This document shows positions 1 through 64,000 of a stretch of 64,000 bases of DNA, piece by piece. Both the position numbers and the translations under genes were made by a program. How positions within the stretch are numbered: position 1 is the first letter of the stretch; every line of letters starts with the position of its first letter. Source of the stretch: Synechococcus sp. HK05 (GTDB taxonomy: Bacteria > Cyanobacteriota > Cyanobacteriia > PCC-6307 > Cyanobiaceae); the NCBI RefSeq assembly GCF_019104765.1, contig NZ_JAHRXJ010000009.1, forward strand, positions 62,001-126,000. Direction: 5' to 3'. The notes under the pieces were generated by a model. It searched no databases. It saw only the letters and a program-made list of their open reading frames with translations, and had not been told where the DNA came from.

Positions 1-370
1 GCGCCACCGCACCCCGCACCGGTCGCAGCTCGCCTCCCAACCCCAGCTCGCCGGCGCACCAGATCCCCTCCAGCTGGCTCGGATCGAGCTGGCCACTGGC
101 GGCCAGCACCGCCAGGGCGATCGGAAGATCAAAAGCTGGCCCCTCCTTGCGGAGGTCGGCGGGGGCCAGGTTCACGATCACCCGGGTGAGGGGCATGCGC
201 AGCTGGCTGTTGCGGATGGCGGCCCGCACCCGCTGGCGCGACTCCTGCACCGCCGCATCCGCCAAGCCCACCACCTGAAGCCCCGGAAGACCGGGGGCAA
301 TGTCCACCTCCACGGCCACGGCCCGGGCCTCAAGCCCCACCAGGGCCGCACCGCTGCATCGTGCCAACAT
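1..370 (-). CDS. comM: ComM/YifB-family Mg-chelatase-like AAA+ ATPase (N-terminal part)
   Basis: The minus-strand frame starts at the ATG at 370-368 and runs off the window, giving the first 123 residues. The start MLARCSGAALVGLEARAV, then GLPGLQVVGLADAAVQESR and LTRVIVNLAPADLRKEG, is the N-terminal subdomain of the ComM/YifB family, which acts in branch migration during natural transformation in other bacteria. The AAA+ core with Walker motifs lies beyond the edge and cannot be checked. It diverges from the HIT gene across 74 bp. Confidence 0.9.
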   Translation of the reverse strand, partial: MLARCSGAALVGLEARAVAVEVDIAPGLPGLQVVGLADAAVQESRQRVRAAIRNSQLRMPLTRVIVNLAPADLRKEGPAFDLPIALAVLAASGQLDPSQLEGIWCAGELGLGGELRPVRGAVA

Positions 371-444
371 CGGGCTCTCGGAAACGTGCAGTGGTGAAGT
401 GCCACCGCTGTTTCATCGCTGCCCTCCTCTCACGCCCTCTCTTG

Positions 445-807
445 ATGGCCGACTCCGCTGCCGCCGCGCCGAATGACACGATCTTCGGCCGCATCCTGCG
501 CGGTGAGATCCCCTGTGATCAGGTGTATGCCGATGAGCAATGCCTCGCCTTTCGCGACGTGGCTCCCCAGGCGCCGGTGCACATTCTGGTGATTCCGCGG
601 GAGCACGTGGTGAACCTGGCGGAGGCGGGTGAGCAGCACCAGGCGCTGCTGGGCCACCTGCTGCTGGTGGCGGCGAAGGTGGCCCGAGAGCAGGGCCTGG
701 AGGGATTCCGCACCGTGATCAACAGCGGCGCCGAGGCGGGGCAGACCGTGTTCCACTTGCACGTGCATGTGATCGGTGGTCGCCCGCTGGCCTGGCCGCC
801 GGGCTGA
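445..807 (+). CDS. HIT-family (histidine triad) nucleotide-binding protein
   Basis: A 120-residue protein with the family's usual length. The histidine triad HLHVHV is at about residues 104-109 and the N-terminal half has the typical IFGRILRGEIPCDQVY segment. HinT-type proteins hydrolyse purine nucleoside phosphoramidates. The ATG at 445 is chosen because homology begins there; the frame is open to 361 but that extension overlaps the divergent comM start region and does not look like protein. Cytosolic, monocistronic, ending 38 bp before the ABC transporter. Confidence 0.93.
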   Translation: MADSAAAAPNDTIFGRILRGEIPCDQVYADEQCLAFRDVAPQAPVHILVIPREHVVNLAEAGEQHQALLGHLLLVAAKVAREQGLEGFRTVINSGAEAGQTVFHLHVHVIGGRPLAWPPG

Positions 808-845
808 CCCTGAACCGGTGAGAATGGCGGCATCTGAACGCCGTC

Positions 846-2831
846 ATGAACCCCCTGCAGGCCTTCCGCAGTCAGCTCGGCAAGCTGCGGCGCCTCGCCC
901 AGCCCTATTTCCTGCCGGTGGAAGACACCAGCGGCTGGCAATTTCTGCTGCTCATCGTCGCCATGCTGGCGGTGGTGGTGGGCACCACCCTGCTGCTGCT
1001 GACGGGGGCGGTAGCCGTCAGTGGTGCGCTGATTCCGGAGCTGCAAGCCCGCTTCCTGCCTGGGATTCCCCAGCAGGTGGAGGCCATCTGGTCGGGGCCG
1101 GTGGGTCTGGTGGTGATGGTTCTGTTTGCGGCGAGCCTGGGCTGTTTTGGCGTGTTTCGCGGCAAGCTGCGTCAGGGCCGCTGGCTGCCCTGGCTGCTGC
1201 TCGGGGTGATCACGCTGCTGATCCTGGTGATCAACGGCATCAACGTGGGCATCAGCTTTGTCGCGCGCAATATTGAGAATGCTCTGGTGGCCTATCAGGC
1301 TGATCAGTTCTGGCAGATTGTTGCCATCTATGCCTTCTGTCTGGTGTTGGCTTTGCCGATCCGGGCGCTTCAGAGCTATCTGATTCCGCGGCTGGGTCTG
1401 CTGTGGCGTGAATGGTTGAGTGGGCGCTTGCTAACCCGCTATTTATCTAATCGTGTTTACTACGTTCTTAATCCAAACGATGAAGCGGCTGAGGAAATTG
1501 ATAATCCCGACCAGCGGATTTCCCAAGACGCGGCCAGTTTCACCGGTACTAGCCTGAGCGTCACGGTTGAGATTGTTTCGGCGCTGCTCACCTTTGTGAG
1601 CTTCATTCTGGTGCTCTGGTCGATCAGCTCCAAGCTGGCGCTGTGGCTGTTGATTTATTCCCTGGCCGGTACGGCTGTGATCGTGTTCGCCAGCCGCAAG
1701 CTGGTAGCCCTGAATTACGACCAACTGCGTCTAGAGGCCGATTTCCGCTACGGCCTGGTGCACATCCGTGACAACGCCGAATCGATCGCCTTCTACCGCG
1801 GTGAACAGCAAGAGTCGCGTGAGGCGGAGCGTCGGCTTGGTGGAGCGATCCGCAATTACAACAAACTGATTGTCTGGGAGGCGCTGATCAGTGTGATTCA
1901 GCGCTCATACGACTACTTCTCCCGCTTCTTGCCCTGGTTGGTGATCGCGCCGATCTACTTCGCCAAAGAAGTGGATTTTGGGGTGTTCGGTCAGGCCAGT
2001 ATTGCTTTTTCTCAGGTGTTGTTCTCGGTGAGCTACATCGTGAACAACATCGATCGCCTGGCGGCGTTCTCCGCCTCGATCAGTCGACTGGAAGGGTTCC
2101 AGGGCAAGGTGGAAGCGATCAGTCGCTCAGAAGCGCAGCGCGATCTGCTGGCTGACGAGGGATCGGCTACCTCTCAATCGCTGCTGGTGCGGCATGTGGA
2201 TCTGGTGCCCCCGGGCAGTGATCGCCGCCTGATTCACGACCTCAGCTTGGAGGTGGGTGCCGACCAGCGCGTGCTCGTGGTGGGGCCAAGCGGTTGCGGT
2301 AAAACCTCGTTCCTGCGCTTGGTGAGTGGTCTCTGGCCTCCTGCTGCCGGTGAGGTGGAGCGCCCGCCCCTCTCTGAGTTGCTGTTCATTCCCCAGAAGC
2401 CCTACATGCTCTTGGGCAGCCTGCGGGAGCAGCTCTGTTACCCCCAGGATCCGCAGCGCTTCAGCGATGAGCATCTGCGCAGCGTGCTCGAGGAGGTGCG
2501 CCTCGGCGCCCTGGTGCAGCGCTACCCCGACTTCGACATCAAGCAGGACTGGCCCCGTCTGCTCTCCCTGGGAGAGCAACAGCGCCTGGCCTTCGCCCGT
2601 CTGTTGCTCAATTCACCGCGCTTCGTGGTGCTCGATGAGGCCACCAGTGCTCTGGATGTGAGCACGGAAGAGCACCTCTATGCGCTGCTCACCCAGCGGG
2701 AGATGGCTTTCGTGAGCGTGGGACACCGGCCCACGCTCAAGGCTTTCCACAACGTGGTGCTCGAGCTGGATGGGCAGGGCGGCTGGAAGCTGATGCCCGC
2801 CACCAGCTATACCTTCAACTCCGGCGTCTGA
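846..2831 (+). CDS. ABC transporter, fused permease and ATPase (ABCD/SbmA-BacA-like)
   Basis: A 661-residue half-transporter. The N-terminal ~400 residues contain several membrane segments and resemble the ABC_membrane_2 type found in peroxisomal ABCD proteins and bacterial YddA/SbmA relatives. The C-terminal nucleotide-binding domain has Walker A GPSGCGKTS (480-488), the signature LSLGEQQR (573-580) and Walker B/D-loop VVLDEATSALD. It probably works as a homodimer; the substrate cannot be read from sequence. The Hli gene follows after only 6 bp, so the two are probably co-transcribed. Confidence 0.9.
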   Translation: MNPLQAFRSQLGKLRRLAQPYFLPVEDTSGWQFLLLIVAMLAVVVGTTLLLLTGAVAVSGALIPELQARFLPGIPQQVEAIWSGPVGLVVMVLFAASLGCFGVFRGKLRQGRWLPWLLLGVITLLILVINGINVGISFVARNIENALVAYQADQFWQIVAIYAFCLVLALPIRALQSYLIPRLGLLWREWLSGRLLTRYLSNRVYYVLNPNDEAAEEIDNPDQRISQDAASFTGTSLSVTVEIVSALLTFVSFILVLWSISSKLALWLLIYSLAGTAVIVFASRKLVALNYDQLRLEADFRYGLVHIRDNAESIAFYRGEQQESREAERRLGGAIRNYNKLIVWEALISVIQRSYDYFSRFLPWLVIAPIYFAKEVDFGVFGQASIAFSQVLFSVSYIVNNIDRLAAFSASISRLEGFQGKVEAISRSEAQRDLLADEGSATSQSLLVRHVDLVPPGSDRRLIHDLSLEVGADQRVLVVGPSGCGKTSFLRLVSGLWPPAAGEVERPPLSELLFIPQKPYMLLGSLREQLCYPQDPQRFSDEHLRSVLEEVRLGALVQRYPDFDIKQDWPRLLSLGEQQRLAFARLLLNSPRFVVLDEATSALDVSTEEHLYALLTQREMAFVSVGHRPTLKAFHNVVLELDGQGGWKLMPATSYTFNSGV

Positions 2832-2837
2832 TCTGCG

Positions 2838-3038
2838 ATGACCACCTCCCCCGAGACCGAGGCCACCAGCGCCATTCCCGCCACTAGCGCCACCACCAAC
2901 GACGTGCCCGCCTTTGGCTGGAGCGGTTATGCCGAGCGGGTGAATGGCCGCTTCGCGATGGTGGGCTTTGCGGCGATCCTGCTGGTGGAGGCCATCAGCG
3001 GCGATACCTTCCTGCGCTGGGCCGGTTTCGTCGGCTGA
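2838..3038 (+). CDS. High-light-inducible (Hli/Scp) chlorophyll-binding protein
   Basis: A 66-residue protein with one transmembrane helix carrying the Hli motif ERVNGRFAMVGFAA, the conserved Glu-x-x-Asn-Gly-Arg helix of the chlorophyll a/b-binding superfamily. Hli proteins sit in the thylakoid membrane, bind chlorophyll and carotenoid, and protect photosystem assembly under light stress. The first ~28 residues are Thr/Ser/Ala-rich and low complexity. It starts 6 bp after the ABC transporter stop, suggesting one transcript. Confidence 0.93.
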   Translation: MTTSPETEATSAIPATSATTNDVPAFGWSGYAERVNGRFAMVGFAAILLVEAISGDTFLRWAGFVG

Positions 3039-3056
3039 TGGGCCAGCAGGCCTGGC

Positions 3057-3551
3057 TCAGGGCAGCTCCAGCAGATCCACCTGCCACAAGCCCCCACGGC
3101 TCACCTCCACCGCGAGCACGCGTCCATCAGCACTGAGGCTCACCCGCTGTGGCACCCCCGCCGGTTCGATGGGCACGATCTGTGAGGCCTGCAGGGAGCG
3201 CCGGTGCAAGACCAGCTCGCTGCGGTCATCCCGTTGGCGCACCAAGGCGAGGTGCTCGCCCCGTTGATCCACCGCCACATGGATGGGCAAACTGTCTGCG
3301 CGGTTGAGACCGGGGAGTGGCACCGGCACGTTGCGGCGGCGATCGATCAACTGCACTTGTGCGCGGCTGCCGGCGCGGCTGGTGATCAGGGCCAGCCAGT
3401 TGCTGCTCAGGGAAGGGCTCTGGCTTTCGCCCAGGCGATTGAGCGGTTGATTGAGCCCCTGGATTGGCCGGATCCCCGCCTGGCAGCCCGTCAGCAGCAG
3501 GCTGAGCAGGCTGCCGCTGAGGCCTGTCGCTAGCGGAGGCCGCCAGCTCAT
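3057..3551 (-). CDS. Lipoprotein with TolB-like (beta-propeller) repeats
   Basis: A 164-residue exported protein. It starts at the ATG at 3551 with a signal peptide ending in the lipobox LLLTGC, so it should be lipid-anchored. Downstream are short repeats such as IHVAVDQRGEHLALVRQ and VSLSADGRVLAVEVSRGG, which resemble WD40/TolB blades. The start overlaps the end of the upstream paralogue by 4 bp. The two proteins are alike in plan and probably arose by duplication. Function unknown; a periplasmic or thylakoid-lumen scaffold is only a guess. Confidence 0.75.
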   Translation of the reverse strand: MSWRPPLATGLSGSLLSLLLTGCQAGIRPIQGLNQPLNRLGESQSPSLSSNWLALITSRAGSRAQVQLIDRRRNVPVPLPGLNRADSLPIHVAVDQRGEHLALVRQRDDRSELVLHRRSLQASQIVPIEPAGVPQRVSLSADGRVLAVEVSRGGLWQVDLLELP

Positions 3552-4183
3552 GGCTGCTCCGGGCCTCCGCCGCTCTCGCGCAAGCCAGGGGCGCGATCGG
3601 GTTCGAGCAGACCCGTGAGGCTGAACACCTGGATTCTGCGGCTGCCGCCCTGAATCAGCTCCAGGGCGATGCTCTGGCCATCGGGGGCCAGGCTCAACGA
3701 CTGGGGCTCCTGGCCGGCGGGCAACCACAGCGGGTGCTGCTGGCCGGTGGCTCGGTCTTCGATCACGGCCTGGCGCCGGCCGCCCTGCTGCACCAGCAGC
3801 GCCAGGTAGCGGCCGTTCCAGCTCAGCGCAGGAGCGCTATGGGGCTGGCGGTTGCGCAGATGCCGCAGCGGTAATTCACGGCCGCTGCGGCGTTCCTGAA
3901 GCAGCACGGTGGTGCGGCCGCCGCGGTCCACCAGGCTGGCCAGCAGGCGGCCGTCGCCGCTGAGGGCCGGCTGTTCACGCGACTCAACCCCAAGACCGCC
4001 CGGCAGCACAGGCTGACGCCGAAAGGGCATCCAGCTGCAACCGCTCACGCCGAAGAGAACGAGCGCCGTCGCGATGAGGAGGCGCTCAGTCGTCGAAGCG
4101 GGAGCTGTTGTCGCGTGGGCTGGGCGAGCTGCCGCTGGGGCCGCTGCTGCGGCTGGAGGGAGGAACGGGGCGGAATTCGGCAT
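3548..4183 (-). CDS. Lipoprotein with TolB-like (beta-propeller) repeats, paralogue of the next gene
   Basis: A frame of 211 residues. Residues ~34-49 form a hydrophobic signal segment ending in a lipobox-like FGVSGC (Cys49). After it come TolB/WD40-like blades: PALSGDGRLLASLVDRGG, PALSWNGRYLALLVQQGG and LSLAPDGQSIALELIQGG. The only ATG gives ~33 Ala/Pro-rich residues before the signal and lies 98 bp inside ycf66. There is no in-frame ATG, GTG or TTG nearer the signal, so the true start is uncertain. Probably in one operon with ycf66 and the downstream lipoprotein. Confidence 0.7.
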   Translation of the reverse strand: MPNSAPFLPPAAAAAPAAARPAHATTAPASTTERLLIATALVLFGVSGCSWMPFRRQPVLPGGLGVESREQPALSGDGRLLASLVDRGGRTTVLLQERRSGRELPLRHLRNRQPHSAPALSWNGRYLALLVQQGGRRQAVIEDRATGQQHPLWLPAGQEPQSLSLAPDGQSIALELIQGGSRRIQVFSLTGLLEPDRAPGLRESGGGPEQP

Positions 4184-4964
4184 CGCTCACGCCGGAGTCG
4201 CTGGCGCTGCTGGAGGCGGCGGAGGCTTGGCTGCCCTGGGGGCGATAAGGCGTGCCTTCGGGGCGGTCGCTCGGACCTGGCCGGCGGCTGGAGCGGGGCA
4301 TGGGCTCGTTGGCGGCTGCTGGGCGGCTGCCGCGGCGGCTCTCATCGCGCTCCTGGCGTCGGGCGCCGAATTCACGGCTGGGACCCTCGCTGGGGGCACT
4401 GCCGGCGCGATAGCGGCTTGCAGCCGGAGGGGCTTCGCGCCGTTCGCTGCGACCATCCCACTCGTCGCGGGAGGCGGCGCGCTCAGGGATGGCGGCACGG
4501 GCAGGAGCTCGGCGGGGCCGGTAGAGGTCGTCCTCCTCGCGTTCGCTGAAGCCCTCCTCGCGGGAGCGGATGCGGCGACGCAGCGGTTGTGGTTCATCGA
4601 AGCGATCCACGTCGTCACGCCAGTCGCGTCCGCCACCCATGCGGGGTTTGGGCAGCGGTTCGTCGTCATCGAAAAACGACGAGCGCCGGGCCTGCTCGGT
4701 GGTCACGCCCCGGAGCCGCACGCTTTCGTAGCCGAAAAAGACGGTGGTGGCGGCGAGCAGGAACTGACCGAACTGCAGGATCGGGTCGAGGCGCCAGCCC
4801 TGGAAAAACAAAATGCCGCCGCAGAGCAAGCCCACGGCGGCGAAAAACACGTCGTAATCGCGGGCCAGGGCGGGCTTGAAGCTCCTCATGAAATAGAGGA
4901 GGGCGCCGCCAACGGCCAACACGATCCCAACAATGCTGGCCCAATTCAGGCTGGCGTTGACCAC
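4086..4964 (-). CDS. ycf66: Ycf66 family membrane protein
   Basis: A 292-residue protein. Three hydrophobic segments (about 8-25, 37-55 and 64-80) are followed by a long polar, Arg/Ser/Pro-rich tail that contains the YRPR motif (148-151) and a related YRPQ. This layout is that of Ycf66, a cyanobacterial and plastid family of unknown function. The tail is low complexity and probably disordered. Its 3' end overlaps the following lipoprotein gene by 98 bp in another frame. Confidence 0.85.
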   Translation of the reverse strand: MVNASLNWASIVGIVLAVGGALLYFMRSFKPALARDYDVFFAAVGLLCGGILFFQGWRLDPILQFGQFLLAATTVFFGYESVRLRGVTTEQARRSSFFDDDEPLPKPRMGGGRDWRDDVDRFDEPQPLRRRIRSREEGFSEREEDDLYRPRRAPARAAIPERAASRDEWDGRSERREAPPAASRYRAGSAPSEGPSREFGARRQERDESRRGSRPAAANEPMPRSSRRPGPSDRPEGTPYRPQGSQASAASSSASDSGVSDAEFRPVPPSSRSSGPSGSSPSPRDNSSRFDD

Positions 4965-5039
4965 GGATCGCAGCTCCCTTTCAGGCCACTGTAGGGCGGG
5001 AGTCGAGAGCGGTTTGGAGAACGCTGGCCGGGGCTGCGA

Positions 5040-5162
5040 TCAGAGCTTGCGGTCGACGCGGTCGTTCTGGCTGATCAGGATCACCGCGATGGTGATGGGG
5101 ATGACCACGATCACCGCGCCCCACACGAGGCTGCTCAGGAAGTTGGCGAGGGAGGGGGTCAT
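5040..5162 (-). CDS. psbX: Photosystem II protein PsbX
   Basis: A 40-residue protein read directly from the minus strand: ATG at 5162-5160, stop TGA at 5042-5040. It begins [20 protein letters not shown], has one membrane helix (about 12-30) and ends [10 protein letters not shown], matching cyanobacterial PsbX in length and sequence. PsbX is a small peripheral subunit of photosystem II near cytochrome b559 that affects quinone turnover. It sits alone between ycf66 and the divergent yggT. Confidence 0.93.
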
Positions 5163-5266
5163 GGCTGTGACGAATCCGCCCGGGATCCTAGGCAGCGATG
5201 GCCGCTTCCTACGATCCAGGCACTGCTGCTTAGAGCTTTGTGACGGGGAGCCTTGCCACGGCGGGA

Positions 5267-5620
5267 ATGGAGCAGGCGGCGCCAGCAGGGGCCGACACCC
5301 TGGCGCTGCTGCGGCAGGTGCTGCCCCCGGTGCATCTGGTGCTGGGGTTGCTGCTGTCGGCCTGGACGCTGCTGTTCCTGTTCCGCATCGTGCTCACCTG
5401 GTACCCGCAGGTGGATCTCTCCCAGGGGATCTGGCGCGTGGTCGCCGTCCCCACCGAACCGTTGTTGGCGTTCACCCGGCGCCTGATCGCGCCGATCGGT
5501 GGCGTGGATGTCACCCCCGTGATCTGGTTGGGGCTGATCAGCCTGGTGCGTGAACTGTTGGTGGGTCAGCAGGGCCTGATCACCCAGGTGATGATTCGCG
5601 CGAGCGTGATTCCTGCTTAG
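5267..5620 (+). CDS. YggT family membrane protein
   Basis: A 117-residue protein from the ATG at 5267. It has a long hydrophobic segment ([20 protein letters not shown]) followed by the YggT hallmark LTWYP, then [25 protein letters not shown] and a second hydrophobic helix. YggT/Ycf19 proteins have been linked to thylakoid and nucleoid organisation and osmotic tolerance. A GTG at 5240 in frame would add nine residues but lacks a convincing ribosome site; GGCGGGA precedes the ATG. The stop overlaps the convergent accC stop by 4 bp. Confidence 0.87.
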
Positions 5621-6969
5621 GCAGGGGGCAGCATCTCCTGCTCCACGAATTTGGTGTGCACATCGCCGGCCTGGAATTCAGGCCGGTCGAGCAGTTGCAG
5701 ATGGAAATCGATCGTGGTGGGAATGCCCGTGACGGCGCATTCCGAGAGGGCACGGCGCAGGCGCTTGAGCGCGTGGTTGCGGTCGGTGCCCCACACAATC
5801 AGTTTGCCGATCAGAGAGTCGTAGAAGGGCGGGATCTCATAGCCCGTGTACACGTGGCTGTCGAAGCGCACGCCGGGCCCCCCTGGCGGTAGCCAGCCGG
5901 TGATCTTGCCGGGGGCAGGGCGGAAGTTCTGGCGCGGGTCTTCGGCGTTGATGCGCACCTCGATGGCGTGGCCGGTGAGCTTGATCTCGTCTTGGCGCAC
6001 AGAGATCGGCTCGCCGCCAGCGATGCGCAGCTGCTCCGCGATTAGGTCGACGCCTGTCACCATTTCGGTGACGGGGTGCTCCACCTGGATGCGGGTGTTC
6101 ATCTCCATGAAATAGAAGTTGCCGGTGCGGTCCACCAGAAACTCCACCGTGCCCGCGCCCTCGTAGCCGATGGTGCGGGCGGCGGCCACCGCCGCATCAC
6201 CCATCTGGCGGCGGAGGTCGGCATTGATCGCCACGCTGGGGGCTTCTTCCAGCAGCTTCTGGTGGCGGCGCTGAATCGAGCAGTCGCGCTCGCCCACGTG
6301 CACCACGTTGCCGTGGCGATCGGCCAGCACCTGCACCTCCACGTGCCGGGGCCGGTCGATGAATTTCTCCATGTAGAGCCCCGGGTTGCCGAAGGCGGCT
6401 TCCGCTTCGCCCTGGGCGGCCTTGAACAGGTTGTCGAGCTGATCGGCGCTCGGCACCAGGCGCATGCCCCGACCACCGCCGCCGGCGGTGGCCTTGATCA
6501 TGACGGGGTAGCCCATCGACTCGGCCAGGGTGCGGGCCTGATCCACGTTCTCCAGCAGGCCTTCGCTGCCGGGAATGGTGGGCACACCCACGCTCTGCAT
6601 CGTGGCCTTCGCCGTCGATTTATCGCCCATGGAGCGAATCGATTCCGGCGAGGGCCCCACGAAGGTGATGCCGTGGGCGGCGCAGATCTCAGCGAACTTG
6701 TCGTTCTCCGCCAGGAAGCCGTAGCCCGGGTGGATGGCATCGGCGCCGCGGGAGGTGGCGGCCGCCAGGATGTTGGGGATATTCAGGTAGCTCTTGCTGC
6801 TGGGCGCATCGCCGATGCACACCGCTTCATCGGCGAGCTGCACGTGCAGAGCGTTGCGATCCACCGTGCTGTACACCGCGACGGTGGGAATGCCGAGTTC
6901 GCGGCAGGTGCGCAAGATGCGCAGAGCGATTTCGCCACGGTTGGCGATCAGCAGTTTGCCGATGGGCAT
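5617..6969 (-). CDS. accC: Acetyl-CoA carboxylase biotin carboxylase subunit
   Basis: A 450-residue protein, full length for AccC. N-terminal [19 protein letters not shown], the ATP-grasp glycine-rich loop [32 protein letters not shown], and the catalytic [14 protein letters not shown] are all intact. It carboxylates biotin on AccB using ATP and bicarbonate, the first step of fatty-acid synthesis. No accB is adjacent. The 210 bp upstream, shared with tRNA-Leu, hold a perfect inverted repeat. Confidence 0.97.
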
Positions 6970-7065
6970 CCAGTGGCAGGCCGGCAGATCCGGCAGCGCA
7001 GGCCGCAGGGGACTGTATCAGTGCTCACCTGGCTGGATCGCGCCAGGCTGATGGGTATAGTTCCA

Positions 7066-7091
7066 GGGCAGTGCAGCAGCACTGTTTGCCC
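7066..7091. repeat. Inverted repeat between accC and tRNA-Leu
   Basis: CAGTGC (7069-7074), AGCA, GCACTG (7079-7084) form a perfect 6-bp stem with a 4-nt loop. Flanking GGG (7066-7068) and CCC (7089-7091) could extend it across a short bulge. A -10-like TATAGT lies just before it on the plus strand at 7056-7061. The element could be in the leader of the tRNA transcript or upstream of accC. No T-run follows on either side, so it is not an obvious terminator. Confidence 0.4.
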
Positions 7092-7178
7092 TCACGCCTG
7101 TTGATAAGGCCGTTCTGGCCCTTGCACAGACGACCAACACCGAGTTCGATCAGCGTTTGCTGCGATCTCAACAACCAC

Positions 7179-7260
7179 GCGGATGTGGTGGAATTGGTAG
7201 ACACGCACGTTTGAGGGGCGTGTGACTTCGGTCTTGCGAGTTCAAGTCTCGCCATCCGCA
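7179..7260 (+). tRNA. tRNA-Leu(GAG)
   Basis: 82 nt. The acceptor stem GCGGATG (7179-7185) pairs with CATCCGC before the discriminator A (7260). The anticodon stem CACGT/GCGTG encloses the loop TTGAGGG with anticodon GAG. A long variable arm typical of tRNA-Leu follows, then the T-arm with GTTCAAGTC. CCA is not encoded. The next coding frame starts only 30 nt downstream. Confidence 0.96.
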
Positions 7261-7289
7261 TTGCTCCACTCACCGATCGAGGCCAGCGT

Positions 7290-8603
7290 GTGACGCAGCT
7301 CGGCGGTTGTGTTGATCCCCTGAGTCCAGCCCGTTCCGGTGCGCCGGATGCGGCGATTGTCCTGGTGTGCAACGGTCCGGGTGAGCTCACCACGTGGGTG
7401 CGGCCTCTGGCTCAGCGCTTGCATCGGGAGCTGGCGATGCGCCCCCTGGATGCCCAGTCGCCCATGGCACTGCGGCTGGTGCTTGTGCCCTGCCCCAATG
7501 CCACGGGCAGCGAACACCGGGTCGCCCAGGACATGGGCCTGTTTGAGCGCATCCTGCCGGCGGCCCGCTTCTGGTGGCTGTTGCTGCGGCCCCGCCGCTA
7601 CGGCCCCTGGCCGGCCCGTGGGGTGGTGGTGTTTCTCGGCGGTGATCAGTTCTGGACGGTGCTGCTCTCGGCTCGCCTCGGCTATCGCCACATCACCTAT
7701 GCGGAGTGGGTGGCCCGCTGGCCCCGCTGGAACGATCGGATCGCAGTCATGGGCTCAGCGGCCGCTGATCGGCTGAGTGCCCGCTGGCAACCCCGCTGCC
7801 AGGTGGTGGGCGATCTGATGGCGGATCTCTCGGAATCAGCCCGCAGCGATCAGCCCCTGCCCGAGGGGGAATGGCTGGCGTTGATGCCGGGATCCAAGCG
7901 GGCCAAGTTGCAGGTGGGCATGCCCTTTTTGTTGGAGACGGCCGATCGTCTGGCCGGGCTGCGGCCCGGTTGCCGCTTCCTCTTGCCGGTGGCGCCCACC
8001 ACGAGCGTGCAGGAACTGCTGGCCTACGCCGGCGCAGCCAATCCGATTGCGGCGTTCTACGGCTCCGGCGAGCCGCAGCTGCTGCAGGGGGCTGAGGGGC
8101 CGCAACTCTGCACGCCCGCCGGCACACGCATTCACTTGGTGGAGCAGCAGCCGGCCCATGGGGTGCTGAGCCAATGCCGCTTAGCCCTCACCACCGTGGG
8201 CGCCAATACCGCTGAGCTGGGGGCCTTGGGGGTGCCGATGATTGTGCTGGTGCCCACGCAGCACCTGCACGTGATGCAGGCCTGGGATGGCGGGTTGGGG
8301 ATCCTGGCCCGTTTGCCGATCCTGCGCTGGTTGCTGGGGGCGGCCCTCACGGCCTGGCGGATGCGCCATCACGGCTTCCTGGCCTGGCCCAATATTTCGG
8401 CGGGCCGAGGGGTGGTGCCCGAGCGGGTGGGGGCGATCACGCCGGCTCAGATTGCTGAGGAAGCGGCCGATTGGTTGGCGCATCCGGAGCGTTTGGAGGG
8501 GATGCGCGATGACCTGCGCAGCCTGCGGGGCCAACCCGGCGCTGTGGCGGCCCTGGCGGGCATGGTGCGGGAGCTGCTGCCGCCAGCTGAGCGCGCTCTT
8601 TAG
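7290..8603 (+). CDS. Lipid-A-disaccharide synthase-related protein (LpxB-like glycosyltransferase)
   Basis: A 437-residue protein starting at a GTG. The N-terminal [19 protein letters not shown] and later [11 protein letters not shown] and [11 protein letters not shown] resemble the GT-B fold of LpxB. The C-terminal half has [21 protein letters not shown], the LpxB-like sugar-nucleotide-binding region. Picocyanobacteria carry such divergent relatives although their lipid A is atypical, so the acceptor is unknown. It begins 30 nt after tRNA-Leu and may share its transcript; msrB follows 28 bp downstream. Confidence 0.75.
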
Positions 8604-8631
8604 GTTGTGGGTCAGCCCATCTCCGCTTTGC

Positions 8632-9033
8632 ATGGCTTCCACGTCCCCCGCTGATCACGAGCAGTGGCGCGATCAGCTCAGCCCTGAGCAGTTCCAGGTG
8701 GCGCGCCTGGGGGGCACCGAGCGTGCGTTCACGGGCATCTATTGGGACAACAAGGCCAAGGGCATGTACCGCTGCGTGTGCTGCGGCAGTGAGCTGTTCA
8801 GCTCCGACACCAAATACGACTCCGGCAGCGGCTGGCCCAGCTTCTGGGAAGGTGTGAATCCCGAGGCGATCACCACCGTGGAAGACCGCAGCCATGGCAT
8901 GGTGCGCACCGAGATCAAGTGCGCCAAGTGCGATGCCCACCTGGGGCATGTGTTCAACGACGGTCCCAACCCCACAGGGCTGCGCTACTGCGTGAATTCG
9001 GCCTCGCTCAACTTCCAGCCCAAGCAGGGCTGA
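8632..9033 (+). CDS. msrB: Peptide-methionine (R)-S-oxide reductase
   Basis: A 133-residue protein of normal length. Zinc-binding Cys pairs Cys48/Cys51 and Cys97/Cys100 (CAKC), the SGSGWPSFW segment, GHVFNDGP and the catalytic Cys120 in [10 protein letters not shown] are all present. It reduces the R form of methionine sulfoxide in proteins. The frame stays open upstream, but the ATG at 8632 is where the family begins; the upstream part overlaps the preceding gene in another frame. Confidence 0.97.
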
Positions 9034-9051
9034 TCGGGTTGCCCGCCGGCG

Positions 9052-9978
9052 CTACCAGCGATCGGCGTCCCTGGGGTCCATCGGTTCCACATCGACGGGC
9101 CCCTCATCGCGCACATAGCGGCGTCGGGTGGGCGGTTCCTCCTCGTAGCGGCGGCGCGGTGCGGCCTCAAGGGGTTCCTCGTCGAGGTAGCGGCGCTGGC
9201 GCAGCGGTTCGCGCTCGCGGCGTTGGTCCACCTCCACGTAGTCGTAGTCCTCGTCGGGTTCGAAGCGGCGATTGGTGGCGGGTTCGATGCGGCGCTGCTG
9301 CTCCTGCACCGACGGCTGCCCGGCGGCGAGTTGGTTTTCCACCGGCACCATGTTGAGCCGGTAGCGCTCGCGCTCCTCTTCCTCCCAGCTGGGGCCTCCC
9401 ACTCCAAGCTTCTCCAGCAGGCCCGTGCCCAGCTGCTTGAGCTTCTCCTCGGCGCCCTCGTACACGATGATCCGATCGGGGCCGCTACTCACGATTTCCT
9501 CCACCGTGAGCTCCCAGGTGCTCAGCACGCCTTCGCCGAGCAGGGGAATGCCCAGGGCTCCGAGCACCAAGGTGGTGAGTTCGCCGGTTTCGATGTCGAA
9601 GCTGAAACCGAGCACCTTGCCGAGCTGCTCGCCCGCTTCGGTGATCACCTGGCAGTTGATCACCCGGGAATAACGATCCGGGTTGAAGCCCTCCGCCAGG
9701 GAATCAGCAGAATCCACCAGGATCACATCCCCAACCTGACGGATGCTCTGCAGCGGCATCCAGCGGGGCAGGCCCGGCAGGAAGCGGGTGAGCGGGTTGT
9801 CGCGCAGGCCCAGCGCCACCACTTCACGCCGGTCGATGTCGACGACCACCTCGCCCACCACGCCCAGGCGGCGGCCGGAATCGCGGGTGATCACCTGGGT
9901 GCCCATCAGCTCCGAGCGCAGCCAGAGGCGATCACTGGGTGTGGCGGTCGGGTCGCTTCCGGGAGGAGTGGTTGTCAT
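9052..9978 (-). CDS. PRC-barrel domain protein
   Basis: A 308-residue protein from the ATG at 9978. Two PRC-barrel-like units are visible: LMGTQVITRDSGRRLGVVGE with a following beta-rich stretch, and VINCQVITEAGEQLGKVLG with its own. From about residue 180 the protein turns into a highly charged Glu/Arg/Tyr-rich tail that is probably disordered. The gene lies 34 bp downstream of smc on the same strand, so co-transcription is likely. PRC barrels occur in RimM and photosynthetic reaction-centre H subunits; the role here is unknown. Confidence 0.8.
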   Translation of the reverse strand: MTTTPPGSDPTATPSDRLWLRSELMGTQVITRDSGRRLGVVGEVVVDIDRREVVALGLRDNPLTRFLPGLPRWMPLQSIRQVGDVILVDSADSLAEGFNPDRYSRVINCQVITEAGEQLGKVLGFSFDIETGELTTLVLGALGIPLLGEGVLSTWELTVEEIVSSGPDRIIVYEGAEEKLKQLGTGLLEKLGVGGPSWEEEERERYRLNMVPVENQLAAGQPSVQEQQRRIEPATNRRFEPDEDYDYVEVDQRREREPLRQRRYLDEEPLEAAPRRRYEEEPPTRRRYVRDEGPVDVEPMDPRDADRW

Positions 9979-10012
9979 GGGCGCATTGTGGCCGAATGGC
10001 AAGGCCTGGCAC

Positions 10013-13000
10013 TCAGGCCGCTGGTGGTAATCCCACCACCTGGGTGTGGGCACCGCGGGCCTGGGTCACCCCGATGGTGCGGGTGGCGGCACCGATCATC
10101 GGCCGGCGGTGGCTCACCACCAGGAACTGGGCCGCTTCCGCCTGCTGGGCGATCAAGGCCGCCAGCCGCTCCACGTTCACCCCGTCGAGGAAGCTGTCCA
10201 CCTCATCGAGGGCATAAAAGGGGGAGGGGCGGAAGCGCTGCAGCGCAAACAGGAAGCTCAAGGCCGTGAGCGATTTCTCGCCGCCGCTCATCGAGGCCAG
10301 GCGCCGCACCGCCTTGCCCTTGGGATGGGCCACCAGGCTGAGGCCGCCATCGAGGGGCGATTCCGGGTTTTCCAGCTGCAGGTGCCCCTCACCATCGGAC
10401 AGGCCGGCAAAGATCTCGCGGAAGTGGCCGTCCACGGCCTTGAACGCCTCCATGAAGGCCTCCTGCCGCAGGGTGGCCACGGTTTCGATGCGCAGCAGCA
10501 GCTCTTCGCGCTCCTTGCAGAGCACATCCAGCCGCTCCTGAAGATCGGCGAGGCGGGCTTCCAGCTCCTCAAGCTCCTGCAGGGCGAGCATGTTCACCGG
10601 TTCGAGCGCTTCCATCCGCGCCTGCAGGCTCTTGAGCTCGGCCTGGAGGGCCTCCAGGCCGTTCTCACGCATCTCCTCAGGAATCTCCGGCAGCGGATCG
10701 GGTAGGTCGCGCTGCAGCTGCTCGAGCCGCAGGGCGCCGCTGCGCTCTTGCTCCGCCAGGGCGGTGAGTTCTTCACCGAGGCGCTGCAGCTCCCATTCCT
10801 GTTGCTGCAGCGTTTGGCGCTGACGTGAGAGCAGCGCCTCGGCTTCATCGCGGGCCCGCCGCCGTTCGCCGAAGCGCTCCTGCAGCTCCTGCTGCCGCGC
10901 CTCTAGCTCGCTGCGTTTGGCTTGATCGGCTTGCTGCTGCTCCTTCCAGGCCGCTCGCTCGGCTACCAGAGCATTCACCGCTTGCACGAGCCGTTGCTCC
11001 TCGCCCGTGAGAGCCTGCAGCTGGCTCGCCACCCGCTCGGCCGCCAGGCCCCGTTCGCGCCGGGCGGCGAGCAGGCCATCACGCTGCTGGCGGGCGGCGG
11101 TGAGGGCGGCATCGGCGGCCTCCAGCTCCTGCTGCAGCCCTTGCCAGCGCTCGCTGTCGCCGCTGGCCTGGGCGCTGGCTTCCTGGGCTTCCAGGTCTTG
11201 CAGGCTCTGCTGCAGCGGGGCCAGCTCGCTGGCGAGGGTTTGCAGCCGCTGCTGGCCGCTGCTCAGATCCGCCTCGATCTGCTGGATCCGGCTGAGCAGC
11301 TGTTCACGGCGCTGTTGCAGGGGGCCATGGGCGCGCTGGGCGGCGCTGCGTTCGGCCTCGAGGGCAGCGCGGCGCTGCTCAAGGCGGCTCAGTTGCGGAC
11401 GCAGCTCTTCGAGTAGGCGGCCCAGCTCGGCCTCCTTGCGGCGGCTGGCGGCCAGGGTTTCGCCCAGCTCCAGCAGGCGCCGGCGCAGGGGTTCGGCTTC
11501 ATCGGCATCGCTGGCGGCACCAAAGCTGAGCTGGTTGCCCCGCTGCTGGAAGCTGCCGCCGGTCATGGCACCGCTCTTCTCGAGCAGCTCGCCATCGAGG
11601 GTCACCGCTCGGGCGCGGCCCAGTTCGCGCCGGGCACTGGCTAGATCCCGGAACACCAGCGTGTCACCAAACACGTAGCGGAACACCTCGCCATACACCG
11701 GTTCAAAGCGCACCAGCTCCACCGCCCGGCCCACCAACCCATCACCGCTGCTGCCGCCGCGCTGGAAGGCGGCACTGTTGCTGCCACTCCCGCTGCCACC
11801 GCCGCGGATCTTGTTGAGGGGTAGGAAGGTGAGCCGGCCGGCGCGGCGGCTCTTGAGCAGCTCGATCGCGCGGGCGGCGATGCGGTCGTCGTCGACCACC
11901 ACCTGGCCGAGCCGTGCGCCGGCGGCCACCTCCAGGGCGAGGCGGTGCAGTTCCTCCACCTCCCCCAGCTGAGCCACCGGGCCGTGGATGCCATCGAGGC
12001 CGGCTTCCAGCAGCAGGCGCAGGGCGCCGGTGCCGCGGCTCTCCTGGATGGTTTCCCGGCGTGATTCGAGGCGGGCGATCTCGCGCTCAAGGTTCACCTG
12101 CTCCTGCTCGAGCCGCTGACGGGTGCGCTGCTGCAACGCCAGGGCCTCGGCCAGGTCCTGGGCTTGGCCTTGCTGGGCCTGCAGGGTGTTGAGCAACTGC
12201 TGCCATTCGCCCTCCAGTTGGCTGAGGGAGCTGGCCACACCGTCGCTGTTGGCGGCGTCATCGGCCTGTTGCTGCTGCAGTTCCACGAGCCGTTCCTGCT
12301 CCTGCTGCAGCCGGGCTGCCAGTTGCTGCTGTTCGGCCTGCAGCGGGGACAGCCGGGCCTGCAGCTCCTGGCGCCGTTGGCTGCGCTGCTTCTGCTCCTC
12401 CATCCAGCTGCCGCTGCGGCCCGCCACTTCACCCAGGCGGCGGCGTGAGAGCTCCACGGCTGATTCGGCGCTGCGGCAACTGGTTTCCGCCTGCTCAAGG
12501 GCGGCGTCATCGTCTGGGGCGGCCAGTTGGCTTTGCTGTTGGCGCAGCTCGCCCTGTTGGCGCGCCAGCTCTTGGCGCTGGCGTTGCAGTTCCTCAGCGT
12601 TGAGCTGGTGTTTCTCCGCCTGACGGGCCAGCTCGCGGCCACTGGCCTCCAGCCCCGCCAGCTCCGATTGCACCGCCAGCAGGCTGTCTTCCCCGAGGGC
12701 TTTCACCTCGGCCTGCAGCGCTTCGAGCGCTTTGGCCGACTGCTCCAGGGCAGTTTTGGCTTCGCTGATGGCGGCGCGATCGCTCTGCTGCTGACGGCCC
12801 AAGGCCTCCTGGCGGCTCTGCAGCTGCCGCTGCTCCTGCTGCGCCAGCTCAAAGCCCAGCACCTGCTCTTGCAGCCGGCCCCGCTGGAAGCGCTCGCGCA
12901 GATCTTGATAGGTGCGGGCCTTGGCGCAATCGCGCTCCAGCTTCTGGCGCGACACGAGCAGCTCCTGTTGCACGATGGCGCAGCGCTCCTCGCGCTCCTG

Positions 13001-13615
13001 CACTTCCGTGAGCTTGCCGCGGGTCTGCTCGATGCGGGAATCGAACAGGGCCACGCCGGCCAATTCGTCGATGATGCCGCGCCGTTCCTTGGCGCTCATC
13101 GACACGATGCGGGTCACATCGCCCTGCATCACCACGTTGCTGCCTTCCGGGTCCACCCGCAGGCGCCGCAACTGGGTTTGCAGCTGCTGCAGGTTGCAGG
13201 CCACGCCATCGGCGCTGTAGCTGCTGGCGTAGGTGCCGCCGGGGGCGATGCGCAGCCGGCGCGTCACCGACCATTCCTGCTGGCCGGGTTGGATCCAGGG
13301 ACCTTCCTCGGGGGCCTCGAGGCCCGCTTCCGCCTCATCGGGCTGCCAGTCGCGTAGGTCGAAGCGCACCGTCACCACGGTTTCAGCCGCCTTGCCCTGC
13401 TTGAGCATGGCGCTGTTCACCAGGTCGGGCAGGCGTTCGGCCCGCATGCCGCGGCTGCTGGCCAGGCCAAGGCAGAACAGCACGCCGTCAAGGATGTTGC
13501 TCTTTCCGCTGCCGTTGGGGCCAGTCACCACCGTGAAGCCCTGCTCGAGGGGGATAGTCATCGACCCCCCGAACGACTTGAAGTGCGTCAGCTCTACCTG
13601 ATTGATGTGAACCAA
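10013..13615 (-). CDS. smc: Chromosome segregation protein SMC
   Basis: A 1200-residue condensin ATPase. Walker A GPNGSGKSN is at 32-40, two very long Gln/Glu-rich coiled coils flank a hinge at about 510-680 (including GRAVELVRFEPVYGEVFRYVFG), and the C-terminal signature SMSGGEKSLTALS with Walker B FYALDEVDSFLD completes the ATPase head. Length and all motifs are those of a functional bacterial SMC. It diverges from the DUF883-like gene and is followed by the PRC-barrel gene. Confidence 0.97.
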   Translation of the reverse strand: MVHINQVELTHFKSFGGSMTIPLEQGFTVVTGPNGSGKSNILDGVLFCLGLASSRGMRAERLPDLVNSAMLKQGKAAETVVTVRFDLRDWQPDEAEAGLEAPEEGPWIQPGQQEWSVTRRLRIAPGGTYASSYSADGVACNLQQLQTQLRRLRVDPEGSNVVMQGDVTRIVSMSAKERRGIIDELAGVALFDSRIEQTRGKLTEVQEREERCAIVQQELLVSRQKLERDCAKARTYQDLRERFQRGRLQEQVLGFELAQQEQRQLQSRQEALGRQQQSDRAAISEAKTALEQSAKALEALQAEVKALGEDSLLAVQSELAGLEASGRELARQAEKHQLNAEELQRQRQELARQQGELRQQQSQLAAPDDDAALEQAETSCRSAESAVELSRRRLGEVAGRSGSWMEEQKQRSQRRQELQARLSPLQAEQQQLAARLQQEQERLVELQQQQADDAANSDGVASSLSQLEGEWQQLLNTLQAQQGQAQDLAEALALQQRTRQRLEQEQVNLEREIARLESRRETIQESRGTGALRLLLEAGLDGIHGPVAQLGEVEELHRLALEVAAGARLGQVVVDDDRIAARAIELLKSRRAGRLTFLPLNKIRGGGSGSGSNSAAFQRGGSSGDGLVGRAVELVRFEPVYGEVFRYVFGDTLVFRDLASARRELGRARAVTLDGELLEKSGAMTGGSFQQRGNQLSFGAASDADEAEPLRRRLLELGETLAASRRKEAELGRLLEELRPQLSRLEQRRAALEAERSAAQRAHGPLQQRREQLLSRIQQIEADLSSGQQRLQTLASELAPLQQSLQDLEAQEASAQASGDSERWQGLQQELEAADAALTAARQQRDGLLAARRERGLAAERVASQLQALTGEEQRLVQAVNALVAERAAWKEQQQADQAKRSELEARQQELQERFGERRRARDEAEALLSRQRQTLQQQEWELQRLGEELTALAEQERSGALRLEQLQRDLPDPLPEIPEEMRENGLEALQAELKSLQARMEALEPVNMLALQELEELEARLADLQERLDVLCKEREELLLRIETVATLRQEAFMEAFKAVDGHFREIFAGLSDGEGHLQLENPESPLDGGLSLVAHPKGKAVRRLASMSGGEKSLTALSFLFALQRFRPSPFYALDEVDSFLDGVNVERLAALIAQQAEAAQFLVVSHRRPMIGAATRTIGVTQARGAHTQVVGLPPAA

Positions 13616-13719
13616 CAGGCCCGAGCGCCGAGCAGCTGCAAGGTAGCGGAGCCCCTGACGTTTTCAAGCCGCCGTCCTTAGCTTGGGCGCAGCACCCCAG
13701 CCATCGGGCTTGTTGCGCC

Positions 13720-14187
13720 ATGGATCCACACCCCGCCGGCGACACCACCGCTGAGCCCCAGGGCCCCGCTCCCACCGCCGACGCTCCTGCGGCCGCCGCC
13801 CATCAGTTTCGGGATCGCTTCGAGAGCCTTCTGCCCTCGATCCAGCGGGAATGGCCGGAGGTGGCGCGGCACACCCTCGAAGCCACCCGCGGCAGTTTCG
13901 ACACGGTGGTGGAGGTGATCGCTCGTCAGACCGGCCGCACCAGCGAAGGTGTGAAGGAGCAGCTGCTGGAGCTGGTGCAGGTGACGGGTGATCAGGCCCA
14001 TCACCTGGCTGACTCGCTTCGGCCCCTCGAGGAGCAGCTCGAGCAGTTGCTCGACGACCTCAATGCCAGCCTGCGGCCTCGGATCGAGAAGCCGGTGCGG
14101 GAGCGGCCGCTGATGGCTCTGGGGATCGCTGCGGGTGTGGGTGTGTTGCTGGGTGTGCTGCTGGCTTCAGGCCGGCGTTCGGCATGA
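13720..14187 (+). CDS. DUF883/ElaB-YqjD-like membrane-anchored protein
   Basis: A 155-residue protein. An Ala/Pro-rich start is followed by an amphipathic helical middle (about 30-120) and one C-terminal hydrophobic helix (LMALGIAAGVGVLLGVLLAS) after the RERPLMALG motif. This is the plan of ElaB/YqjD proteins, tail-anchored in the inner membrane and linked to ribosomes in E. coli. The downstream gene overlaps by 4 bp and encodes a YqjE-like partner, as in the E. coli yqjD-yqjE pair. Confidence 0.75.
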   Translation: MDPHPAGDTTAEPQGPAPTADAPAAAAHQFRDRFESLLPSIQREWPEVARHTLEATRGSFDTVVEVIARQTGRTSEGVKEQLLELVQVTGDQAHHLADSLRPLEEQLEQLLDDLNASLRPRIEKPVRERPLMALGIAAGVGVLLGVLLASGRRSA

Positions 14188-14591
14188 GCGAGAGCAGCGG
14201 AAACGGCCGCGAGGAGCGCCGCCGGGGGCTGCCGCTGGAGGCGGCCTCGCGCATCACGGGTTTGGTCACATCCGTGATGGATCTGCATGTGCGCATCGCC
14301 CTCAAGGAGGTGGATCGGGAGAAGCGGCGCCTGATCATCGGTGTGCTGCTCCTGGGGGGCGGCTTGGCGTCGCTGCTAGTGGCCTTGCTGGCCGCTGAGC
14401 TCGCGCTGCTGCTGTGGCTGGTGCTCATCAAGGGCTGGGGCTGGATTCAGGCCTTGCTGGCGTGGGCCGCCGCCAACCTGGTGTTGAGCGGGATCTTGCT
14501 GCGTGTGGGCGGTCAGCTCACCAAAGGGCCGTATCTGCCGGAAACGATGGCGGGCCTCACGAAGACGACGCGGGCGTTGGTGGGGCGTTGA
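14184..14591 (+). CDS. Phage-holin-like (YqjE/Holin-X type) membrane protein
   Basis: A 135-residue protein. An N-terminal amphipathic region (RITGLVTSVMDLHVRIALKEVDREK) precedes two long hydrophobic helices at about 50-72 and 80-105. This is the YqjE/holin-superfamily III type, often coupled to DUF883 proteins. It overlaps the upstream gene by 4 bp (ATGA), indicating translational coupling. Its last 35 bp overlap the convergent antiporter gene. There is no phage context, so a lysis function is unlikely. Confidence 0.72.
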   Translation: MSESSGNGREERRRGLPLEAASRITGLVTSVMDLHVRIALKEVDREKRRLIIGVLLLGGGLASLLVALLAAELALLLWLVLIKGWGWIQALLAWAAANLVLSGILLRVGGQLTKGPYLPETMAGLTKTTRALVGR

Positions 14592-15909
14592 GCCAGCGGC
14601 AGATCGGGGGTAGGGAAAGCCCCTGCAGCAGCAGGTTGAGGATCACGGCGATGAACACGATGCTCTGGCAGTTCTGAGCCAGCTCAGCGGCCAGGGCCGG
14701 ATCCAGGCCCTTGAGGTTGGGGATGGCGCGGGCCACGTTGAACGACAAGGCCAGCGGCACTGCCCCGCGCAGGCCGCACCAGGCGATCAGGCTGGAATCC
14801 CGAAGGTGGAACGGTGAGGCGTGCTGGAAGCAGAACACGCTCACCGGCCTCGCCACCAGCATCAAGGCGGCGGCAGCGGCAATGCCAGCAGGCAGAGAGG
14901 GAATGAGATCGGCAGGGTTGACCAATAGCCCGAAGAGCAGAAAGATGCTGATCTCCGTCATGGTGTTGAACGGCAGCAGTACTTCTTGGATGCTTTGGTG
15001 GTTGATCTGGGTGTCTTGGTAATGCAGGTTGGCCATGAACACACCCGTTGCGTACACCGCCACATACCCAGAACCTCCCAGGAAGTAGGCACAGCCGTAA
15101 TCGATAAATGCGATCGACATCGCTACCACCAGCAGTTGCTCTTTGTCGATGACGAAGCGGTTGATCACCAGCTTGGCGATATAGCCAAAGCCCACGCCTA
15201 CTAGGAGGCCTGAGCCCAGCTTCTGCAGCAGGCTGCTCGAAGCATTCAGGGCCATTGCCGGCATCGATTCAGTGGTGCCGCTTGTGACGGTGAAGAAGCT
15301 CAGGCAGATGCTGTAGATGATCAGTGCGGAGGGATCATTCACCGACGATTCGAATTCCAGGAGGTGGCGCACCCGCTCAGGTACCTGCCGCTGAACCTGG
15401 CGCAGCACACTCAATGTGGCGCCCGCATCGGTGGAGCCCAGGCAGGCCGCAATCAGAAATGCTGCCCCCAGAGGCATGGTTTCGGTCAGCCCCGGCACCA
15501 GGCTGCTTCCACTGGCCGAGCTCAACCAGTAGATCGCCGCGCCCAGGATCAGCGTGGAGATGGCCACTCCGCCAACAGCCAGCAGTAAGCCGTATGCGAG
15601 GAAGCCTCGAATCGATTGAATGTCTGTTTTTAGTCCGGCATAAAAGAGCAGGAGGGCGAGTGCGAACACATGGATCTTCTCCACTTCTCCATGGCTCACA
15701 TCCAGCACATGGATGTTGATCATCAGCCCCAGGGCTAGAACGCCCAGGATCGCCGGTACGCCAATGCGGATTGAAAAGCGGCTCACGATCAAGGTGCCAA
15801 GAAACACCACCCCGATGAACAGCACCTGTGCTTCCAGCGGCACCGCTTCCAGCGATGGGGGGCCAGCTTCAGCGGCGCTCCCCAGCAATGGGCCCAGGTT
15901 TGGGAGCAT
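14557..15909 (-). CDS. CPA1-type cation:proton antiporter
   Basis: A 450-residue integral membrane protein with about 12 hydrophobic segments. Motifs include GVPAILGVLALGLMI near the start, LLLFYAGLKTD, ACLGSTDAGATLSVLRQV and the ion-site region LEFESSVNDPSALI. The late WCGLRGAVPLALSF is typical of NhaP/CPA1 exchangers. It should exchange Na+ or K+ for H+. No C-terminal regulatory domain is present. The 3' end overlaps the convergent holin-like gene by 35 bp. Confidence 0.87.
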   Translation of the reverse strand: MLPNLGPLLGSAAEAGPPSLEAVPLEAQVLFIGVVFLGTLIVSRFSIRIGVPAILGVLALGLMINIHVLDVSHGEVEKIHVFALALLLFYAGLKTDIQSIRGFLAYGLLLAVGGVAISTLILGAAIYWLSSASGSSLVPGLTETMPLGAAFLIAACLGSTDAGATLSVLRQVQRQVPERVRHLLEFESSVNDPSALIIYSICLSFFTVTSGTTESMPAMALNASSSLLQKLGSGLLVGVGFGYIAKLVINRFVIDKEQLLVVAMSIAFIDYGCAYFLGGSGYVAVYATGVFMANLHYQDTQINHQSIQEVLLPFNTMTEISIFLLFGLLVNPADLIPSLPAGIAAAAALMLVARPVSVFCFQHASPFHLRDSSLIAWCGLRGAVPLALSFNVARAIPNLKGLDPALAAELAQNCQSIVFIAVILNLLLQGLSLPPICRWLNAPPTPASSS

Positions 15910-15954
15910 TACAGGTGCCGCAGTTAGCTGGATTCTCGGATGTGAGCGTCCGCG

Positions 15955-17109
15955 TCAGCGCACGGCGTAGTGCAGCCAGCGGCAATCGATGCCGCCATTG
16001 CTCACCGGGATGCGCCGGCTCGCTTTCATCCGCAGGGCGCCGGTGAGCTCCGGGTTGCCGCTCAGCAGCCAGACATCCCAGCCGCTGCAGCGCTCTTTCA
16101 CCATCCGGCCCAGATCGGCATAGAGGGGCTCGAGGGCATCGCGATCCCCGATGCGTTCGCCGTAGGGCGGGTTGCACACCAGCACGCCAGGGCCCTGTGG
16201 GGGTTGGAAGCTGCGGAAATCGCCGCGCTCGATGGTGACGGCATGACCCACGCCCGCGGCTTCGGCATTGGCGCGGGCCTGATCCACCACCGTGCCATCG
16301 AGTTCGAGCCCCACCACGGGCGCCAGTGGCTGGCCATCAGCGAGCAGCTGGCGTTCGCTTTTTCCGGCTTGCTCCAGTGCCTGGCTCCAGAGCTGCCCGT
16401 TGAAATCGGGCCAGCGCTCGAGGGCAAAGCGGTGCTCGAGCCCGGGGGCGCGGCCCAGGGCCATGCAGGCTGCCTCGATCAGCAGGGTGCCGGAGCCGCA
16501 GAGCGGATCGGCGAGGGGCACGCTTCCATCCCAGCCCGTGAGGCGGATTAGCCCGGCGGCCAGGTTTTCTTTCAGCGGTGCCAGGCCCATGCGGGGGCGG
16601 TAGCCGCGGCGGTGCAGGCTCTCGCCGCTGCCATCCACGCTCAGCCGGGCTTGGCCGCCGCCCAGGTGCACGTGGATGGAGAGATCGGGAGCATCGAGAT
16701 CCACCGAAGAGCGCTCCCCCCAGCGCTGCCGCTGCCAATCCACCAGGGCGTTCTTCACCTGGAGGGCGCTGTAGTGGCTGTGGGTGAGGCCTGGCAGGCT
16801 GCCGCTGGCATCCACGCGGAAGCTGAGTTCTGGCGGGAGCCACTGCTCCCAGTCGGCGGCGCGCTGCACGCCGGCGTACAACTCCTCGCGGTTGCGGCAG
16901 GGGAACACCGCAAGCTGCCGCAGCAGCCGGAAGGGCAGGCGGACCTGCAGTTGCAGCCGGTAGAAGCCGGCCAGATCCGTGCGGAAGCCCACAGCGCGGT
17001 GCAGGGCCTTCACGCCCGTGGCCCCGAGCTCGCTCAACTCTTCTGCGCCGCATGCCTCAAGCCCCGGTGGCAGCACTGCGGTGCACTGGATCAGCTGCTG
17101 TTCGGTCAT
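15955..17109 (-). CDS. THUMP-domain class I SAM-dependent RNA methyltransferase (RlmL/Trm14-like)
   Basis: A 384-residue protein from the ATG at 17109, preceded by AGGGGTGGG. The N-terminal ~160 residues match the THUMP-containing RNA-binding part of the RlmL/YpsC family. The Rossmann part has the SAM loop DPLCGSGTLLIEA and the N2-guanine catalytic motif NPPYGERIG. Family members make m2G in 23S rRNA or tRNA; the exact target is not readable here. It is divergent from the ssrA gene, about 40 bp away. Confidence 0.87.
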   Translation of the reverse strand: MTEQQLIQCTAVLPPGLEACGAEELSELGATGVKALHRAVGFRTDLAGFYRLQLQVRLPFRLLRQLAVFPCRNREELYAGVQRAADWEQWLPPELSFRVDASGSLPGLTHSHYSALQVKNALVDWQRQRWGERSSVDLDAPDLSIHVHLGGGQARLSVDGSGESLHRRGYRPRMGLAPLKENLAAGLIRLTGWDGSVPLADPLCGSGTLLIEAACMALGRAPGLEHRFALERWPDFNGQLWSQALEQAGKSERQLLADGQPLAPVVGLELDGTVVDQARANAEAAGVGHAVTIERGDFRSFQPPQGPGVLVCNPPYGERIGDRDALEPLYADLGRMVKERCSGWDVWLLSGNPELTGALRMKASRRIPVSNGGIDCRWLHYAVR

Positions 17110-17151
17110 GCCCACCCCTGCACCCTGTGCTTGCTCCTGCCACAATGCAGG

Positions 17152-17440
17152 AGTCCGGTTTCGGCCGGACTAGGTGGCTCACACCAGTGCTTCGGACAGC
17201 GGTTCGATTCCGCTCAGCTCCATTCCCCCATCTCGGGGCTGCAATGGTTTCGACGGGGCATAAGGAGGGTGACTGAAGCCTGCTCGGTCAGAGCAAACAC
17301 GTAACAGCGAACAACATCGTTCGTTTCTCCCGTCAGACCGCCCCTGTGGCCGCCTGACCCTATTAAGGGAGATGGGGTGAGATCAGCCTTATCAACCAAA
17401 TGATCCATGGGGGCTGGAAGGCCCCTTCTAACGATTGAGA
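17152..17440 (+). ncRNA. ssrA: tmRNA, circularly permuted two-piece gene
   Basis: The acceptor piece comes first: a T-arm (AGCGGTTCGATTCCGCT) followed by CAGCTCC (17215-17221) and the discriminator A (17222). About 12 nt later the coding piece begins with GGGGCTG (17235-17241), which pairs with CAGCTCC to rebuild the 7-bp acceptor stem, then the usual GGTTTCGACGGGG. The tag frame follows at 17307. This inverted order is the processed two-piece tmRNA known from picocyanobacteria. It rescues stalled ribosomes with SmpB. The 5' boundary is placed at the AGTCCGG/CCGGACT hairpin (17152-17171); the 3' boundary is approximate. Confidence 0.93.
17307..17357 (+). other. tmRNA proteolysis-tag reading frame
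   Basis: Within the coding piece, codons from GCG at 17307 read ANNIVRFSRQTAPVAA and stop at TGA (17355-17357). The C-terminal VAA/AA end is the ClpXP-type degron of tmRNA tags. Picocyanobacterial tags have the form ANNIVRFSRQ...PVAA, and the Thr at position 11 is the only visible personal touch. Confidence 0.93.
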
Positions 17441-17448
17441 AGCTGTGA

Positions 17449-17478
17449 TCTCCGCCCCGCTCGATGACGGGGCGGAGA
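17449..17478 (+). terminator. Strong hairpin after the tmRNA coding piece
   Basis: TCTCCGCCCCG (17449-17459) and CGGGGCGGAGA (17468-17478) form a perfect 11-bp stem with an 8-nt loop, just after the expected 3' end of the tmRNA. There is no T-run after it, so termination may be weak or the hairpin may act in 3' processing or stability. Confidence 0.6.
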
Positions 17479-17487
17479 GGTGTGAGT

Positions 17488-17589
17488 CTGCCGGGGGTTT
17501 GATCAGCTCAACCACGCTGCCCTGCCTTTCCCGAGCGGGGTGTTGTATGGCTTTCAGGCCACTGAAATGGACATCAGGCTCCCCGGCAG
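17488..17589. repeat. Long-spaced 9-bp inverted repeat in the ssrA-RTX intergenic region
   Basis: CTGCCGGGG at 17488-17496 and CCCCGGCAG at 17581-17589 are perfect inverted copies separated by 84 nt. Between them is a smaller hairpin, TTTCAG GCCA CTGAAA (17552-17567). The region lies downstream of the RTX gene (minus strand) and the tmRNA (plus strand), which converge here. It may form a 3' structure in either transcript. Confidence 0.4.
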
Positions 17590-17596
17590 GGTGGCA

Positions 17597-18289
17597 TTAA
17601 AACGCCATGGGGTAGTCGGTGCTTGCTCCGAAGAGGACGTTGGTGTTGGATCCAAAGAGGGGAGATTTGAACGGATTCATGTTCAGACCTGCATCGTCGA
17701 GGGAGATGAGTTGTGATTCCAGGCCCTTGAGGGCCGCCAGTGCATCCTCTTTGGAGAACCAGTTCACGGCATCAAAGTTCCAGTGATCGATGCGCTGAAT
17801 TTTTTCCGCACCAAAGAACCTGCCGCCTTTGATGATTGGGTCGAACGCTCGCTGCTTGCCGGCTCCTTGGGGAGCATCCTGAGACGGGTCTTCCGCTTCA
17901 TCGCTTGATTCAGTGGGTTCGATGTAGATGCGATCGTCACCCTCTCCCCCGCTGATGGTCGTATCGTCTTCGCGAAGTGTGATGGTGTCTTCTCCGCTGC
18001 CGCCGTCCACGGAATCCTGGCCATCGGGATTCAGCACGATGAAGTCATCACCCTCGCCGCCGTAGATGGTGTCGTTTCCGCCGCCGCCGTAAATGGTGTC
18101 GTTGCCGGTTCCCGCATAAATCACATCATCGCCATCGGTTCCGATGATGTAGTCATCGCCGTCGGTGCCATCAATGATGTTGTCGCTGTCCGCTTCTATC
18201 TGAGGAGTGTCGTTGTCCTTGGTTTGTGTCTTGATGGTCTGGCTGATCTTTTTGTCTTTCTTGCTGGCTTTCGAGAATTGGAAGGACAT
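17597..18289 (-). CDS. Small RTX (hemolysin-type Ca2+-binding repeat) protein
   Basis: A 230-residue protein from the ATG at 18289. A Lys-rich start has no signal peptide. Residues ~40-130 contain several glycine-aspartate nonapeptides, for example GGGGNDTIYGGEGDD, which form Ca2+-binding parallel beta-rolls. The acidic middle (SSDEAEDPSQD) leads to a non-repeat C-terminus. RTX proteins usually leave through type I secretion with a C-terminal signal, but no type I exporter is nearby. Function unknown. A frame open further upstream is not needed for the domain. Confidence 0.8.
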   Translation of the reverse strand: MSFQFSKASKKDKKISQTIKTQTKDNDTPQIEADSDNIIDGTDGDDYIIGTDGDDVIYAGTGNDTIYGGGGNDTIYGGEGDDFIVLNPDGQDSVDGGSGEDTITLREDDTTISGGEGDDRIYIEPTESSDEAEDPSQDAPQGAGKQRAFDPIIKGGRFFGAEKIQRIDHWNFDAVNWFSKEDALAALKGLESQLISLDDAGLNMNPFKSPLFGSNTNVLFGASTDYPMAF

Positions 18290-18485
18290 GACTGAAATGA
18301 GGTTGAGGTGGGTATTCGTTGGGATCTCTCCCTCCGATGCACGCACCATCGCCGGGTTTTCCGGCCTCCTCATTGACCTGGCTCAATCCCCCCTGTGATC
18401 TTGCTCACACCAGCCCAGAAGCACTGCGCCGCAATGGCTGTTTGGTGATTCATGCTGGAACGAGAGAGCTTCACCGGTCCCTGCG

Positions 18486-18833
18486 ATGAGTCGCCCCCTG
18501 CCCGTCACCACCACCTTCGAGCTCCCCGGCTACCGGATCCTCGAGTGTCGTGGTGTGGTGCGCGGCATCGTGGTGCGCTCGCCAACCCTGCTGCAGGGGT
18601 TCCTGGGTGGCCTCAAAACGATGATTGGCGGTCGCATCGGGGCCTACACGGCGATGTGCGAGCAGACCCGGCAGCAGGCTTACGACGAGATGGTGGATCA
18701 CGCCCGTCAGCTCGGTGCCAACGCCATCGTGGGGATGCGCTACGACGGCTCCACCGTGGAGACGGGTTCCACTGGCGCTACCGAGGTGCTCTGCTACGGA
18801 ACAGCCGTGTTGGTAGAGCCACTCTTGGCTTGA
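18486..18833 (+). CDS. YbjQ family (UPF0145) putative heavy-metal-binding protein
   Basis: A 115-residue protein matching the family in length. Motifs are TTFELPGYRILECRGVVRGI, then RQQAYDEMVDHARQLGANAIVGMRYD and the C-terminal EVLCYGTAVLVE. YbjQ-type proteins form beta-sandwich oligomers and have been annotated as heavy-metal-binding domains, with no firmly known function. Divergent from the RTX gene, with a ~200-bp gap that should hold both promoters. Confidence 0.88.
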   Translation: MSRPLPVTTTFELPGYRILECRGVVRGIVVRSPTLLQGFLGGLKTMIGGRIGAYTAMCEQTRQQAYDEMVDHARQLGANAIVGMRYDGSTVETGSTGATEVLCYGTAVLVEPLLA

Positions 18834-18880
18834 GGGCCGCCGGTCTGAGAGCATCTCCGCCAGGCCCCTGCCCTGATGCT

Positions 18881-19135
18881 GTGTCTGTTGCCAATCTGAA
18901 GGCGTTCCTCGAGAAGGCTCAATCCGACGAGGACCTGCGTCAGAAGCTCCATGCCGCCACGGGCATGGACGACATCGTTGATCTCGCAGCAGCCCACGGC
19001 CACAGCGTGGACAAGGCGTCTGTGCTGCGTGCCCATGGCGAAGCCCTCAGCGGTGCCAGCGACCACGAGCTCAAGGCCATCAACAGCTGGGGTGATGCCC
19101 TGATGCACTGCTTCGGGGCTACCGAAGAGGAGTGA
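18881..19135 (+). CDS. Nif11-domain small protein
   Basis: An 84-residue protein starting at GTG 18881 (MSVANLKAFLEKAQSDEDLR). It has the Nif11 pattern: a helical start, then KLHAATGMDDIVDLAAAHGHSV and a closing Leu/Ser-rich stretch. Nif11-like domains serve as leaders of ribosomal natural products in some cyanobacteria. Here no double-Gly cleavage site and no Cys/Ser-rich core follow (only 14 residues, GDALMHCFGATEEE), and no modification enzyme is adjacent, so this is probably a stand-alone protein of unknown role. Confidence 0.75.
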   Translation: MSVANLKAFLEKAQSDEDLRQKLHAATGMDDIVDLAAAHGHSVDKASVLRAHGEALSGASDHELKAINSWGDALMHCFGATEEE

Positions 19136-19143
19136 TCCCCGGC

Positions 19144-19611
19144 TCAGCGGCGACCGCTTGATCCAGAGCTGTAGCCGCTCCAGATCTCCAGTTCTTCCAG
19201 GCTGAGCACGCCGAGGCGCCGCTCCCCGTTGAGATCCCAGGTGGGGTAGCCCTTCACCTGGGCTTTTTGGCATTGCTGACGGCCGGCGTCGTCCTTGTCG
19301 CACTCCACATAGGGGAGTAGTTCGATCGCTTCCAGGCCGAAGAGTTCTTTTTGGTGATTGCAATGGGGGCACCACCAGGCCCCGTAGACCACAGCGCCCT
19401 TCTGTTTGAGGTGCCTGGCCAGGGCTTTTTGCCGGTTGGTGGAGGGTTGAATCGCGGCGTTGGAGGTGCTGCTGCCACCGCTGTCGGCTGCGGAAGCGCC
19501 AGAGCCAAGCACCAGCGAGCCTGCGGCGATCAGGGCCAGTGTCCAGGGGAGGCTTGTTCTGGTGTGGATGCCTCTCAAAGGGCGCAGGAGACGATCAAAA
19601 CCACCAGGCAT
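19144..19611 (-). CDS. Exported thioredoxin-like protein with CPHC motif
   Basis: A 155-residue protein from the ATG at 19611. A signal peptide/anchor occupies about residues 20-42 (LPWTLALIAAGSLVLGSGASA). The thioredoxin fold carries the redox motif CPHC (81-84) in VYGAWWCPHC, two further cysteines (94, 104) and the cis-Pro in GYPTW (Pro123). This resembles the thioredoxin half of cyanobacterial VKOR-type disulfide systems, so a role in oxidising lumenal or periplasmic thiols is likely. No VKOR membrane domain is fused to it here. Confidence 0.82.
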   Translation of the reverse strand: MPGGFDRLLRPLRGIHTRTSLPWTLALIAAGSLVLGSGASAADSGGSSTSNAAIQPSTNRQKALARHLKQKGAVVYGAWWCPHCNHQKELFGLEAIELLPYVECDKDDAGRQQCQKAQVKGYPTWDLNGERRLGVLSLEELEIWSGYSSGSSGRR

Positions 19612-19741
19612 GGCAAGGCGCGCGCATCGCCTCGACCCTAAACGTGCTGCAGCGTTCGGCCTTCCGCCCCGAAGCGCCGCACCAGTCCCGCCGGGTGGCT
19701 GGGAGACTGGCAAGGCCGGCCACGGTCCCCCAGCAACTGCG

Positions 19742-20743
19742 ATGAGCGCCAACGGATATCGCGATTATTTCAAGGTGCTCGGGGTGGAGCGCAGCGCCGA
19801 CGCCGACACGGTGAAGAAGGCTTTCCGCAAGCTGGCCAGGCAGTACCACCCGGACGTGAATCCCGGTGACAAGGGCGCCGAGGCCAAGTTCAAAGAGATC
19901 AGTGAGGCCTACGAGGTGCTCTCCGATCCCGACAAGCGCAAGCGCTATGAGCAATTCGGCCAGTACTGGAACCAGGCCGGCGGAGCCGGTGGTGCCGGCG
20001 TGGATGTGGACTTTGGTCGCTACGGCAATTTCGACGACTTCATCAACGATTTGCTGGGCCGCTTCGGTGGTCCCGGTGGTGGCGGCTTCGCTGGAGGACC
20101 AAGCGGATTCGGTGGTTTCGGCTCGGGCTTCCCCGGTGGATTCGGTGCTTCCGGGTTCCCCGGTGGCGGTTTTGCCGGAGGCGGGCCGCAGCGGGCTCAG
20201 GCGCCCAATCTTGACGCCGAAGCCAGCATCACGCTGAGTTTTTCGGAAGCGTTTCGTGGCTGTGAACGCACCCTGGCGGTGAATGACGAGCGTGTGCAGG
20301 TGCGCATCCCCGCCGGCGTGAAGCCCGGCAGTCGCCTGCGGTTGAAAGGAAAAGGCAATCTCCAGCCCGGCACGGGGCGCCGCGGTGATCTTTATCTCAA
20401 CCTTCAATTGCAGGGCCACCCGGTGTGGAGCTTGGATGGCGATCAGCTCAAGGCCGATCTCCCCCTCAGCCTCGATGAACTAGCCCTCGGTGGCGAGGTG
20501 CGTGTGGCCACGCCTGATGGTGAAGCCACGGTCACGGTTCCCCCTGGCATGGCAGTGGGCCGGAGCTTGCGGCTCAAGGGCAAAGGCTGGCCTACTAAAG
20601 GTGGCCGAGGCGATCTGCTGCTCAGCCTCAGCCTCAAGCACCCCGCCAGCTACAGCGACCAAGAAAAGCAGCTGCTGGAGCAACTGCGAGCTGCACGCAG
20701 CACCGATCCGCGGGCGGATTGGATCAGCGCGGCGCGGCTCTGA
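19742..20743 (+). CDS. DnaJ/CbpA-type J-domain co-chaperone
   Basis: A 333-residue protein. The J domain (4-70) has the HPD motif at 36-38. A Gly/Phe-rich linker (~85-150) with several GFGG/GFPGG repeats follows, then the two DnaJ C-terminal beta domains with VRIPAGVKPGSRLRLKGKG and the parallel VTVPPGMAVGRSLRLKGKG. There is no Cys-rich zinc finger, so this is a type II (CbpA-like) protein. It stimulates DnaK and delivers substrates. The ATG at 19742 is chosen because the J domain starts there. Confidence 0.93.
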   Translation: MSANGYRDYFKVLGVERSADADTVKKAFRKLARQYHPDVNPGDKGAEAKFKEISEAYEVLSDPDKRKRYEQFGQYWNQAGGAGGAGVDVDFGRYGNFDDFINDLLGRFGGPGGGGFAGGPSGFGGFGSGFPGGFGASGFPGGGFAGGGPQRAQAPNLDAEASITLSFSEAFRGCERTLAVNDERVQVRIPAGVKPGSRLRLKGKGNLQPGTGRRGDLYLNLQLQGHPVWSLDGDQLKADLPLSLDELALGGEVRVATPDGEATVTVPPGMAVGRSLRLKGKGWPTKGGRGDLLLSLSLKHPASYSDQEKQLLEQLRAARSTDPRADWISAARL

Positions 20744-20749
20744 TCAAAA

Positions 20750-20823
20750 CGCCCCCTGATGGATTCGAACCATCGACCGGCTGCTTAGAAGGCAGCTGCT
20801 CTATCCAGCTGAGCTAAGGGAGC
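20750..20823 (-). tRNA. tRNA-Arg(UCU)
   Basis: 74 nt on the minus strand. The acceptor GCTCCCT (20823-20817) pairs with AGGGGGC before discriminator G (20750). The anticodon stem GCTGC/GCAGC carries the loop CTTCTAA, anticodon TCT, reading AGA codons. The T-arm has GGTTCGAATCC. CCA is not encoded; TTTTGATC follows at the 3' side. Confidence 0.96.
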
Positions 20824-20906
20824 TGACGCTGGGCATTGTGGCAGTTGGTCTCTGGTGACGCAGCCTCTGGGGGCTTCTATGGTGGTGTGCTGCGCATCAA
20901 GGCTCA

Positions 20907-21674
20907 ATGCCCGCTCCACGGCTTAACGACAGCCAGAAAGAGGAGCTGGTCGCTCGCTACCGCCAGGGGGAGACGGCTCAGGCTTTGGCCGCTGCTTATG
21001 GCTGCAGCCCGAACACGGTGAGCCGGGTGCTGAAGGCAGCCCTGGATCCCCAGGAGATGGAGGCAATCAAGCGCCAGTCGCGGGGGAAAGCGGCGGCACC
21101 AGTTGCTGAGGTAGAGGCGGCTGCACCGGCTGTGGAGGCATCTCCCGAAACCCCTGAGGTGGTTGAAGCCCCGCCAACACCAGCTGCGGCGGAGCAGGCT
21201 CTTCCCGACGACGACGACCAGCACAAGCTGGCGATTGACGACGCCGATGACTTCGGCGACGAAGGCCTCGAGGACGCAGATAGCGGCCCTGATGACGGCA
21301 GCGACGATGCTGATGACGCGGCGACCGAAGCAGTGGTGGCGGATCCAGCCGTTGTGCTGGAAGCCCAACCCCTGATCCCCGGCGCGCTTCCCGCCAGCGT
21401 GTACCTACTGGTGGATAAGACCGTGGAGCTTCAGCCCCGGCCGCTGGCGGAGTTCACGGAGTTGGGCTCCCTGCCGGAAGAGGAACAGGAGCGTCAGGCC
21501 CTGATGCTGTACACCAATCCCCGTCAGGCCAAACGCCAGTGCGGACGAACCCAGCGGGTGATCAAGGTGCCGGATGCAGGGGTGCTGGAACGCCGCTCCT
21601 CCTATCTCGTCGCCCAGGGCATCACACGGCTGGTGGTGGAAGGGGGAACACTGTTTGCTCTGGCGAACAACTGA
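20907..21674 (+). CDS. Cyanobacterial HTH-domain protein with acidic linker
   Basis: A 255-residue protein. Residues ~5-45 form a helix-turn-helix (SQKEELVARYRQGETAQALA, then GCSPNTVSRVLKAA) of the type also seen at the start of transposases. A long Ala/Pro/Glu then Asp-rich linker (about 60-145, with DDDDQ and DADDFGDEG runs) leads to a compact C-terminal domain (~155-255). No catalytic transposase domain is present. It looks like a DNA-binding protein conserved in picocyanobacteria; its targets are unknown. The ATG is at 20907, 83 bp past the opposite-strand tRNA-Arg. Confidence 0.72.
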   Translation: MPAPRLNDSQKEELVARYRQGETAQALAAAYGCSPNTVSRVLKAALDPQEMEAIKRQSRGKAAAPVAEVEAAAPAVEASPETPEVVEAPPTPAAAEQALPDDDDQHKLAIDDADDFGDEGLEDADSGPDDGSDDADDAATEAVVADPAVVLEAQPLIPGALPASVYLLVDKTVELQPRPLAEFTELGSLPEEEQERQALMLYTNPRQAKRQCGRTQRVIKVPDAGVLERRSSYLVAQGITRLVVEGGTLFALANN

Positions 21675-21703
21675 GCTCAGACTCTTCCTGCTGAGGTGAT
21701 CGC

Positions 21704-21943
21704 CTACACGTTGTGGCTCTGATCGCTTCGCGGCAGAAGCAGTGCGGTCGTCACACCGCCGCTGATCACGCCGGTGACCAGTGCCATTCCCAGCAGAAAG
21801 CCGGTGGGCAATTCGGCGGTTTTGCCGAAGCCCAGGTTGAGCCGAGCCCGTTGATCCAGGTTCTGGGCGCCGAGGCAGAGAATCAACAGCAGCAGTACGC
21901 CGCCCCCCAGACTTGCCACTAGCAGGCGCAGGCGCAGCAGCAT
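21704..21943 (-). CDS. LapA-like (DUF1049-type) small membrane protein
   Basis: A 79-residue protein with two hydrophobic helices, about 5-25 (LRLLVASLGGGVLLLLILCL) and 48-70 (GFLLGMALVTGVISGGVTTALLL), joined by a polar loop. The spacing and the second-helix pattern resemble LapA/DUF1049 proteins. Its ATG overlaps the rsmI stop (TGATG), so it is probably translationally coupled to rsmI. Confidence 0.65.
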   Translation of the reverse strand: MLLRLRLLVASLGGGVLLLLILCLGAQNLDQRARLNLGFGKTAELPTGFLLGMALVTGVISGGVTTALLLPRSDQSHNV

Positions 21944-22818
21944 CAGCTCGGTTCCTCAGCCCGATGCAGCAGAGCGTAAAGCTCTCGGCGAGCCATGCCC
22001 GTTTCATGCGCCAGTTGCCGGGCGGCATCGCTGCGGCTGAGGCCGGAGGCCACCAGGGCTGAGAGCGCAGCATGCAAGTCGGCTTCGCTGCGTGGTGGGG
22101 CTGTTTCGGTGGCGGCGCCCCCCAGCACAATCGTGAATTCTCCCTGGGGCGCCTGCTGGCGGAAGTGCGCCAGCGCCGCCGACACGCTCGGGCCGATCTG
22201 TTGCTCGTGCCGTTTGGTGAGCTCCCGCGTTACAGCGATGGGGCGATCGCCCAGCTCCGCTAGGAGGTCTTCGAGCAGCTGGAGCAGGCGATGCGGCGCC
22301 TCGAATAGCACCAGAGTGCGGGGTTCTGTAGCCAGCTCCTGCAGCCGAGCACGCCGTTGTGTGCTCTTGGGCGGTAGGAATCCTTCAAAGCAGAAGCGCC
22401 CGGCGGGCAGGCCGCTGCTCACCAGGGCGGTGGTCACCGCGCAGGGGCCGGGCACGCAGATCACCGTGCGCCCGGCGGCGCGTGCCGCTGCGACCAGCGC
22501 CTCGCCGGGGTCGGAAATGCCAGGCAGACCCGCATCGCTGATCACCGCGATCGCGTCTCCGGCCTCGAGGGCCTCCAGCAATTCCGGGATGCGGGCGGTT
22601 TGGTTGTGCTCGTGAAAGCTCACCAGCCGCGGCGCTTGATCCCCGCTGCGCAACCCCAGATTGTGCAGCAGCAGGCCGCTGTGGCGGGTGTCTTCGCAGG
22701 CGATGCGCTGCACATGCCCGAGCACATGGCGGGCCCGCGGCGAGAGATCGCCCACGTTGCCGATGGGAGTACCCACCAGATAGAGCACCCCAGCAGCCGG
22801 TTCGGCGCCCTGCATCAC
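21943..22818 (-). CDS. rsmI: 16S rRNA (cytidine1402-2'-O)-methyltransferase RsmI
   Basis: A 291-residue protein. The N-terminal LYLVGTPIGNVGDLSPRA and VISDAGLPGISDPGE are diagnostic of the RsmI branch of tetrapyrrole-type methyltransferases, as are VPGPCAVTTALVSSGLP and GFLPPKSTQRR. It methylates the ribose of C1402 in the decoding centre of 16S rRNA. Divergent from cysQ with only 20 bp between start codons. Confidence 0.96.
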   Translation of the reverse strand: MMQGAEPAAGVLYLVGTPIGNVGDLSPRARHVLGHVQRIACEDTRHSGLLLHNLGLRSGDQAPRLVSFHEHNQTARIPELLEALEAGDAIAVISDAGLPGISDPGEALVAAARAAGRTVICVPGPCAVTTALVSSGLPAGRFCFEGFLPPKSTQRRARLQELATEPRTLVLFEAPHRLLQLLEDLLAELGDRPIAVTRELTKRHEQQIGPSVSAALAHFRQQAPQGEFTIVLGGAATETAPPRSEADLHAALSALVASGLSRSDAARQLAHETGMARRELYALLHRAEEPS

Positions 22819-22838
22819 AATGCCCCTTTGCCAGCTCC

Positions 22839-23759
22839 ATGATGCCCGCCGCCGCCTGCATGCCCCCGGGGATCGATGAGCAGGCGCTGCTGGCGGAATT
22901 GCGCCGGTTGAGCTGGGGTGCGGCCGACATCCTGCTGGCCTACGGCCGCGGCGAGCAGCCCCCCTACGGCTTCCCCAAGGCCCTGAGCGTGGATGAAGGC
23001 GGCGAAGGTCCGGTGAGCGCCGCAGATCTGGCGGTGAATCAGTGGTTGCTGGAGGGCCTGGTGAAGGCGTTCCCCGATGCCGGCTGGACGCTCCTCAGCG
23101 AGGAAACCGCCAAGGAGCAGCTCACCGCTGGTGAGCCCCTCGATGCCGAGTGGCTGTGGATCCTCGATCCCCTCGATGGCACCAAGGATTTTCTGCAGGG
23201 CACCGGCGAATACGCCGTGCATCTGGCCCTGGCCCACAACGGCGAGCCGGTGCTGGGTGTGGTGTTGCTGCCGGAGATGGAGGAGCTGTGGATTGGTCTC
23301 GTGCCCCAGCAGCGGGCCTGGTGCGAAAACCGCGCCGGTGAGCAGCGGCCCGCCAACCTCAGCCCCCGCCAGGCCCTGGGTGAGTTGGTGCTCGTGGCCA
23401 GCCGCAACCACCGTGATCAGCGCCTGGAGCAGCTGCTGGAGGCCTTGGCCCTGGGCGACACCAAGGCGATCGGCAGCGTGGGCGGCAAGGTGGCCACGAT
23501 CCTGCGGGGCGAAACCGACCTCTACATCTCGCTGTCGGGCAAGAGTGCCCCGAAGGATTGGGATATGGCGGCCCCGGAAGCGGTGCTGCGCGCCGCTGGT
23601 GGTGCCTTCACCCACGCCGATGGCCGCTCCCTCAGCTACAACGACGGCGACATCCGCCAGGCCGGTTGCCTGATCGCCAGCCACGGCCGCAGCCACCGTG
23701 AGCTTTGCGAGAAGGCAGCCCGGGCGATGGCCACGATTGATCCAGGTTTTGCTGTGTGA
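22839..23759 (+). CDS. cysQ: 3'(2'),5'-bisphosphate nucleotidase, CysQ-type
   Basis: A 306-residue inositol-monophosphatase-fold protein. Metal-site motifs are SEET, DPLDGTKDF and the C-terminal SAPKDWDMAAPEAVLRAAGG. CysQ hydrolyses PAP/PAPS by-products of sulfate assimilation; an inositol monophosphatase activity cannot be excluded from sequence alone. Two adjacent ATGs (22839 and 22842) could serve as start. Confidence 0.87.
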   Translation: MMPAAACMPPGIDEQALLAELRRLSWGAADILLAYGRGEQPPYGFPKALSVDEGGEGPVSAADLAVNQWLLEGLVKAFPDAGWTLLSEETAKEQLTAGEPLDAEWLWILDPLDGTKDFLQGTGEYAVHLALAHNGEPVLGVVLLPEMEELWIGLVPQQRAWCENRAGEQRPANLSPRQALGELVLVASRNHRDQRLEQLLEALALGDTKAIGSVGGKVATILRGETDLYISLSGKSAPKDWDMAAPEAVLRAAGGAFTHADGRSLSYNDGDIRQAGCLIASHGRSHRELCEKAARAMATIDPGFAV

Positions 23760-23791
23760 TCGCTGGTCCGCCTAAACAGCGGATCGCCATG

Positions 23792-23817
23792 AAAAAGCCG
23801 GCCCTGCAGGGCCGGCT
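23792..23817 (-). terminator. Rho-independent terminator of pnp
   Basis: AGCCGGCCCTGCAGGGCCGGCT (23796-23817, perfect palindrome) is followed on the minus strand by TTTTT-C (23796 down to 23791). It stands about 40 bp after the pnp stop. On the plus strand the hairpin has no T-run, so it should serve pnp only. Confidence 0.85.
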
Positions 23818-23858
23818 GGTGAGAGCGATTCAGGCCTGCATCGCGAGGCCTGATTGCT

Positions 23859-26006
23859 TCACTCCACCACGCTCACGGCTGCAGCCGGTTCTTCCGACTG
23901 GGGCACACCGCGCAGGGTGAGGTTGATGCGGCCGCGGTTGTCGATCTCGCGCACGCGCACGGTTACCTGATCGCCCACGCGCACCACGTCTTCCACCTTC
24001 TCCACCCGGGCTTCGCTCAGCTGGGAAATGTGGATCATCCCTTCCTTGCCGGGCAGGATTTCCACGAAGGCACCGATCGGGATCACGCGGGTCACCGCAC
24101 CGCTGAACACCTCACCTTCCGACACGCGGCGGGTGAGGCCTTCGATGATGCGCTGGGCTTCCTCAGCCGCTGCACCGTCGTGGCTGGCGATCGTCACGAT
24201 GCCGCCATCTTCGATGTCGATCTTGGTGTTGGTGCGCTCGGTGATGCCCTTGATCGTGCGGCCGCCGGGGCCGATCACGGTGCCGATCAGCTCGGGATCG
24301 ATGCGGAAGCTGAGCAGGCGCGGCGCGTGGGGGCTCAGCACCTCGCGGGGCTTCTCGATCGCCGAGAGCATCTTCTCGAGGATGTGCAGGCGGGCAGGAC
24401 GGGCCTGGTTGATCGCCTCGGCCACGGTTTTCACCTCCAGGCCGGTGATCTTCATGTCCATCTGCAGGGCGGTGATGCCCTTCTCGGTGCCAGCCACCTT
24501 GAAGTCCATGTCGCCGAGGAAGTCCTCGATGCCCTGGATGTCGGTGAGGATCCGCACCTCAGAACCCTCCTTGATCAGGCCCATGGCGGCGCCGCTCACG
24601 GGGGCCTTCAGGGGCACACCGGCATCCATCAGAGCCAGGGTGCTGCCGCACACCGAGCCCATCGAGGTGGAGCCGTTGGAGCTCAGGCACTCCGACACCA
24701 CGCGCAGCACGTAGGGGAAGCTCTCCTTGCTGGGCAGCACAGGGATCAGAGCCCGCTCTGCCAGGGCGCCGTGGCCGATTTCGCGGCGGCCGGGGCTGCG
24801 CATCGGCTTGGTTTCGCCGGTGGAGTAAGGGGGGAAGTTGTAGTGGTGCAGGTAGGTCTTCTCGTTGGACGGGTTGAGGTCGTCCATCTCCTGAGCGTCG
24901 CTCGGGGTGCCGAGGGTGGCGCAGGAGAGCACCTGGGTGAGGCCGCGCTGGAACAGACCCGAGCCGTGCACACGCTTGGGCAGCACACCGGCGGCGGCGC
25001 TGATCGGGCGCACCTCATCGAGGTTGCGGCCATCGACGCGCTTGCCGTCTTTCACGATCTGATCGCGCATCAGCTTCTTGGTGAGCGACTTGTAGCTGTT
25101 GCCCAGCGCCTTGCCGTTGCTGCTCACCGCCACCTTGATGGCGTCGTCGTCCTTCAGACCGTCGATCTTCTCGGCCACCTGGCCCTTGATGGCATCCAGC
25201 TGTTCATCGCGCTCAGCCTTGGTGAGCTTGAACTGCTTGAGCACCTCGCCGATGCCCTTGGCGCATTCTTTCTCGAGGAACTTCGGCAGGGTGTCGTCGA
25301 TGGCCTGCGGCTCGGGGATCACCTGCTCGATGCCGAGTTCCTTGAGCAGGGCCTGCTGGGCCTTGATCAATTCGCACACGGCTTCGTAACCGAAGTCGAT
25401 CGCTTCGATCACGTCTTGCTCGGGCAGCTGGTTGGCACCGGCTTCCACCATGATCACGCCCTGCGGCGTGCCCGCCACCACCAGGTCGAGGTCGGAGCGC
25501 TCGATTTCGCGATAGCTGGGGTTGAGCACGAAATCGTCGCCCAGGAGGCCCACGCGCACGGCCGCCATCGGGCCGTGGAACGGGATCTTCGCCAGCAGCG
25601 TCGCCAGGGAGGCGCCGGTCACGGCGAGCACATCGGGCGGAACCCGCTCATCGAGCGACATGCAGGTGGCCACGATCTGAAGGTCGTCGCGCAGCCAGCT
25701 GGGGAAGAGCGGCCGCATCGGGCGGTCGATCAGGCGCGCAATCAGGGTGGCGCGCTCGGGGGGGCGGCTCTCGCGGCGCATGAAGCTGCCGGGGATGCGA
25801 CCAGCGGCGTAGAGGCGCTCTTCGTAATCGCAGATCAGGGGCAGGAAATCGATGCCCTCACGACCGCCGGAGCGGGTGGCGGTGACCAGAACGGCTGTAT
25901 CTCCGCATTCGACCATCACTGAACCGCCTGCCTGGGGGGCAAAGCGGCCGGTGGTCAGCCGGATCTCCCGACCATCGAAGGAGATCGACTGAGTGTGACC
26001 TTGCAC
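23859..26006 (-). CDS. pnp: Polyribonucleotide nucleotidyltransferase (PNPase)
   Basis: A 715-residue enzyme with two RNase PH-like domains, a KH domain ([20 protein letters not shown]) and a C-terminal S1 domain ([18 protein letters not shown]). It degrades RNA phosphorolytically, and in cyanobacteria also polymerises heteropolymeric tails. The start codon is GTG at 26006-26004, at the point where homology ([17 protein letters not shown]) begins. That GTG lies in a perfect inverted repeat of the leader. A terminator follows the stop. Confidence 0.97.
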
Positions 26007-26063
26007 TTGGGCTTATGTCTTGTTTGTTGTCAAGTGCGATTCTCGCATCCGGCGTGCGGATGC
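26003..26063 (-). promoter_or_regulatory. Two tandem hairpins in the pnp leader; the second contains the start codon
   Basis: In transcript order, GCATCCG (26063-26057) pairs with CGGATGC (26051-26045) around a 5-nt loop. Then GCACTTG (26037-26031) pairs with CAAGTGC (26009-26003) around a 21-nt loop. Both pairs are perfect 7-bp stems. The pnp GTG (26006-26004) is inside the last arm, and no good ribosome-binding site is seen in the loop. In E. coli, PNPase represses its own mRNA through a leader stem; a comparable control is plausible here. Confidence 0.5.
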
Positions 26064-26116
26064 TGTGACAACGCTCGCAATCTCTTTGGAAAGCGAGCCA
26101 GCCCGCAGTAGCCATC

Positions 26117-26139
26117 AAAAAAGCGCCTTGCGGCGCTTT
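26117..26139 (-). terminator. Rho-independent terminator of rpsN
   Basis: On the minus strand, AAGCGCC (26138-26132) pairs with GGCGCTT (26127-26121) around GCAA, extended by A-T pairs, and is followed by a run of T. It lies ~45 bp after the rpsN stop and separates rpsN from pnp. Confidence 0.85.
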
Positions 26140-26182
26140 GGACAGTCTCAGAGCTGAAATCTGGATTCCAGAAAACCTGGTG

Positions 26183-26485
26183 TCACCAGGACGACTTCAC
26201 CACGCCGGGCAGTTCACCCTTGTGGGCGCGCTCACGCAGCTGGTTGCGGCACAGGCCGAAATCGCGGTACACACCACGGGGCTTGCCGGTGGCCCAGCAA
26301 CGGTTGCGCAGGCGCACCTTGGCGCTGTTGCGGGGCAGACCCTGGATCTTGCGGTGGATCTCCAGGCGCTCCATCGGATCGGCAGCGGCTTCAAAAGCAG
26401 CCATCAGAGCGGCGCGCTTGGCAGCGAAGCGCTCCACCATCTTCTGGCGCTTCACATCGCGCGCAATCATCGACTTCTTCGCCAT
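26183..26485 (-). CDS. rpsN: 30S ribosomal protein S14
   Basis: A 100-residue protein, the long zinc-free (C-minus) form typical of cyanobacteria and plastids. It begins [17 protein letters not shown] and contains [18 protein letters not shown], the conserved core, ending PGVVKSSW. It binds 16S rRNA in the small-subunit head. The ATG at 26485 is preferred to an upstream ATG five codons before it because the family begins MAKKS. It stands alone between rseP and pnp, as often in cyanobacteria. Confidence 0.97.
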
Positions 26486-26537
26486 GCGGCCTGGACTCAA
26501 CGGGCAATGACAGACCAGCGTACTCCGCAGGGTGACC

Positions 26538-27626
26538 TCAACGGCCCAGTAGCTGCTGGACCGCCGCGAGCTGACTGGTGTCTTTCACGATCAGCACCAG
26601 GCTGAGGCCCACCAGAAAGACAAAGCCCGACTGCATGAAGGCCAGCTGGAACTTCTCGGGCAGGGGTTTGCCGCGCAGGCCCTCGAGCATCAGCAGCACG
26701 AACTGACCGCCATCCAGCAACGGCAGGGGCAGGGCGTTGAGCACCGCCAGGTTGATCGAGATCAGGGCCGTGTAGAGGAAAAGGCTGCTGCCGCCCTGTT
26801 TGGCCAGGGAGGCGCCCATCTCCACGATCTTCACCGGGCCCGAGACCTGGCCAGCGGTTTCACCGAAATGGGTGGCGAGGGTTATGAATCCATCGACCGT
26901 GCGCAGCGTGAGGCTGGCGAAGTCGCGGTTGGCCTGATTGAGGATTTCGCCGGGACCCTTGGGGCGGCGGAAAGCTTCACTGCCGCTGGGTTGCAATTGG
27001 GCGCCGATGCGGCCGATCCCACCCACATCGGCGGGGGTGAGTGCAAGGGTGACGGTCTGGCCGGCGCGTTCGGCCTGAAGCCTCAGGGTTTGATCGGGAG
27101 CTCCTTTTACCCGCTCCACAAGCTGGGCCACGGCGCTCTGGCCGCCGCCGAGGTTCACGCCATCGGCGCTGAGGATGCGATCTCCTGGTCGCAGCCCTGC
27201 CGCTGACGCGGCCTGCCCGCTCTGTACCCCAGCCACCAGAACACCGGGGGTGGTGCTGAAGCCAGCCGGGATGCCCACCACCAGGCCTTGCGCCACGAGG
27301 ACGCTCCACGCCAGCAGCAGGTTGGCGAGCACGCCGGCGGCGATCACCAGGGCCCGTTGCGGGATGGGCCGGTTGCGCAACAGGTCAGGGTCGTTGGCGG
27401 GGATGGTGCTCTCTTCGTCGTCGTCGGGGAACGACACGAAGCCCCCCAGGGGGATGGCCCGCAGGGCGAACTGCACGCCACGCCGCTGGCGCTCCAGCAG
27501 CACCGGCCCGAAGCCAACGGAGAAGCCGCTGACGCGGATGCCCTGCCAGGTGGCGGCAAAGAAATGGCCGGCCTCGTGCACCACGATCAAGCCGGCCAGG
27601 ATCGCTAGGGCCGTGAGAACCCCCAT
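26538..27626 (-). CDS. rseP: RseP/site-2 protease family zinc metalloprotease
   Basis: A 362-residue membrane protein. The zinc-binding HEAGH motif is at residues 17-21 in the first helix, a PDZ domain lies at about 125-190 ([13 protein letters not shown]), and the third zinc ligand motif LPLLDGGQF is near the C-terminus. It cleaves membrane-embedded segments of regulatory proteins such as anti-sigma factors. The gene is upstream of rpsN by 52 bp and divergent from mqo. Confidence 0.94.
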
Positions 27627-27673
27627 CCGCGCAGGTGCAAAGTGACTCCATTGTGGAGGGATGCCCCGGCCTG

Positions 27674-29131
27674 ATGACGCACCGCTGCGATGCCCTGCTG
27701 GTGGGAGCCGGAATCATGGGCGCCACCCTGGCGCGGTTGCTGCGTCAGCTCGATCCCGCTCTCGAGGTGGTGGTGCTCGAGCGGTTGCCGGCGGTGGCCG
27801 CTGAAAGCAGCGCTGCTCTCAACAACGCCGGCACGGGGCATGCGGCCAACTGCGAGCTCAACTACACGCCCCAGGCCGCCGATGGCTCGGTGCCCATCGC
27901 CAAAGCGCTGTCGATCAACGCCGCCTTTGAGCTGAGCCTGCAGTTCTGGGCTGCCCTGGTGGAGCGGGGCGAGCTCCAGGATCCGGCGGCGTTCATCCGT
28001 GCGGTGCCTCACCTGAGCTTTGTGTGGGGTGAGGCGAATGTGGCCTTCCTGCGCCGGCGCTGGGAGGCGCTGAACGCCAGTCCTCAGTTCGCCGGCATGC
28101 AGTGGAGCGGCGACAGCGCCCAGCTGCGCGAATGGATGCCGCTGGTCATGCAGGGGCGAATCCTCGATCAGCCCCTCGCAGCCACCCGCGTGGCCCGCGG
28201 CACCGATGTGAATTTCGGGGCGCTCACGGCTGCCCTGCTGGACGGCGTGGATGTGCGGCTCGAGCATGAGGTGGTGAGCCTCGAGCGTGGCGGCCGCGGC
28301 TGGCTTGTTGAGGCGCGCCAACCCGGCGGCGCCACCGCGGCTTTTGAGGCGCCGTTTGTGTTTCTGGGCGCTGGTGGTGGTGCTCTGCCGCTCCTTCAGC
28401 GTTCGGGCATTCCCGAGGCGCGCCAGTACGGCGCCTTCCCCGTGAGCGGGCAATGGTTGGTGTGCCGCAACCTCGAGGTGATCGCCGGCCACAACGCCAA
28501 GGTGTATGGCAAGGCGGCCGTGGGAGCGCCGCCGATGTCGGTGCCGCACCTCGACACCCGCTGGATCGATGGCCAGCGCGCGCTGTTGTTTGGCCCTTAC
28601 GCCGGTTTCAGCACCCGTTTCCTGAAGCAGGGATCCCTCTGGGATCTGGGGCGATCGGTGAAGCCATTCAACCTGCTCCCGAGCCTGCAGGTGGGCAGCC
28701 AGAACTTTGATCTGGTGCGTTATCTGGTGACCCAGGTGGTGCAGAGCCAGGAGCAACGGCTCGAGAGCCTGCGCCAGTTTCTGCCCCAGGCCCGTGGCGA
28801 CGACTGGGAGCTGGCGATAGCCGGTCAGCGGGTGCAGATCATCAAGCAGATCAACGGCCGCGGCACGTTGCAGATGGGCACCGAGGTGGTGAGCAGCGGC
28901 GATGGATCCCTGGCGGCGCTGCTGGGCGCCTCACCTGGCGCCTCCACGGCTGTGCAAACGATGCTTGAGGTTCTGCAGCGCTGCTGGCCCGAGCGCTTTG
29001 GCAGTAGCGCCTGGCAGGAGCAATTGCGTGCGTTGATCCCTGGTTGGGGGGTGGATCTTGCGCAGGATGCCGCTCAGCTCACAGCCCAGCGCGGACGCGT
29101 CAACGCAGCGCTGGGTCTCGCCGTGGGGTGA
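27674..29131 (+). CDS. mqo: Malate:quinone oxidoreductase
   Basis: A 485-residue FAD enzyme from the ATG at 27674. The nucleotide-binding GAGIMGATLARLL follows the start, and ESSAALNNAGTGHAANCELNYT is the diagnostic Mqo segment. The C-terminal half holds IIKQINGRGTLQMGTEVV. It oxidises malate to oxaloacetate at the membrane and passes electrons to quinone. The frame extends 13 codons upstream, but the family begins near MTHRCDALLVG. Confidence 0.94.
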   Translation: MTHRCDALLVGAGIMGATLARLLRQLDPALEVVVLERLPAVAAESSAALNNAGTGHAANCELNYTPQAADGSVPIAKALSINAAFELSLQFWAALVERGELQDPAAFIRAVPHLSFVWGEANVAFLRRRWEALNASPQFAGMQWSGDSAQLREWMPLVMQGRILDQPLAATRVARGTDVNFGALTAALLDGVDVRLEHEVVSLERGGRGWLVEARQPGGATAAFEAPFVFLGAGGGALPLLQRSGIPEARQYGAFPVSGQWLVCRNLEVIAGHNAKVYGKAAVGAPPMSVPHLDTRWIDGQRALLFGPYAGFSTRFLKQGSLWDLGRSVKPFNLLPSLQVGSQNFDLVRYLVTQVVQSQEQRLESLRQFLPQARGDDWELAIAGQRVQIIKQINGRGTLQMGTEVVSSGDGSLAALLGASPGASTAVQTMLEVLQRCWPERFGSSAWQEQLRALIPGWGVDLAQDAAQLTAQRGRVNAALGLAVG

Positions 29132-29142
29132 GGGACAGCCGC

Positions 29143-30426
29143 TCAGACCGCGGCGCCAATGCACTCAGAGCCGAAATAGGGCACCAAGGCAGCCGGCAGT
29201 TTCACCGAACCATCCACCTGCTGGCCGTTCTCCAGCAGCGCCGCCATCGTGCGGCCCACGGCCAGGCCGCTGCCGTTGAGGGTGTGCACCAGCTGCGTGC
29301 CCTTGCCTTCCTTCATGCGGATGGCGGAGCGGCGGGCCTGGAAATCGCCGCACACCGAGCAGCTGGAGATTTCGCGGTAGGCGCCGGCGCCCGGCAGCCA
29401 CACTTCAAGGTCGTAAGTGCGGGCGGCGGAGAAGCCCATGTCGCCTGTGCAGAGCTCGATCTTGCGGTAGGGCAGCTCGAGCGCTTCCAGCACCGCTTCG
29501 GCATCGGCGGTGATCTGCTGGTGCGCCTCGGCGGAGTGTTCGGGGTGGCAGAACCAGTAGAGCTCCACCTTGTTGAACTGGTGCAGGCGAATCAGTCCAC
29601 GGGTGTCACGCCCGTAACTGCCGGCCTCGCGCCGGAAGCAGGGGGTGTAAGCCACGTATTTGAGCGGCAGCTGCTCGGCCGGGATCACCTCATCGCGGTG
29701 CAGCGAGGTGACGGGCACCTCGGCCGTAGGGGTGAGCCAGAGGTCGTCTTCAGCGCAGCGGAAGCTCTCCTCGGCGAATTTGGGCAGCTGGCCGGAGCCG
29801 GTGAGGCTGGCGCTGTTCACCAGGATCGGCGGCAGCACCTCGCGGTAGCCCTTGCCGCCGTGGAGGTCGAGCATGAAGTTGATTAGGGCTCGCTCCAGCC
29901 GGGCGCCCTGGCCCATCAGCGTGACGAAGCGGCTCTGGGCGATGCGCACGGAGCGCTCGGCTTCAAACAGCTCGAGGCGCTCGGCGATCTGCCAATGCTC
30001 CTCAAGCCAGTCTTCGGTCTCGCGCGGGGTGCCCCAGCGCTTGATTTCCACGTTGTCGTCTTCGTTGCGGCCGTCTGGGGCGTCGGGCGACGGCAGGTTG
30101 GGCAGGGTGAGCAGCTGCGCGCGCAGCTTCGCCTCCAATGCTTTTTCCTCCTCCTCCAGCACCGCCACCTGCTGCTTGATGCGGTTGCCTTCGTTGCGCA
30201 GCTCCTGCACCTCAGGGCTACCCGGGGCAGCACCGCCCTTGATCTTCAGGCCCACCTCTTTGCCGATGCGGTTGCCTTCGGCCTGCAGGTTGCTGCGTTG
30301 CTCTTCCAGGTCACGTTCCTGGCGTGCCATCAGCTGGAGGCCCGTGAGGTCGAGCGTCATGCCGCGACGACCCAGCTGCTCGGTGATCAGCTCGGGGTTG
30401 TCGCGCAACAGGCGCTGATCCAGCAC
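29143..30426 (-). CDS. serS: Seryl-tRNA synthetase
   Basis: A 427-residue class II synthetase of normal length. The N-terminal ~110 residues form the antiparallel coiled-coil arm that contacts the long variable arm of tRNA-Ser. Motif 2 ([20 protein letters not shown]) and motif 3 ([18 protein letters not shown]) are intact. It lies last in the series SMR transporter, NifU protein, serS, with a 41-bp gap after the NifU gene. Confidence 0.97.
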
Positions 30427-30467
30427 GGGCCCACGGGCAAAGGTGGGCCGAGCCTACGGGCCGGGCT

Positions 30468-30758
30468 TCAGAGCACCTGCACCACTTCGCTCACTTCGGG
30501 GATGGCTTCACGCAGCTTGCGCTCGATGCCCATCTTCAGGGTCATGGTGCTGCTGGGGCAGGAGCCGCAGGCGCCCTGCAGGCGCACCTTCACGATCGGG
30601 CCGTCGATCTCCACCACTTCCACGTTGCCGCCATCGGCCATCAGATAAGGGCGCAGCTCATCGAGGGTGCGCTCCACGTTTTCGAGGGTGAGGGCGCGGG
30701 GGTCGTTGGCTTCGGCCGCAGTGGTGTCCGGCGTGGCGTTGGCGGTGTCGGTGCTCAT
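30468..30758 (-). CDS. NifU C-terminal-domain Fe-S scaffold protein
   Basis: A 96-residue protein. A Thr/Ala-rich start is followed by the NifU C-terminal domain, with [15 protein letters not shown] and the cluster-binding CGSC (Cys64 and Cys67). In cyanobacteria the stand-alone NfuA/CnfU type is an essential scaffold that passes [4Fe-4S] clusters to photosystem I and ferredoxins. It is at the expected length for this single-domain form. Confidence 0.95.
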
Positions 30759-30814
30759 GGGGTGATCTCGTGTTCAGCCGAGCTTAGGAAGCCTCCTTGG
30801 CGGCCTGGCCGGGC

Positions 30815-31153
30815 TCATTCATGCAGCGGACCGGTGAGGTTCACCACCGCCACTCCAGCGGTGATCAGGGCGATGCCTAACAGTTGGCCGGAGCTAGGAA
30901 CTTGCCGGTAGGCGAGCAGGCCCACCAGCACGATCGCCACGATGCCGATGCCGCTCCAAAGGGCGTAGGTGATGCCGAGAGGGATGGTTTGCACCACCCG
31001 AGACAGCAGCAGCATGGAGCAGCCGTAGGCCGCTAGCACCACCAGGGTGGGCAGGGGCCGGCTCATGCCGGCAGAGAGCTTCAGGCAGGAGGTGCCCACC
31101 ACTTCTGAGGCAATGGCGAGGAGCAGCAGCAGCCAGGCAGGGGTGATGGGCAT
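30815..31153 (-). CDS. SMR-family multidrug/cation exporter (EmrE-like)
   Basis: A 112-residue protein with four hydrophobic helices. The essential membrane glutamate is Glu17 in AIASEVVGTSCLKLS, and TYALWSGIGIVAI is the conserved helix-3 region. SMR proteins dimerise and exchange drug cations or guanidinium for protons; Gdx and EmrE subtypes cannot be separated with certainty here. It is 56 bp upstream of the NifU-type gene on the same strand. Confidence 0.92.
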   Translation of the reverse strand: MPITPAWLLLLLAIASEVVGTSCLKLSAGMSRPLPTLVVLAAYGCSMLLLSRVVQTIPLGITYALWSGIGIVAIVLVGLLAYRQVPSSGQLLGIALITAGVAVVNLTGPLHE

Positions 31154-31238
31154 GGGGTGGATCGGCGCCTCTCCCTAGGATCACCCCACCGAGATCCACC
31201 GCCCCGAGCCGGGACGACCCCGAGAACACCCCCAGCGA

Positions 31239-33043
<1,805 letters not shown>

Positions 33044-33047
<4 letters not shown>

Positions 33048-33718
33048 GAAGGCTCGCGACGGCCGCGTCGGCATTGTTGGTGGCTGGGTTTGCACGGGCG
33101 GCTGAGCCGTCTGCTGCACCGTCAGCACCGGCACCAGCGCAACCCGCGGGCCCTGTGATCGTGCCCCCTGCACCACTGGAGCCCCCTGGTGCCACGCAAA
33201 CCCTGCGCTTGGCCAGTGGTTCTGAGCTCTGGACCATTCCCTACGCGGCGCTGCAGCAGTTTGTGGCCGACGGCACCATCACCGATCGCCAGCTGTTGCA
33301 ACTGGCAGCCAACTCCGGCTGGCCTGATGACCAATTGCGTGCCGCTTTGGCGAGGCCCTACGCGGTGAGCTTGGTGCCGTTGTCCAAGTTTCTCTATTCC
33401 CCGGCTGGTGTGGCTTTCCTGCAGCAGCAAACCCAGGCCTTCCGCCCGTTGATGGCCCGTGGCCGCGACGTTCGGGTGGAGGGGATGCGAGCTGCCATCC
33501 TGCGCACGGCCAAGAGCGGCACGATCTCAGCCATGACGATCCTGCGAGAACTTCCCACCACCTTTGTGGTGGAGCTTGGCGGTCAACCCACCCAGCGTTG
33601 CTCGAGCCTCCCGTGCGTGAATCCGGTGCAGTGCACCTCCACCATGAGCTGGTTGGTGTTTTTGCCCGCCTGTTTGCAAGCGGCATCGAATGGTTCTACC
33701 GCGGCTACCGCGCCGTGA
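33044..33718 (+). CDS. Exported DUF1400-domain protein without hydrolase domain
   Basis: A 224-residue protein starting at GTG 33044, which overlaps the lepA stop (GTGA). A signal peptide (residues 1-20, ending ARAAE) precedes a Pro/Ala-rich linker and a DUF1400-like domain at about 55-170: [38 protein letters not shown] and [27 protein letters not shown]1400 normally heads cyanobacterial alpha/beta hydrolases; here only the domain and a Cys-containing tail remain. The second DUF1400 protein of this window is the hydrolase at 42.5 kb. Confidence 0.72.
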
Positions 33719-34451
33719 CGGCATCACGGGCAAGCAGCGCTTTTTCCTCGGCGCAGTAATCGCGCAGGCCCAGTTGATGGGCGGTGCGGGTGAAACCGGT
33801 GCGGGCCTCTTCGCGCAGGTTGTTGGTGCAGCGTTCGTAGAGCAGCTGACGGTTGACAGCAGCTTGCTCCCACCACCAAAACCCGGAGTGAGCGATCGCT
33901 TGACACACCATGGAACCGGCCGGTGACACCAACCATTGGGCAGCGCTGGTGCCGCGCGCGAGCGTGGTGGTGCCACAGCTGCGTGGTTGCTGCAAAGGCT
34001 CAAACCGGCGGCTGGTGATCACCACCGTGGTGGGGTAGCTGCGATCGCAGAACAAATCACTGCCATCGAGCGGGTTGCGGATGGCATTCCCCGGATTGCC
34101 ATCCTTGAGCGCAAGGACGCAGGCACGGGCAAGACGATTGGATTCGTTGATGAATTCCGAGGCGGTTTGGTCCACTGTGCCTTCGGCGGGGGTGCCGGTG
34201 CCGGCCTGTTGCTGCTGAAGCCAATCCACGGCCCGCCATTGCCCTAGAGCCAGGGGTGGTGCTGCCAGAGCACCGATTAAGGCCCATGGAAGCCAGTTCC
34301 CCTCGAGCTGGCGGAACACTGCGATGGAGGCAAGCAGGCCTAGGGGACCACCTGTGAACAACCCTGCAGCCGCTGCAATCAGCTGCTGTCGCCAGGCAGA
34401 AACCTCCTGGATCTCGAGGAGTTCGATGTCGCGCTCGAGCCCTTGGGCCAT
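33705..34451 (-). CDS. Hypothetical membrane protein with Cys-rich soluble domain
   Basis: A 248-residue protein I do not recognise. Residues ~22-72 carry two hydrophobic segments (LIAAAAGLFTGGPLGLLASIA and a second near LPWALIGALAAPPLALG). The rest is a soluble domain with several Cys (ARACVLALK, DLFCDRS, PRSCGTT, GSMVCQAI, YERCTNN, RDYCAEE), which suggests disulfides outside the cytoplasm. The 3' end overlaps the convergent DUF1400 gene by 14 bp, and the start diverges from the first minor-pilin gene. Confidence 0.65.
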   Translation of the reverse strand: MAQGLERDIELLEIQEVSAWRQQLIAAAAGLFTGGPLGLLASIAVFRQLEGNWLPWALIGALAAPPLALGQWRAVDWLQQQQAGTGTPAEGTVDQTASEFINESNRLARACVLALKDGNPGNAIRNPLDGSDLFCDRSYPTTVVITSRRFEPLQQPRSCGTTTLARGTSAAQWLVSPAGSMVCQAIAHSGFWWWEQAAVNRQLLYERCTNNLREEARTGFTRTAHQLGLRDYCAEEKALLARDAVTAR

Positions 34452-34524
34452 CGCGGCGGCCTTGCCGATGGCTCTGTTTTAGCAACGGGGGGAATGCTCA
34501 AACCATCTCGATGGGTGAAGCCCC

Positions 34525-34971
34525 ATGGTTTGGCGTGTTCCCTCTCCTGCAGAGCAGGGATTTGTCTTGCCCCTTGCGATCACAGGGGCGATGGTGCTGC
34601 TGCTGAGCAGCCTGTCGATGCAGGCTTTGGTTCTGCAAGCCCACCGCGCACAAGCTGCTATGCAGGCCCGTGCACAACGGGATGATCAGTTCAGCTCGGC
34701 AGCGCAGTACTGGGCTTCGCAGCTGCAGGGCCCGATGGCGTGTCTGCGCCAAGCCCCCTCTTCCGACTGGACAACGCAGGCAACAGCACTGGAGTGCCCG
34801 CCGGATCTTGATCCGCAAGCGGCACAACAGCTGGAGGTTGCGGGTGCCACGGTTCGTTTGCTGAGTTGGCAGCCCCAGGAGATCGGTGGCGTGCTCCACC
34901 TGGCGCTCAGCGGCAGCAGGGTGCAACGCCAGTTCCGCTTAGGTCGTTTCGGGATCCAGGAGCTGGGCTGA
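34525..34971 (+). CDS. PilX-like minor pilin (cassette A, gene 1)
   Basis: A 148-residue protein. A short leader ends in PAEQG, then FVLPLAITGAMVLLLSSLSM forms the pilin-type N-terminal helix. The usual Glu at +5 is replaced by Leu, a feature of PilX-type minor pilins. The rest is a small soluble domain with Cys pair MACLRQ and LECPPD. First gene of a four-gene, tightly overlapping plus-strand set. Confidence 0.7.
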   Translation: MVWRVPSPAEQGFVLPLAITGAMVLLLSSLSMQALVLQAHRAQAAMQARAQRDDQFSSAAQYWASQLQGPMACLRQAPSSDWTTQATALECPPDLDPQAAQQLEVAGATVRLLSWQPQEIGGVLHLALSGSRVQRQFRLGRFGIQELG

Positions 34972-35372
34972 TGCAACTGGTGGAAGTGATGGTGGCGGCC
35001 TCGGTGTTTGCCATGGCCACGGGGAGTTCTGTGCAGCTGTGGAGCCGCGCCGCTCTGGGCAGCCAGCAGGTGGAGATGCAGCAGCAGCAAGCCGAGCGGG
35101 TCGAGTTGGATCGTTTGCAGCTGCAGGCCCGCTGGCAGGCGGAACTCCGGCCTTCTTGTTCGGTGAGCCCTGCTCAACTGATCACCGTGGCGGAACGGGT
35201 GCCCGTTCCGCCGCAACTGCGCCGTGAGGTCGTTCCGGTTGATCAGGGTGCAGCGTTGCAGGTGCGTTGGTGGTTGGAGGCGTCGCCCGCCAACGCACGA
35301 GAACGCCTGTTCACAGCAGCTGGGTTAGGGCTTTGTGATCCCGTGGCAGCAGCCGAGGAGGTGGTGCCATGA
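34971..35372 (+). CDS. PilV-like minor pilin without leader (cassette A, gene 2)
   Basis: A 133-residue protein whose start ATG (34971) overlaps the previous stop (TGATG) and is preceded by CAGGAG. It begins MQLVEVMVAASVFAMA, which lines up exactly with the mature +1 end of a pilin (F-T-L-I-E-V), with Glu at +5 and no leader at all. The only in-frame alternative upstream is a remote TTG at 34866. The remainder has a beta-rich globular domain. If correct, this pilin would need no prepilin peptidase cut. Confidence 0.62.
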   Translation: MQLVEVMVAASVFAMATGSSVQLWSRAALGSQQVEMQQQQAERVELDRLQLQARWQAELRPSCSVSPAQLITVAERVPVPPQLRREVVPVDQGAALQVRWWLEASPANARERLFTAAGLGLCDPVAAAEEVVP

Positions 35373-35875
35373 AGGCTCCTGCACAGGCATCCTCTCGGCT
35401 GTCGTTAGCCGAGCTGTTGGTGGGCGTTGCCATTCTCGGCTTGCTGATCAGCCTTGGTTGGCGCGGTGGAACCGAAGCGCTGGCCAGGCAGCGCCTGGAT
35501 GCCGCAACGCGAAGACTCGAGCAAGGCATCGAGCGCGGGCGCGCAGAGGCTCAACAGCACGATCAAGCCTGTGGCTTGAGCTTGGTGGAGCAGGGCTGGG
35601 CACCGCCGCAGGGGGGTGGGCTGCCTGCCTGCCTACCCACCCGAGAGGAGTTGCAGGATCCCCTGGTGATGGCGATCGGTGAGGTGCAACTGAGCCATAA
35701 CTTCCCAGCGGTGCTGAGATTTAGCCGCAATGGGCTTGTGCTGGATGGCGGCACGGCTGTTCTGCAGGCCTCGGGCACCCCAGTGCAGCGCTGTTTGGTG
35801 ATGTCGCCGCCGTTGGGTATTACCCGCGTGGGCGGCTATCTCGGAGGTCAATGTGAGCCAGTTGCAGGGCTGTAG
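35369..35875 (+). CDS. FimT/GspH-like minor pilin with atypical cleavage site (cassette A, gene 3)
   Basis: A 168-residue protein overlapping the previous gene by 4 bp. The start MKAPAQASSR is followed by LSLAELLVGVAILGLLISLG, the pilin helix with Glu at +5, but position -1 is Arg and not the near-invariant Gly. The C-terminal part resembles GspH/FimT domains, with Cys residues (QACGLSL, LPACLPT, QRCLVMS, GGQCEPV). The stop falls inside the next gene. Confidence 0.65.
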   Translation: MKAPAQASSRLSLAELLVGVAILGLLISLGWRGGTEALARQRLDAATRRLEQGIERGRAEAQQHDQACGLSLVEQGWAPPQGGGLPACLPTREELQDPLVMAIGEVQLSHNFPAVLRFSRNGLVLDGGTAVLQASGTPVQRCLVMSPPLGITRVGGYLGGQCEPVAGL

Positions 35876-36440
35876 AGCACGGCAAGGGTTTTCATTGGTG
35901 GAGTTGATGCTCGCCCTCAGCTTGGGCTTGGCCTTGAGCGGTGTGATGCTGCAGGGGCTGATGGCCGAAGGCCAAAACGGCTTGCGGTTTTCACGGCTGA
36001 TGCGTGCGCGAGCTGTTCAGCGCCGCACGTTGGACTTGATCCAACGCGATTTGGCACAGGCCACCATGGCGAGCGTTGATCCCAGCGCTGAATCTGCCGC
36101 CTGCGGGTTGTCAGGGCGAAGGGCGGTGCTTCACCTCAAAACAGCTGCTGGGTTGATTACCTATTCGATGGGGGCTCCACCCAGTCGGATTTGGCGTGGC
36201 GCGGTGCTTCTGCGCTGCGGGCCTGCCTATGGATTGGATGGATGGCTCCAAGCCGGGACGGCACCTGTACAGCGTGTGGTGCTCGACGCCTTGGTGGCTG
36301 GCGAGACGGGTGTGGCGATTAATCGCGATTCGAGTTCAGGTGTGGCCACGATCTCGCTGCATCAAGCGTTCTTGAACCCCACGGGTCGCACCCAGCAGAT
36401 CTCAACCAGCCGGATTGTTCCGGGAACGATCTTCCAATGA
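35853..36440 (+). CDS. PilW-like minor pilin (cassette A, gene 4)
   Basis: A 195-residue protein starting at GTG 35853, 23 bp inside the previous gene. The leader MSQLQGCRARQG is a proper type IV leader, followed by FSLVELMLALSLGLALSGV with Glu at +5. The large C-terminal domain suits a PilW-type minor pilin. Its last 39 bp overlap the convergent lipoprotein gene. Likely co-transcribed with the three genes before it. Confidence 0.75.
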   Translation: MSQLQGCRARQGFSLVELMLALSLGLALSGVMLQGLMAEGQNGLRFSRLMRARAVQRRTLDLIQRDLAQATMASVDPSAESAACGLSGRRAVLHLKTAAGLITYSMGAPPSRIWRGAVLLRCGPAYGLDGWLQAGTAPVQRVVLDALVAGETGVAINRDSSSGVATISLHQAFLNPTGRTQQISTSRIVPGTIFQ

Positions 36441-36983
36441 TTCGAATTCCTCTGGGTCGCAGCGCTTGAACCGGTCGACCGTATCGGGAACTAACGCTTG
36501 GCCAAAGCGGAGTTCGGGTGGGATCAGGCGCGCGAATTCATCGATGATGGCTTGGTATGCCCTTTGGGTGCGTTGTTGCTCATCGGCTGAGCGAGCGGCC
36601 ATCGAACGTGCATAGGCACGGATTCGATCTTTGTCGAGGCTGATGACTGTGTCTTGGATGACTTTGCAACGCTGGAGTTGCTCATTAGCCGGCATCCAGC
36701 TCTCTTGCTCCTGTTGCCTTTGCTCGGCCTGGGCGGCGAGCTCACTGGCTTTGGCTGCTTCGGCTTGGGCTTTGCGCTGCGCTAGCTCTGCATCAATGGT
36801 TTGAAGGCACTGTCGGTACAGCTTTTGCTTCTCCGATTGGGGGGCCAAGCTGGCTTCATTAGCCACCTGATCCACGCAAGCATTCTTACCTGCTTGGCTC
36901 ACGCGATCTTTGGATGGGGTGGTGCACGCGCTGAGGATGCATGCACATGCTGCTGTGGCTAGCCACTGGGCTGGAGCTCGCAT
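36402..36983 (-). CDS. Lipoprotein of unknown function, last gene of pilin cassette B
   Basis: A 193-residue protein. The signal peptide ends with the lipobox ILSAC (Cys20), so it should be lipid-anchored. A Gln/Ala/Glu-rich stretch (about 75-115) looks like a coiled coil, and a helical C-terminal domain follows. I do not recognise a family. It begins 2 bp after the stop of the PilW-like gene, so it is almost certainly in the same transcript, and could act as a pilotin or assembly factor. The 3' end overlaps cassette A by 39 bp. Confidence 0.65.
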   Translation of the reverse strand: MRAPAQWLATAACACILSACTTPSKDRVSQAGKNACVDQVANEASLAPQSEKQKLYRQCLQTIDAELAQRKAQAEAAKASELAAQAEQRQQEQESWMPANEQLQRCKVIQDTVISLDKDRIRAYARSMAARSADEQQRTQRAYQAIIDEFARLIPPELRFGQALVPDTVDRFKRCDPEEFESLEDRSRNNPAG

Positions 36984-36985
36984 GG

Positions 36986-37549
36986 TTATGGGGTGGGTGT
37001 GCTGTCGATGATGCGGCTTCTGGCCTGGGCTGAACTTGATTTTCCTTCGCTGGAGAAGCTGAAGCCGGATGGATCGAGGATATTGAGCTGATAGGCAACA
37101 TTGCGTCCGTCAGCTGTGGATGGGGAAAAGGCGCTCACGTTGCTGGCCACGGTATCGGTGCTGGTTGCGCCATTGAGGATCAACGAGCCGTTGGCACTAT
37201 CGATTGTTGGCCCTGTGCGGATCAGATTCGTACCTTGGAGGCTGTAGGTGATCGTGGGGGATGTTGCTTCTCCGCAGGGCGGCAGGGTGAGAGTCAGCGT
37301 GCTACCGGATGCGTTACTGCAAGCGGATTCCTGGATTTCTTGCTCCAACAGAAATTGAACCCGCGTCCACACATCCTGAGCACGCAGCTTGCCCTCGATC
37401 CGTGTGCTGGTTCGTACATGCGCCAAGATGAGCTCAGCGGCGCTCACCAGCAAGATGCCACCAATCACCGACACAATCAAGAGTTCCGGCAGCGTGAAGC
37501 CGCGCGCTGCAGGTCTGCTGATGTTGTTAGAAACGTTCCTGCTCACCAC
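36986..37549 (-). CDS. PilW-like minor pilin (cassette B)
   Basis: A 187-residue protein from the GTG at 37549, which is preceded by GAGGAG six bases upstream. A longer form from an ATG at 37582 is possible. The leader ends RPAARG, then FTLPELLIVSVIGGILLVSA forms the pilin helix with Glu at +5. The soluble domain has a Cys pair (QESACSN, PPCGEAT). It overlaps the previous gene by 23 bp. Base composition is more AT-rich than the core genes. Confidence 0.75.
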   Translation of the reverse strand: MVSRNVSNNISRPAARGFTLPELLIVSVIGGILLVSAAELILAHVRTSTRIEGKLRAQDVWTRVQFLLEQEIQESACSNASGSTLTLTLPPCGEATSPTITYSLQGTNLIRTGPTIDSANGSLILNGATSTDTVASNVSAFSPSTADGRNVAYQLNILDPSGFSFSSEGKSSSAQARSRIIDSTPTP

Positions 37550-38069
37550 ATTGGTCTCCTCGACTGATGGTGATGTTGCCAATCAGGCCTTTGATGGCAA
37601 TGCATCGTGTTGGCCCGTTGGGCAGCTTCTTGACCACCACATTAATCACGGAATTGCTTAATGGGCTTACGGTGCCGCGGGGTGTGAACTGAATGGTTGG
37701 ACTGGTGATTGAAAAGCTTGAGCTGGGTGAGATGCTGGCCACGTCGTCACCTCTCAGTGGATTGCTCGTGAGGCACGTTGCGGGGCTTGTGATCTGCGTG
37801 GTTGCATTCGTGGTGGTTGCGCTGGCTACTAAGGCGTCACCGCTCACGGATGAACTGATGGAAACGGTGCATCCAGCACCTAAGAGAGCACTTTTTCTCA
37901 CTTGTTCCAGCCAGCCTGCTAGCGAGATGGTGAGTGCGTTGACTTCCTCACGATTCCTTTGTTGCAGATTAATATCAATGCCTACAAATGTGAGGATTCC
38001 GAGAATCACGACGACGCTCAGCAGCTCGGTTAGACTGAAGCCCCTGGCTTGAGGATTTAGGGGCACCAT
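37527..38069 (-). CDS. FimT/GspH-like minor pilin (cassette B)
   Basis: A 180-residue protein from the ATG at 38069, 13 bp inside the previous gene. MVPLNPQARG is the leader and FSLTELLSVVVILGILTFVG the pilin helix with Glu at +5. Thr/Ser-rich middle and Cys residues (AGCTVSI, ATCLTSN, TRCIAIK, DQCGEQE) point to an extracellular globular domain. The frame extends 19 codons further upstream. Confidence 0.77.
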   Translation of the reverse strand: MVPLNPQARGFSLTELLSVVVILGILTFVGIDINLQQRNREEVNALTISLAGWLEQVRKSALLGAGCTVSISSSVSGDALVASATTTNATTQITSPATCLTSNPLRGDDVASISPSSSFSITSPTIQFTPRGTVSPLSNSVINVVVKKLPNGPTRCIAIKGLIGNITISRGDQCGEQERF

Positions 38070-38620
38070 GACGCGACTGTTGGCATCAGAGTGATTTGCC
38101 TTAAGGTAATAGAATCTTTTTTCCATTCAATTGAGTACAGGTGTGGTGGGGTATTGTTCGTATTGATAGCTGCAGGAATCTTCGCGGATCGGGTAATGTT
38201 GAGTTCGTTAAGGCGTGGGGCAAGGGCGAGGTTGTTGATCGCATCTACAAGTTTCGGGCCAAATCCACTGCCGGTTCCGTCAGGGCCACAGATAGCAGAT
38301 AAGCCATTGGGGTCTCCAGGGATGTACTCGTTCTCGTTGGGATAAGTGATTCCGCTTGAGCAGTTGTTTGCATCTGTGCAGCTGAATTTGTCGTTAATCT
38401 GAATAATCGTTGCTAAGTCGTCGCTAATTGCCGCTTGTTCGTCTTGCTTCTCCTCGCCTAGGCGGGCGTTGATGTTTGTGAAGTTGAAGAGTGTGACGGC
38501 CGCTGTGACAGATGTGAAAAGAATCACGCTCGCCACTAAGACTTCAACGAGGCTAAATCCAGATCCTTCTAGCGGGCTAGATCTGCGAGAACTTGTGATG
38601 TCAATAGCTGCGCTAGGCAT
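38057..38620 (-). CDS. PilV-like minor pilin (cassette B)
   Basis: A 187-residue protein. Leader ends SPLEGSG, then FSLVEVLVASVILFTSVTAA with Glu at +5, typical of PilV/PilE-class minor pilins. The C-terminal part has Cys residues (KFSCTDANNCSS, SAICGPD, ASWCP) that may form disulfides. It starts 10 bp after the stop of the large PilX-like gene and overlaps the FimT-like gene, so all are in one transcript. Confidence 0.75.
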   Translation of the reverse strand: MPSAAIDITSSRRSSPLEGSGFSLVEVLVASVILFTSVTAAVTLFNFTNINARLGEEKQDEQAAISDDLATIIQINDKFSCTDANNCSSGITYPNENEYIPGDPNGLSAICGPDGTGSGFGPKLVDAINNLALAPRLNELNITRSAKIPAAINTNNTPPHLYSIEWKKDSITLRQITLMPTVASWCP

Positions 38621-38630
38621 AAAACATCAA

Positions 38631-40427
38631 CTACCCTCCAAGCCAGCGCTGCTTATTTGTGCTTCGTAAAACAAAGTCGTAGAATAATGGCTCTATCTCT
38701 CCAGTGTTACTGGTCAGTCCCATAAGCTCAAAGACGTCTGTGATTCCGCTGCTGGGAATGATCCAGGTTGGATTTCCTGTTGAAGCCAGGTTGTTCGTCC
38801 ATAAAACGCCGGTAAAAGTCGTGTCGCCTACAAGACTAACAGTCGCAGTGGGAAAATAAATGAAAAGGTTGGTGGCGTCGACGGTCCCTTTGATCGTGAG
38901 CTCTTGTGTTGGCTCTTGGCGTGTATTGCTGCCAAAGAGAGATAAATCCGTGATATTTGTTGATGGAGTGCAGTCGCCAGTTGCGCTAATGCTCGTGCAA
39001 TTGGATATCGTTGTATTTCCTGTACCATCGATAACCTCTCCGCTGTCTTCAAAGTAAAGCCTGACCTTTGCGTCGCCAGTCAAAAACTTAATGTCACTAT
39101 TCTTGTTGGATCCTGCGGACAGAGGAGCTCCGCCTATATTGCAGTGGACTTCTTCGTTATTGGTGGATCTTTTGCAATAGTCTGGAAGGATATTTGCGGA
39201 AAAGTCGTAGACTACGCTTTTGTTGCTTCCAGAGCCGCATTCTTTTTTGAATGCTGTACTGTCACAGGTGTCTGTTGTGATGTTGGTGTCGTCATTGAAG
39301 TAGCCTTTAGGTGGGTTTGCTGTTGAGCATGGATTTTCTTGATAAATTGAAAGTCCTCCTTTGGGGTTGCAGAATGTATAGGCTTTGGGGAGCTCTGTGT
39401 CGACTATGGCGACGCTAATGTCGGGATCTTTGTTGTTAATAGCGCATCCTGCTGTGTTGCTGGCTAGGCAGTAAATTGGATTGACTGGTGTCCCGATTTC
39501 ATCTTCAACGTCGGTTGCCCTGCCCTTGACTGTAACGCTGCCTGTGTTTGTCCCCTCTGCTCCTGCGAGCAGTCCAAGGCCAAGCTGAGTCAGGCATACA
39601 GTTGTTCCTTGGAGCTCTCCAACTGTTTGAACGGCGTAATCAATGTTTCCGTGCTTTCCTCCAAAGGGGACCCCGCAGCACTTGGGAGTGAGTTCGTATG
39701 TGCGCTCTAAAATAACCGAGGAGATCACTTGACCATTTTGATATGACTGGCCTTCAACTTGAATGGTGACACTGCCAACGCCAGAAGGGTTTGCTGCTCG
39801 ATCCCTCCACACACTAAGGTATCGGTCTTTTTCATTGATTTCTCCGTCACCATTGATGTCCCTCTGATTGTCCCCAATTGCCCCTCCATACGGCTGTCTG
39901 GTGATGCGTATCAGTCGGAAGGAGCGATTTGCAGTGCCCTGCACTGACGAAATGGTGCCGTTGCTGCTGATGTACCACTTGCCGTAGGTTGTGCTGGCAG
40001 CGTTGTTTGGGTCTAGGAGGCTGTAGTCAGGAATTTCGTTGGCGGGAGGTGGAGACTTTGTGACAATGCAAGGGTTTTGCCTGAGCTCAAGAATCTTGAG
40101 TGAATTATTTTTATTCTCCCATAGATCGCCGCTGTTGGCGTCCTGATAGTTTGGGTCTGTGTCGACGCCGTTGTTGCGAACAGTGTTGAGCCATCGATTC
40201 TGCGGCCTATTGAGTTCGGATGCAATCGTATTCATGCCTGTTTCGGCTGCGCTCCTTGCTGCCCAACTCCTGTTCTGAAAAGCGCTGCCAAAAAGGCCCC
40301 AGCTAGACCTGCTAGCTAGGGCTAAGCTTCCAGCTAAGAGCAGGAATCCTGCGAGTACGGAGATTGGTAATGAAAATCCCTCGCAGGCTCTTCCTCTCGT
40401 GGCGAATCTCGCTGATTGGTCTTTCAT
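38631..40427 (-). CDS. Large Cys-rich PilX-like protein with EF-hand loop (cassette B)
   Basis: A 598-residue protein. The leader ends RACEG, then FSLPISVLAGFLLLAGSLAL, a pilin-like helix lacking Glu at +5 as in PilX. The large extracellular part holds 14 Cys, mostly beyond residue 250, and a textbook 12-residue Ca2+ loop at 190-201 (D190-N192-D194-G195-I197-D201). A tip-adhesin or pilus-cap role is a reasonable inference, not shown. It is markedly AT-richer than the neighbouring core genes. Confidence 0.72.
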   Translation of the reverse strand: MKDQSARFATRGRACEGFSLPISVLAGFLLLAGSLALASRSSWGLFGSAFQNRSWAARSAAETGMNTIASELNRPQNRWLNTVRNNGVDTDPNYQDANSGDLWENKNNSLKILELRQNPCIVTKSPPPANEIPDYSLLDPNNAASTTYGKWYISSNGTISSVQGTANRSFRLIRITRQPYGGAIGDNQRDINGDGEINEKDRYLSVWRDRAANPSGVGSVTIQVEGQSYQNGQVISSVILERTYELTPKCCGVPFGGKHGNIDYAVQTVGELQGTTVCLTQLGLGLLAGAEGTNTGSVTVKGRATDVEDEIGTPVNPIYCLASNTAGCAINNKDPDISVAIVDTELPKAYTFCNPKGGLSIYQENPCSTANPPKGYFNDDTNITTDTCDSTAFKKECGSGSNKSVVYDFSANILPDYCKRSTNNEEVHCNIGGAPLSAGSNKNSDIKFLTGDAKVRLYFEDSGEVIDGTGNTTISNCTSISATGDCTPSTNITDLSLFGSNTRQEPTQELTIKGTVDATNLFIYFPTATVSLVGDTTFTGVLWTNNLASTGNPTWIIPSSGITDVFELMGLTSNTGEIEPLFYDFVLRSTNKQRWLGG

Positions 40428-40467
40428 TGATGATCCGCGCTCTAGTTGGAAACGCTTTTGCTGCTAA

Positions 40468-40875
40468 TTAGGAGCCAGCTCGGGTTGTCATCTCTACACT
40501 TCCATCGGTGTTGACGATTGCTACTGCAGTCGAATCGTCTACGGTGGCTGTGTAGGAGGTTCCAGCAGCGCAGGTGGCTGGACTTACGCCTTCACCAGGG
40601 GCAAACTGGTCTTCATCTTGGGTCACGAGTAGTGCTGCGCATGCTTTTGCTGCACCCATTGCAGCCGAATTGGCAGCGTTATCACGGGCACGCTGGGCTT
40701 GCGTCAAGTAGGCCGGCACGCCCACTGCCGATAGAATGCCAAGGATCACAACCACCACCAAGAGTTCAACCAGGGTGAACCCCTTTTGGTGATCACTGGC
40801 TAGTTTTTTGATAGTTCTTGTCTTTTTGTGAAGAAGCGTCTGCGCTAAAGATGATCTGAAGGGTGAGCTTGTCAT
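40468..40875 (-). CDS. Type IV pilin, PilA-like
   Basis: A 135-residue prepilin from the ATG at 40875, preceded by GGAGAGG. The long basic leader ends ASDHQKG; mature FTLVELLVVVVILGILSAVG has Glu at +5. The mature part is ~103 residues with a Cys pair (KACAALL and PATCAAG) forming the usual disulfide-bonded end. It heads the minus-strand cassette, 40 bp before the large PilX-like gene. The divergent sensor kinase starts 148 bp away. An ATG eight codons upstream is also possible. Confidence 0.85.
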   Translation of the reverse strand: MTSSPFRSSLAQTLLHKKTRTIKKLASDHQKGFTLVELLVVVVILGILSAVGVPAYLTQAQRARDNAANSAAMGAAKACAALLVTQDEDQFAPGEGVSPATCAAGTSYTATVDDSTAVAIVNTDGSVEMTTRAGS

Positions 40876-41022
40876 GGGATGGATGTCCTCTCCGTTCATT
40901 CTGGCTTTTCGCTAGGGAGTTGGGCATGAGAAATTCTTGCTGGTTTCCTGAGAGTTCCCTTATGGCTGCTTAAAGATGCCGCTCTGCCTAGGATTTTCCT
41001 AGAGGTCATACGCCTCGCATCT

Positions 41023-42486
41023 ATGGCAGTTGCATCAATCCGTCGCCATCTGCAGGCCACGAGCCTGTTGGCCGTTCTGGCTGGGTATGTGGTGCTGCTG
41101 CTGGTGAACCGGCAGCTTTCCGCGCGCCTGCGCCAGGATCGGCACGATGCCCAGGTGCGGGCCACCACGCAGTTATTGCAGGGCTTGCTCCCGGAAGAAA
41201 TTGACTCCACCGCTGAGCTTCGGCGTCACCTTTCCGACCTGGCCAGCCCTTCATTGCTGGTGTGGATGATCTGGCTGGAGCCCGATCGTCAGGGCCCGGG
41301 CCCCGCGATTCTTCCCAGCGGAGCGGCGTTTCGGCAGTTTCACTCCGGCCATGCGCTGTTGCGGGCTGCTGATGCCGTGGTGCCGGCGGATGGCATGCCT
41401 CGCGAATTTCGCTTCGACGGGCGCACTTACTTCACCTGTTCGATGCCGCTCCGCCTGGCGGGGAAGCCCTACCAGTTGCGTTTTCTTCAGGACTTCACCC
41501 TGGAAACAGAACAGGAACGGCTGATCAGTCTCCTGCTTGTGGCTGTGGCTGGAGCCTCAGCGCTGTTTACCTCCGCTCTGATGCGGTTGGTGATCCATCG
41601 CGGCCTGCTGCCCCTCGATGCCTTCAGCGCCACCCTGGCCGGCATCAGCGCGCTCTCCCTCAGCACCGAGCGCCTCTCCCTCGAAGGGCAGCCCTCGGAG
41701 TTGCATCCGATCGCGCAGGCGTTTAACGACCTCCTCGATCGACTGGCGGAGGCCTGGGAGCATCAGCGCACCTTTGTGAATGGGGTGTCGCATGAGCTGC
41801 GCACGCCGATCACCCTTATCAGTGGTTACAGCCGCCGGCTCCTGCGCCGCGCTGACCAGCTCGATCAGCAGCAGCAGAAGCAGCTGGAGCTGGTGGCCTC
41901 AGAGTCCGAATCGATGGGGCGGCTGGTGAATGATCTGCTGGAAATCGCCCGCGATGATGCCGGGCGGCTGCAGTTGGAGAGCCAACAGCTTGATCCAGCG
42001 GTGCTGCTTGAGGAGCTCTTTGTGCGTTTGCGTCCCACCAGTGACGGCCGGCTGCAGTTGCAGCCCATCCCCAGTGGCTACCCCGGGGTGAGTGCCGATC
42101 CGGAACGGCTCAGCCAGTGCCTCACCAACCTGGTGGAAAACGCTCTCAAATACAGCCCTGCATCTCAGCCGATCGAGCTGGCTCTCAGCAGTGACGCCGA
42201 TCAGGTGGTGCTGCATGTGCGCGATCACGGCGCTGGAGTGCCGGCTGCTGAGCGCGACAAGATCTTTGGCCGATTTGTGCGGGGCAGTGGCAGCGCCGAC
42301 ACCAGCGGCCACGGCATCGGCCTGGCCGTGGTGAAAACGCTGATGGAACGCATGGGTGGCAGCGTGCGTGTTGGGGATGCTCCGGGTGGGGGAGCTGATT
42401 TCCAGCTGTGCCTGCCCGCCATACCGGAGCCACCCGTGAGTTCCCGCCCCAGCCTGCGCCGCTGGCTCAGCCCGGGGTTGTCATGA
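41023..42486 (+). CDS. Sensor histidine kinase (HAMP/HisKA/HATPase_c)
   Basis: A 487-residue membrane kinase. One N-terminal helix (~13-30), an external domain of about 130 residues, a second helix near 168-190 and a linker precede the dimerisation domain with phospho-acceptor His257 in FVNGVSHELRTPITL. The ATP-binding part has NLVENALKYSP, DHGAGVP and GHGIGLAV. It probably pairs with one of the two response regulators 2-4 kb downstream. The signal sensed is not evident. Confidence 0.92.
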   Translation: MAVASIRRHLQATSLLAVLAGYVVLLLVNRQLSARLRQDRHDAQVRATTQLLQGLLPEEIDSTAELRRHLSDLASPSLLVWMIWLEPDRQGPGPAILPSGAAFRQFHSGHALLRAADAVVPADGMPREFRFDGRTYFTCSMPLRLAGKPYQLRFLQDFTLETEQERLISLLLVAVAGASALFTSALMRLVIHRGLLPLDAFSATLAGISALSLSTERLSLEGQPSELHPIAQAFNDLLDRLAEAWEHQRTFVNGVSHELRTPITLISGYSRRLLRRADQLDQQQQKQLELVASESESMGRLVNDLLEIARDDAGRLQLESQQLDPAVLLEELFVRLRPTSDGRLQLQPIPSGYPGVSADPERLSQCLTNLVENALKYSPASQPIELALSSDADQVVLHVRDHGAGVPAAERDKIFGRFVRGSGSADTSGHGIGLAVVKTLMERMGGSVRVGDAPGGGADFQLCLPAIPEPPVSSRPSLRRWLSPGLS

Positions 42487-42533
42487 CCGCGGGGCATCGG
42501 TGAGGGTGGCCGGCAGCACGGTTTGTTTTACCC

Positions 42534-44138
42534 ATGCCGCAACGCCTCAGCCGTTGGCTTGGATCCTTGGCTGCCTGCCTGGGGCTCACCGCCGGCAGTG
42601 CCGCCTCGGCCGCCGAAACGATTGTGTTCCAGTTCGGGGAGTTTTCCCGCGATGTGTCGGTGCCGTCGCTGGTGGCCTTCACCGAAACCGGCACGGTGAA
42701 GGAGGACCTGCGTTCCTATCTGAAGCTGCTCGATCCCCCCGCGCGCCAATCCCTGCGCACCGCCTTGAAGCAGCGCGTGCCGGTGAATGCGGTGATGGCC
42801 TCCAACTTCCTCAGCACCGCGCTCGGGGAGCGTGTGCTCGAGCAAGTGGTGAAGGTGATCGATCAGCCGCCCGCCATCGCCGGTCCGGCGCTCTCCTCGG
42901 CATTCATCCTCGGCTCCGGCCGTGAGGGTGATCTGCGCCTGATCGATGTGTTGCAGGCCTACCCCACCCAAACCCTGCCGGTGAATGCGGCGGCGGTGCT
43001 CTCGCTCACCCGCTCGCTATCGCAGCAGTTCAACCTGCAAAACCGCCTGTTCCCGCAGATCGCTTCGATCAACGGCACCCCGGCTCCGGGGCCGGATCTC
43101 AGCTCTTTGGCCCGTGGGGGCAGCACTGCTTACAGCACCACGCCCTTCAGCTTTCCCGGGCGTGACGGCACGACGATCACCGCCGTGGCCTACCTGCCCG
43201 CCACCGCCACGGCGGAGAACCCGGCGCCCCTAGTGGCGATCGCCCCCGGCTTGAACACCAACATGAACGCCCTGCTCTATGTAGGGCAGCAGTTGGCCAG
43301 CCATGGCTATGCGGTGGCGGCGCTCAACTTTCCCTTCACCAGCGCCACGGCGATCGAGGCTGCAATCGAGGGCACCGGTGCGGTTCCACCGCCGAACGCC
43401 TGGTACGGCCAGCCCGGCACGGTGAGCCAACTGGTCGATCAGGTGCAGCAGCGCTGGGGGGCGCGGGTGAACACCGAGGCGGTGGGGGTGCTCGGTCAGT
43501 CGCTCGGGGGCTACACGGCCACGGCCCTGGCCGGCGCCGAGCTCGATTGGGACTACCTCGTGAAGGGCTGCAGCGCCCTCAACGACCCTACCAAGGTGGT
43601 GCTCAACCCGGCGGTGGTGTGGCAGTGCGATGCCCCCGGCCAGGTGGTGAAGCAACGCAGCTTCCGCGATCCGCGCGTCAAGGCCGCCGTGGCGGTGAAC
43701 CCCGTCACCAATCCGATCTTCAGCCCGGCCTCGCTCAAGGCGATTGCGGCGCCGGTGCTGTTCGTGTCTGGCACCAACGACGTGTTCGCGCCGCCGGTGT
43801 CGCAGCAGTTGATCCCGTTCACCTCGATCGAGCAGCCGGGATCGCTGCTGGCGTTGCAGCACAACGGCACGCACCTGTCGTTTCTCAACGGCACCTCCAA
43901 GCTGCCGGAGTTTGTGATCGGCCCTGATCAGCCGTTGGCGCGGCAGGAGCTGCGGGGCATGGCGCAGGCCTTCTTCGATCGTCACCTGCGCGACCAGGCT
44001 TCGGCCCAGCCCCTGGCTGCGCCGACCGCCACCAGTGGTGTGCTCAGCGGCAGCGCGCCGCTGCGGCTCTTGATCACGCCGAGTTTCAGCCGCGAGGAGC
44101 TCAATCAGGTGGACCCTGGCCTTCGCCAGTTCCCCTGA
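42534..44138 (+). CDS. Exported alpha/beta hydrolase with N-terminal DUF1400 domain
   Basis: A 534-residue protein. Signal peptide 1-24 (AGSAASAAE), DUF1400 domain about 25-150 (ETIVFQFGEFSRDVSVPSLV, PVNAVMASNFLSTALGERVL), then an alpha/beta hydrolase fold with nucleophile elbow GQSLGGY (Ser323), an acid in GTNDVFAPP and the catalytic His in HNGTHLSFL. Such cyanobacterial proteins are annotated as lipases or dienelactone-hydrolase relatives; the substrate is unknown. It follows the kinase by 47 bp and its 3' end overlaps a convergent regulator gene by 38 bp. Confidence 0.85.
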   Translation: MPQRLSRWLGSLAACLGLTAGSAASAAETIVFQFGEFSRDVSVPSLVAFTETGTVKEDLRSYLKLLDPPARQSLRTALKQRVPVNAVMASNFLSTALGERVLEQVVKVIDQPPAIAGPALSSAFILGSGREGDLRLIDVLQAYPTQTLPVNAAAVLSLTRSLSQQFNLQNRLFPQIASINGTPAPGPDLSSLARGGSTAYSTTPFSFPGRDGTTITAVAYLPATATAENPAPLVAIAPGLNTNMNALLYVGQQLASHGYAVAALNFPFTSATAIEAAIEGTGAVPPPNAWYGQPGTVSQLVDQVQQRWGARVNTEAVGVLGQSLGGYTATALAGAELDWDYLVKGCSALNDPTKVVLNPAVVWQCDAPGQVVKQRSFRDPRVKAAVAVNPVTNPIFSPASLKAIAAPVLFVSGTNDVFAPPVSQQLIPFTSIEQPGSLLALQHNGTHLSFLNGTSKLPEFVIGPDQPLARQELRGMAQAFFDRHLRDQASAQPLAAPTATSGVLSGSAPLRLLITPSFSREELNQVDPGLRQFP

Positions 44139-44481
44139 GCAGCGCCGGCAGCTGCTCGAGCGCTTCTGTTTTGAGCAGGGTGGTGCTGGCGCCGGCTGAG
44201 GCGGCGATGCGTTGCACCTCGGGGTCGCACAGGGCCGTGACCACCACCACCTGGCCGCGGAACTGCTGCTCCTGGAGCGCCGCCAAGGTGGCGGCGCCAT
44301 CGAGCCCCGGCATCATCCAATCGAGCAGCACCAGCTCCACCCGATCGAGCTGCCCATGGGCCAGCAGCTCCTGGCCATCGCGGCAACGCAACACCTCAGC
44401 GCCGAGGTCGTCCAGTTCGGCGGCCAGCAGCTCGCGGATGCGGGCGTCGTCATCCACCACGGCCACCACAGGAGCGCTCAT
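44101..44481 (-). CDS. Single-domain response regulator (receiver only)
   Basis: A 126-residue receiver domain. The acidic pocket VVDDDAR, the phospho-acceptor Asp in LLDWMMPGLDG, the switch Thr in VVVTAL and the Lys in LLKTEAL are all intact. There is no output domain, so it may act as a CheY-like or phosphorelay protein. Its ATG overlaps the OmpR-type regulator's stop by 4 bp, so the two are co-expressed. The 3' end overlaps the hydrolase gene on the other strand. Confidence 0.88.
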   Translation of the reverse strand: MSAPVVAVVDDDARIRELLAAELDDLGAEVLRCRDGQELLAHGQLDRVELVLLDWMMPGLDGAATLAALQEQQFRGQVVVVTALCDPEVQRIAASAGASTTLLKTEALEQLPALLRGTGEGQGPPD

Positions 44482-45215
44482 GCGGCAGGCTCCTTGATGG
44501 CACCGGCCTTGAGCAGAAAGCCCACACCCCGCACCGTTTGGATCAAGGTGGGCTGGCCGGGGGGCTCGAGCTTGCGGCGCAGGTAGCGCACATACACGTC
44601 GAGCACATTGGCATCTCCCACGAAGCTTTCGCCCCACACGCGCTCCAGCAGGCTCTCGCGGCTCTGCACCCGCCCCGCTCCTGCCATCAGGCACTGCAGC
44701 AGCTGAAATTCGGTGCGGCTGAGCTGCACGGGAACACCGCCGCGGCTCACTTCATGGCTGGCCAGATCGAGCTGCAGATCCTCCAGTTGCAGCACCTCGC
44801 TCTGTGTCTGTCCGCCACCGGCCGCAGGGCTCCGCCGTGCCAGGGCCCGCAGCCGCGCCAGGAGCTCCTCGATTGAAAACGGCTTCACCAGGTAGTCGTC
44901 AGCGCCGGCATCGAGGGCCTGCACCCGATCGGCCACCGCATCGCGGCCGGTGAGCATCAGCACGGGTAGAAGTAGGCCGGTGGAGCGCAGGCGCTGGCAC
45001 ACTTCCACGCCGCTGAGGTCCGGCAGCATCCAATCGAGGATCACCAGGTCGGGCGGTTGTTGGCGGATCTCGGTGAGGGCGCCAATCCCATCGCTGAAAC
45101 TGCGCACCGCATAGCCCTCCTCCTCCAGCTCCAGCTCGAGAAACTGGCGCAGGCGGGGGTCGTCGTCGGCCAGCAGCACGCTGGTGTTCTGGCCGCCCGC
45201 GCTGACGGATGCCAT
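44478..45215 (-). CDS. OmpR/PhoB-family response regulator
   Basis: A 245-residue protein from the ATG at 45215. The receiver has LLADDDPRLRQ, the phospho-acceptor in VILDWMLPDLSG, MLTGRDA and YLVKPFS; the winged-helix output has LSRTEFQLLQCLM and VDVYVRYLRRKLE-type residues followed by TVRGVGFLL. It should bind direct repeats at target promoters. Sits in front of the receiver-only gene and is divergent from the DppC-type permease by 11 bp. Confidence 0.93.
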   Translation of the reverse strand: MASVSAGGQNTSVLLADDDPRLRQFLELELEEEGYAVRSFSDGIGALTEIRQQPPDLVILDWMLPDLSGVEVCQRLRSTGLLLPVLMLTGRDAVADRVQALDAGADDYLVKPFSIEELLARLRALARRSPAAGGGQTQSEVLQLEDLQLDLASHEVSRGGVPVQLSRTEFQLLQCLMAGAGRVQSRESLLERVWGESFVGDANVLDVYVRYLRRKLEPPGQPTLIQTVRGVGFLLKAGAIKEPAA

Positions 45216-45226
45216 GGTGTGCCGCA

Positions 45227-46126
45227 ATGGCTCACCCTGTCTTACCCGAATCTGCGGCATCGCGCCTGTTGCGCTGGCGGCCCCGCAACCTCGCGGCACG
45301 CATGGCGCGCTGGGGTGTGGTGATCGTGATCGTGTATCTGCTGATCGCTTTGCTTACACCGCTGTTCACGCACCTCGGCCTGCTGCCGGATGTGAACGCA
45401 GGCCTGGATAACCCCATCTATGCACCCCCCTCCTGGCAGCACTGGTGCGGCACCGATCGGCTGGGCCGTGATGTGTGCAGCCGCACCCTCGCCGGCAGCG
45501 GTGTGGCCCTGCAGGTGGTGGCGGTGGCGCTGGTGTCAGCCCTGGTGATTGGTGTGCCGCTCGGGATGGTGAGCGGCTATCTGGGTGGTTGGCTCGATCG
45601 CGGCTTGGTGCTGCTGATGGACACGCTTTACACGCTGCCTGTTCTGCTGCTTTCGGTGGTGCTCGCCTTCCTGCTCGGTAAAGGGCTGCCGAACGCGGCC
45701 GCTGCGCTCTGCGTGGTTTACGTGCCCCAATACTTCCGGGTGGTGCGCAACCAAACGGCGCAGGTGAAGGCCGAGTTGTTTGTGGAGGCGGCTCGTTCCC
45801 TTGGTGCCGGCCCTCTCTGGATCCTGCGCCGCTATCTGTTCCGCAATGTGATCACCTCGGTGCCGGTGTTGCTCACCCTCAATGCTGCCGATGCAGTGCT
45901 CGTGCTTGGAGGCCTCGGTTTTCTGGGGCTAGGCCTCCCGGAAACCGTGCCCGAATGGGGCAGCGATCTGCAGCAGGCCCTCAGTGCTTTGCCCACCGGC
46001 ATCTGGTGGACGGCGCTCTACCCCGGGGTGGCGATGTTTGTGCTGGTGCTGGGGCTCTCGTTCTTGGGTGAAGGCCTGGAGAGCTGGCTCAGCGGCAGTG
46101 GCAGCAGTGGGCGTTCGCAGAGCTGA
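45227..46126 (+). CDS. DppC-type peptide/nickel ABC transporter permease
   Basis: A 299-residue membrane protein. The N-terminal RMARWGVVIVIVYLLIALLT helix and HWCGTDRLGRDVCSRTLAGS are typical of DppC/OppC permeases, with about six helices and the EAA loop EAARSLGAGPLWILRRYLF. It would transport oligopeptides or a metal complex. No DppB, ATPase or binding protein is nearby, so its partners must lie elsewhere. The start is taken at the ATG 45227; a frame extends six codons upstream. Confidence 0.88.
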   Translation: MAHPVLPESAASRLLRWRPRNLAARMARWGVVIVIVYLLIALLTPLFTHLGLLPDVNAGLDNPIYAPPSWQHWCGTDRLGRDVCSRTLAGSGVALQVVAVALVSALVIGVPLGMVSGYLGGWLDRGLVLLMDTLYTLPVLLLSVVLAFLLGKGLPNAAAALCVVYVPQYFRVVRNQTAQVKAELFVEAARSLGAGPLWILRRYLFRNVITSVPVLLTLNAADAVLVLGGLGFLGLGLPETVPEWGSDLQQALSALPTGIWWTALYPGVAMFVLVLGLSFLGEGLESWLSGSGSSGRSQS

Positions 46127-46129
46127 AGT

Positions 46130-46825
46130 TCAGTAACGCAGCTTCAAGGTGCGTGGCAGCTGCTCCGCGATTTCTCCCTCTTCGGTGAGCGGCGGGTATG
46201 GCCGGCCTTGTCGCCGGCACCAATCGGCCACCTGCGGGTAGGCCCACTCGAACAAGAGCTTGCGGTAGGCCTCCTCACCGCCGGGCACGCCTTCTCCCTG
46301 GCTCGGTACCAGCCCCGCCCGCTCTCGCTGACGCAACGCTTCAAACAGCAACGTGGCGGCCGCCACGCTCACATTGAGGCTCTGCACCATCCCGGTCATC
46401 GGGATGAACAGCGGCTGATCCACCATCGCCAGCGCCTCATCGCTCATGCCCCATTTCTCGGCGCCCATCAGGAAGCAGCTGGGGCCGGTGAAGTCGCAGT
46501 CGCGGTAGTCGCGCGCATCCACGCTCAGGTGGGTGCCATAGATGCGGAAGCCCTTGGCCTTGAGGCCGCTCAGGCACTCCTCGATGCTCGGGTGCGGATG
46601 CAGCGGTACCCACTTCTGGCTGCCCTTGGCGGTTTTGTTGAAGGTGCGCGGCCGGCCCGGCAGGCTCACCACGTGGGCCTCCAGCACCCCCACGGCATCG
46701 CAGGTGCGCAGGATGGCTGAGAGGTTGTGGGGCTTGTCCACCGCTTCCAGCACCACGGTGAGATCGCCCATGCGGCGGTTGAGCACGGTCTGCAGGCGCT
46801 CAAAGCGGCGGGGCAGCAGGGGCAT
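46130..46825 (-). CDS. trmH: tRNA (guanosine18-2'-O)-methyltransferase TrmH
   Basis: A 231-residue SPOUT methyltransferase. It contains VDKPHNLSAILRTCDAVGV (catalytic Arg), MGAEKWGMS and IPMTGMVQSLNVSVAAATLLF, the three SPOUT motifs. It modifies G18 of the tRNA D-loop. Convergent with the DppC-type permease gene, with 3 bp between stops. Confidence 0.95.
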   Translation of the reverse strand: MPLLPRRFERLQTVLNRRMGDLTVVLEAVDKPHNLSAILRTCDAVGVLEAHVVSLPGRPRTFNKTAKGSQKWVPLHPHPSIEECLSGLKAKGFRIYGTHLSVDARDYRDCDFTGPSCFLMGAEKWGMSDEALAMVDQPLFIPMTGMVQSLNVSVAAATLLFEALRQRERAGLVPSQGEGVPGGEEAYRKLLFEWAYPQVADWCRRQGRPYPPLTEEGEIAEQLPRTLKLRY

Positions 46826-46897
46826 CGTTCAGGGCGGGCCTGTGGTCCATCGTCCCGGATCGCCGGATCGGCAGCCCAGGCCCGATAGCGTTCCGCC

Positions 46898-47254
46898 GTG
46901 GACCCAGGCTTCTACGATCGCGTTCGCCAGGTGGTGGCCCAGATCCCAGCGGGTCAGCTCGCCACCTACGGCCAGATCGCCGAGCTCATCGGCGCCTACG
47001 GCTGTGCCCGCCAGGTGGGCTGGGCGCTGCGCCGTCTCGCCCTGCCCTCGGAGGTGCCTTGGCATCGGGTAGTGAATGCCCAGGGCCGCATCAGCATGAG
47101 CCTCAGCCGCGAAGGCTCCGACTGGATGCAGCGGGAGCTGCTGCTCGCCGAGGGCATCCCGGTGGATGAGCAGGGGCGGCTGCCATTGGCCCGTTATCGC
47201 TGGATCCCCCCGGGCGCTAGTTGTGGAGCAACATCGGACCCGTTGCCCTGTTGA
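46898..47254 (+). CDS. Alkyltransferase-like (Atl) MGMT-family protein
   Basis: A 118-residue protein starting at GTG 46898. QIPAGQLATYGQIAELIG and RQVGWALRRL form the MGMT DNA-binding part. The active-site motif is PWHRV (54-58), with Trp55 in place of the acceptor Cys of PCHRV; this is the Atl signature. Atl proteins bind O6-alkylguanine and hand the lesion to nucleotide excision repair without removing the alkyl group. The C-terminal tail overlaps the rsmB start. Confidence 0.88.
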   Translation: MDPGFYDRVRQVVAQIPAGQLATYGQIAELIGAYGCARQVGWALRRLALPSEVPWHRVVNAQGRISMSLSREGSDWMQRELLLAEGIPVDEQGRLPLARYRWIPPGASCGATSDPLPC

Positions 47255-48615
47255 GCTCGTCGCCTGTTGCTTCAACGGCTGCTGAACCCAAGGGCCTGGC
47301 GCCGCGGCGGTTGGCCTGGCAGGTTTTGCAGGCTGTTGCGGCCGGGGCCTATGCCGATGGCGCACTGGAGCGGGAGTTGGGGCGCACGCCGCTCTCGTCA
47401 GTGGATCGGGGCCTGGCCACGGAGCTGGCCTACGGGGCCATCCGCCAGCGCCGCTTGCTTGATGCCTGGCTCGATCAGCTGGGCAAGGTGCCCGCCGAAC
47501 GCCAGCCTCCCAAGCTGCGCTGGCTGCTGCACATTGGCCTCTATCAGCTTCTGGCCAGCGATCGGGTGCCCCCCTCCGCGGCGGTGAGCACCACGGTGGA
47601 ACTGGCCAAGCGGGGCGGGCTGGCGCGCCTGGCACCGGTGGCTAATGGTCTCTTGCGCGCTTTCCTGCGCCGGCGAGAGGCTGGCGACACCCTGCCGCTC
47701 ACGCCAGAGCAAGCCCTGGATCCGGCCACTGTCCTTGGGGTTCGGCAGTCGTTGCCGCCCTGGTTGGCGGTTGAGCTGCTGGGGTGGCTACCGCCCGAGC
47801 GGGCCGAAGCCTTTGGCCTCGCCTGCAACACGCCGCCCAGCCTGGATCTGCGGGTGAATCGCCTGCGCAGCACCCCGGACGAGGTGTGTGCAGCTCTGGC
47901 GGCAGCGGGGGTGGAGGCCTGCCCGATTGAGGGTCTGGCTTCGGGGATCACCCTGAAGGGGCGCAGCGGCGACCTCAGCCGCCTGCCGGGTTTTGCGGAA
48001 GGGCATTGGTGCGTGCAAGACCGGGCGGCGCAGCGCATTGCGCCGCTGCTGGATCCTCAGCCCGGTGAGCGGATCCTGGATGCCTGCGCGGCTCCTGGCG
48101 GCAAAAGCACTCACCTCGCGGAATGGATGGGAGATCAGGGGCTGGTGCTGGCGCTGGACCGTGGTGAGGCTCGGTTGCGGCGGGTGAGCCGCAACGCCGA
48201 ACGGCTTGGTCTGAGCAGCATTGCGGTGCAGCACGGGGATGCCACGGCCCTGGCTCAGCAGCAACCTGAGTTGCTCGGCCATTTCGATCGCATCCTGGTG
48301 GATGCCCCTTGCTCCGGCCTTGGCACCTTGGCCCGCCATGCCGACGCCCGCTGGCGGATTGATCCAGCGGCGATTGAAGATCTGGTGGTGCTGCAACGCC
48401 AGTTGCTGGAGGGGCTGTTACCGCTGCTCAAGCCCCAAGGCCGATTGGTGTACGCCACCTGCACCGTTCATCCCCGCGAAAACAACGCCTTGATCGATGC
48501 GTTTGCGGCGGATCATCCCGCCTTGCAGGTGCGCCAGAGCTGGCAGCTCTGGCCGGGTGAAATGGCAGGCGCTGGCGACGGCTTCTATGCCGCCGTGCTC
48601 GAGCACCAGGGCTGA
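47251..48615 (+). CDS. rsmB: 16S rRNA (cytosine967-C5)-methyltransferase RsmB
   Basis: A 454-residue protein. An N-terminal NusB-like domain (about 10-130) precedes the methyltransferase with DACAAPGGKSTHLAEW, VDAPCSGLGTLARH (catalytic Cys) and YATCTVHPRENN (second Cys). The start is set at TTG 47251, which overlaps the Atl stop (TTGA); the frame extends to a TTG at 47221. No ATG start is present near the N-terminus. Methylates C967 near the decoding region. Confidence 0.93.
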   Translation: MSSSPVASTAAEPKGLAPRRLAWQVLQAVAAGAYADGALERELGRTPLSSVDRGLATELAYGAIRQRRLLDAWLDQLGKVPAERQPPKLRWLLHIGLYQLLASDRVPPSAAVSTTVELAKRGGLARLAPVANGLLRAFLRRREAGDTLPLTPEQALDPATVLGVRQSLPPWLAVELLGWLPPERAEAFGLACNTPPSLDLRVNRLRSTPDEVCAALAAAGVEACPIEGLASGITLKGRSGDLSRLPGFAEGHWCVQDRAAQRIAPLLDPQPGERILDACAAPGGKSTHLAEWMGDQGLVLALDRGEARLRRVSRNAERLGLSSIAVQHGDATALAQQQPELLGHFDRILVDAPCSGLGTLARHADARWRIDPAAIEDLVVLQRQLLEGLLPLLKPQGRLVYATCTVHPRENNALIDAFAADHPALQVRQSWQLWPGEMAGAGDGFYAAVLEHQG

Positions 48616-48625
48616 GCGATCCGCC

Positions 48626-50698
48626 TCAGGGCAGAGCTGGAGGTGCGGCCGGTAGCCCTGCGGGAGGAAGCGGCGGCGGCGGTGCTGGCGGTGCGGCTAC
48701 GGGGGCAGCCGGTGTGGCGTTGGTTGGTGGGCTGGGTTCGCTGGGTGTGCCTTCTGGGATCACCGCCTCCACCGGTGGTTTGTCCTCGGTGGGGGCTGGT
48801 GCGGCAGGCTGTGCCGGTGTGGCCACAGGCGCGGCTGCTTCCGGTTTGGGTTTCGGCTTGAGCGCCTTGAGTGGATCGAATTTGCCGGCCAGCTGGGGCT
48901 TGGGCGGGAAGGGGCGCACGGGCAGATCCTTGAGGATCGGGCCCATGTAGTCGGCCCAGGCCACCACGGCCACGGCGCTGGTGCTCTTGGTTTCCTTGTT
49001 GTTGTCGTATCCGAGCCACAGGCCTGTCACCAGCTGGGGCACGCCGCCGATGAACCAGAGGTCGCGGCCGCCTTCGGAGGTGCCGGTTTTGCCGGCGGCG
49101 GGGCGGTTGGGCGGTACAGCGCCGTAGCCGGTGCCGCCCTTCACCACCTGCTGCAGCATCCAGAGCATGGCGTCGGCGATGTCGCTTGGCACAGCGCGGC
49201 GGCCGCGGTCGCCATCGACGCGGCGGCTCCAGAGCAGCTCGCCGTTGGGGCCGAGGATTTCTTCAAAGGGTGTGGGGGTCACGTACACGCCACGGTTGAA
49301 GATCGCGGCGTAAGCGGCGGTCATATCGAGCACGGTCTGCTCGGTGGCCCCCACCGCCAGCGGATAGAAGCGGCCGAGCTCGCGGGTGATGCCCAGGCTC
49401 TTGGCGGTGGCGATCACCTTGTCGAAGCCCACCTGCTTGAGCAGGCTCACCGACACGGTGTTAAGCGACTGCTGCAGGGCCACCCACAGCGGCACCACAC
49501 CCCGATATTTGTTGCCGAAATTGCGCGGGCAGTAGCCGCCGAAGCACTGCTGCTTGTCGTTGATCTTGTCCTCAGGCTTCATCCCCTCCTTGAGGGCGCT
49601 GAGGTACACGAACAGCTTGAAGGTGGAGCCGGGTGAGCGCAGCGCCTGGGCTGCGCGGTTGAACTGGCTCTTGTCGAAATCTTTGCCCCCCACCATCGTG
49701 CGCACCAGGCCGGTGCCCGGCTCCATCGACACCACGGCGCCCTCCATGGCGCCGCGGGCGTGCTTGTTGATCGTGGCCTGAGCCCGCTCCTGCCAGCTGA
49801 GGTTGAGGCTGCTGCGGATCGTGAGTCCGCCCACCTCCAGATCTTCGGGGCTCAGCACCTTGGGCAGTTCCTGCGCCACCCAGCTGGTGAAGTAGGGCGC
49901 TCGGCTGGTCCAATACTTCGGCTCGGCTGGCTTCAGGAGCAGCGGGGCGGCATTGGCGGTTTGCAGCTGTAGTGCATCGATGAAGCCGGCTTCCCGCATT
50001 CGCCGCAGCACCGTGGCGCGGCGCTGGAGGGCGAGATCAGGATTCACCAGCGGCGAATACACCGAAGGTGCCGGTGGCAGGCCCGCGATCAGAGCGGCCT
50101 CCGGCAGCGTGAGCTCGGCCGGTGTTTTCGAGAAGTAGATCCAGGCTGCATCCGACACGCCATAGGCGCTCGAGCCCAGATACACGTAGTTGAGGTATTG
50201 CTCAAGGATTTGCTGCTTGCTGAGCTGGCGCTCCAGCTTTCCCGCCAGCAGCGCTTCTTTGAGCTTGCGGATGATCGTGCGGTCCTGGCTCAGGAACACC
50301 GTGCGCGCCAGCTGTTGGGTGATCGTGCTGGCACCCTCCTCCACCGATCCCCGGCTCACGTTGCGCATCAGGGCGCGGCCGATGCCCACGGGATCGATGC
50401 CGTTGTGCTCGTAGAAGCGGCGATCCTCCGCAGCGATGAAGGCACGCTGTACGAGCAGCGGCATCTGCCCACTCACCAGCTTCTCGCGCGTGGCGGGGCC
50501 CAGCTTCTGGATCACCTGCCCATCCGCCGAGAGCACGGTCACCGTGCCCGGGCGGTTGTAGCTACTCACCCGCTGCACATTGGGCAAGGTTGAATCCAAC
50601 CCCTGCACCAGCAGGTTCTGGCCCAGGGCAACGGTGATGCCGGCTCCAGCCCCAATCAGGCCAGCGCGCAGCAAAGGGCGGCGGCGTGCGCCTGTCAC
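48626..50698 (-). CDS. Class A penicillin-binding protein (glycosyltransferase/transpeptidase)
   Basis: A 690-residue bifunctional enzyme. N-terminal anchor (about 10-30), GT51 domain with EDRRFYEHNGIDPVGIGRAL and EGASTITQQLARTVFL, and transpeptidase with SPGSTFK (Ser acylation motif STFK), SLN and KTGTS. It polymerises and crosslinks peptidoglycan. The last ~90 residues are Pro/Ala-rich and probably disordered. Its ATG overlaps the chlG stop by 4 bp, so it is the third gene of the DUF2862-chlG unit. Confidence 0.95.
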   Translation of the reverse strand: MTGARRRPLLRAGLIGAGAGITVALGQNLLVQGLDSTLPNVQRVSSYNRPGTVTVLSADGQVIQKLGPATREKLVSGQMPLLVQRAFIAAEDRRFYEHNGIDPVGIGRALMRNVSRGSVEEGASTITQQLARTVFLSQDRTIIRKLKEALLAGKLERQLSKQQILEQYLNYVYLGSSAYGVSDAAWIYFSKTPAELTLPEAALIAGLPPAPSVYSPLVNPDLALQRRATVLRRMREAGFIDALQLQTANAAPLLLKPAEPKYWTSRAPYFTSWVAQELPKVLSPEDLEVGGLTIRSSLNLSWQERAQATINKHARGAMEGAVVSMEPGTGLVRTMVGGKDFDKSQFNRAAQALRSPGSTFKLFVYLSALKEGMKPEDKINDKQQCFGGYCPRNFGNKYRGVVPLWVALQQSLNTVSVSLLKQVGFDKVIATAKSLGITRELGRFYPLAVGATEQTVLDMTAAYAAIFNRGVYVTPTPFEEILGPNGELLWSRRVDGDRGRRAVPSDIADAMLWMLQQVVKGGTGYGAVPPNRPAAGKTGTSEGGRDLWFIGGVPQLVTGLWLGYDNNKETKSTSAVAVVAWADYMGPILKDLPVRPFPPKPQLAGKFDPLKALKPKPKPEAAAPVATPAQPAAPAPTEDKPPVEAVIPEGTPSEPSPPTNATPAAPVAAPPAPPPPLPPAGLPAAPPALP

Positions 50699-51702
50699 AT
50701 CACCACCAGATCGCTATGGCCGATGGCCAGAGCGGTCACCAACATGCCGAGCACCAAGAAGGGTTGTGCACTGGCCTGGTATTTCACATCGAAGGCCACG
50801 GGATCGCGGAGCAGCCAGATGTCCTGGAAGGTGATCTGCGGAATCACCAGCAGCACGAGCAGTACCGCCGCGAAATGCTGACCGATCGCGATCAACACGG
50901 CCACCATCGCCAGCTGAAACACGTCGATCATGCCGGCGCTGATCCAGCTGGCTTTTTCAATGCCGAACGCCACAGGCAGCGATTGCAGGCCCAAGGCGCG
51001 ATCGCCTTCCACGCTCTTGAAGTCGTTCACCACAGCAATGCCAAGGCCGGCCAGGGAGTAGGCCAGGGTGAGCAAAGCGGTGGTCCAGGTGAGTTGGCCG
51101 AACAGGGCCTGCCCAGCCCACCAAGGCAAGGCGATATAGCTGGCACCCAGGGCGTAGTTGCCCAGCCAGCCGTTCTGCTTCAGCTTCAGCGGCGGGGCGG
51201 AATAAATGAAGCTCACGAAGGAGCCACCGAGCGCCAGCAGGAACAGCACCGGGGTGGCGTGACCAGCCCAACGATCGAGGCCGTAGGCCACGCCCAAGCC
51301 AGCCAACAGCAGAACCCAGATCTGCGCCTTCACCTGCCAGAGCGGAATGGCGCCGGAGGGAATCGGCCGATAAGGCTCGTTGATCGCGTCGATCTCGCGG
51401 TCGTAGTAGTCGTTGATGGTCTGCGTGTAGCCGGCTAGCAGCGGACCGCTCATCAGCATGCAGGCGATCGAGGCGCCCACCTCAGGCATGGTCCAGTGGA
51501 AGTTGCCGGAGGCGGCGGCACCGCAAAGCACCCCCCAGATCAAGGGGATCCAGGTGACCGGCTTCATCAGCTGAAGCCGGATCTTCCAAATGTTGGAGGT
51601 GCCGCTCGCACCTTTCATCCCCAGCAGTTGCCGTGCCCCACCTCCGCTGCTGGCGGTGGGGTTGGGGGATGCGTTGGTGGAGTCGCTCGTGGGTTCGCTC
51701 AC
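50695..51702 (-). CDS. chlG: Chlorophyll synthase ChlG
   Basis: A 335-residue UbiA-family membrane prenyltransferase. Its Asp-rich motif [21 protein letters not shown] and the second [22 protein letters not shown] bind the diphosphate-Mg2+ substrate. It esterifies chlorophyllide a with phytyl (or geranylgeranyl) diphosphate in the thylakoid membrane. The start overlaps nothing; a DUF2862 gene is 13 bp upstream. An N-terminal Ser/Ala-rich extension of ~35 residues precedes the first helix. Confidence 0.97.
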
Positions 51703-51715
51703 AGGGGCTGACGGA

Positions 51716-51928
51716 TCAGGCAGCGGTGATCTCGTCGTCGAAGAACCAGGTGGTGGTGCCGTTGGCCAGCTCCACCACCACGCCGATGCCCTTGCCGTCG
51801 GTCACCTTGAAGTCCTTCACGGTGCCGGTGGCATCGGCCTGGAGGGCAGCCACGAGATCGGCAGGAATGCGGTCGCGCACCCGGGTGACCCGCACCTTCG
51901 AGCCGACGGTGATGGCAGCCTGGGACAT
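51716..51928 (-). CDS. DUF2862-family small cyanobacterial protein
   Basis: A 70-residue beta-rich protein: [20 protein letters not shown], then [20 protein letters not shown] and a C-terminal [12 protein letters not shown]. This resembles DUF2862, a family of cyanobacteria and chloroplasts with no known function. It is 13 bp upstream of chlG on the same strand, which suggests joint expression. Confidence 0.82.
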
Positions 51929-52007
51929 GTCCGGCGCGACGCAAAAGTGGCGTCAGATTAGCCCCCAGTCCTGCGGCTCTACAGCCGTCAGCCGCTCCCC
52001 CTTCGCC

Positions 52008-52781
52008 ATGGTCGCCAAACGGATCATTCCCTGCCTCGATGTGGCCGATGGCCGGGTGGTGAAGGGCGTGAACTTTGTGGGTCTGCGGGATGCCGGTGAT
52101 CCCGTGGAGCTGGCCTGCCGCTACAGCGCCTCTGGTGCTGATGAGCTGGTGTTTCTCGACATTGCGGCGTCTCACCAGGGCCGCGCCACCTTGGTGGAGT
52201 TGGTGCAGCGCACCGCTGAAGCGGTCACCATCCCCTTCACCGTGGGCGGCGGCATCAGCACGGTGGAGGGCATCACCGAGCTGCTGCGGGCCGGGGCCGA
52301 CAAGGTGAGCCTCAACTCCTCGGCTGTGCGCGATCCCGAGCTGGTGGCGCGGGGAGCAGAGCGGTTTGGCTGCCAGTGCATCGTGGTGGCCATCGACGCC
52401 CGCCGCCGCGAGGGGGGCTGGGATGTGTACGTGAAAGGCGGCCGCGAGAACACCGGGCTTGATGCGGTGGAGTGGGCGCGGCGGGTGGTGGATCTCGGGG
52501 CCGGCGAGATCCTGCTCACCTCGATGGATGGCGATGGCACCCAGGCCGGCTACGAGCTCAACCTCACGCGCGCCGTGGCCGATGCCGTGGAGGTGCCGGT
52601 GATCGCCAGTGGCGGCGCCGGCTGCATCGATCACATCGCCCAGGCGCTGGATGCCGGCCCGCAGGGCGGCCATGCCTCGGCGGCTCTGCTGGCGTCGTTG
52701 CTGCACGACGGCGTGCTCAGCGTGGAGCAGATCAAACAAGATCTGCTCGGTCGTGGTTTCAACATCCGCCCGCTCGCGTAG
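52008..52781 (+). CDS. hisF: Imidazole glycerol phosphate synthase subunit HisF
   Basis: A 257-residue TIM-barrel protein. [18 protein letters not shown] carries the catalytic Asp11, FTVGGGIST and [12 protein letters not shown] carry the second catalytic Asp and phosphate sites, and [11 protein letters not shown] closes the barrel. With HisH it makes imidazole glycerol phosphate and AICAR in histidine synthesis. The ATG at 52008 is the family start; the frame is open further upstream but is unlike HisF there. It diverges from the DUF2862 gene across 79 bp. Confidence 0.97.
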
Positions 52782-52831
52782 GCCTGTTACGCGCCGTTAC
52801 ATTCGTCTCAGATTCGAGCCTCTGCCCGTTC

Positions 52832-53128
52832 GTGCACGCCCTGGTTCAGACCCACTCCACGGCTCTTGCGGTGGTGCTCGTGCTGGCCGTTGTGGCGATG
52901 GTGGCTTGGGCGCTTCAGCTGATGCAAGCCGCGGCTGATCGCAAGGAGTTTTCACTGATGCTCGCCGGCTGCATGGTGTGCTCGGCGGCGGTGGGGCTTG
53001 CGGCCGTGATGGTGATGAGTTTCACCAGCGCTGATCGCGTGGAGGCCCAGCTGGAGGCTGGAGGTGTCAGTCTCGACGCGATCTCCCTGCCCTGGGATGC
53101 CAGCTTCGATTCAACCCGGCGATCCTGA
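52832..53128 (+). CDS. Small membrane protein of unknown function between hisF and menG
   Basis: A 98-residue protein from GTG 52832. Two hydrophobic helices (TALAVVLVLAVVAMVAWALQLM and MVCSAAVGLAAVMVMSF) are separated by a charged loop (AAADRKEFS), followed by a short soluble tail. No family recognised. The last 32 bp overlap the menG start, so translation may be coupled. Confidence 0.5.
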   Translation: MHALVQTHSTALAVVLVLAVVAMVAWALQLMQAAADRKEFSLMLAGCMVCSAAVGLAAVMVMSFTSADRVEAQLEAGGVSLDAISLPWDASFDSTRRS

Positions 53129-53813
53129 GCAGGTTCGCGATCTGTTTGATCGCATCGCCCCTGCTTACGACAGGCTCAACGACCTGCTCAGCCTGGGCCT
53201 GCACCGCATCTGGAAGCGGCAGGCTGTGGCCTGGCTCGAGCCGCAGCCAGGGCAGCGTCTTCTGGATCTCTGTTGCGGCACCGGGGATCTGGCGCTGGTG
53301 CTGGCGGAGAAGGTGCGCCCGGCGGGACTGGTGTTGGGCATTGATGCGGCGGCGGCGCCGCTGGAGCGTGCTCGGCAGCGGGCTCACGGCCAGCCCTGGC
53401 TGCCGGTGGAGTTCCGCCTGGCTGACGCGACGGCTACAGGGCTGGCGGATGCCTCAGCGGATGGGGCGGTGATGGCCTACGGGCTGCGCAACCTGCCTGA
53501 TCCTGCTGCGGGGCTGCAGGAACTGCGGCGCTTGCTGCGGCCCGGTGGGCGCGCGGCGGTGCTCGATTTCAATCGGCCGGCTGATCCCCATGGCGCTACG
53601 GCTGCTTTTCAGCGGTTGTATCTGCGTCGCTTGGTGGTGCCGCTGGCCCGCAGGGCGGGGCTGGAGGAGCAATACGCCTACCTCGAGCGCAGTCTTGAGC
53701 GCTTTCCCACGGGGGTGGAGCAGGAGGAGCTGGCTTTGGCGGCCGGCTTCAGCGGCGCCCGTCATCGTTTGTTGGCGGGCGGCCAGATGGGGCTGCTGCA
53801 GTTGCTGGCATGA
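53097..53813 (+). CDS. menG: Demethylphylloquinone/demethylmenaquinone methyltransferase (UbiE family)
   Basis: A 238-residue SAM methyltransferase from the ATG at 53097. FDRIAPAYDRLNDLLSLGLHRIWK is the diagnostic UbiE/MenG N-terminal motif, LLDLCCGTGDLALVLAEKV the SAM loop and GLRNLPDPAAGLQELRRLLRPGG the characteristic post-loop. In cyanobacteria this enzyme methylates the phylloquinone precursor used in photosystem I. A GTG at 53064 in frame adds 11 residues without homology. It sits downstream of hisF. Confidence 0.93.
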   Translation: MPASIQPGDPEQVRDLFDRIAPAYDRLNDLLSLGLHRIWKRQAVAWLEPQPGQRLLDLCCGTGDLALVLAEKVRPAGLVLGIDAAAAPLERARQRAHGQPWLPVEFRLADATATGLADASADGAVMAYGLRNLPDPAAGLQELRRLLRPGGRAAVLDFNRPADPHGATAAFQRLYLRRLVVPLARRAGLEEQYAYLERSLERFPTGVEQEELALAAGFSGARHRLLAGGQMGLLQLLA

Positions 53814-53923
53814 GTGCGCTGCTGATTTTCCAGTTCGCGCTCTTGCTTGGCTGAAAGCATCACCGTGATCGCGCTGATCAGCAGGGCGGGCAAGAAGATG
53901 CTGAGTCCGAGATCGGGTCCCAT
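53762..53923 (-). CDS. Possible small membrane protein (53 aa)
   Basis: The minus-strand frame starts at ATG 53923 and stops at TGA 53762-53764. It reads MGPDLGLSIFLPALLISAIT, giving one plausible helix, then a charged segment SAKQERELENQQR. The last 52 bp overlap menG on the other strand. The amphipathic-helix-plus-charged-tail plan resembles small thylakoid or membrane proteins, but no family is recognised and the overlap makes it doubtful. Confidence 0.32.
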   Translation of the reverse strand: MGPDLGLSIFLPALLISAITVMLSAKQERELENQQRTHASNCSSPIWPPANKR

Positions 53924-54056
53924 CTGAGAGCGGCGAGTGCTTTCAGCGTGGATCTGCGCCGGGGGTGCGTCAGTAGGTGCTTTTGCGGTCGTTGATCCGT
54001 CGCTGGGCAGAATCGGGGGCCGAGCGCGCCCACGCCGGCCTCACCAGGAGCAGATC

Positions 54057-54926
54057 GTGCATTTCCAGGACATCATCAGCACCCTCAACCGCTTCTGGGC
54101 CGAGCGGGGCTGCCTGATCCTGCAGCCCTACGACACCGAAAAGGGCGCTGGCACGATGAGCCCTCATACGGTGCTGCGGGCCATCGGCCCCGAGCCCTGG
54201 GCGGTGGCCTATCCCGAGCCATGCCGGCGCCCCACCGATGGGCGCTACGGCGATAACCCCAACCGGGCCCAGCACTACTTCCAGTACCAGGTGCTGATCA
54301 AGCCCAGCCCCGATGGCATCCAGGAGACCTACCTCGCTTCGCTCGAGGCCCTGGGCATCAAGGCGGCTGACCACGACATCCGCTTCGTGGAGGACAACTG
54401 GGAGTCGCCCACCCTCGGTGCCTGGGGTGTGGGCTGGGAGGTTTGGCTCGATGGCATGGAGGTCACCCAGTTCACCTACTTCCAGCAGTGCGGTGGCATC
54501 GACTGCCGGCCCGTGTCGATTGAGATCACCTATGGCCTCGAGCGCCTGGCCATGTATCTCCAGGACGTGGAGAGCATCTGGGATCTCTCCTGGGACGGCA
54601 ACCGCTCCTACGGCGACATCTGGCTGCCCTTTGAAAAGGGCCAGTGCACCTACAACTTCGAAGCCTCCAACCCCGAGCGGCTCAAGCAGCTGTTTGCCAT
54701 CTACGAAGCCGAAGCCGCCGATCTGGTGGCCAAGCAATTGCCGGCGCCGGCGCTCGACTTCGTGCTCAAGTGCAGCCACACCTTCAACCTGCTCGAGGCC
54801 CGCGGTGTGATCTCGGTGACGGAGCGCACCGCCACCATCGGCCGTATCCGCAACCTGGCCCGGCAAGTAGCCGAGGCCTGGCTGGCGGAGCGGGAAGCGC
54901 TGGGCTTCCCACTGCTGGAGCGCTAA
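54057..54926 (+). CDS. glyQ: Glycyl-tRNA synthetase alpha subunit
   Basis: A 289-residue class II synthetase alpha subunit starting at GTG 54057, preceded by AGGAG. It begins [34 protein letters not shown], and contains [20 protein letters not shown] and [23 protein letters not shown], diagnostic of GlyQ. It works with GlyS, which is not in this window. The 3' end overlaps the convergent LysM gene by 4 bp. Confidence 0.97.
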
Positions 54927-55603
54927 GGATCTGGGCTCGGCGGCGGCACCGGCACCGCCGGTCCATCGAGCGTGTTACTGCACAGATCCAGCACGATCCG
55001 CTGCCCCACGCTGCCTGGAGCGGGGGTGTCCCAGCCCTGCCAGGTGCCGTCGATCCGCCAGTTCTGGCGCAGGCTCGTGCATTGCACGGCCACGGCCGTG
55101 GCGGCTGAGCCCCGCAGCCCCAGATCGCTGATCGAGGGCTTCACCAGGGTGATGCGCACGCCGCCGGGGTGCAGCCGCCAGCCCGACCAATCCACGGCAG
55201 TGCTGTTGAACCATTTCCAGCGCGCTTTGCCGGAGAGCTCCCGCAGTTCGAGTTCGGCGCGATCGCGCCGCTCAGCGGGGCTCAGCAGCAGTGCGGCGGC
55301 GGCCTCAGCGCTGCTGCCCTCAGGCGGGGGTGGTGCCACGGCATCGGCAGGTGCGTTGCTGCGGGTGGAGGCGCCTGGCGCCCCAGGCAGTTTCAACACC
55401 TCGCCCACCTGCAGCAGGGTGGGATCGCTGATGCCGTTGAGGTCGATCAACGCCTGCAGGTCCACGCGATAGCGCAGGGCCAGCTGTTCCAGTGTGTCGC
55501 CCTCCACCACCGTGATGGTGCGGGGCTGGCCCCAACTGGGCCCTGCGGCGATCAGCGCCAGGCTGCAGGCCAGTGCCAGGAAGCGCTGCCGTCGCTCCAT
55601 CAC
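54923..55603 (-). CDS. Exported LysM-domain protein
   Basis: A 226-residue protein. A signal peptide (about 1-25, ending PSWGQ) is followed by one LysM domain at about 29-73 ([20 protein letters not shown], then GEVLKLP), which binds peptidoglycan-like glycans. An Ala/Pro-rich linker leads to a C-terminal beta-rich domain (about 120-210) with two Cys (VQCTSLR, LDLCSNT). No catalytic peptidase or amidase motif is visible. Start MM could use either Met. Confidence 0.8.
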
Positions 55604-55664
55604 CCCAGGGATCTCGGCGGAACCTTAAGGGAACACTCCCAGTAGTGCTGTTGCGAATCAGGCC

Positions 55665-57665
55665 ATGGGTGCGGTGGGTCTGGGCGTTCTGTTGCTGGCG
55701 CTGGCGATCGGTGTGTTGCCGCTGAGCGGGCCGCTCAAGCTCGGCTTGCTCGGGGCGCTGCTCCTGGCGGTGGTGCTTGGGCTGAGGCGCCGGCCGCGCC
55801 TGCTGGTGCTGTTGTTGCTGGTGCTGCCGCTGAGTTGCGGCCGTGGTGTGCTCGGCCAGCCCCACCAAGCTCCCTCCGATCCGGTGCATCGCTTGGCGGG
55901 CTCGGCGCGTGAGCCGGTTACCCTCACCGCCCAGCTGCTGGAGGATCCACGGCCTGATCCCAGCGGGCAGCGCTGCCGGGCTCTGGCCCAGTTGCCTGGT
56001 GGTCGCAGTGAGCTTCAGTTCAGCCCTTGCCCGGCTGTGCGCATGGGGTGGCGGCTGCAGCTTGATGGCATGCTGCGCAAGCTGCCGCCAGCGCCCCATC
56101 CGCTGCTCTCCGGTTCAGCCGAGCGCCTGCAGCGCCGCGAAGCCTGGACGGCATTGGATGTGCAGCAGTGGCAGGTGTTGCAGCGGGCGCCAACCCCCAT
56201 TGCCGACCTTCGGCGCCAGATCGGGCTGGCGTTGCGCCAGGCGGGGGGTGAACGGGCCGGTGGGGTGCTCTCTGCGCTGGTGCTCGGCAGTGCCGTGAGC
56301 CCCTTGCCGCAGGAGGTGCGGGAGGCGTTTCGGGCGGCGGGTTTGTCCCATGCGTTGGCGGCGAGCGGATTTCATCTGAGCGTGTTGCTCGGTGCGGTGC
56401 TGGTGATCGCTCGGCCTTTGCCGGCGGCCCTGCGCTGGGCGTTAGCCCTTGGCGCGATGGGGATCTTCCTGTTGCTGGCTGGTGCGCAGCCCTCGGTGGT
56501 GCGAGCTGTGTTGATGGGAGCGGTGGCCTTTGGTCTGCAGGAATGCGGCCGGCGCAGTCGTCCCCTTTCGGTGTTGTTGCTGTGCCTGCTGGTGATGCTG
56601 CTGTTGCGGCCGGCCTGGTTGCTTGATGTGGGCTTTCAGCTCAGTGCGGCCGCCACGGCGGGTTTGATCCTCACGGCCCGGCCGCTGGAGCAGCAGTTGA
56701 GAGGCGTTGCCCCCGCCTGGGCTGCTGCTGCGATGGCGGTGCCGGTGGCGGCCTCGCTGTGGACGATTCCGTTGCAGTTGCTCCATTTCGGTGCGCTGCC
56801 CCTCTACGCCGTGCCCGCCAACCTGCTGGTGGGGCCGCTGCTCACGCCGCTCACCCTGGGGGCGATGGCGATGGCGGCTCTGGCGTTGCTCTGCCCGCCG
56901 TTGATGACGGCCCTCGGTTGGTTGTTGGTGCCGGTGGCGCACGTGCTGGTGTGGCTGGTGCGTCAGCTGGCGGCGCTGCCCTTGGCTCAGTGTCAGCTGG
57001 GCCGTCTGTCGCCCTGGCTGGCGCTGGCCTCGGCGCTGGGCCTTTTGCCTTGGTTGGTGCCGCAGCTGCGCCGCTGGCGCCTGTGGGCTGCGCTGCTGTT
57101 GGGGTGTGTGGCGGCTGCGCAGTTCCACTTGCTCCGTGCTGATCAGCTGCTGTTGGTGGAGGACGGCAGCCGCCAGTGGTTGTTGGCACGCCATGGCGGA
57201 CGGGCGGCGCTGATCAGCCGCCGCGCGGATGGCCTCAGCTGCAGCCGCGGGGCGCAGCTGGCCCAGGGGCTGGGGGTGCAGCGCTTCGATTGGGTGCTGT
57301 CGTTGGACGCGCTTCCGCCAGAGCCCCCTGCCTGTTGGGCGGCGCTGACGCCCACCCTGTTGGCTGGTCAGAACGGCAGTCCGCCCTTGGCTCGCGGTCA
57401 GCGGTTGCAGAGCGCGGGGCTGGCGGTGGAGGCCGTGTCGGACACCAGTCAGGCCCTGCTGCTGGCCGCCGGTCGCTGGCGCTGGGGATTGCTGCCCGAT
57501 CGCCAGGCCTGGTGGAGCTGGCGCGAGCAGCCTGGGCTTGCGGTGGATGGGTTGTGGCTGGGGTTTCGGCCCCGGCCCGCTGAGCAAGCTGCCTTGCCCG
57601 CGCTGCCGCCCGCGCGGCTCTGGTGGCCGCCTGCCGGTTCAGCCAGCGGTTGGCGTCAGGCCTGA
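55665..57665 (+). CDS. comEC: ComEC/Rec2-family DNA-uptake channel protein
   Basis: A 666-residue membrane protein. After three N-terminal helices comes a beta-rich domain (about 85-165) with a Cys pair (GQRCRAL and FSPCPAV), then the Competence domain with LGSAVSPLPQEVREAFRAAGLSHALAASGFHLSVLLG and many helices to about residue 480. The C-terminal part (about 485-666) is in the position of the metallo-beta-lactamase domain, but no HxHxDH or related metal ligands are seen. ComEC translocates single-stranded DNA through the inner membrane. Confidence 0.85.
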   Translation: MGAVGLGVLLLALAIGVLPLSGPLKLGLLGALLLAVVLGLRRRPRLLVLLLLVLPLSCGRGVLGQPHQAPSDPVHRLAGSAREPVTLTAQLLEDPRPDPSGQRCRALAQLPGGRSELQFSPCPAVRMGWRLQLDGMLRKLPPAPHPLLSGSAERLQRREAWTALDVQQWQVLQRAPTPIADLRRQIGLALRQAGGERAGGVLSALVLGSAVSPLPQEVREAFRAAGLSHALAASGFHLSVLLGAVLVIARPLPAALRWALALGAMGIFLLLAGAQPSVVRAVLMGAVAFGLQECGRRSRPLSVLLLCLLVMLLLRPAWLLDVGFQLSAAATAGLILTARPLEQQLRGVAPAWAAAAMAVPVAASLWTIPLQLLHFGALPLYAVPANLLVGPLLTPLTLGAMAMAALALLCPPLMTALGWLLVPVAHVLVWLVRQLAALPLAQCQLGRLSPWLALASALGLLPWLVPQLRRWRLWAALLLGCVAAAQFHLLRADQLLLVEDGSRQWLLARHGGRAALISRRADGLSCSRGAQLAQGLGVQRFDWVLSLDALPPEPPACWAALTPTLLAGQNGSPPLARGQRLQSAGLAVEAVSDTSQALLLAAGRWRWGLLPDRQAWWSWREQPGLAVDGLWLGFRPRPAEQAALPALPPARLWWPPAGSASGWRQA

Positions 57666-57701
57666 GCCGGCACCCTGGTCTCTACACTGCATCGGTCGCC
57701 T

Positions 57702-57786
57702 GGAGAGGTGGCTGAGTGGTCGAAAGCGAACGACTCGAAATCGTTTGAAGGGCAACCTTCCGTGGGTTCGAATCCCACCCTCTCCG
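57702..57786 (+). tRNA. tRNA-Ser(CGA)
   Basis: 85 nt. Acceptor GGAGAGG (57702-57708) pairs with CCTCTCC (57779-57785), discriminator G 57786. Anticodon stem AACGA/TCGTT encloses CTCGAAA with anticodon CGA for UCG codons. A long variable arm precedes a T-arm with GGTTCGAATCC. CCA is not encoded. A terminator follows 32 bp later. Confidence 0.96.
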
Positions 57787-57817
57787 TATTTAGAAGGTCT
57801 GGTGAAGACCATCGAAG

Positions 57818-57848
57818 TCCCACTTCCCTTGCGGTGGTGGGATTTTTT
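57818..57848 (+). terminator. Rho-independent terminator after tRNA-Ser
   Basis: TCCCAC (57818-57823) pairs with GTGGGA (57837-57842) around a 13-nt loop, followed by TTTTTT (57843-57848). It is 32 bp past the tRNA and oriented with it. Confidence 0.82.
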
Positions 57849-57995
57849 CTGGGTGCCCAGTGCTGGTTGGTTCTCTTGATCCGGGAAGAGTCGACCAGTG
57901 TGTTGTTGGATTGCCGAGAGGCTCCTGCTCGCGGCATACATGCTCAGTTAAACCCGATTGATGATCGAGTGGCGCATCTGTATCTCATTCGCTAT
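57849..57995. other. Intergenic stretch between tRNA-Ser terminator and a small membrane gene
   Basis: About 147 bp with no convincing frame, repeat or RNA fold seen. It is bounded by the terminator and by the stop of the minus-strand gene at 57996. Only convergent ends meet here, so no promoter is expected. Confidence 0.4.
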
Positions 57996-58202
57996 CTAAA
58001 TCTGCTCCAGCCTGCTCCAGCTCGATGACGCTGCCCGTTGATCCTTTTGCCAGATTCGCTCCAGCGACTGCCTGAAGCGTTCAGGGTTGGATTGTGCTTG
58101 GGCCATGTGTTGGCGGAACACACGGGTGAGCCGCCAGACCTTCAAGCCAGCAGCAAGGGCAAACACCGCCCAGGGACCCAGCATCCAGAGGGGATGGGCC
58201 AT
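57996..58202 (-). CDS. Small membrane protein (68 aa), unknown function
   Basis: A 68-residue protein with one N-terminal hydrophobic segment (WMLGPWAVFALAAGLKVW) then a basic, Gln/Arg-rich amphipathic tail with LERIWQKDQRAA. No family recognised. The start overlaps the upstream gene's stop (TGATG), so both are probably expressed together. Confidence 0.55.
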   Translation of the reverse strand: MAHPLWMLGPWAVFALAAGLKVWRLTRVFRQHMAQAQSNPERFRQSLERIWQKDQRAASSSWSRLEQI

Positions 58203-58444
58203 CAGCTGTGGAATAACAGCACCAGGCCTCGGCTCACTTGGTGGAATTCGCGCTCCTCACGGCTGAGGTCGAGACCCACCTGCAGCCCTTCTTCCAGGGC
58301 GTTGTCGAACGGCGGCGGCGTCGGGGGCTGGCCATCGGTCCACAGCGCAGCGATGCCCACCGGGGTGGCGTGCCAGACAAATCGCTGGGTGATCCCGATG
58401 GAGGGTTCGTCGAGGGCGTCTTCCAGGAGCTCGTGGATTGCCAT
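58202..58444 (-). CDS. Small conserved-looking protein (80 aa), unknown function
   Basis: An 80-residue soluble protein: MAIHELLEDALDEPSIGITQ, a Trp/His-bearing middle (FVWHATPVGIAAL) and the acidic LEEGLQVGLDLSREEREFHQ. No known family. It overlaps the next gene by one base, and is divergent from the glycosyltransferase gene across 116 bp that contains an inverted repeat GCGGCC-TTAGCTT-GGCCGC (58541-58559) just before the other start. Confidence 0.55.
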   Translation of the reverse strand: MAIHELLEDALDEPSIGITQRFVWHATPVGIAALWTDGQPPTPPPFDNALEEGLQVGLDLSREEREFHQVSRGLVLLFHS

Positions 58445-58560
58445 GGCAAAGGGGCTCTGGCGTCAGCATCGAGATTTGCCGCTCCAGACGCAATCAGCTG
58501 ACAGTTTTTGTGACCTGCTGAGCAATCCTTCTTCAACTTTGCGGCCTTAGCTTGGCCGCG

Positions 58561-59757
58561 ATGGCATCTCTCCCTGGCCCCGCCGCGCTCGTGCACGAGT
58601 GGTTCACCCCTCGCTCGGTGGGCGGGGCGGAGTTGGTGGTGCAACAGCTTGATGCCCTGCTCGGGCAGCCCCAGCTGGCCGCCCTGGTGGATGGTGAGAG
58701 TGCACGCCCCGAAAGCTGGCTGGCAGGCCGCTCGATCCACACCTCGTTTGTGCAGCACCTGCCTTGGGGCGTGAGCCATGTGCAGCAATACCTGCCGCTG
58801 CTGCCGCTGGCGATCGAGCAGCTCGACCTGGCGCCGTATCCCCTGGTGATCAGCAGCAGTCACCTGGTGGCCAAGGGCGTGCTCACGAGCCCGGATCAGT
58901 GCCATCTGAGCTACGTGCACACCCCCGTGCGCTACGCCTGGGATCAGATGCACGCCTATCTGCGCCAATCGGCCCTGGCGCGCCGGGGCCTCTCACCCTT
59001 GATTCGCTGGCAGTTGCATCGCCTGCGCCAGTGGGATGTGCTGAGTGCCCAGCGGCCCGATGCCCTGATCGCCAACTCCCGCTTCACGGCGGCTCGCATC
59101 CGCCGCTACTGGGGCCGTTCCTCCACCGTGGTGCATCCGCCGGTGGCGGTGGAGCGGTTCCGCTGGGATCAGCCTCGCAGCGATGTGTATCTCTGCTTGT
59201 GCCGCCTGGTGCCCTACAAACGGGTGGATCTGGTGGTGCAGGCGTTCAACGCCACCGGATTGCCGTTGGTGCTGATTGGCGATGGCCCGGAGCGGCAGCG
59301 TCTCGAGGCGATGGCCGGCCCCAATGTGCGGCTGCTAGGCCGCTTGCCGCAGGAGCAGGTGAATGAATGGCTCGCCACCTGCCGTGCCTATGTGTATGCC
59401 GGGTTGGAGGATTTCGGGATTGCGCCGGTGGAGGCCATGGCCTCGGGCGCACCGGTGATCGGCCTTGGCCAAGGTGGCCTGCTCGACAGCGTGCGTTGCC
59501 TGAGCAGCGGCTGTGAGTCCCCCACCGGCTTGCTGTTCCCCCAGCAATCGCTGCCGTCGTTGGTGGCGGCCCTGGAGCATTTCGAGGCCAATCGGCTGTG
59601 GGCACAGCTGCCTGCGGCCGCCTTGCGTCAGTGGGCCGAGCGCTTCAGCCCGCAGCGGTTCCGCCAGCGCTCCCAAGCCTTGATCGAGCAGGTGTGGAGC
59701 CGGCACCAGCGCCACCTGGCTCAACGGGGCCGAGCCATGTCTGTGCCTCTGGGGTGA
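58561..59757 (+). CDS. Family-4-type glycosyltransferase (GT-B)
   Basis: A 398-residue glycosyltransferase from ATG 58561. N-terminal ALVHEWFTPRSVGGAELVVQQL, central IANSRFTAARIRRYWGRSS and HPPVAVERF, then LCRLVPYKRVDLVVQAF, LIGDGPERQRLEAMAG and EDFGIAPVEAMASGAPVIGL are the donor-binding GT4 motifs. It should add a sugar to a lipid-linked exopolysaccharide or O-antigen unit. The hairpin GCGGCC/GGCCGC ends one base before the start, over the ribosome-binding region. Followed after 42 bp by the sugar transferase. Confidence 0.88.
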   Translation: MASLPGPAALVHEWFTPRSVGGAELVVQQLDALLGQPQLAALVDGESARPESWLAGRSIHTSFVQHLPWGVSHVQQYLPLLPLAIEQLDLAPYPLVISSSHLVAKGVLTSPDQCHLSYVHTPVRYAWDQMHAYLRQSALARRGLSPLIRWQLHRLRQWDVLSAQRPDALIANSRFTAARIRRYWGRSSTVVHPPVAVERFRWDQPRSDVYLCLCRLVPYKRVDLVVQAFNATGLPLVLIGDGPERQRLEAMAGPNVRLLGRLPQEQVNEWLATCRAYVYAGLEDFGIAPVEAMASGAPVIGLGQGGLLDSVRCLSSGCESPTGLLFPQQSLPSLVAALEHFEANRLWAQLPAAALRQWAERFSPQRFRQRSQALIEQVWSRHQRHLAQRGRAMSVPLG

Positions 59758-59799
59758 GTGACCGCCGCCTGCGGGCCTCTGGAGCGGCGCACTTCTTTA

Positions 59800-60513
59800 A
59801 TGAAGCCACTGTGCACTCTGAGCGCCCGGCATTTGTCCTCTGCCTCCATCCCGGCTGAGTCCACGGCCAGCAGCTTGCTGGCGGCTCAGTCGCTGCGTGG
59901 GCGTGTGCTGAAGCGGGGCGGCGACATTGTGTTTTCGCTCTTGGTGCTCAGCCTCGGCTCGCCGCTGTTTCTGCTGTTGGCGGTGCTGGTGAAGCTGAGC
60001 TCCCGGGGCTCGATCTTTTATTGCCAGCGCCGGATCGGTCGCGGCTACAAGGGCTTTGGTTGCCTGAAGTTCCGCACGATGCGGCGTGATGCCGATCGGG
60101 TGCTGGAGGCGATGTTGGAGGCCGATCCGACGCTGCGGGCCGAGTTTGAGCGGGATCACAAGCTCAAGCGTGATCCGCGCATCACGCCCCTCGGCAAATT
60201 TCTGCGCCGCTCCAGCCTGGATGAACTGCCCCAGTTCATCAACGTGCTGCGGGGCGAAATGAGCGTGGTGGGGCCCCGGCCGATCGTGTGGGATGAACTG
60301 CGCCGCTACGGCCGCAACATGGATGAAGTGCTCTCGGTGCGGCCTGGTCTGACGGGCCTCTGGCAGGTGTCGGGGCGCAACAACCTCACCTACCGCACGC
60401 GCGTGCGCCTCGATCTCACCTATGTGCGCCACCGCAGCTTTTGGCTGGATCTCGGCATCGTGCTGCGCACCATCGGTGTGGTGCTGTTGCCGATGGATCG
60501 CGGCGCCTATTGA
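59800..60513 (+). CDS. Polyprenyl-phosphate sugar-1-phosphate transferase (WcaJ/PssY-like)
   Basis: A 237-residue membrane protein from ATG 59800. After a short start comes RVLKRGGDIVFSLLVLSL with the first helix, then GRGYKGFGCLKFRTMRRDA, FLRRSSLDELPQFINVLRGEMSVVGPRP and GLTGLWQVSGRNNLTY, the hallmarks of bacterial sugar transferases. It links the first sugar phosphate to undecaprenyl phosphate for exopolysaccharide. A GTG at 59758 adds 14 residues. Its 3' end overlaps the cobD gene by 7 bp. Confidence 0.9.
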   Translation: MKPLCTLSARHLSSASIPAESTASSLLAAQSLRGRVLKRGGDIVFSLLVLSLGSPLFLLLAVLVKLSSRGSIFYCQRRIGRGYKGFGCLKFRTMRRDADRVLEAMLEADPTLRAEFERDHKLKRDPRITPLGKFLRRSSLDELPQFINVLRGEMSVVGPRPIVWDELRRYGRNMDEVLSVRPGLTGLWQVSGRNNLTYRTRVRLDLTYVRHRSFWLDLGIVLRTIGVVLLPMDRGAY

Positions 60514-61559
60514 GCGGCGTTGAGGCCTGCTCCGAGGGCCAGGCCGGTCGCTAACCAAAGCGCTTCCAGCCTCAGGCTCAGCTGCAGGATGCGTTGCACG
60601 GAAGAACGGCTCGCTGGCGGGCAGCTCTGTGCCAGGAGCGGTTTGGGTTTGAGGGTGTCGCCGTAGCGGTTCAGCCCTCCCAGCTGCACGCCGGCGGCAT
60701 GGGCATAGGCCGCCTGCGATACACCGGCATTGGGGGAAGGATCAGAAGCGCCATCCTGCAGGGCGGCTTGCAGCAGGGGAATGCAGCGTGTTGCGGCGCT
60801 GGTGCCGGCGACCAGCGGCAGGCTCAAGGCCACCAGCCGGCAGGGCAGCCACACCAGCAGGTCATCGAGCCGGGCCCCGGCGGTGCCGAGCCAGTTGAGC
60901 CGGCCAACGCGATAGCCCAGCATCGAATCGAGCGTGCTCGCGGCTTTGAAGCCCCAGGCCAGGCACAGCGGCCCAGGCCCTGCCGTGAGCCCGATGCTCC
61001 AGAGCGCCGCTCCCACCAGCATCCAGAACAGGGGGGCAAAGAGCCCATCCACCGCGTTTTCGCTGGCGGTTTCGGCCGCGGCTCTCAGGATCTCTGGGGC
61101 GCTGAGCTCGCTGGTGTTGCGCCCCACAATCCAGCTCAGGGCGCAGCGCGCTGGCTGGAGATCCGCATCAATGGCATCCAGCACGCCGCGCACGGCCTGC
61201 TCCAGGCTGCGGCCCGCCAGGGCGCTGGCTAGGGCGATCCAAAGCAGCAACAGCCCTGCGGGCTGTGCATCGGGCAGCGCTCTGCCCAGAGCCCATTGCT
61301 CCAGCAGCCAGCCGGCGCCGCCGCTGCTGCCCACGAGCAGCAGCGTGATCACGCCACCGGCCAGGCGCAGCGCCAGCGGCCGATCGCCGGCCCAGTGCTC
61401 CGCTAGCCGGCGCAGCCGGCTGATGCACCAGCCCATCACCACCACCGGGTGCAGGCACCAGCGCGGATCGCCCACCAGCCGATCCAGCCCCGCCGCGGCG
61501 ATCACCAACAAAAAAGGGTGGATCCCCGTGAAGGAATCCACCCCAGAAGCGAATGCCAA
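60507..61559 (-). CDS. cobD: Adenosylcobinamide-phosphate synthase (CbiB/CobD)
   Basis: A 350-residue membrane protein of the CbiB/CobD family. VIAAAGLDRLVGDPRWCLHPVVVMGW is the N-terminal motif, IVGRNTSELSAPEILRAAAETASENAVDG and NAGVSQAAYAHAAGVQLGG are the characteristic blocks. It attaches the aminopropanol arm to adenosylcobyric acid in cobalamin (pseudocobalamin) synthesis. It starts 8 bp after the ilvC stop and is the last gene of the likely clpR-clpP3-ilvC-cobD operon. Confidence 0.94.
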   Translation of the reverse strand: MAFASGVDSFTGIHPFLLVIAAAGLDRLVGDPRWCLHPVVVMGWCISRLRRLAEHWAGDRPLALRLAGGVITLLLVGSSGGAGWLLEQWALGRALPDAQPAGLLLLWIALASALAGRSLEQAVRGVLDAIDADLQPARCALSWIVGRNTSELSAPEILRAAAETASENAVDGLFAPLFWMLVGAALWSIGLTAGPGPLCLAWGFKAASTLDSMLGYRVGRLNWLGTAGARLDDLLVWLPCRLVALSLPLVAGTSAATRCIPLLQAALQDGASDPSPNAGVSQAAYAHAAGVQLGGLNRYGDTLKPKPLLAQSCPPASRSSVQRILQLSLRLEALWLATGLALGAGLNAAQ

Positions 61560-61567
61560 GGCCTGGA

Positions 61568-62599
<1,032 letters not shown>

Positions 62600-62624
62600 T
62601 TACGAAAGCGCCTGCCGCTGCCCC

Positions 62625-63227
62625 TCAGGCCTCGCTGGGATGGGCAATCACGCGGTCGATCAAGCCGTAGTTCTTGGCTTCCTCGGCACTGAGGAAGTAG
62701 TCGCGGTCGGTGTCCTTCTCGATCTTGGCCAGCTCCTGGCCGGTCATCTCCGCCATGCTCTTGTTGAGCATGTCCTTGATGCGCAGGATTTCGCGGGCCT
62801 CAATCTCGATGTCGCTGGCTTGGCGCTGAGCCGTGCCGCCCAGGGGCTGGTGGATCATGATCCGGCTGTGGGGCAGAGCCAGCCGCTTGCCCTTGGTGCC
62901 GGCGCCGAGCAAGAAAGCACCCATCGAGGCAGCCAGACCCACGCAGATGGTCACCACATCGCTCTTCACGTATTGGATGGTGTCGTAGATCGCCAGACCG
63001 GCGGTCACCGAGCCACCCGGTGAGTTGATGTAGAGGTAGATCGGCTTGGAGTTGTCCTCCGAGTCGAGGTAGAGCATCTGCGCTACCAGGCTGTTGGCAA
63101 TGGCGTCGTTCACCTCGGAGCCCAGGAACAGGATCCGCTCCACGCCCAGGCGCGTGTAGATGTCAACCCAACGCTCGTACTGGCTGCCGGGCAGGCGGTA
63201 GGGAACGCTGGGGGTGCCGATGGGCAT
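62625..63227 (-). CDS. clpP: ATP-dependent Clp protease proteolytic subunit ClpP (ClpP3-type)
   Basis: A 200-residue serine protease. The catalytic Ser is in [11 protein letters not shown], the His in [11 protein letters not shown] and the Asp in [12 protein letters not shown]. It forms a mixed ring with ClpR. The order clpR, clpP3 on one strand, 72 bp apart, is that of the cyanobacterial clpP3-clpR operon. Confidence 0.96.
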
Positions 63228-63299
63228 GGCGGATGCGGGGGTGGCCGGTGGGTTGAAGTGAGGGGTGAGATCTAGGCCGCCGTTGGGGCCCAGCCGGTT

Positions 63300-63995
63300 T
63301 CAGCTGATACCGGGATTGCCGGGGCTCACGCCGGCGCCGGCCGGTAGTTGGCTCGGAAGCTTTTGGCTGGTGAGCACCCGATCGATCAGGCCGTACTCCA
63401 CAGCTTCATCGGCCGTGAGGTAGGTCATGCGGTCGGAGTCTTTCGCCAGCTGCTCCACGCTGCGGCCGGTGTTGGCCGAGAGCATTTCGAGCATGGTCTG
63501 CTTGTTGTGCAGCACCTCTTTGGCCCGGATCTGGATGTCGCTGGCCTGGCCGCGGGCGCCGCTGCGGGGCTGGTGCAGCACGATCGAGGCGTGGGGCAGG
63601 GCGGCGCGATGGCCCTTGGTGCCGGCGCTGAGGATCATCGCCGCGGTGCCCATGGCCTGGCCGATGCAGATGGTGTGCACCGGGGGCTTCACGTAGCGGA
63701 TCGTGTCGGCGATGGCGAAAGCCTCGGTTTCAAAGCCGATGGCATCGCCGGAGTACCAGCTGGTGCCGGTGGAGTTGATGTAGAAGAAGATCGGCTTCTC
63801 CGGGTTGTCAAACTCCAGATACAGCAGCTGGGCAATGATCAGCTCGGTCACGTCGATGCCCATCTGACGCTTGGCATCGTCGTCGCTGAAGAGCGGCAGC
63901 CCCAGATACACGATCCGCTCCTTCAGCAGCAGTGAGGGCAGATCGGGCGGTGGGGTGCGCATCACGGCGGAATCGCCGTAGTAGGGAGCTGACAC
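63300..63995 (-). CDS. clpR: ClpR, catalytically inactive ClpP paralogue
   Basis: A 231-residue ClpP-fold protein. The segment aligned with the catalytic Ser reads IGQAMGTAAMIL, where Ser is replaced by Gly, and the position of the catalytic Asp (RDYF in ClpP) reads RMTY, so Asp is replaced by Met. The His (VLHQPRSG) remains. It carries the ClpR-specific insert STGTSWYSGDAIGFETEAF. ClpR occupies sites in the ClpP3/R ring without cutting. Confidence 0.94.
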   Translation of the reverse strand: MSAPYYGDSAVMRTPPPDLPSLLLKERIVYLGLPLFSDDDAKRQMGIDVTELIIAQLLYLEFDNPEKPIFFYINSTGTSWYSGDAIGFETEAFAIADTIRYVKPPVHTICIGQAMGTAAMILSAGTKGHRAALPHASIVLHQPRSGARGQASDIQIRAKEVLHNKQTMLEMLSANTGRSVEQLAKDSDRMTYLTADEAVEYGLIDRVLTSQKLPSQLPAGAGVSPGNPGIS

Positions 63996-64000
63996 CGACA

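Follow-up and report, generated by a model that had tools for sequence, protein, structure and literature searches.

The sections of Pelicic 2023 (PMC10191384) that deal with prepilins say that a class III signal peptide is always present and that Gly or Ala is invariably the last residue of its leader, and they call the role of the N-methylation of type IV pilins a mystery. The corresponding sections of Berry and Pelicic 2015 (PMC4471445) state that the bacterial leader is invariable, ends in Gly and has a last residue that is critical for cleavage. For Synechococcus sp. WH7803, which belongs to the same family as the strain studied here and likewise carries a type IV pilin cluster, the relevant part of Aguilo-Ferretjans et al. 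(PMC7994388) reports six pilin-like proteins, all with GFTLxE; the same part places genes of unknown function in the cluster and does not mention a leaderless pilin. Nor is a leaderless pilin described in the accessible parts of PMC4471445, PMC10191384, PMC12288463, PMC7994388 and PMC8546353, and none was found in the open-access literature searched, absence there not being proof.

We turn to a pilin gene that departs from this pattern. The window, which is the whole stretch of 64,000 nucleotides from Synechococcus sp. HK05 that we analyze, contains at 34971..35372 of the forward strand a gene for a leaderless protein of 133 aa, which we list as an I-type (GspI/PilV-like) minor pilin. The ATG at 34971-34973 opens the protein (MQLVEVMVAASVFAMA...), the stop codon ends at 35372, and the translation of 34971-35372 on the plus strand (MQLVEVMVAASVFAMATGSSVQLW...) begins at the mature +1 position. 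The mature N-terminus reads M1 Q2 L3 V4 E5, in the register of the F-T/S-L-x-E pilins. The hydrophobic N-terminal helix and the Glu5 of a mature type IV pilin are both present, and the leader ending in Gly or Ala that a peptidase cuts from class III signal peptide proteins is missing.

The original prediction placed the start codon exactly at mature +1 with Glu5 in the pilin register, overlapping the upstream stop and with a remote TTG as the only other in-frame start, and all of this is borne out. The stop of the preceding PilX-like gene (TGA, 34969-34971) and the ATG share an A in a TGATG overlap (34969..34973, plus strand), and a Shine-Dalgarno-like AGGAG (34958..34962, plus strand) lies 8 nt 5' of the ATG. 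This overlap probably couples the PilX-like and I-type genes by termination and reinitiation. The TTG (34866..34868, plus strand), 35 codons before the ATG and not conserved, is the sole in-frame ATG, GTG or TTG between the preceding stop and the ATG of the window gene. We judge it to be unused: the 34 codons read from there follow the coding DNA of the PilX-like gene, out of frame.

The neighboring genes, all on the plus strand, are those of a minor pilin operon. The upstream gene (34525..34971) encodes a PilX/GspK-like minor pilin with the canonical leader EQG/FVLPLA (the slash marks the end of the leader) and without Glu5, as in PilX/GspK. Downstream are a GspH/FimT-like minor pilin (35369..35875; Pfam GspH, E 4e-5) with the leader SSR/LSLAEL, and a GspJ/PilW-like minor pilin (35853..36440; N_methyl, E 5e-5) with the canonical RQG/FSLVEL. 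The order is therefore K-I-H-J, with the K-, H- and J-type neighbors expected of a GspI/PilV gene. The Arg at -1 of the GspH-like pilin is the sole case among the H-like neighbors seen and, if real, PilD should not cut there. The components of a type IV pilus system are present in the genome, with one prepilin peptidase, one PilC, three PilB/T-type ATPase matches and one secretin. The minus strand carries another, divergent set of pilins whose leaders are canonical (36986-40899); among its members are a PilX-like protein of 598 aa (38631-40427) and a PilA-like pilin (40468-40899).

The identity of the protein is approached by family match, fold and operon. Among 51 family members, NCBIfam gspI hits 5 (best E 2.6e-5) and gspJ hits 8 (best E 0.011), the window protein being matched by neither; against N_methyl it reaches only E 0.34. 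An AlphaFold model from a 7-row alignment (mean pLDDT 77, with residues 1-21 at low confidence) shows one long helix (residues 18-58), a second, short one and a sheet of three strands. A Foldseek search of this model against the PDB gives no match at E<=0.001, and a PDB sequence search with the family profile finds no pilin. VIA-align superimposes the model on EpsI with Z 5.4 (2.6 A over 72) and on GspI with Z 5.1 (2.7 A over 70), in near-identical numbering (model 30/31-118/116 on chain 30/31-113/114); the two rank among the top rows, but both scores are weak, and the unrelated phage T4 gp25 outscores them (Z 6.8). Each of the three lines is weak alone, and their combination favors an I-type minor pilin.

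Does the start at +1 recur in related pilins? The pilin is found in 15 of 25 genomes of the window's genus; 15 of the first 16 matches inspected have ATG exactly at +1, and the other one, L013, has a stop codon (TGA) at +1 and GTG at +3, its start being shifted deeper into the mature sequence. Of 400 family genomes searched with a 16-row profile, 153 have matches, in 20 of 59 genera. A 51-row profile matches 148 of 399 genomes at the order level, with all listed matches in the same genus or family, and in 291 genomes of the class it gives only weak matches outside the family (best E 7e-4); there is therefore no informative outgroup for the leaderless pilin. The set that we read comprises 162 loci from 159 genomes of the family Cyanobiaceae, made up of the listed family-search matches and 12 from the order and class searches (L213 is not among them, and L215 is a repeat of L061). 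The profile rows are all leaderless, yet relatives with Phe at +1 are recovered too, so the search is not blind to them. Within the window strain's own genome, a search for a second, leader-bearing copy returns only a chance-level match (E 0.019). Diverged copies of the leaderless pilin, L012 and L017, lie some 2.9 kb from each other on a single contig (G004:C448).

A start codon stands at mature +1 in 146 of the 162 loci (138 ATG, 7 GTG, 1 TTG), spanning 17 genera, and the codon there is always a start codon and never another Val, Leu, Ile or Met-like codon. The remaining 16 loci have Phe (14), TGA (L013) or TGT (L061) at +1; in L061/L215 (G071), the one with TGT, the start of the I-type gene looks frameshifted. 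The comparison of starts in homologues thus agrees with the window gene, and because the position of the start is conserved across the homologous loci, the sequencing error at 34960-34975 that had been raised as a possible cause is ruled out. Residue 2 of the 146 leaderless pilins is N in 54, T in 41, S in 38, Q in 9, H in 3 and P in 1, and residue 5 is acidic throughout (E in 143, D in 3). A polar residue 2 (145/146) together with an acidic residue 5 is what the N-terminus of a functional mature pilin would show. The leaderless pilin also has conserved C63/C122, D47, W55 and R110. An SD-like 4-mer is present in 71 of the 146 leaderless loci.

That the window pilin has no prepilin leader is supported further by the DNA upstream, since many homologous loci could not encode a leader there. 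In 143 of the 146 loci a stop within the stretch closes the upstream frame, and in 86 of these 143 that frame has no ATG, GTG or TTG before +1. A leader is formally encodable, with a start 3-40 codons upstream and Gly or Ala at -1, in only five of the 146 (L053, L055, L110, L151, L156). A leader might nevertheless begin at an unrecognized upstream codon other than ATG, GTG or TTG: many loci have tens of open codons upstream in this frame, and 78 of 146 have Ala or Gly at its -1 position. The residues upstream are, however, dictated by the other frame of the PilX-like gene, and nothing would require an internal residue at +1 always to be a start codon. Moreover, 17 of the 146 loci, from four genera (g1, g29, g30, g34), have at most 8 open codons upstream; L017 has 5, and in L016 an in-frame TAG directly abuts the ATG. 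We regard such a hidden leader as barely credible for the family. For the short-frame loci it is refuted.

The overlap itself admits another reading, in which frameshifting would produce the pilin as a PilX-I fusion. Of the 146 loci, 115 have an ATGA overlap between the upstream stop and the start and 28 a TGATG overlap, so that 143 share the same relative frame, which a -1 shift would reach, and some I-like pilins, those of g24/g44/g32, are without a clear start. Against this, the other three leaderless loci have no overlap at all (offsets -3, -33 and -37), a conserved slippery heptamer is not seen on inspection by eye, and the I-type domain of a fusion would be expected to end up on the wrong side of the membrane. 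We therefore hold a fusion product to be very unlikely, and return to the reading in which translation starts at +1.

The relatives with Phe at +1 bear on the history of the leader. A canonical leader with an unambiguous start codon occurs only in genus g9 (8 loci), where it ends ...AG/F or GG/F, Phe is at +1, and the PilX-like stop lies at the beginning of the leader (L150 and L145 inspected). Homologues with a same-frame leader, which the original prediction had asked about, thus exist in these eight loci, but the g9 leader is not hidden in the window gene. Because +1 is Phe and the PilX-like stop lies where the leader begins and not at +1, g9 probably represents the ancestral state. Five more Phe+1 loci, in g24/g44/g32 (L205, L208, L209, L210, L211), retain G/F, and their PilX-like stop overlaps codon +3 (TTGA, CTGA, TTAA); L209, L210 and L211 have no start codon within 45 codons of the I-type +1. 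The PilX-like protein of g24 (L205, L210) is shortened to barely more than its helix. Locus L214, a weak match of a different kind with Phe at +1, likewise has no start within 45 codons. In a LepA nucleotide tree g9 branches outside the rest of the Cyanobiaceae (91/77), other nodes being weakly supported, and the LepA protein tree does not resolve the branching. The simplest account is an ancestor with a leader followed by a single early loss, further losses being possible; the most likely time of the loss is early, once the g9-like lineage had split off.

The loss does not extend to the whole operon. Neighboring genes were detected by simple patterns, and rows that these missed are counted as not found. 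Among 161 loci, the J-like neighbor has a leader in 141, is leaderless in none, is of another kind in 5 and is not found in 15; the H-like neighbor has a leader in 127, is leaderless in 19, is of another kind in 4 and is not found in 11. A PilX-like N-terminus is recognized upstream in 140 of the 146 leaderless loci, and a crude pattern puts Gly at -1 in 115 of them. PilD is present in 30 of 30 genomes searched. Since the neighbors mostly keep their leaders and PilD is present, there is no general loss of leaders. It is confined to the I-type and occasionally the H-type pilin, both of them downstream of a leader-bearing pilin and mostly coupled to it by stop and start. The 19 leaderless H-like loci are L016, five of g18, eight of g34 and five of g24/g44/g32 (L016, L113, L114, L129, L131, L134, L137, L143, L148, L153, L162, L205-L212), and apparently represent several independent losses. 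Their N-termini include MTLTELL, MSLIEQL, MTLAEQL and MSLVELL.

With the start at +1 family-wide and a leader often not encodable, the protein is likely, as far as sequences can tell, an I-type (GspI/PilV-like) minor pilin of the tip/priming complex of the type IV pilus that is made directly in its mature form. Ribosomes ending the PilX-like gene would reinitiate at the overlapping I-type start, and the hydrophobic N-terminal helix would direct the pilin to SRP/Sec and, in the absence of a charged leader, insert it in the N-in/C-out orientation. Once deformylated, Met1 (or residue 2, should Met be removed) would offer its amino group in place of the N-terminus made by PilD. The subunit would join the K-I-J-H tip complex uncleaved by PilD and probably not methylated by it either. 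Most likely the leader went early, as the stop of the PilX-like gene and the start codon moved to +1. Insertion without peptidase processing and loss of the leader on moving into the overlap, the two readings first offered for this gene, are compatible, and both fit the sequences. The scarcity of K/R in residues 1-24 (found in 7 of 146 leaderless against 10 of 14 Phe+1 pilins, related rows uncorrected for kinship) is suggestive in that it fits the positive-inside rule and an N-in topology.

Direct synthesis in the mature form meets one difficulty at residue 1. By the usual aminopeptidase rule, the initiator Met is removed when residue 2 is S, T or P. The rule predicts removal in 80 of the 146 leaderless pilins and retention in 66, the window pilin with its MQ- start being among the latter. 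Removal would leave Glu at +4; this is hard to square with a strict +5 register and so counts against the mature-form reading. The protein could instead have a pilin-like N-terminus without a role in the filament, acting in the inner membrane as a chaperone of the PilX-like protein or as its anchor. Production free of PilD would keep it out of the normal pilin pool, and the mean Kyte-Doolittle value of residues 6-23 is 1.67, versus 2.28 for the H-like and 2.13 for the J-like pilins. A mere anchor, however, would need neither the acidic residue 5 found in 146/146 nor the polar residue 2 found in 145/146, and we consider this role unlikely.

For the family as a whole, we lean towards the view that in most Cyanobiaceae one or two tip-priming subunits (the I-type, sometimes the H-type) bypass PilD through repeated loss of the leader. 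If so, entry into the filament needs neither leader cleavage nor PilD methylation. A leaderless minor pilin runs against the rule that all type IV pilins need a leader; a conserved natural example would uncouple targeting, topology, cleavage and methylation from one another, and would imply that the mature helix alone can suffice both to insert the protein and to bring it into the tip complex. Pilin finders that rely on the leader, and start-site callers, will overlook or misplace such minor pilins.

Compared with the known systems, the window pilin shares the hydrophobic mature helix and Glu5 with the pilins described as having a class III signal peptide, and differs in the leader. With GspI/PilI/PilV (EpsI, 2RET; GspI, 3CI0) it has in common an N-terminal helix of the EVxVAxxxF type, Glu5, a length of about 130 aa, an operon with K-, H- and J-like pilins, and, by weak scores, a probably similar fold with a matching residue register. 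It differs from them in that it has no leader and no Gly or Ala at -1, has its start codon at +1, is only weakly similar in sequence, and belongs to a family with a conserved Cys63/Cys122 pair.
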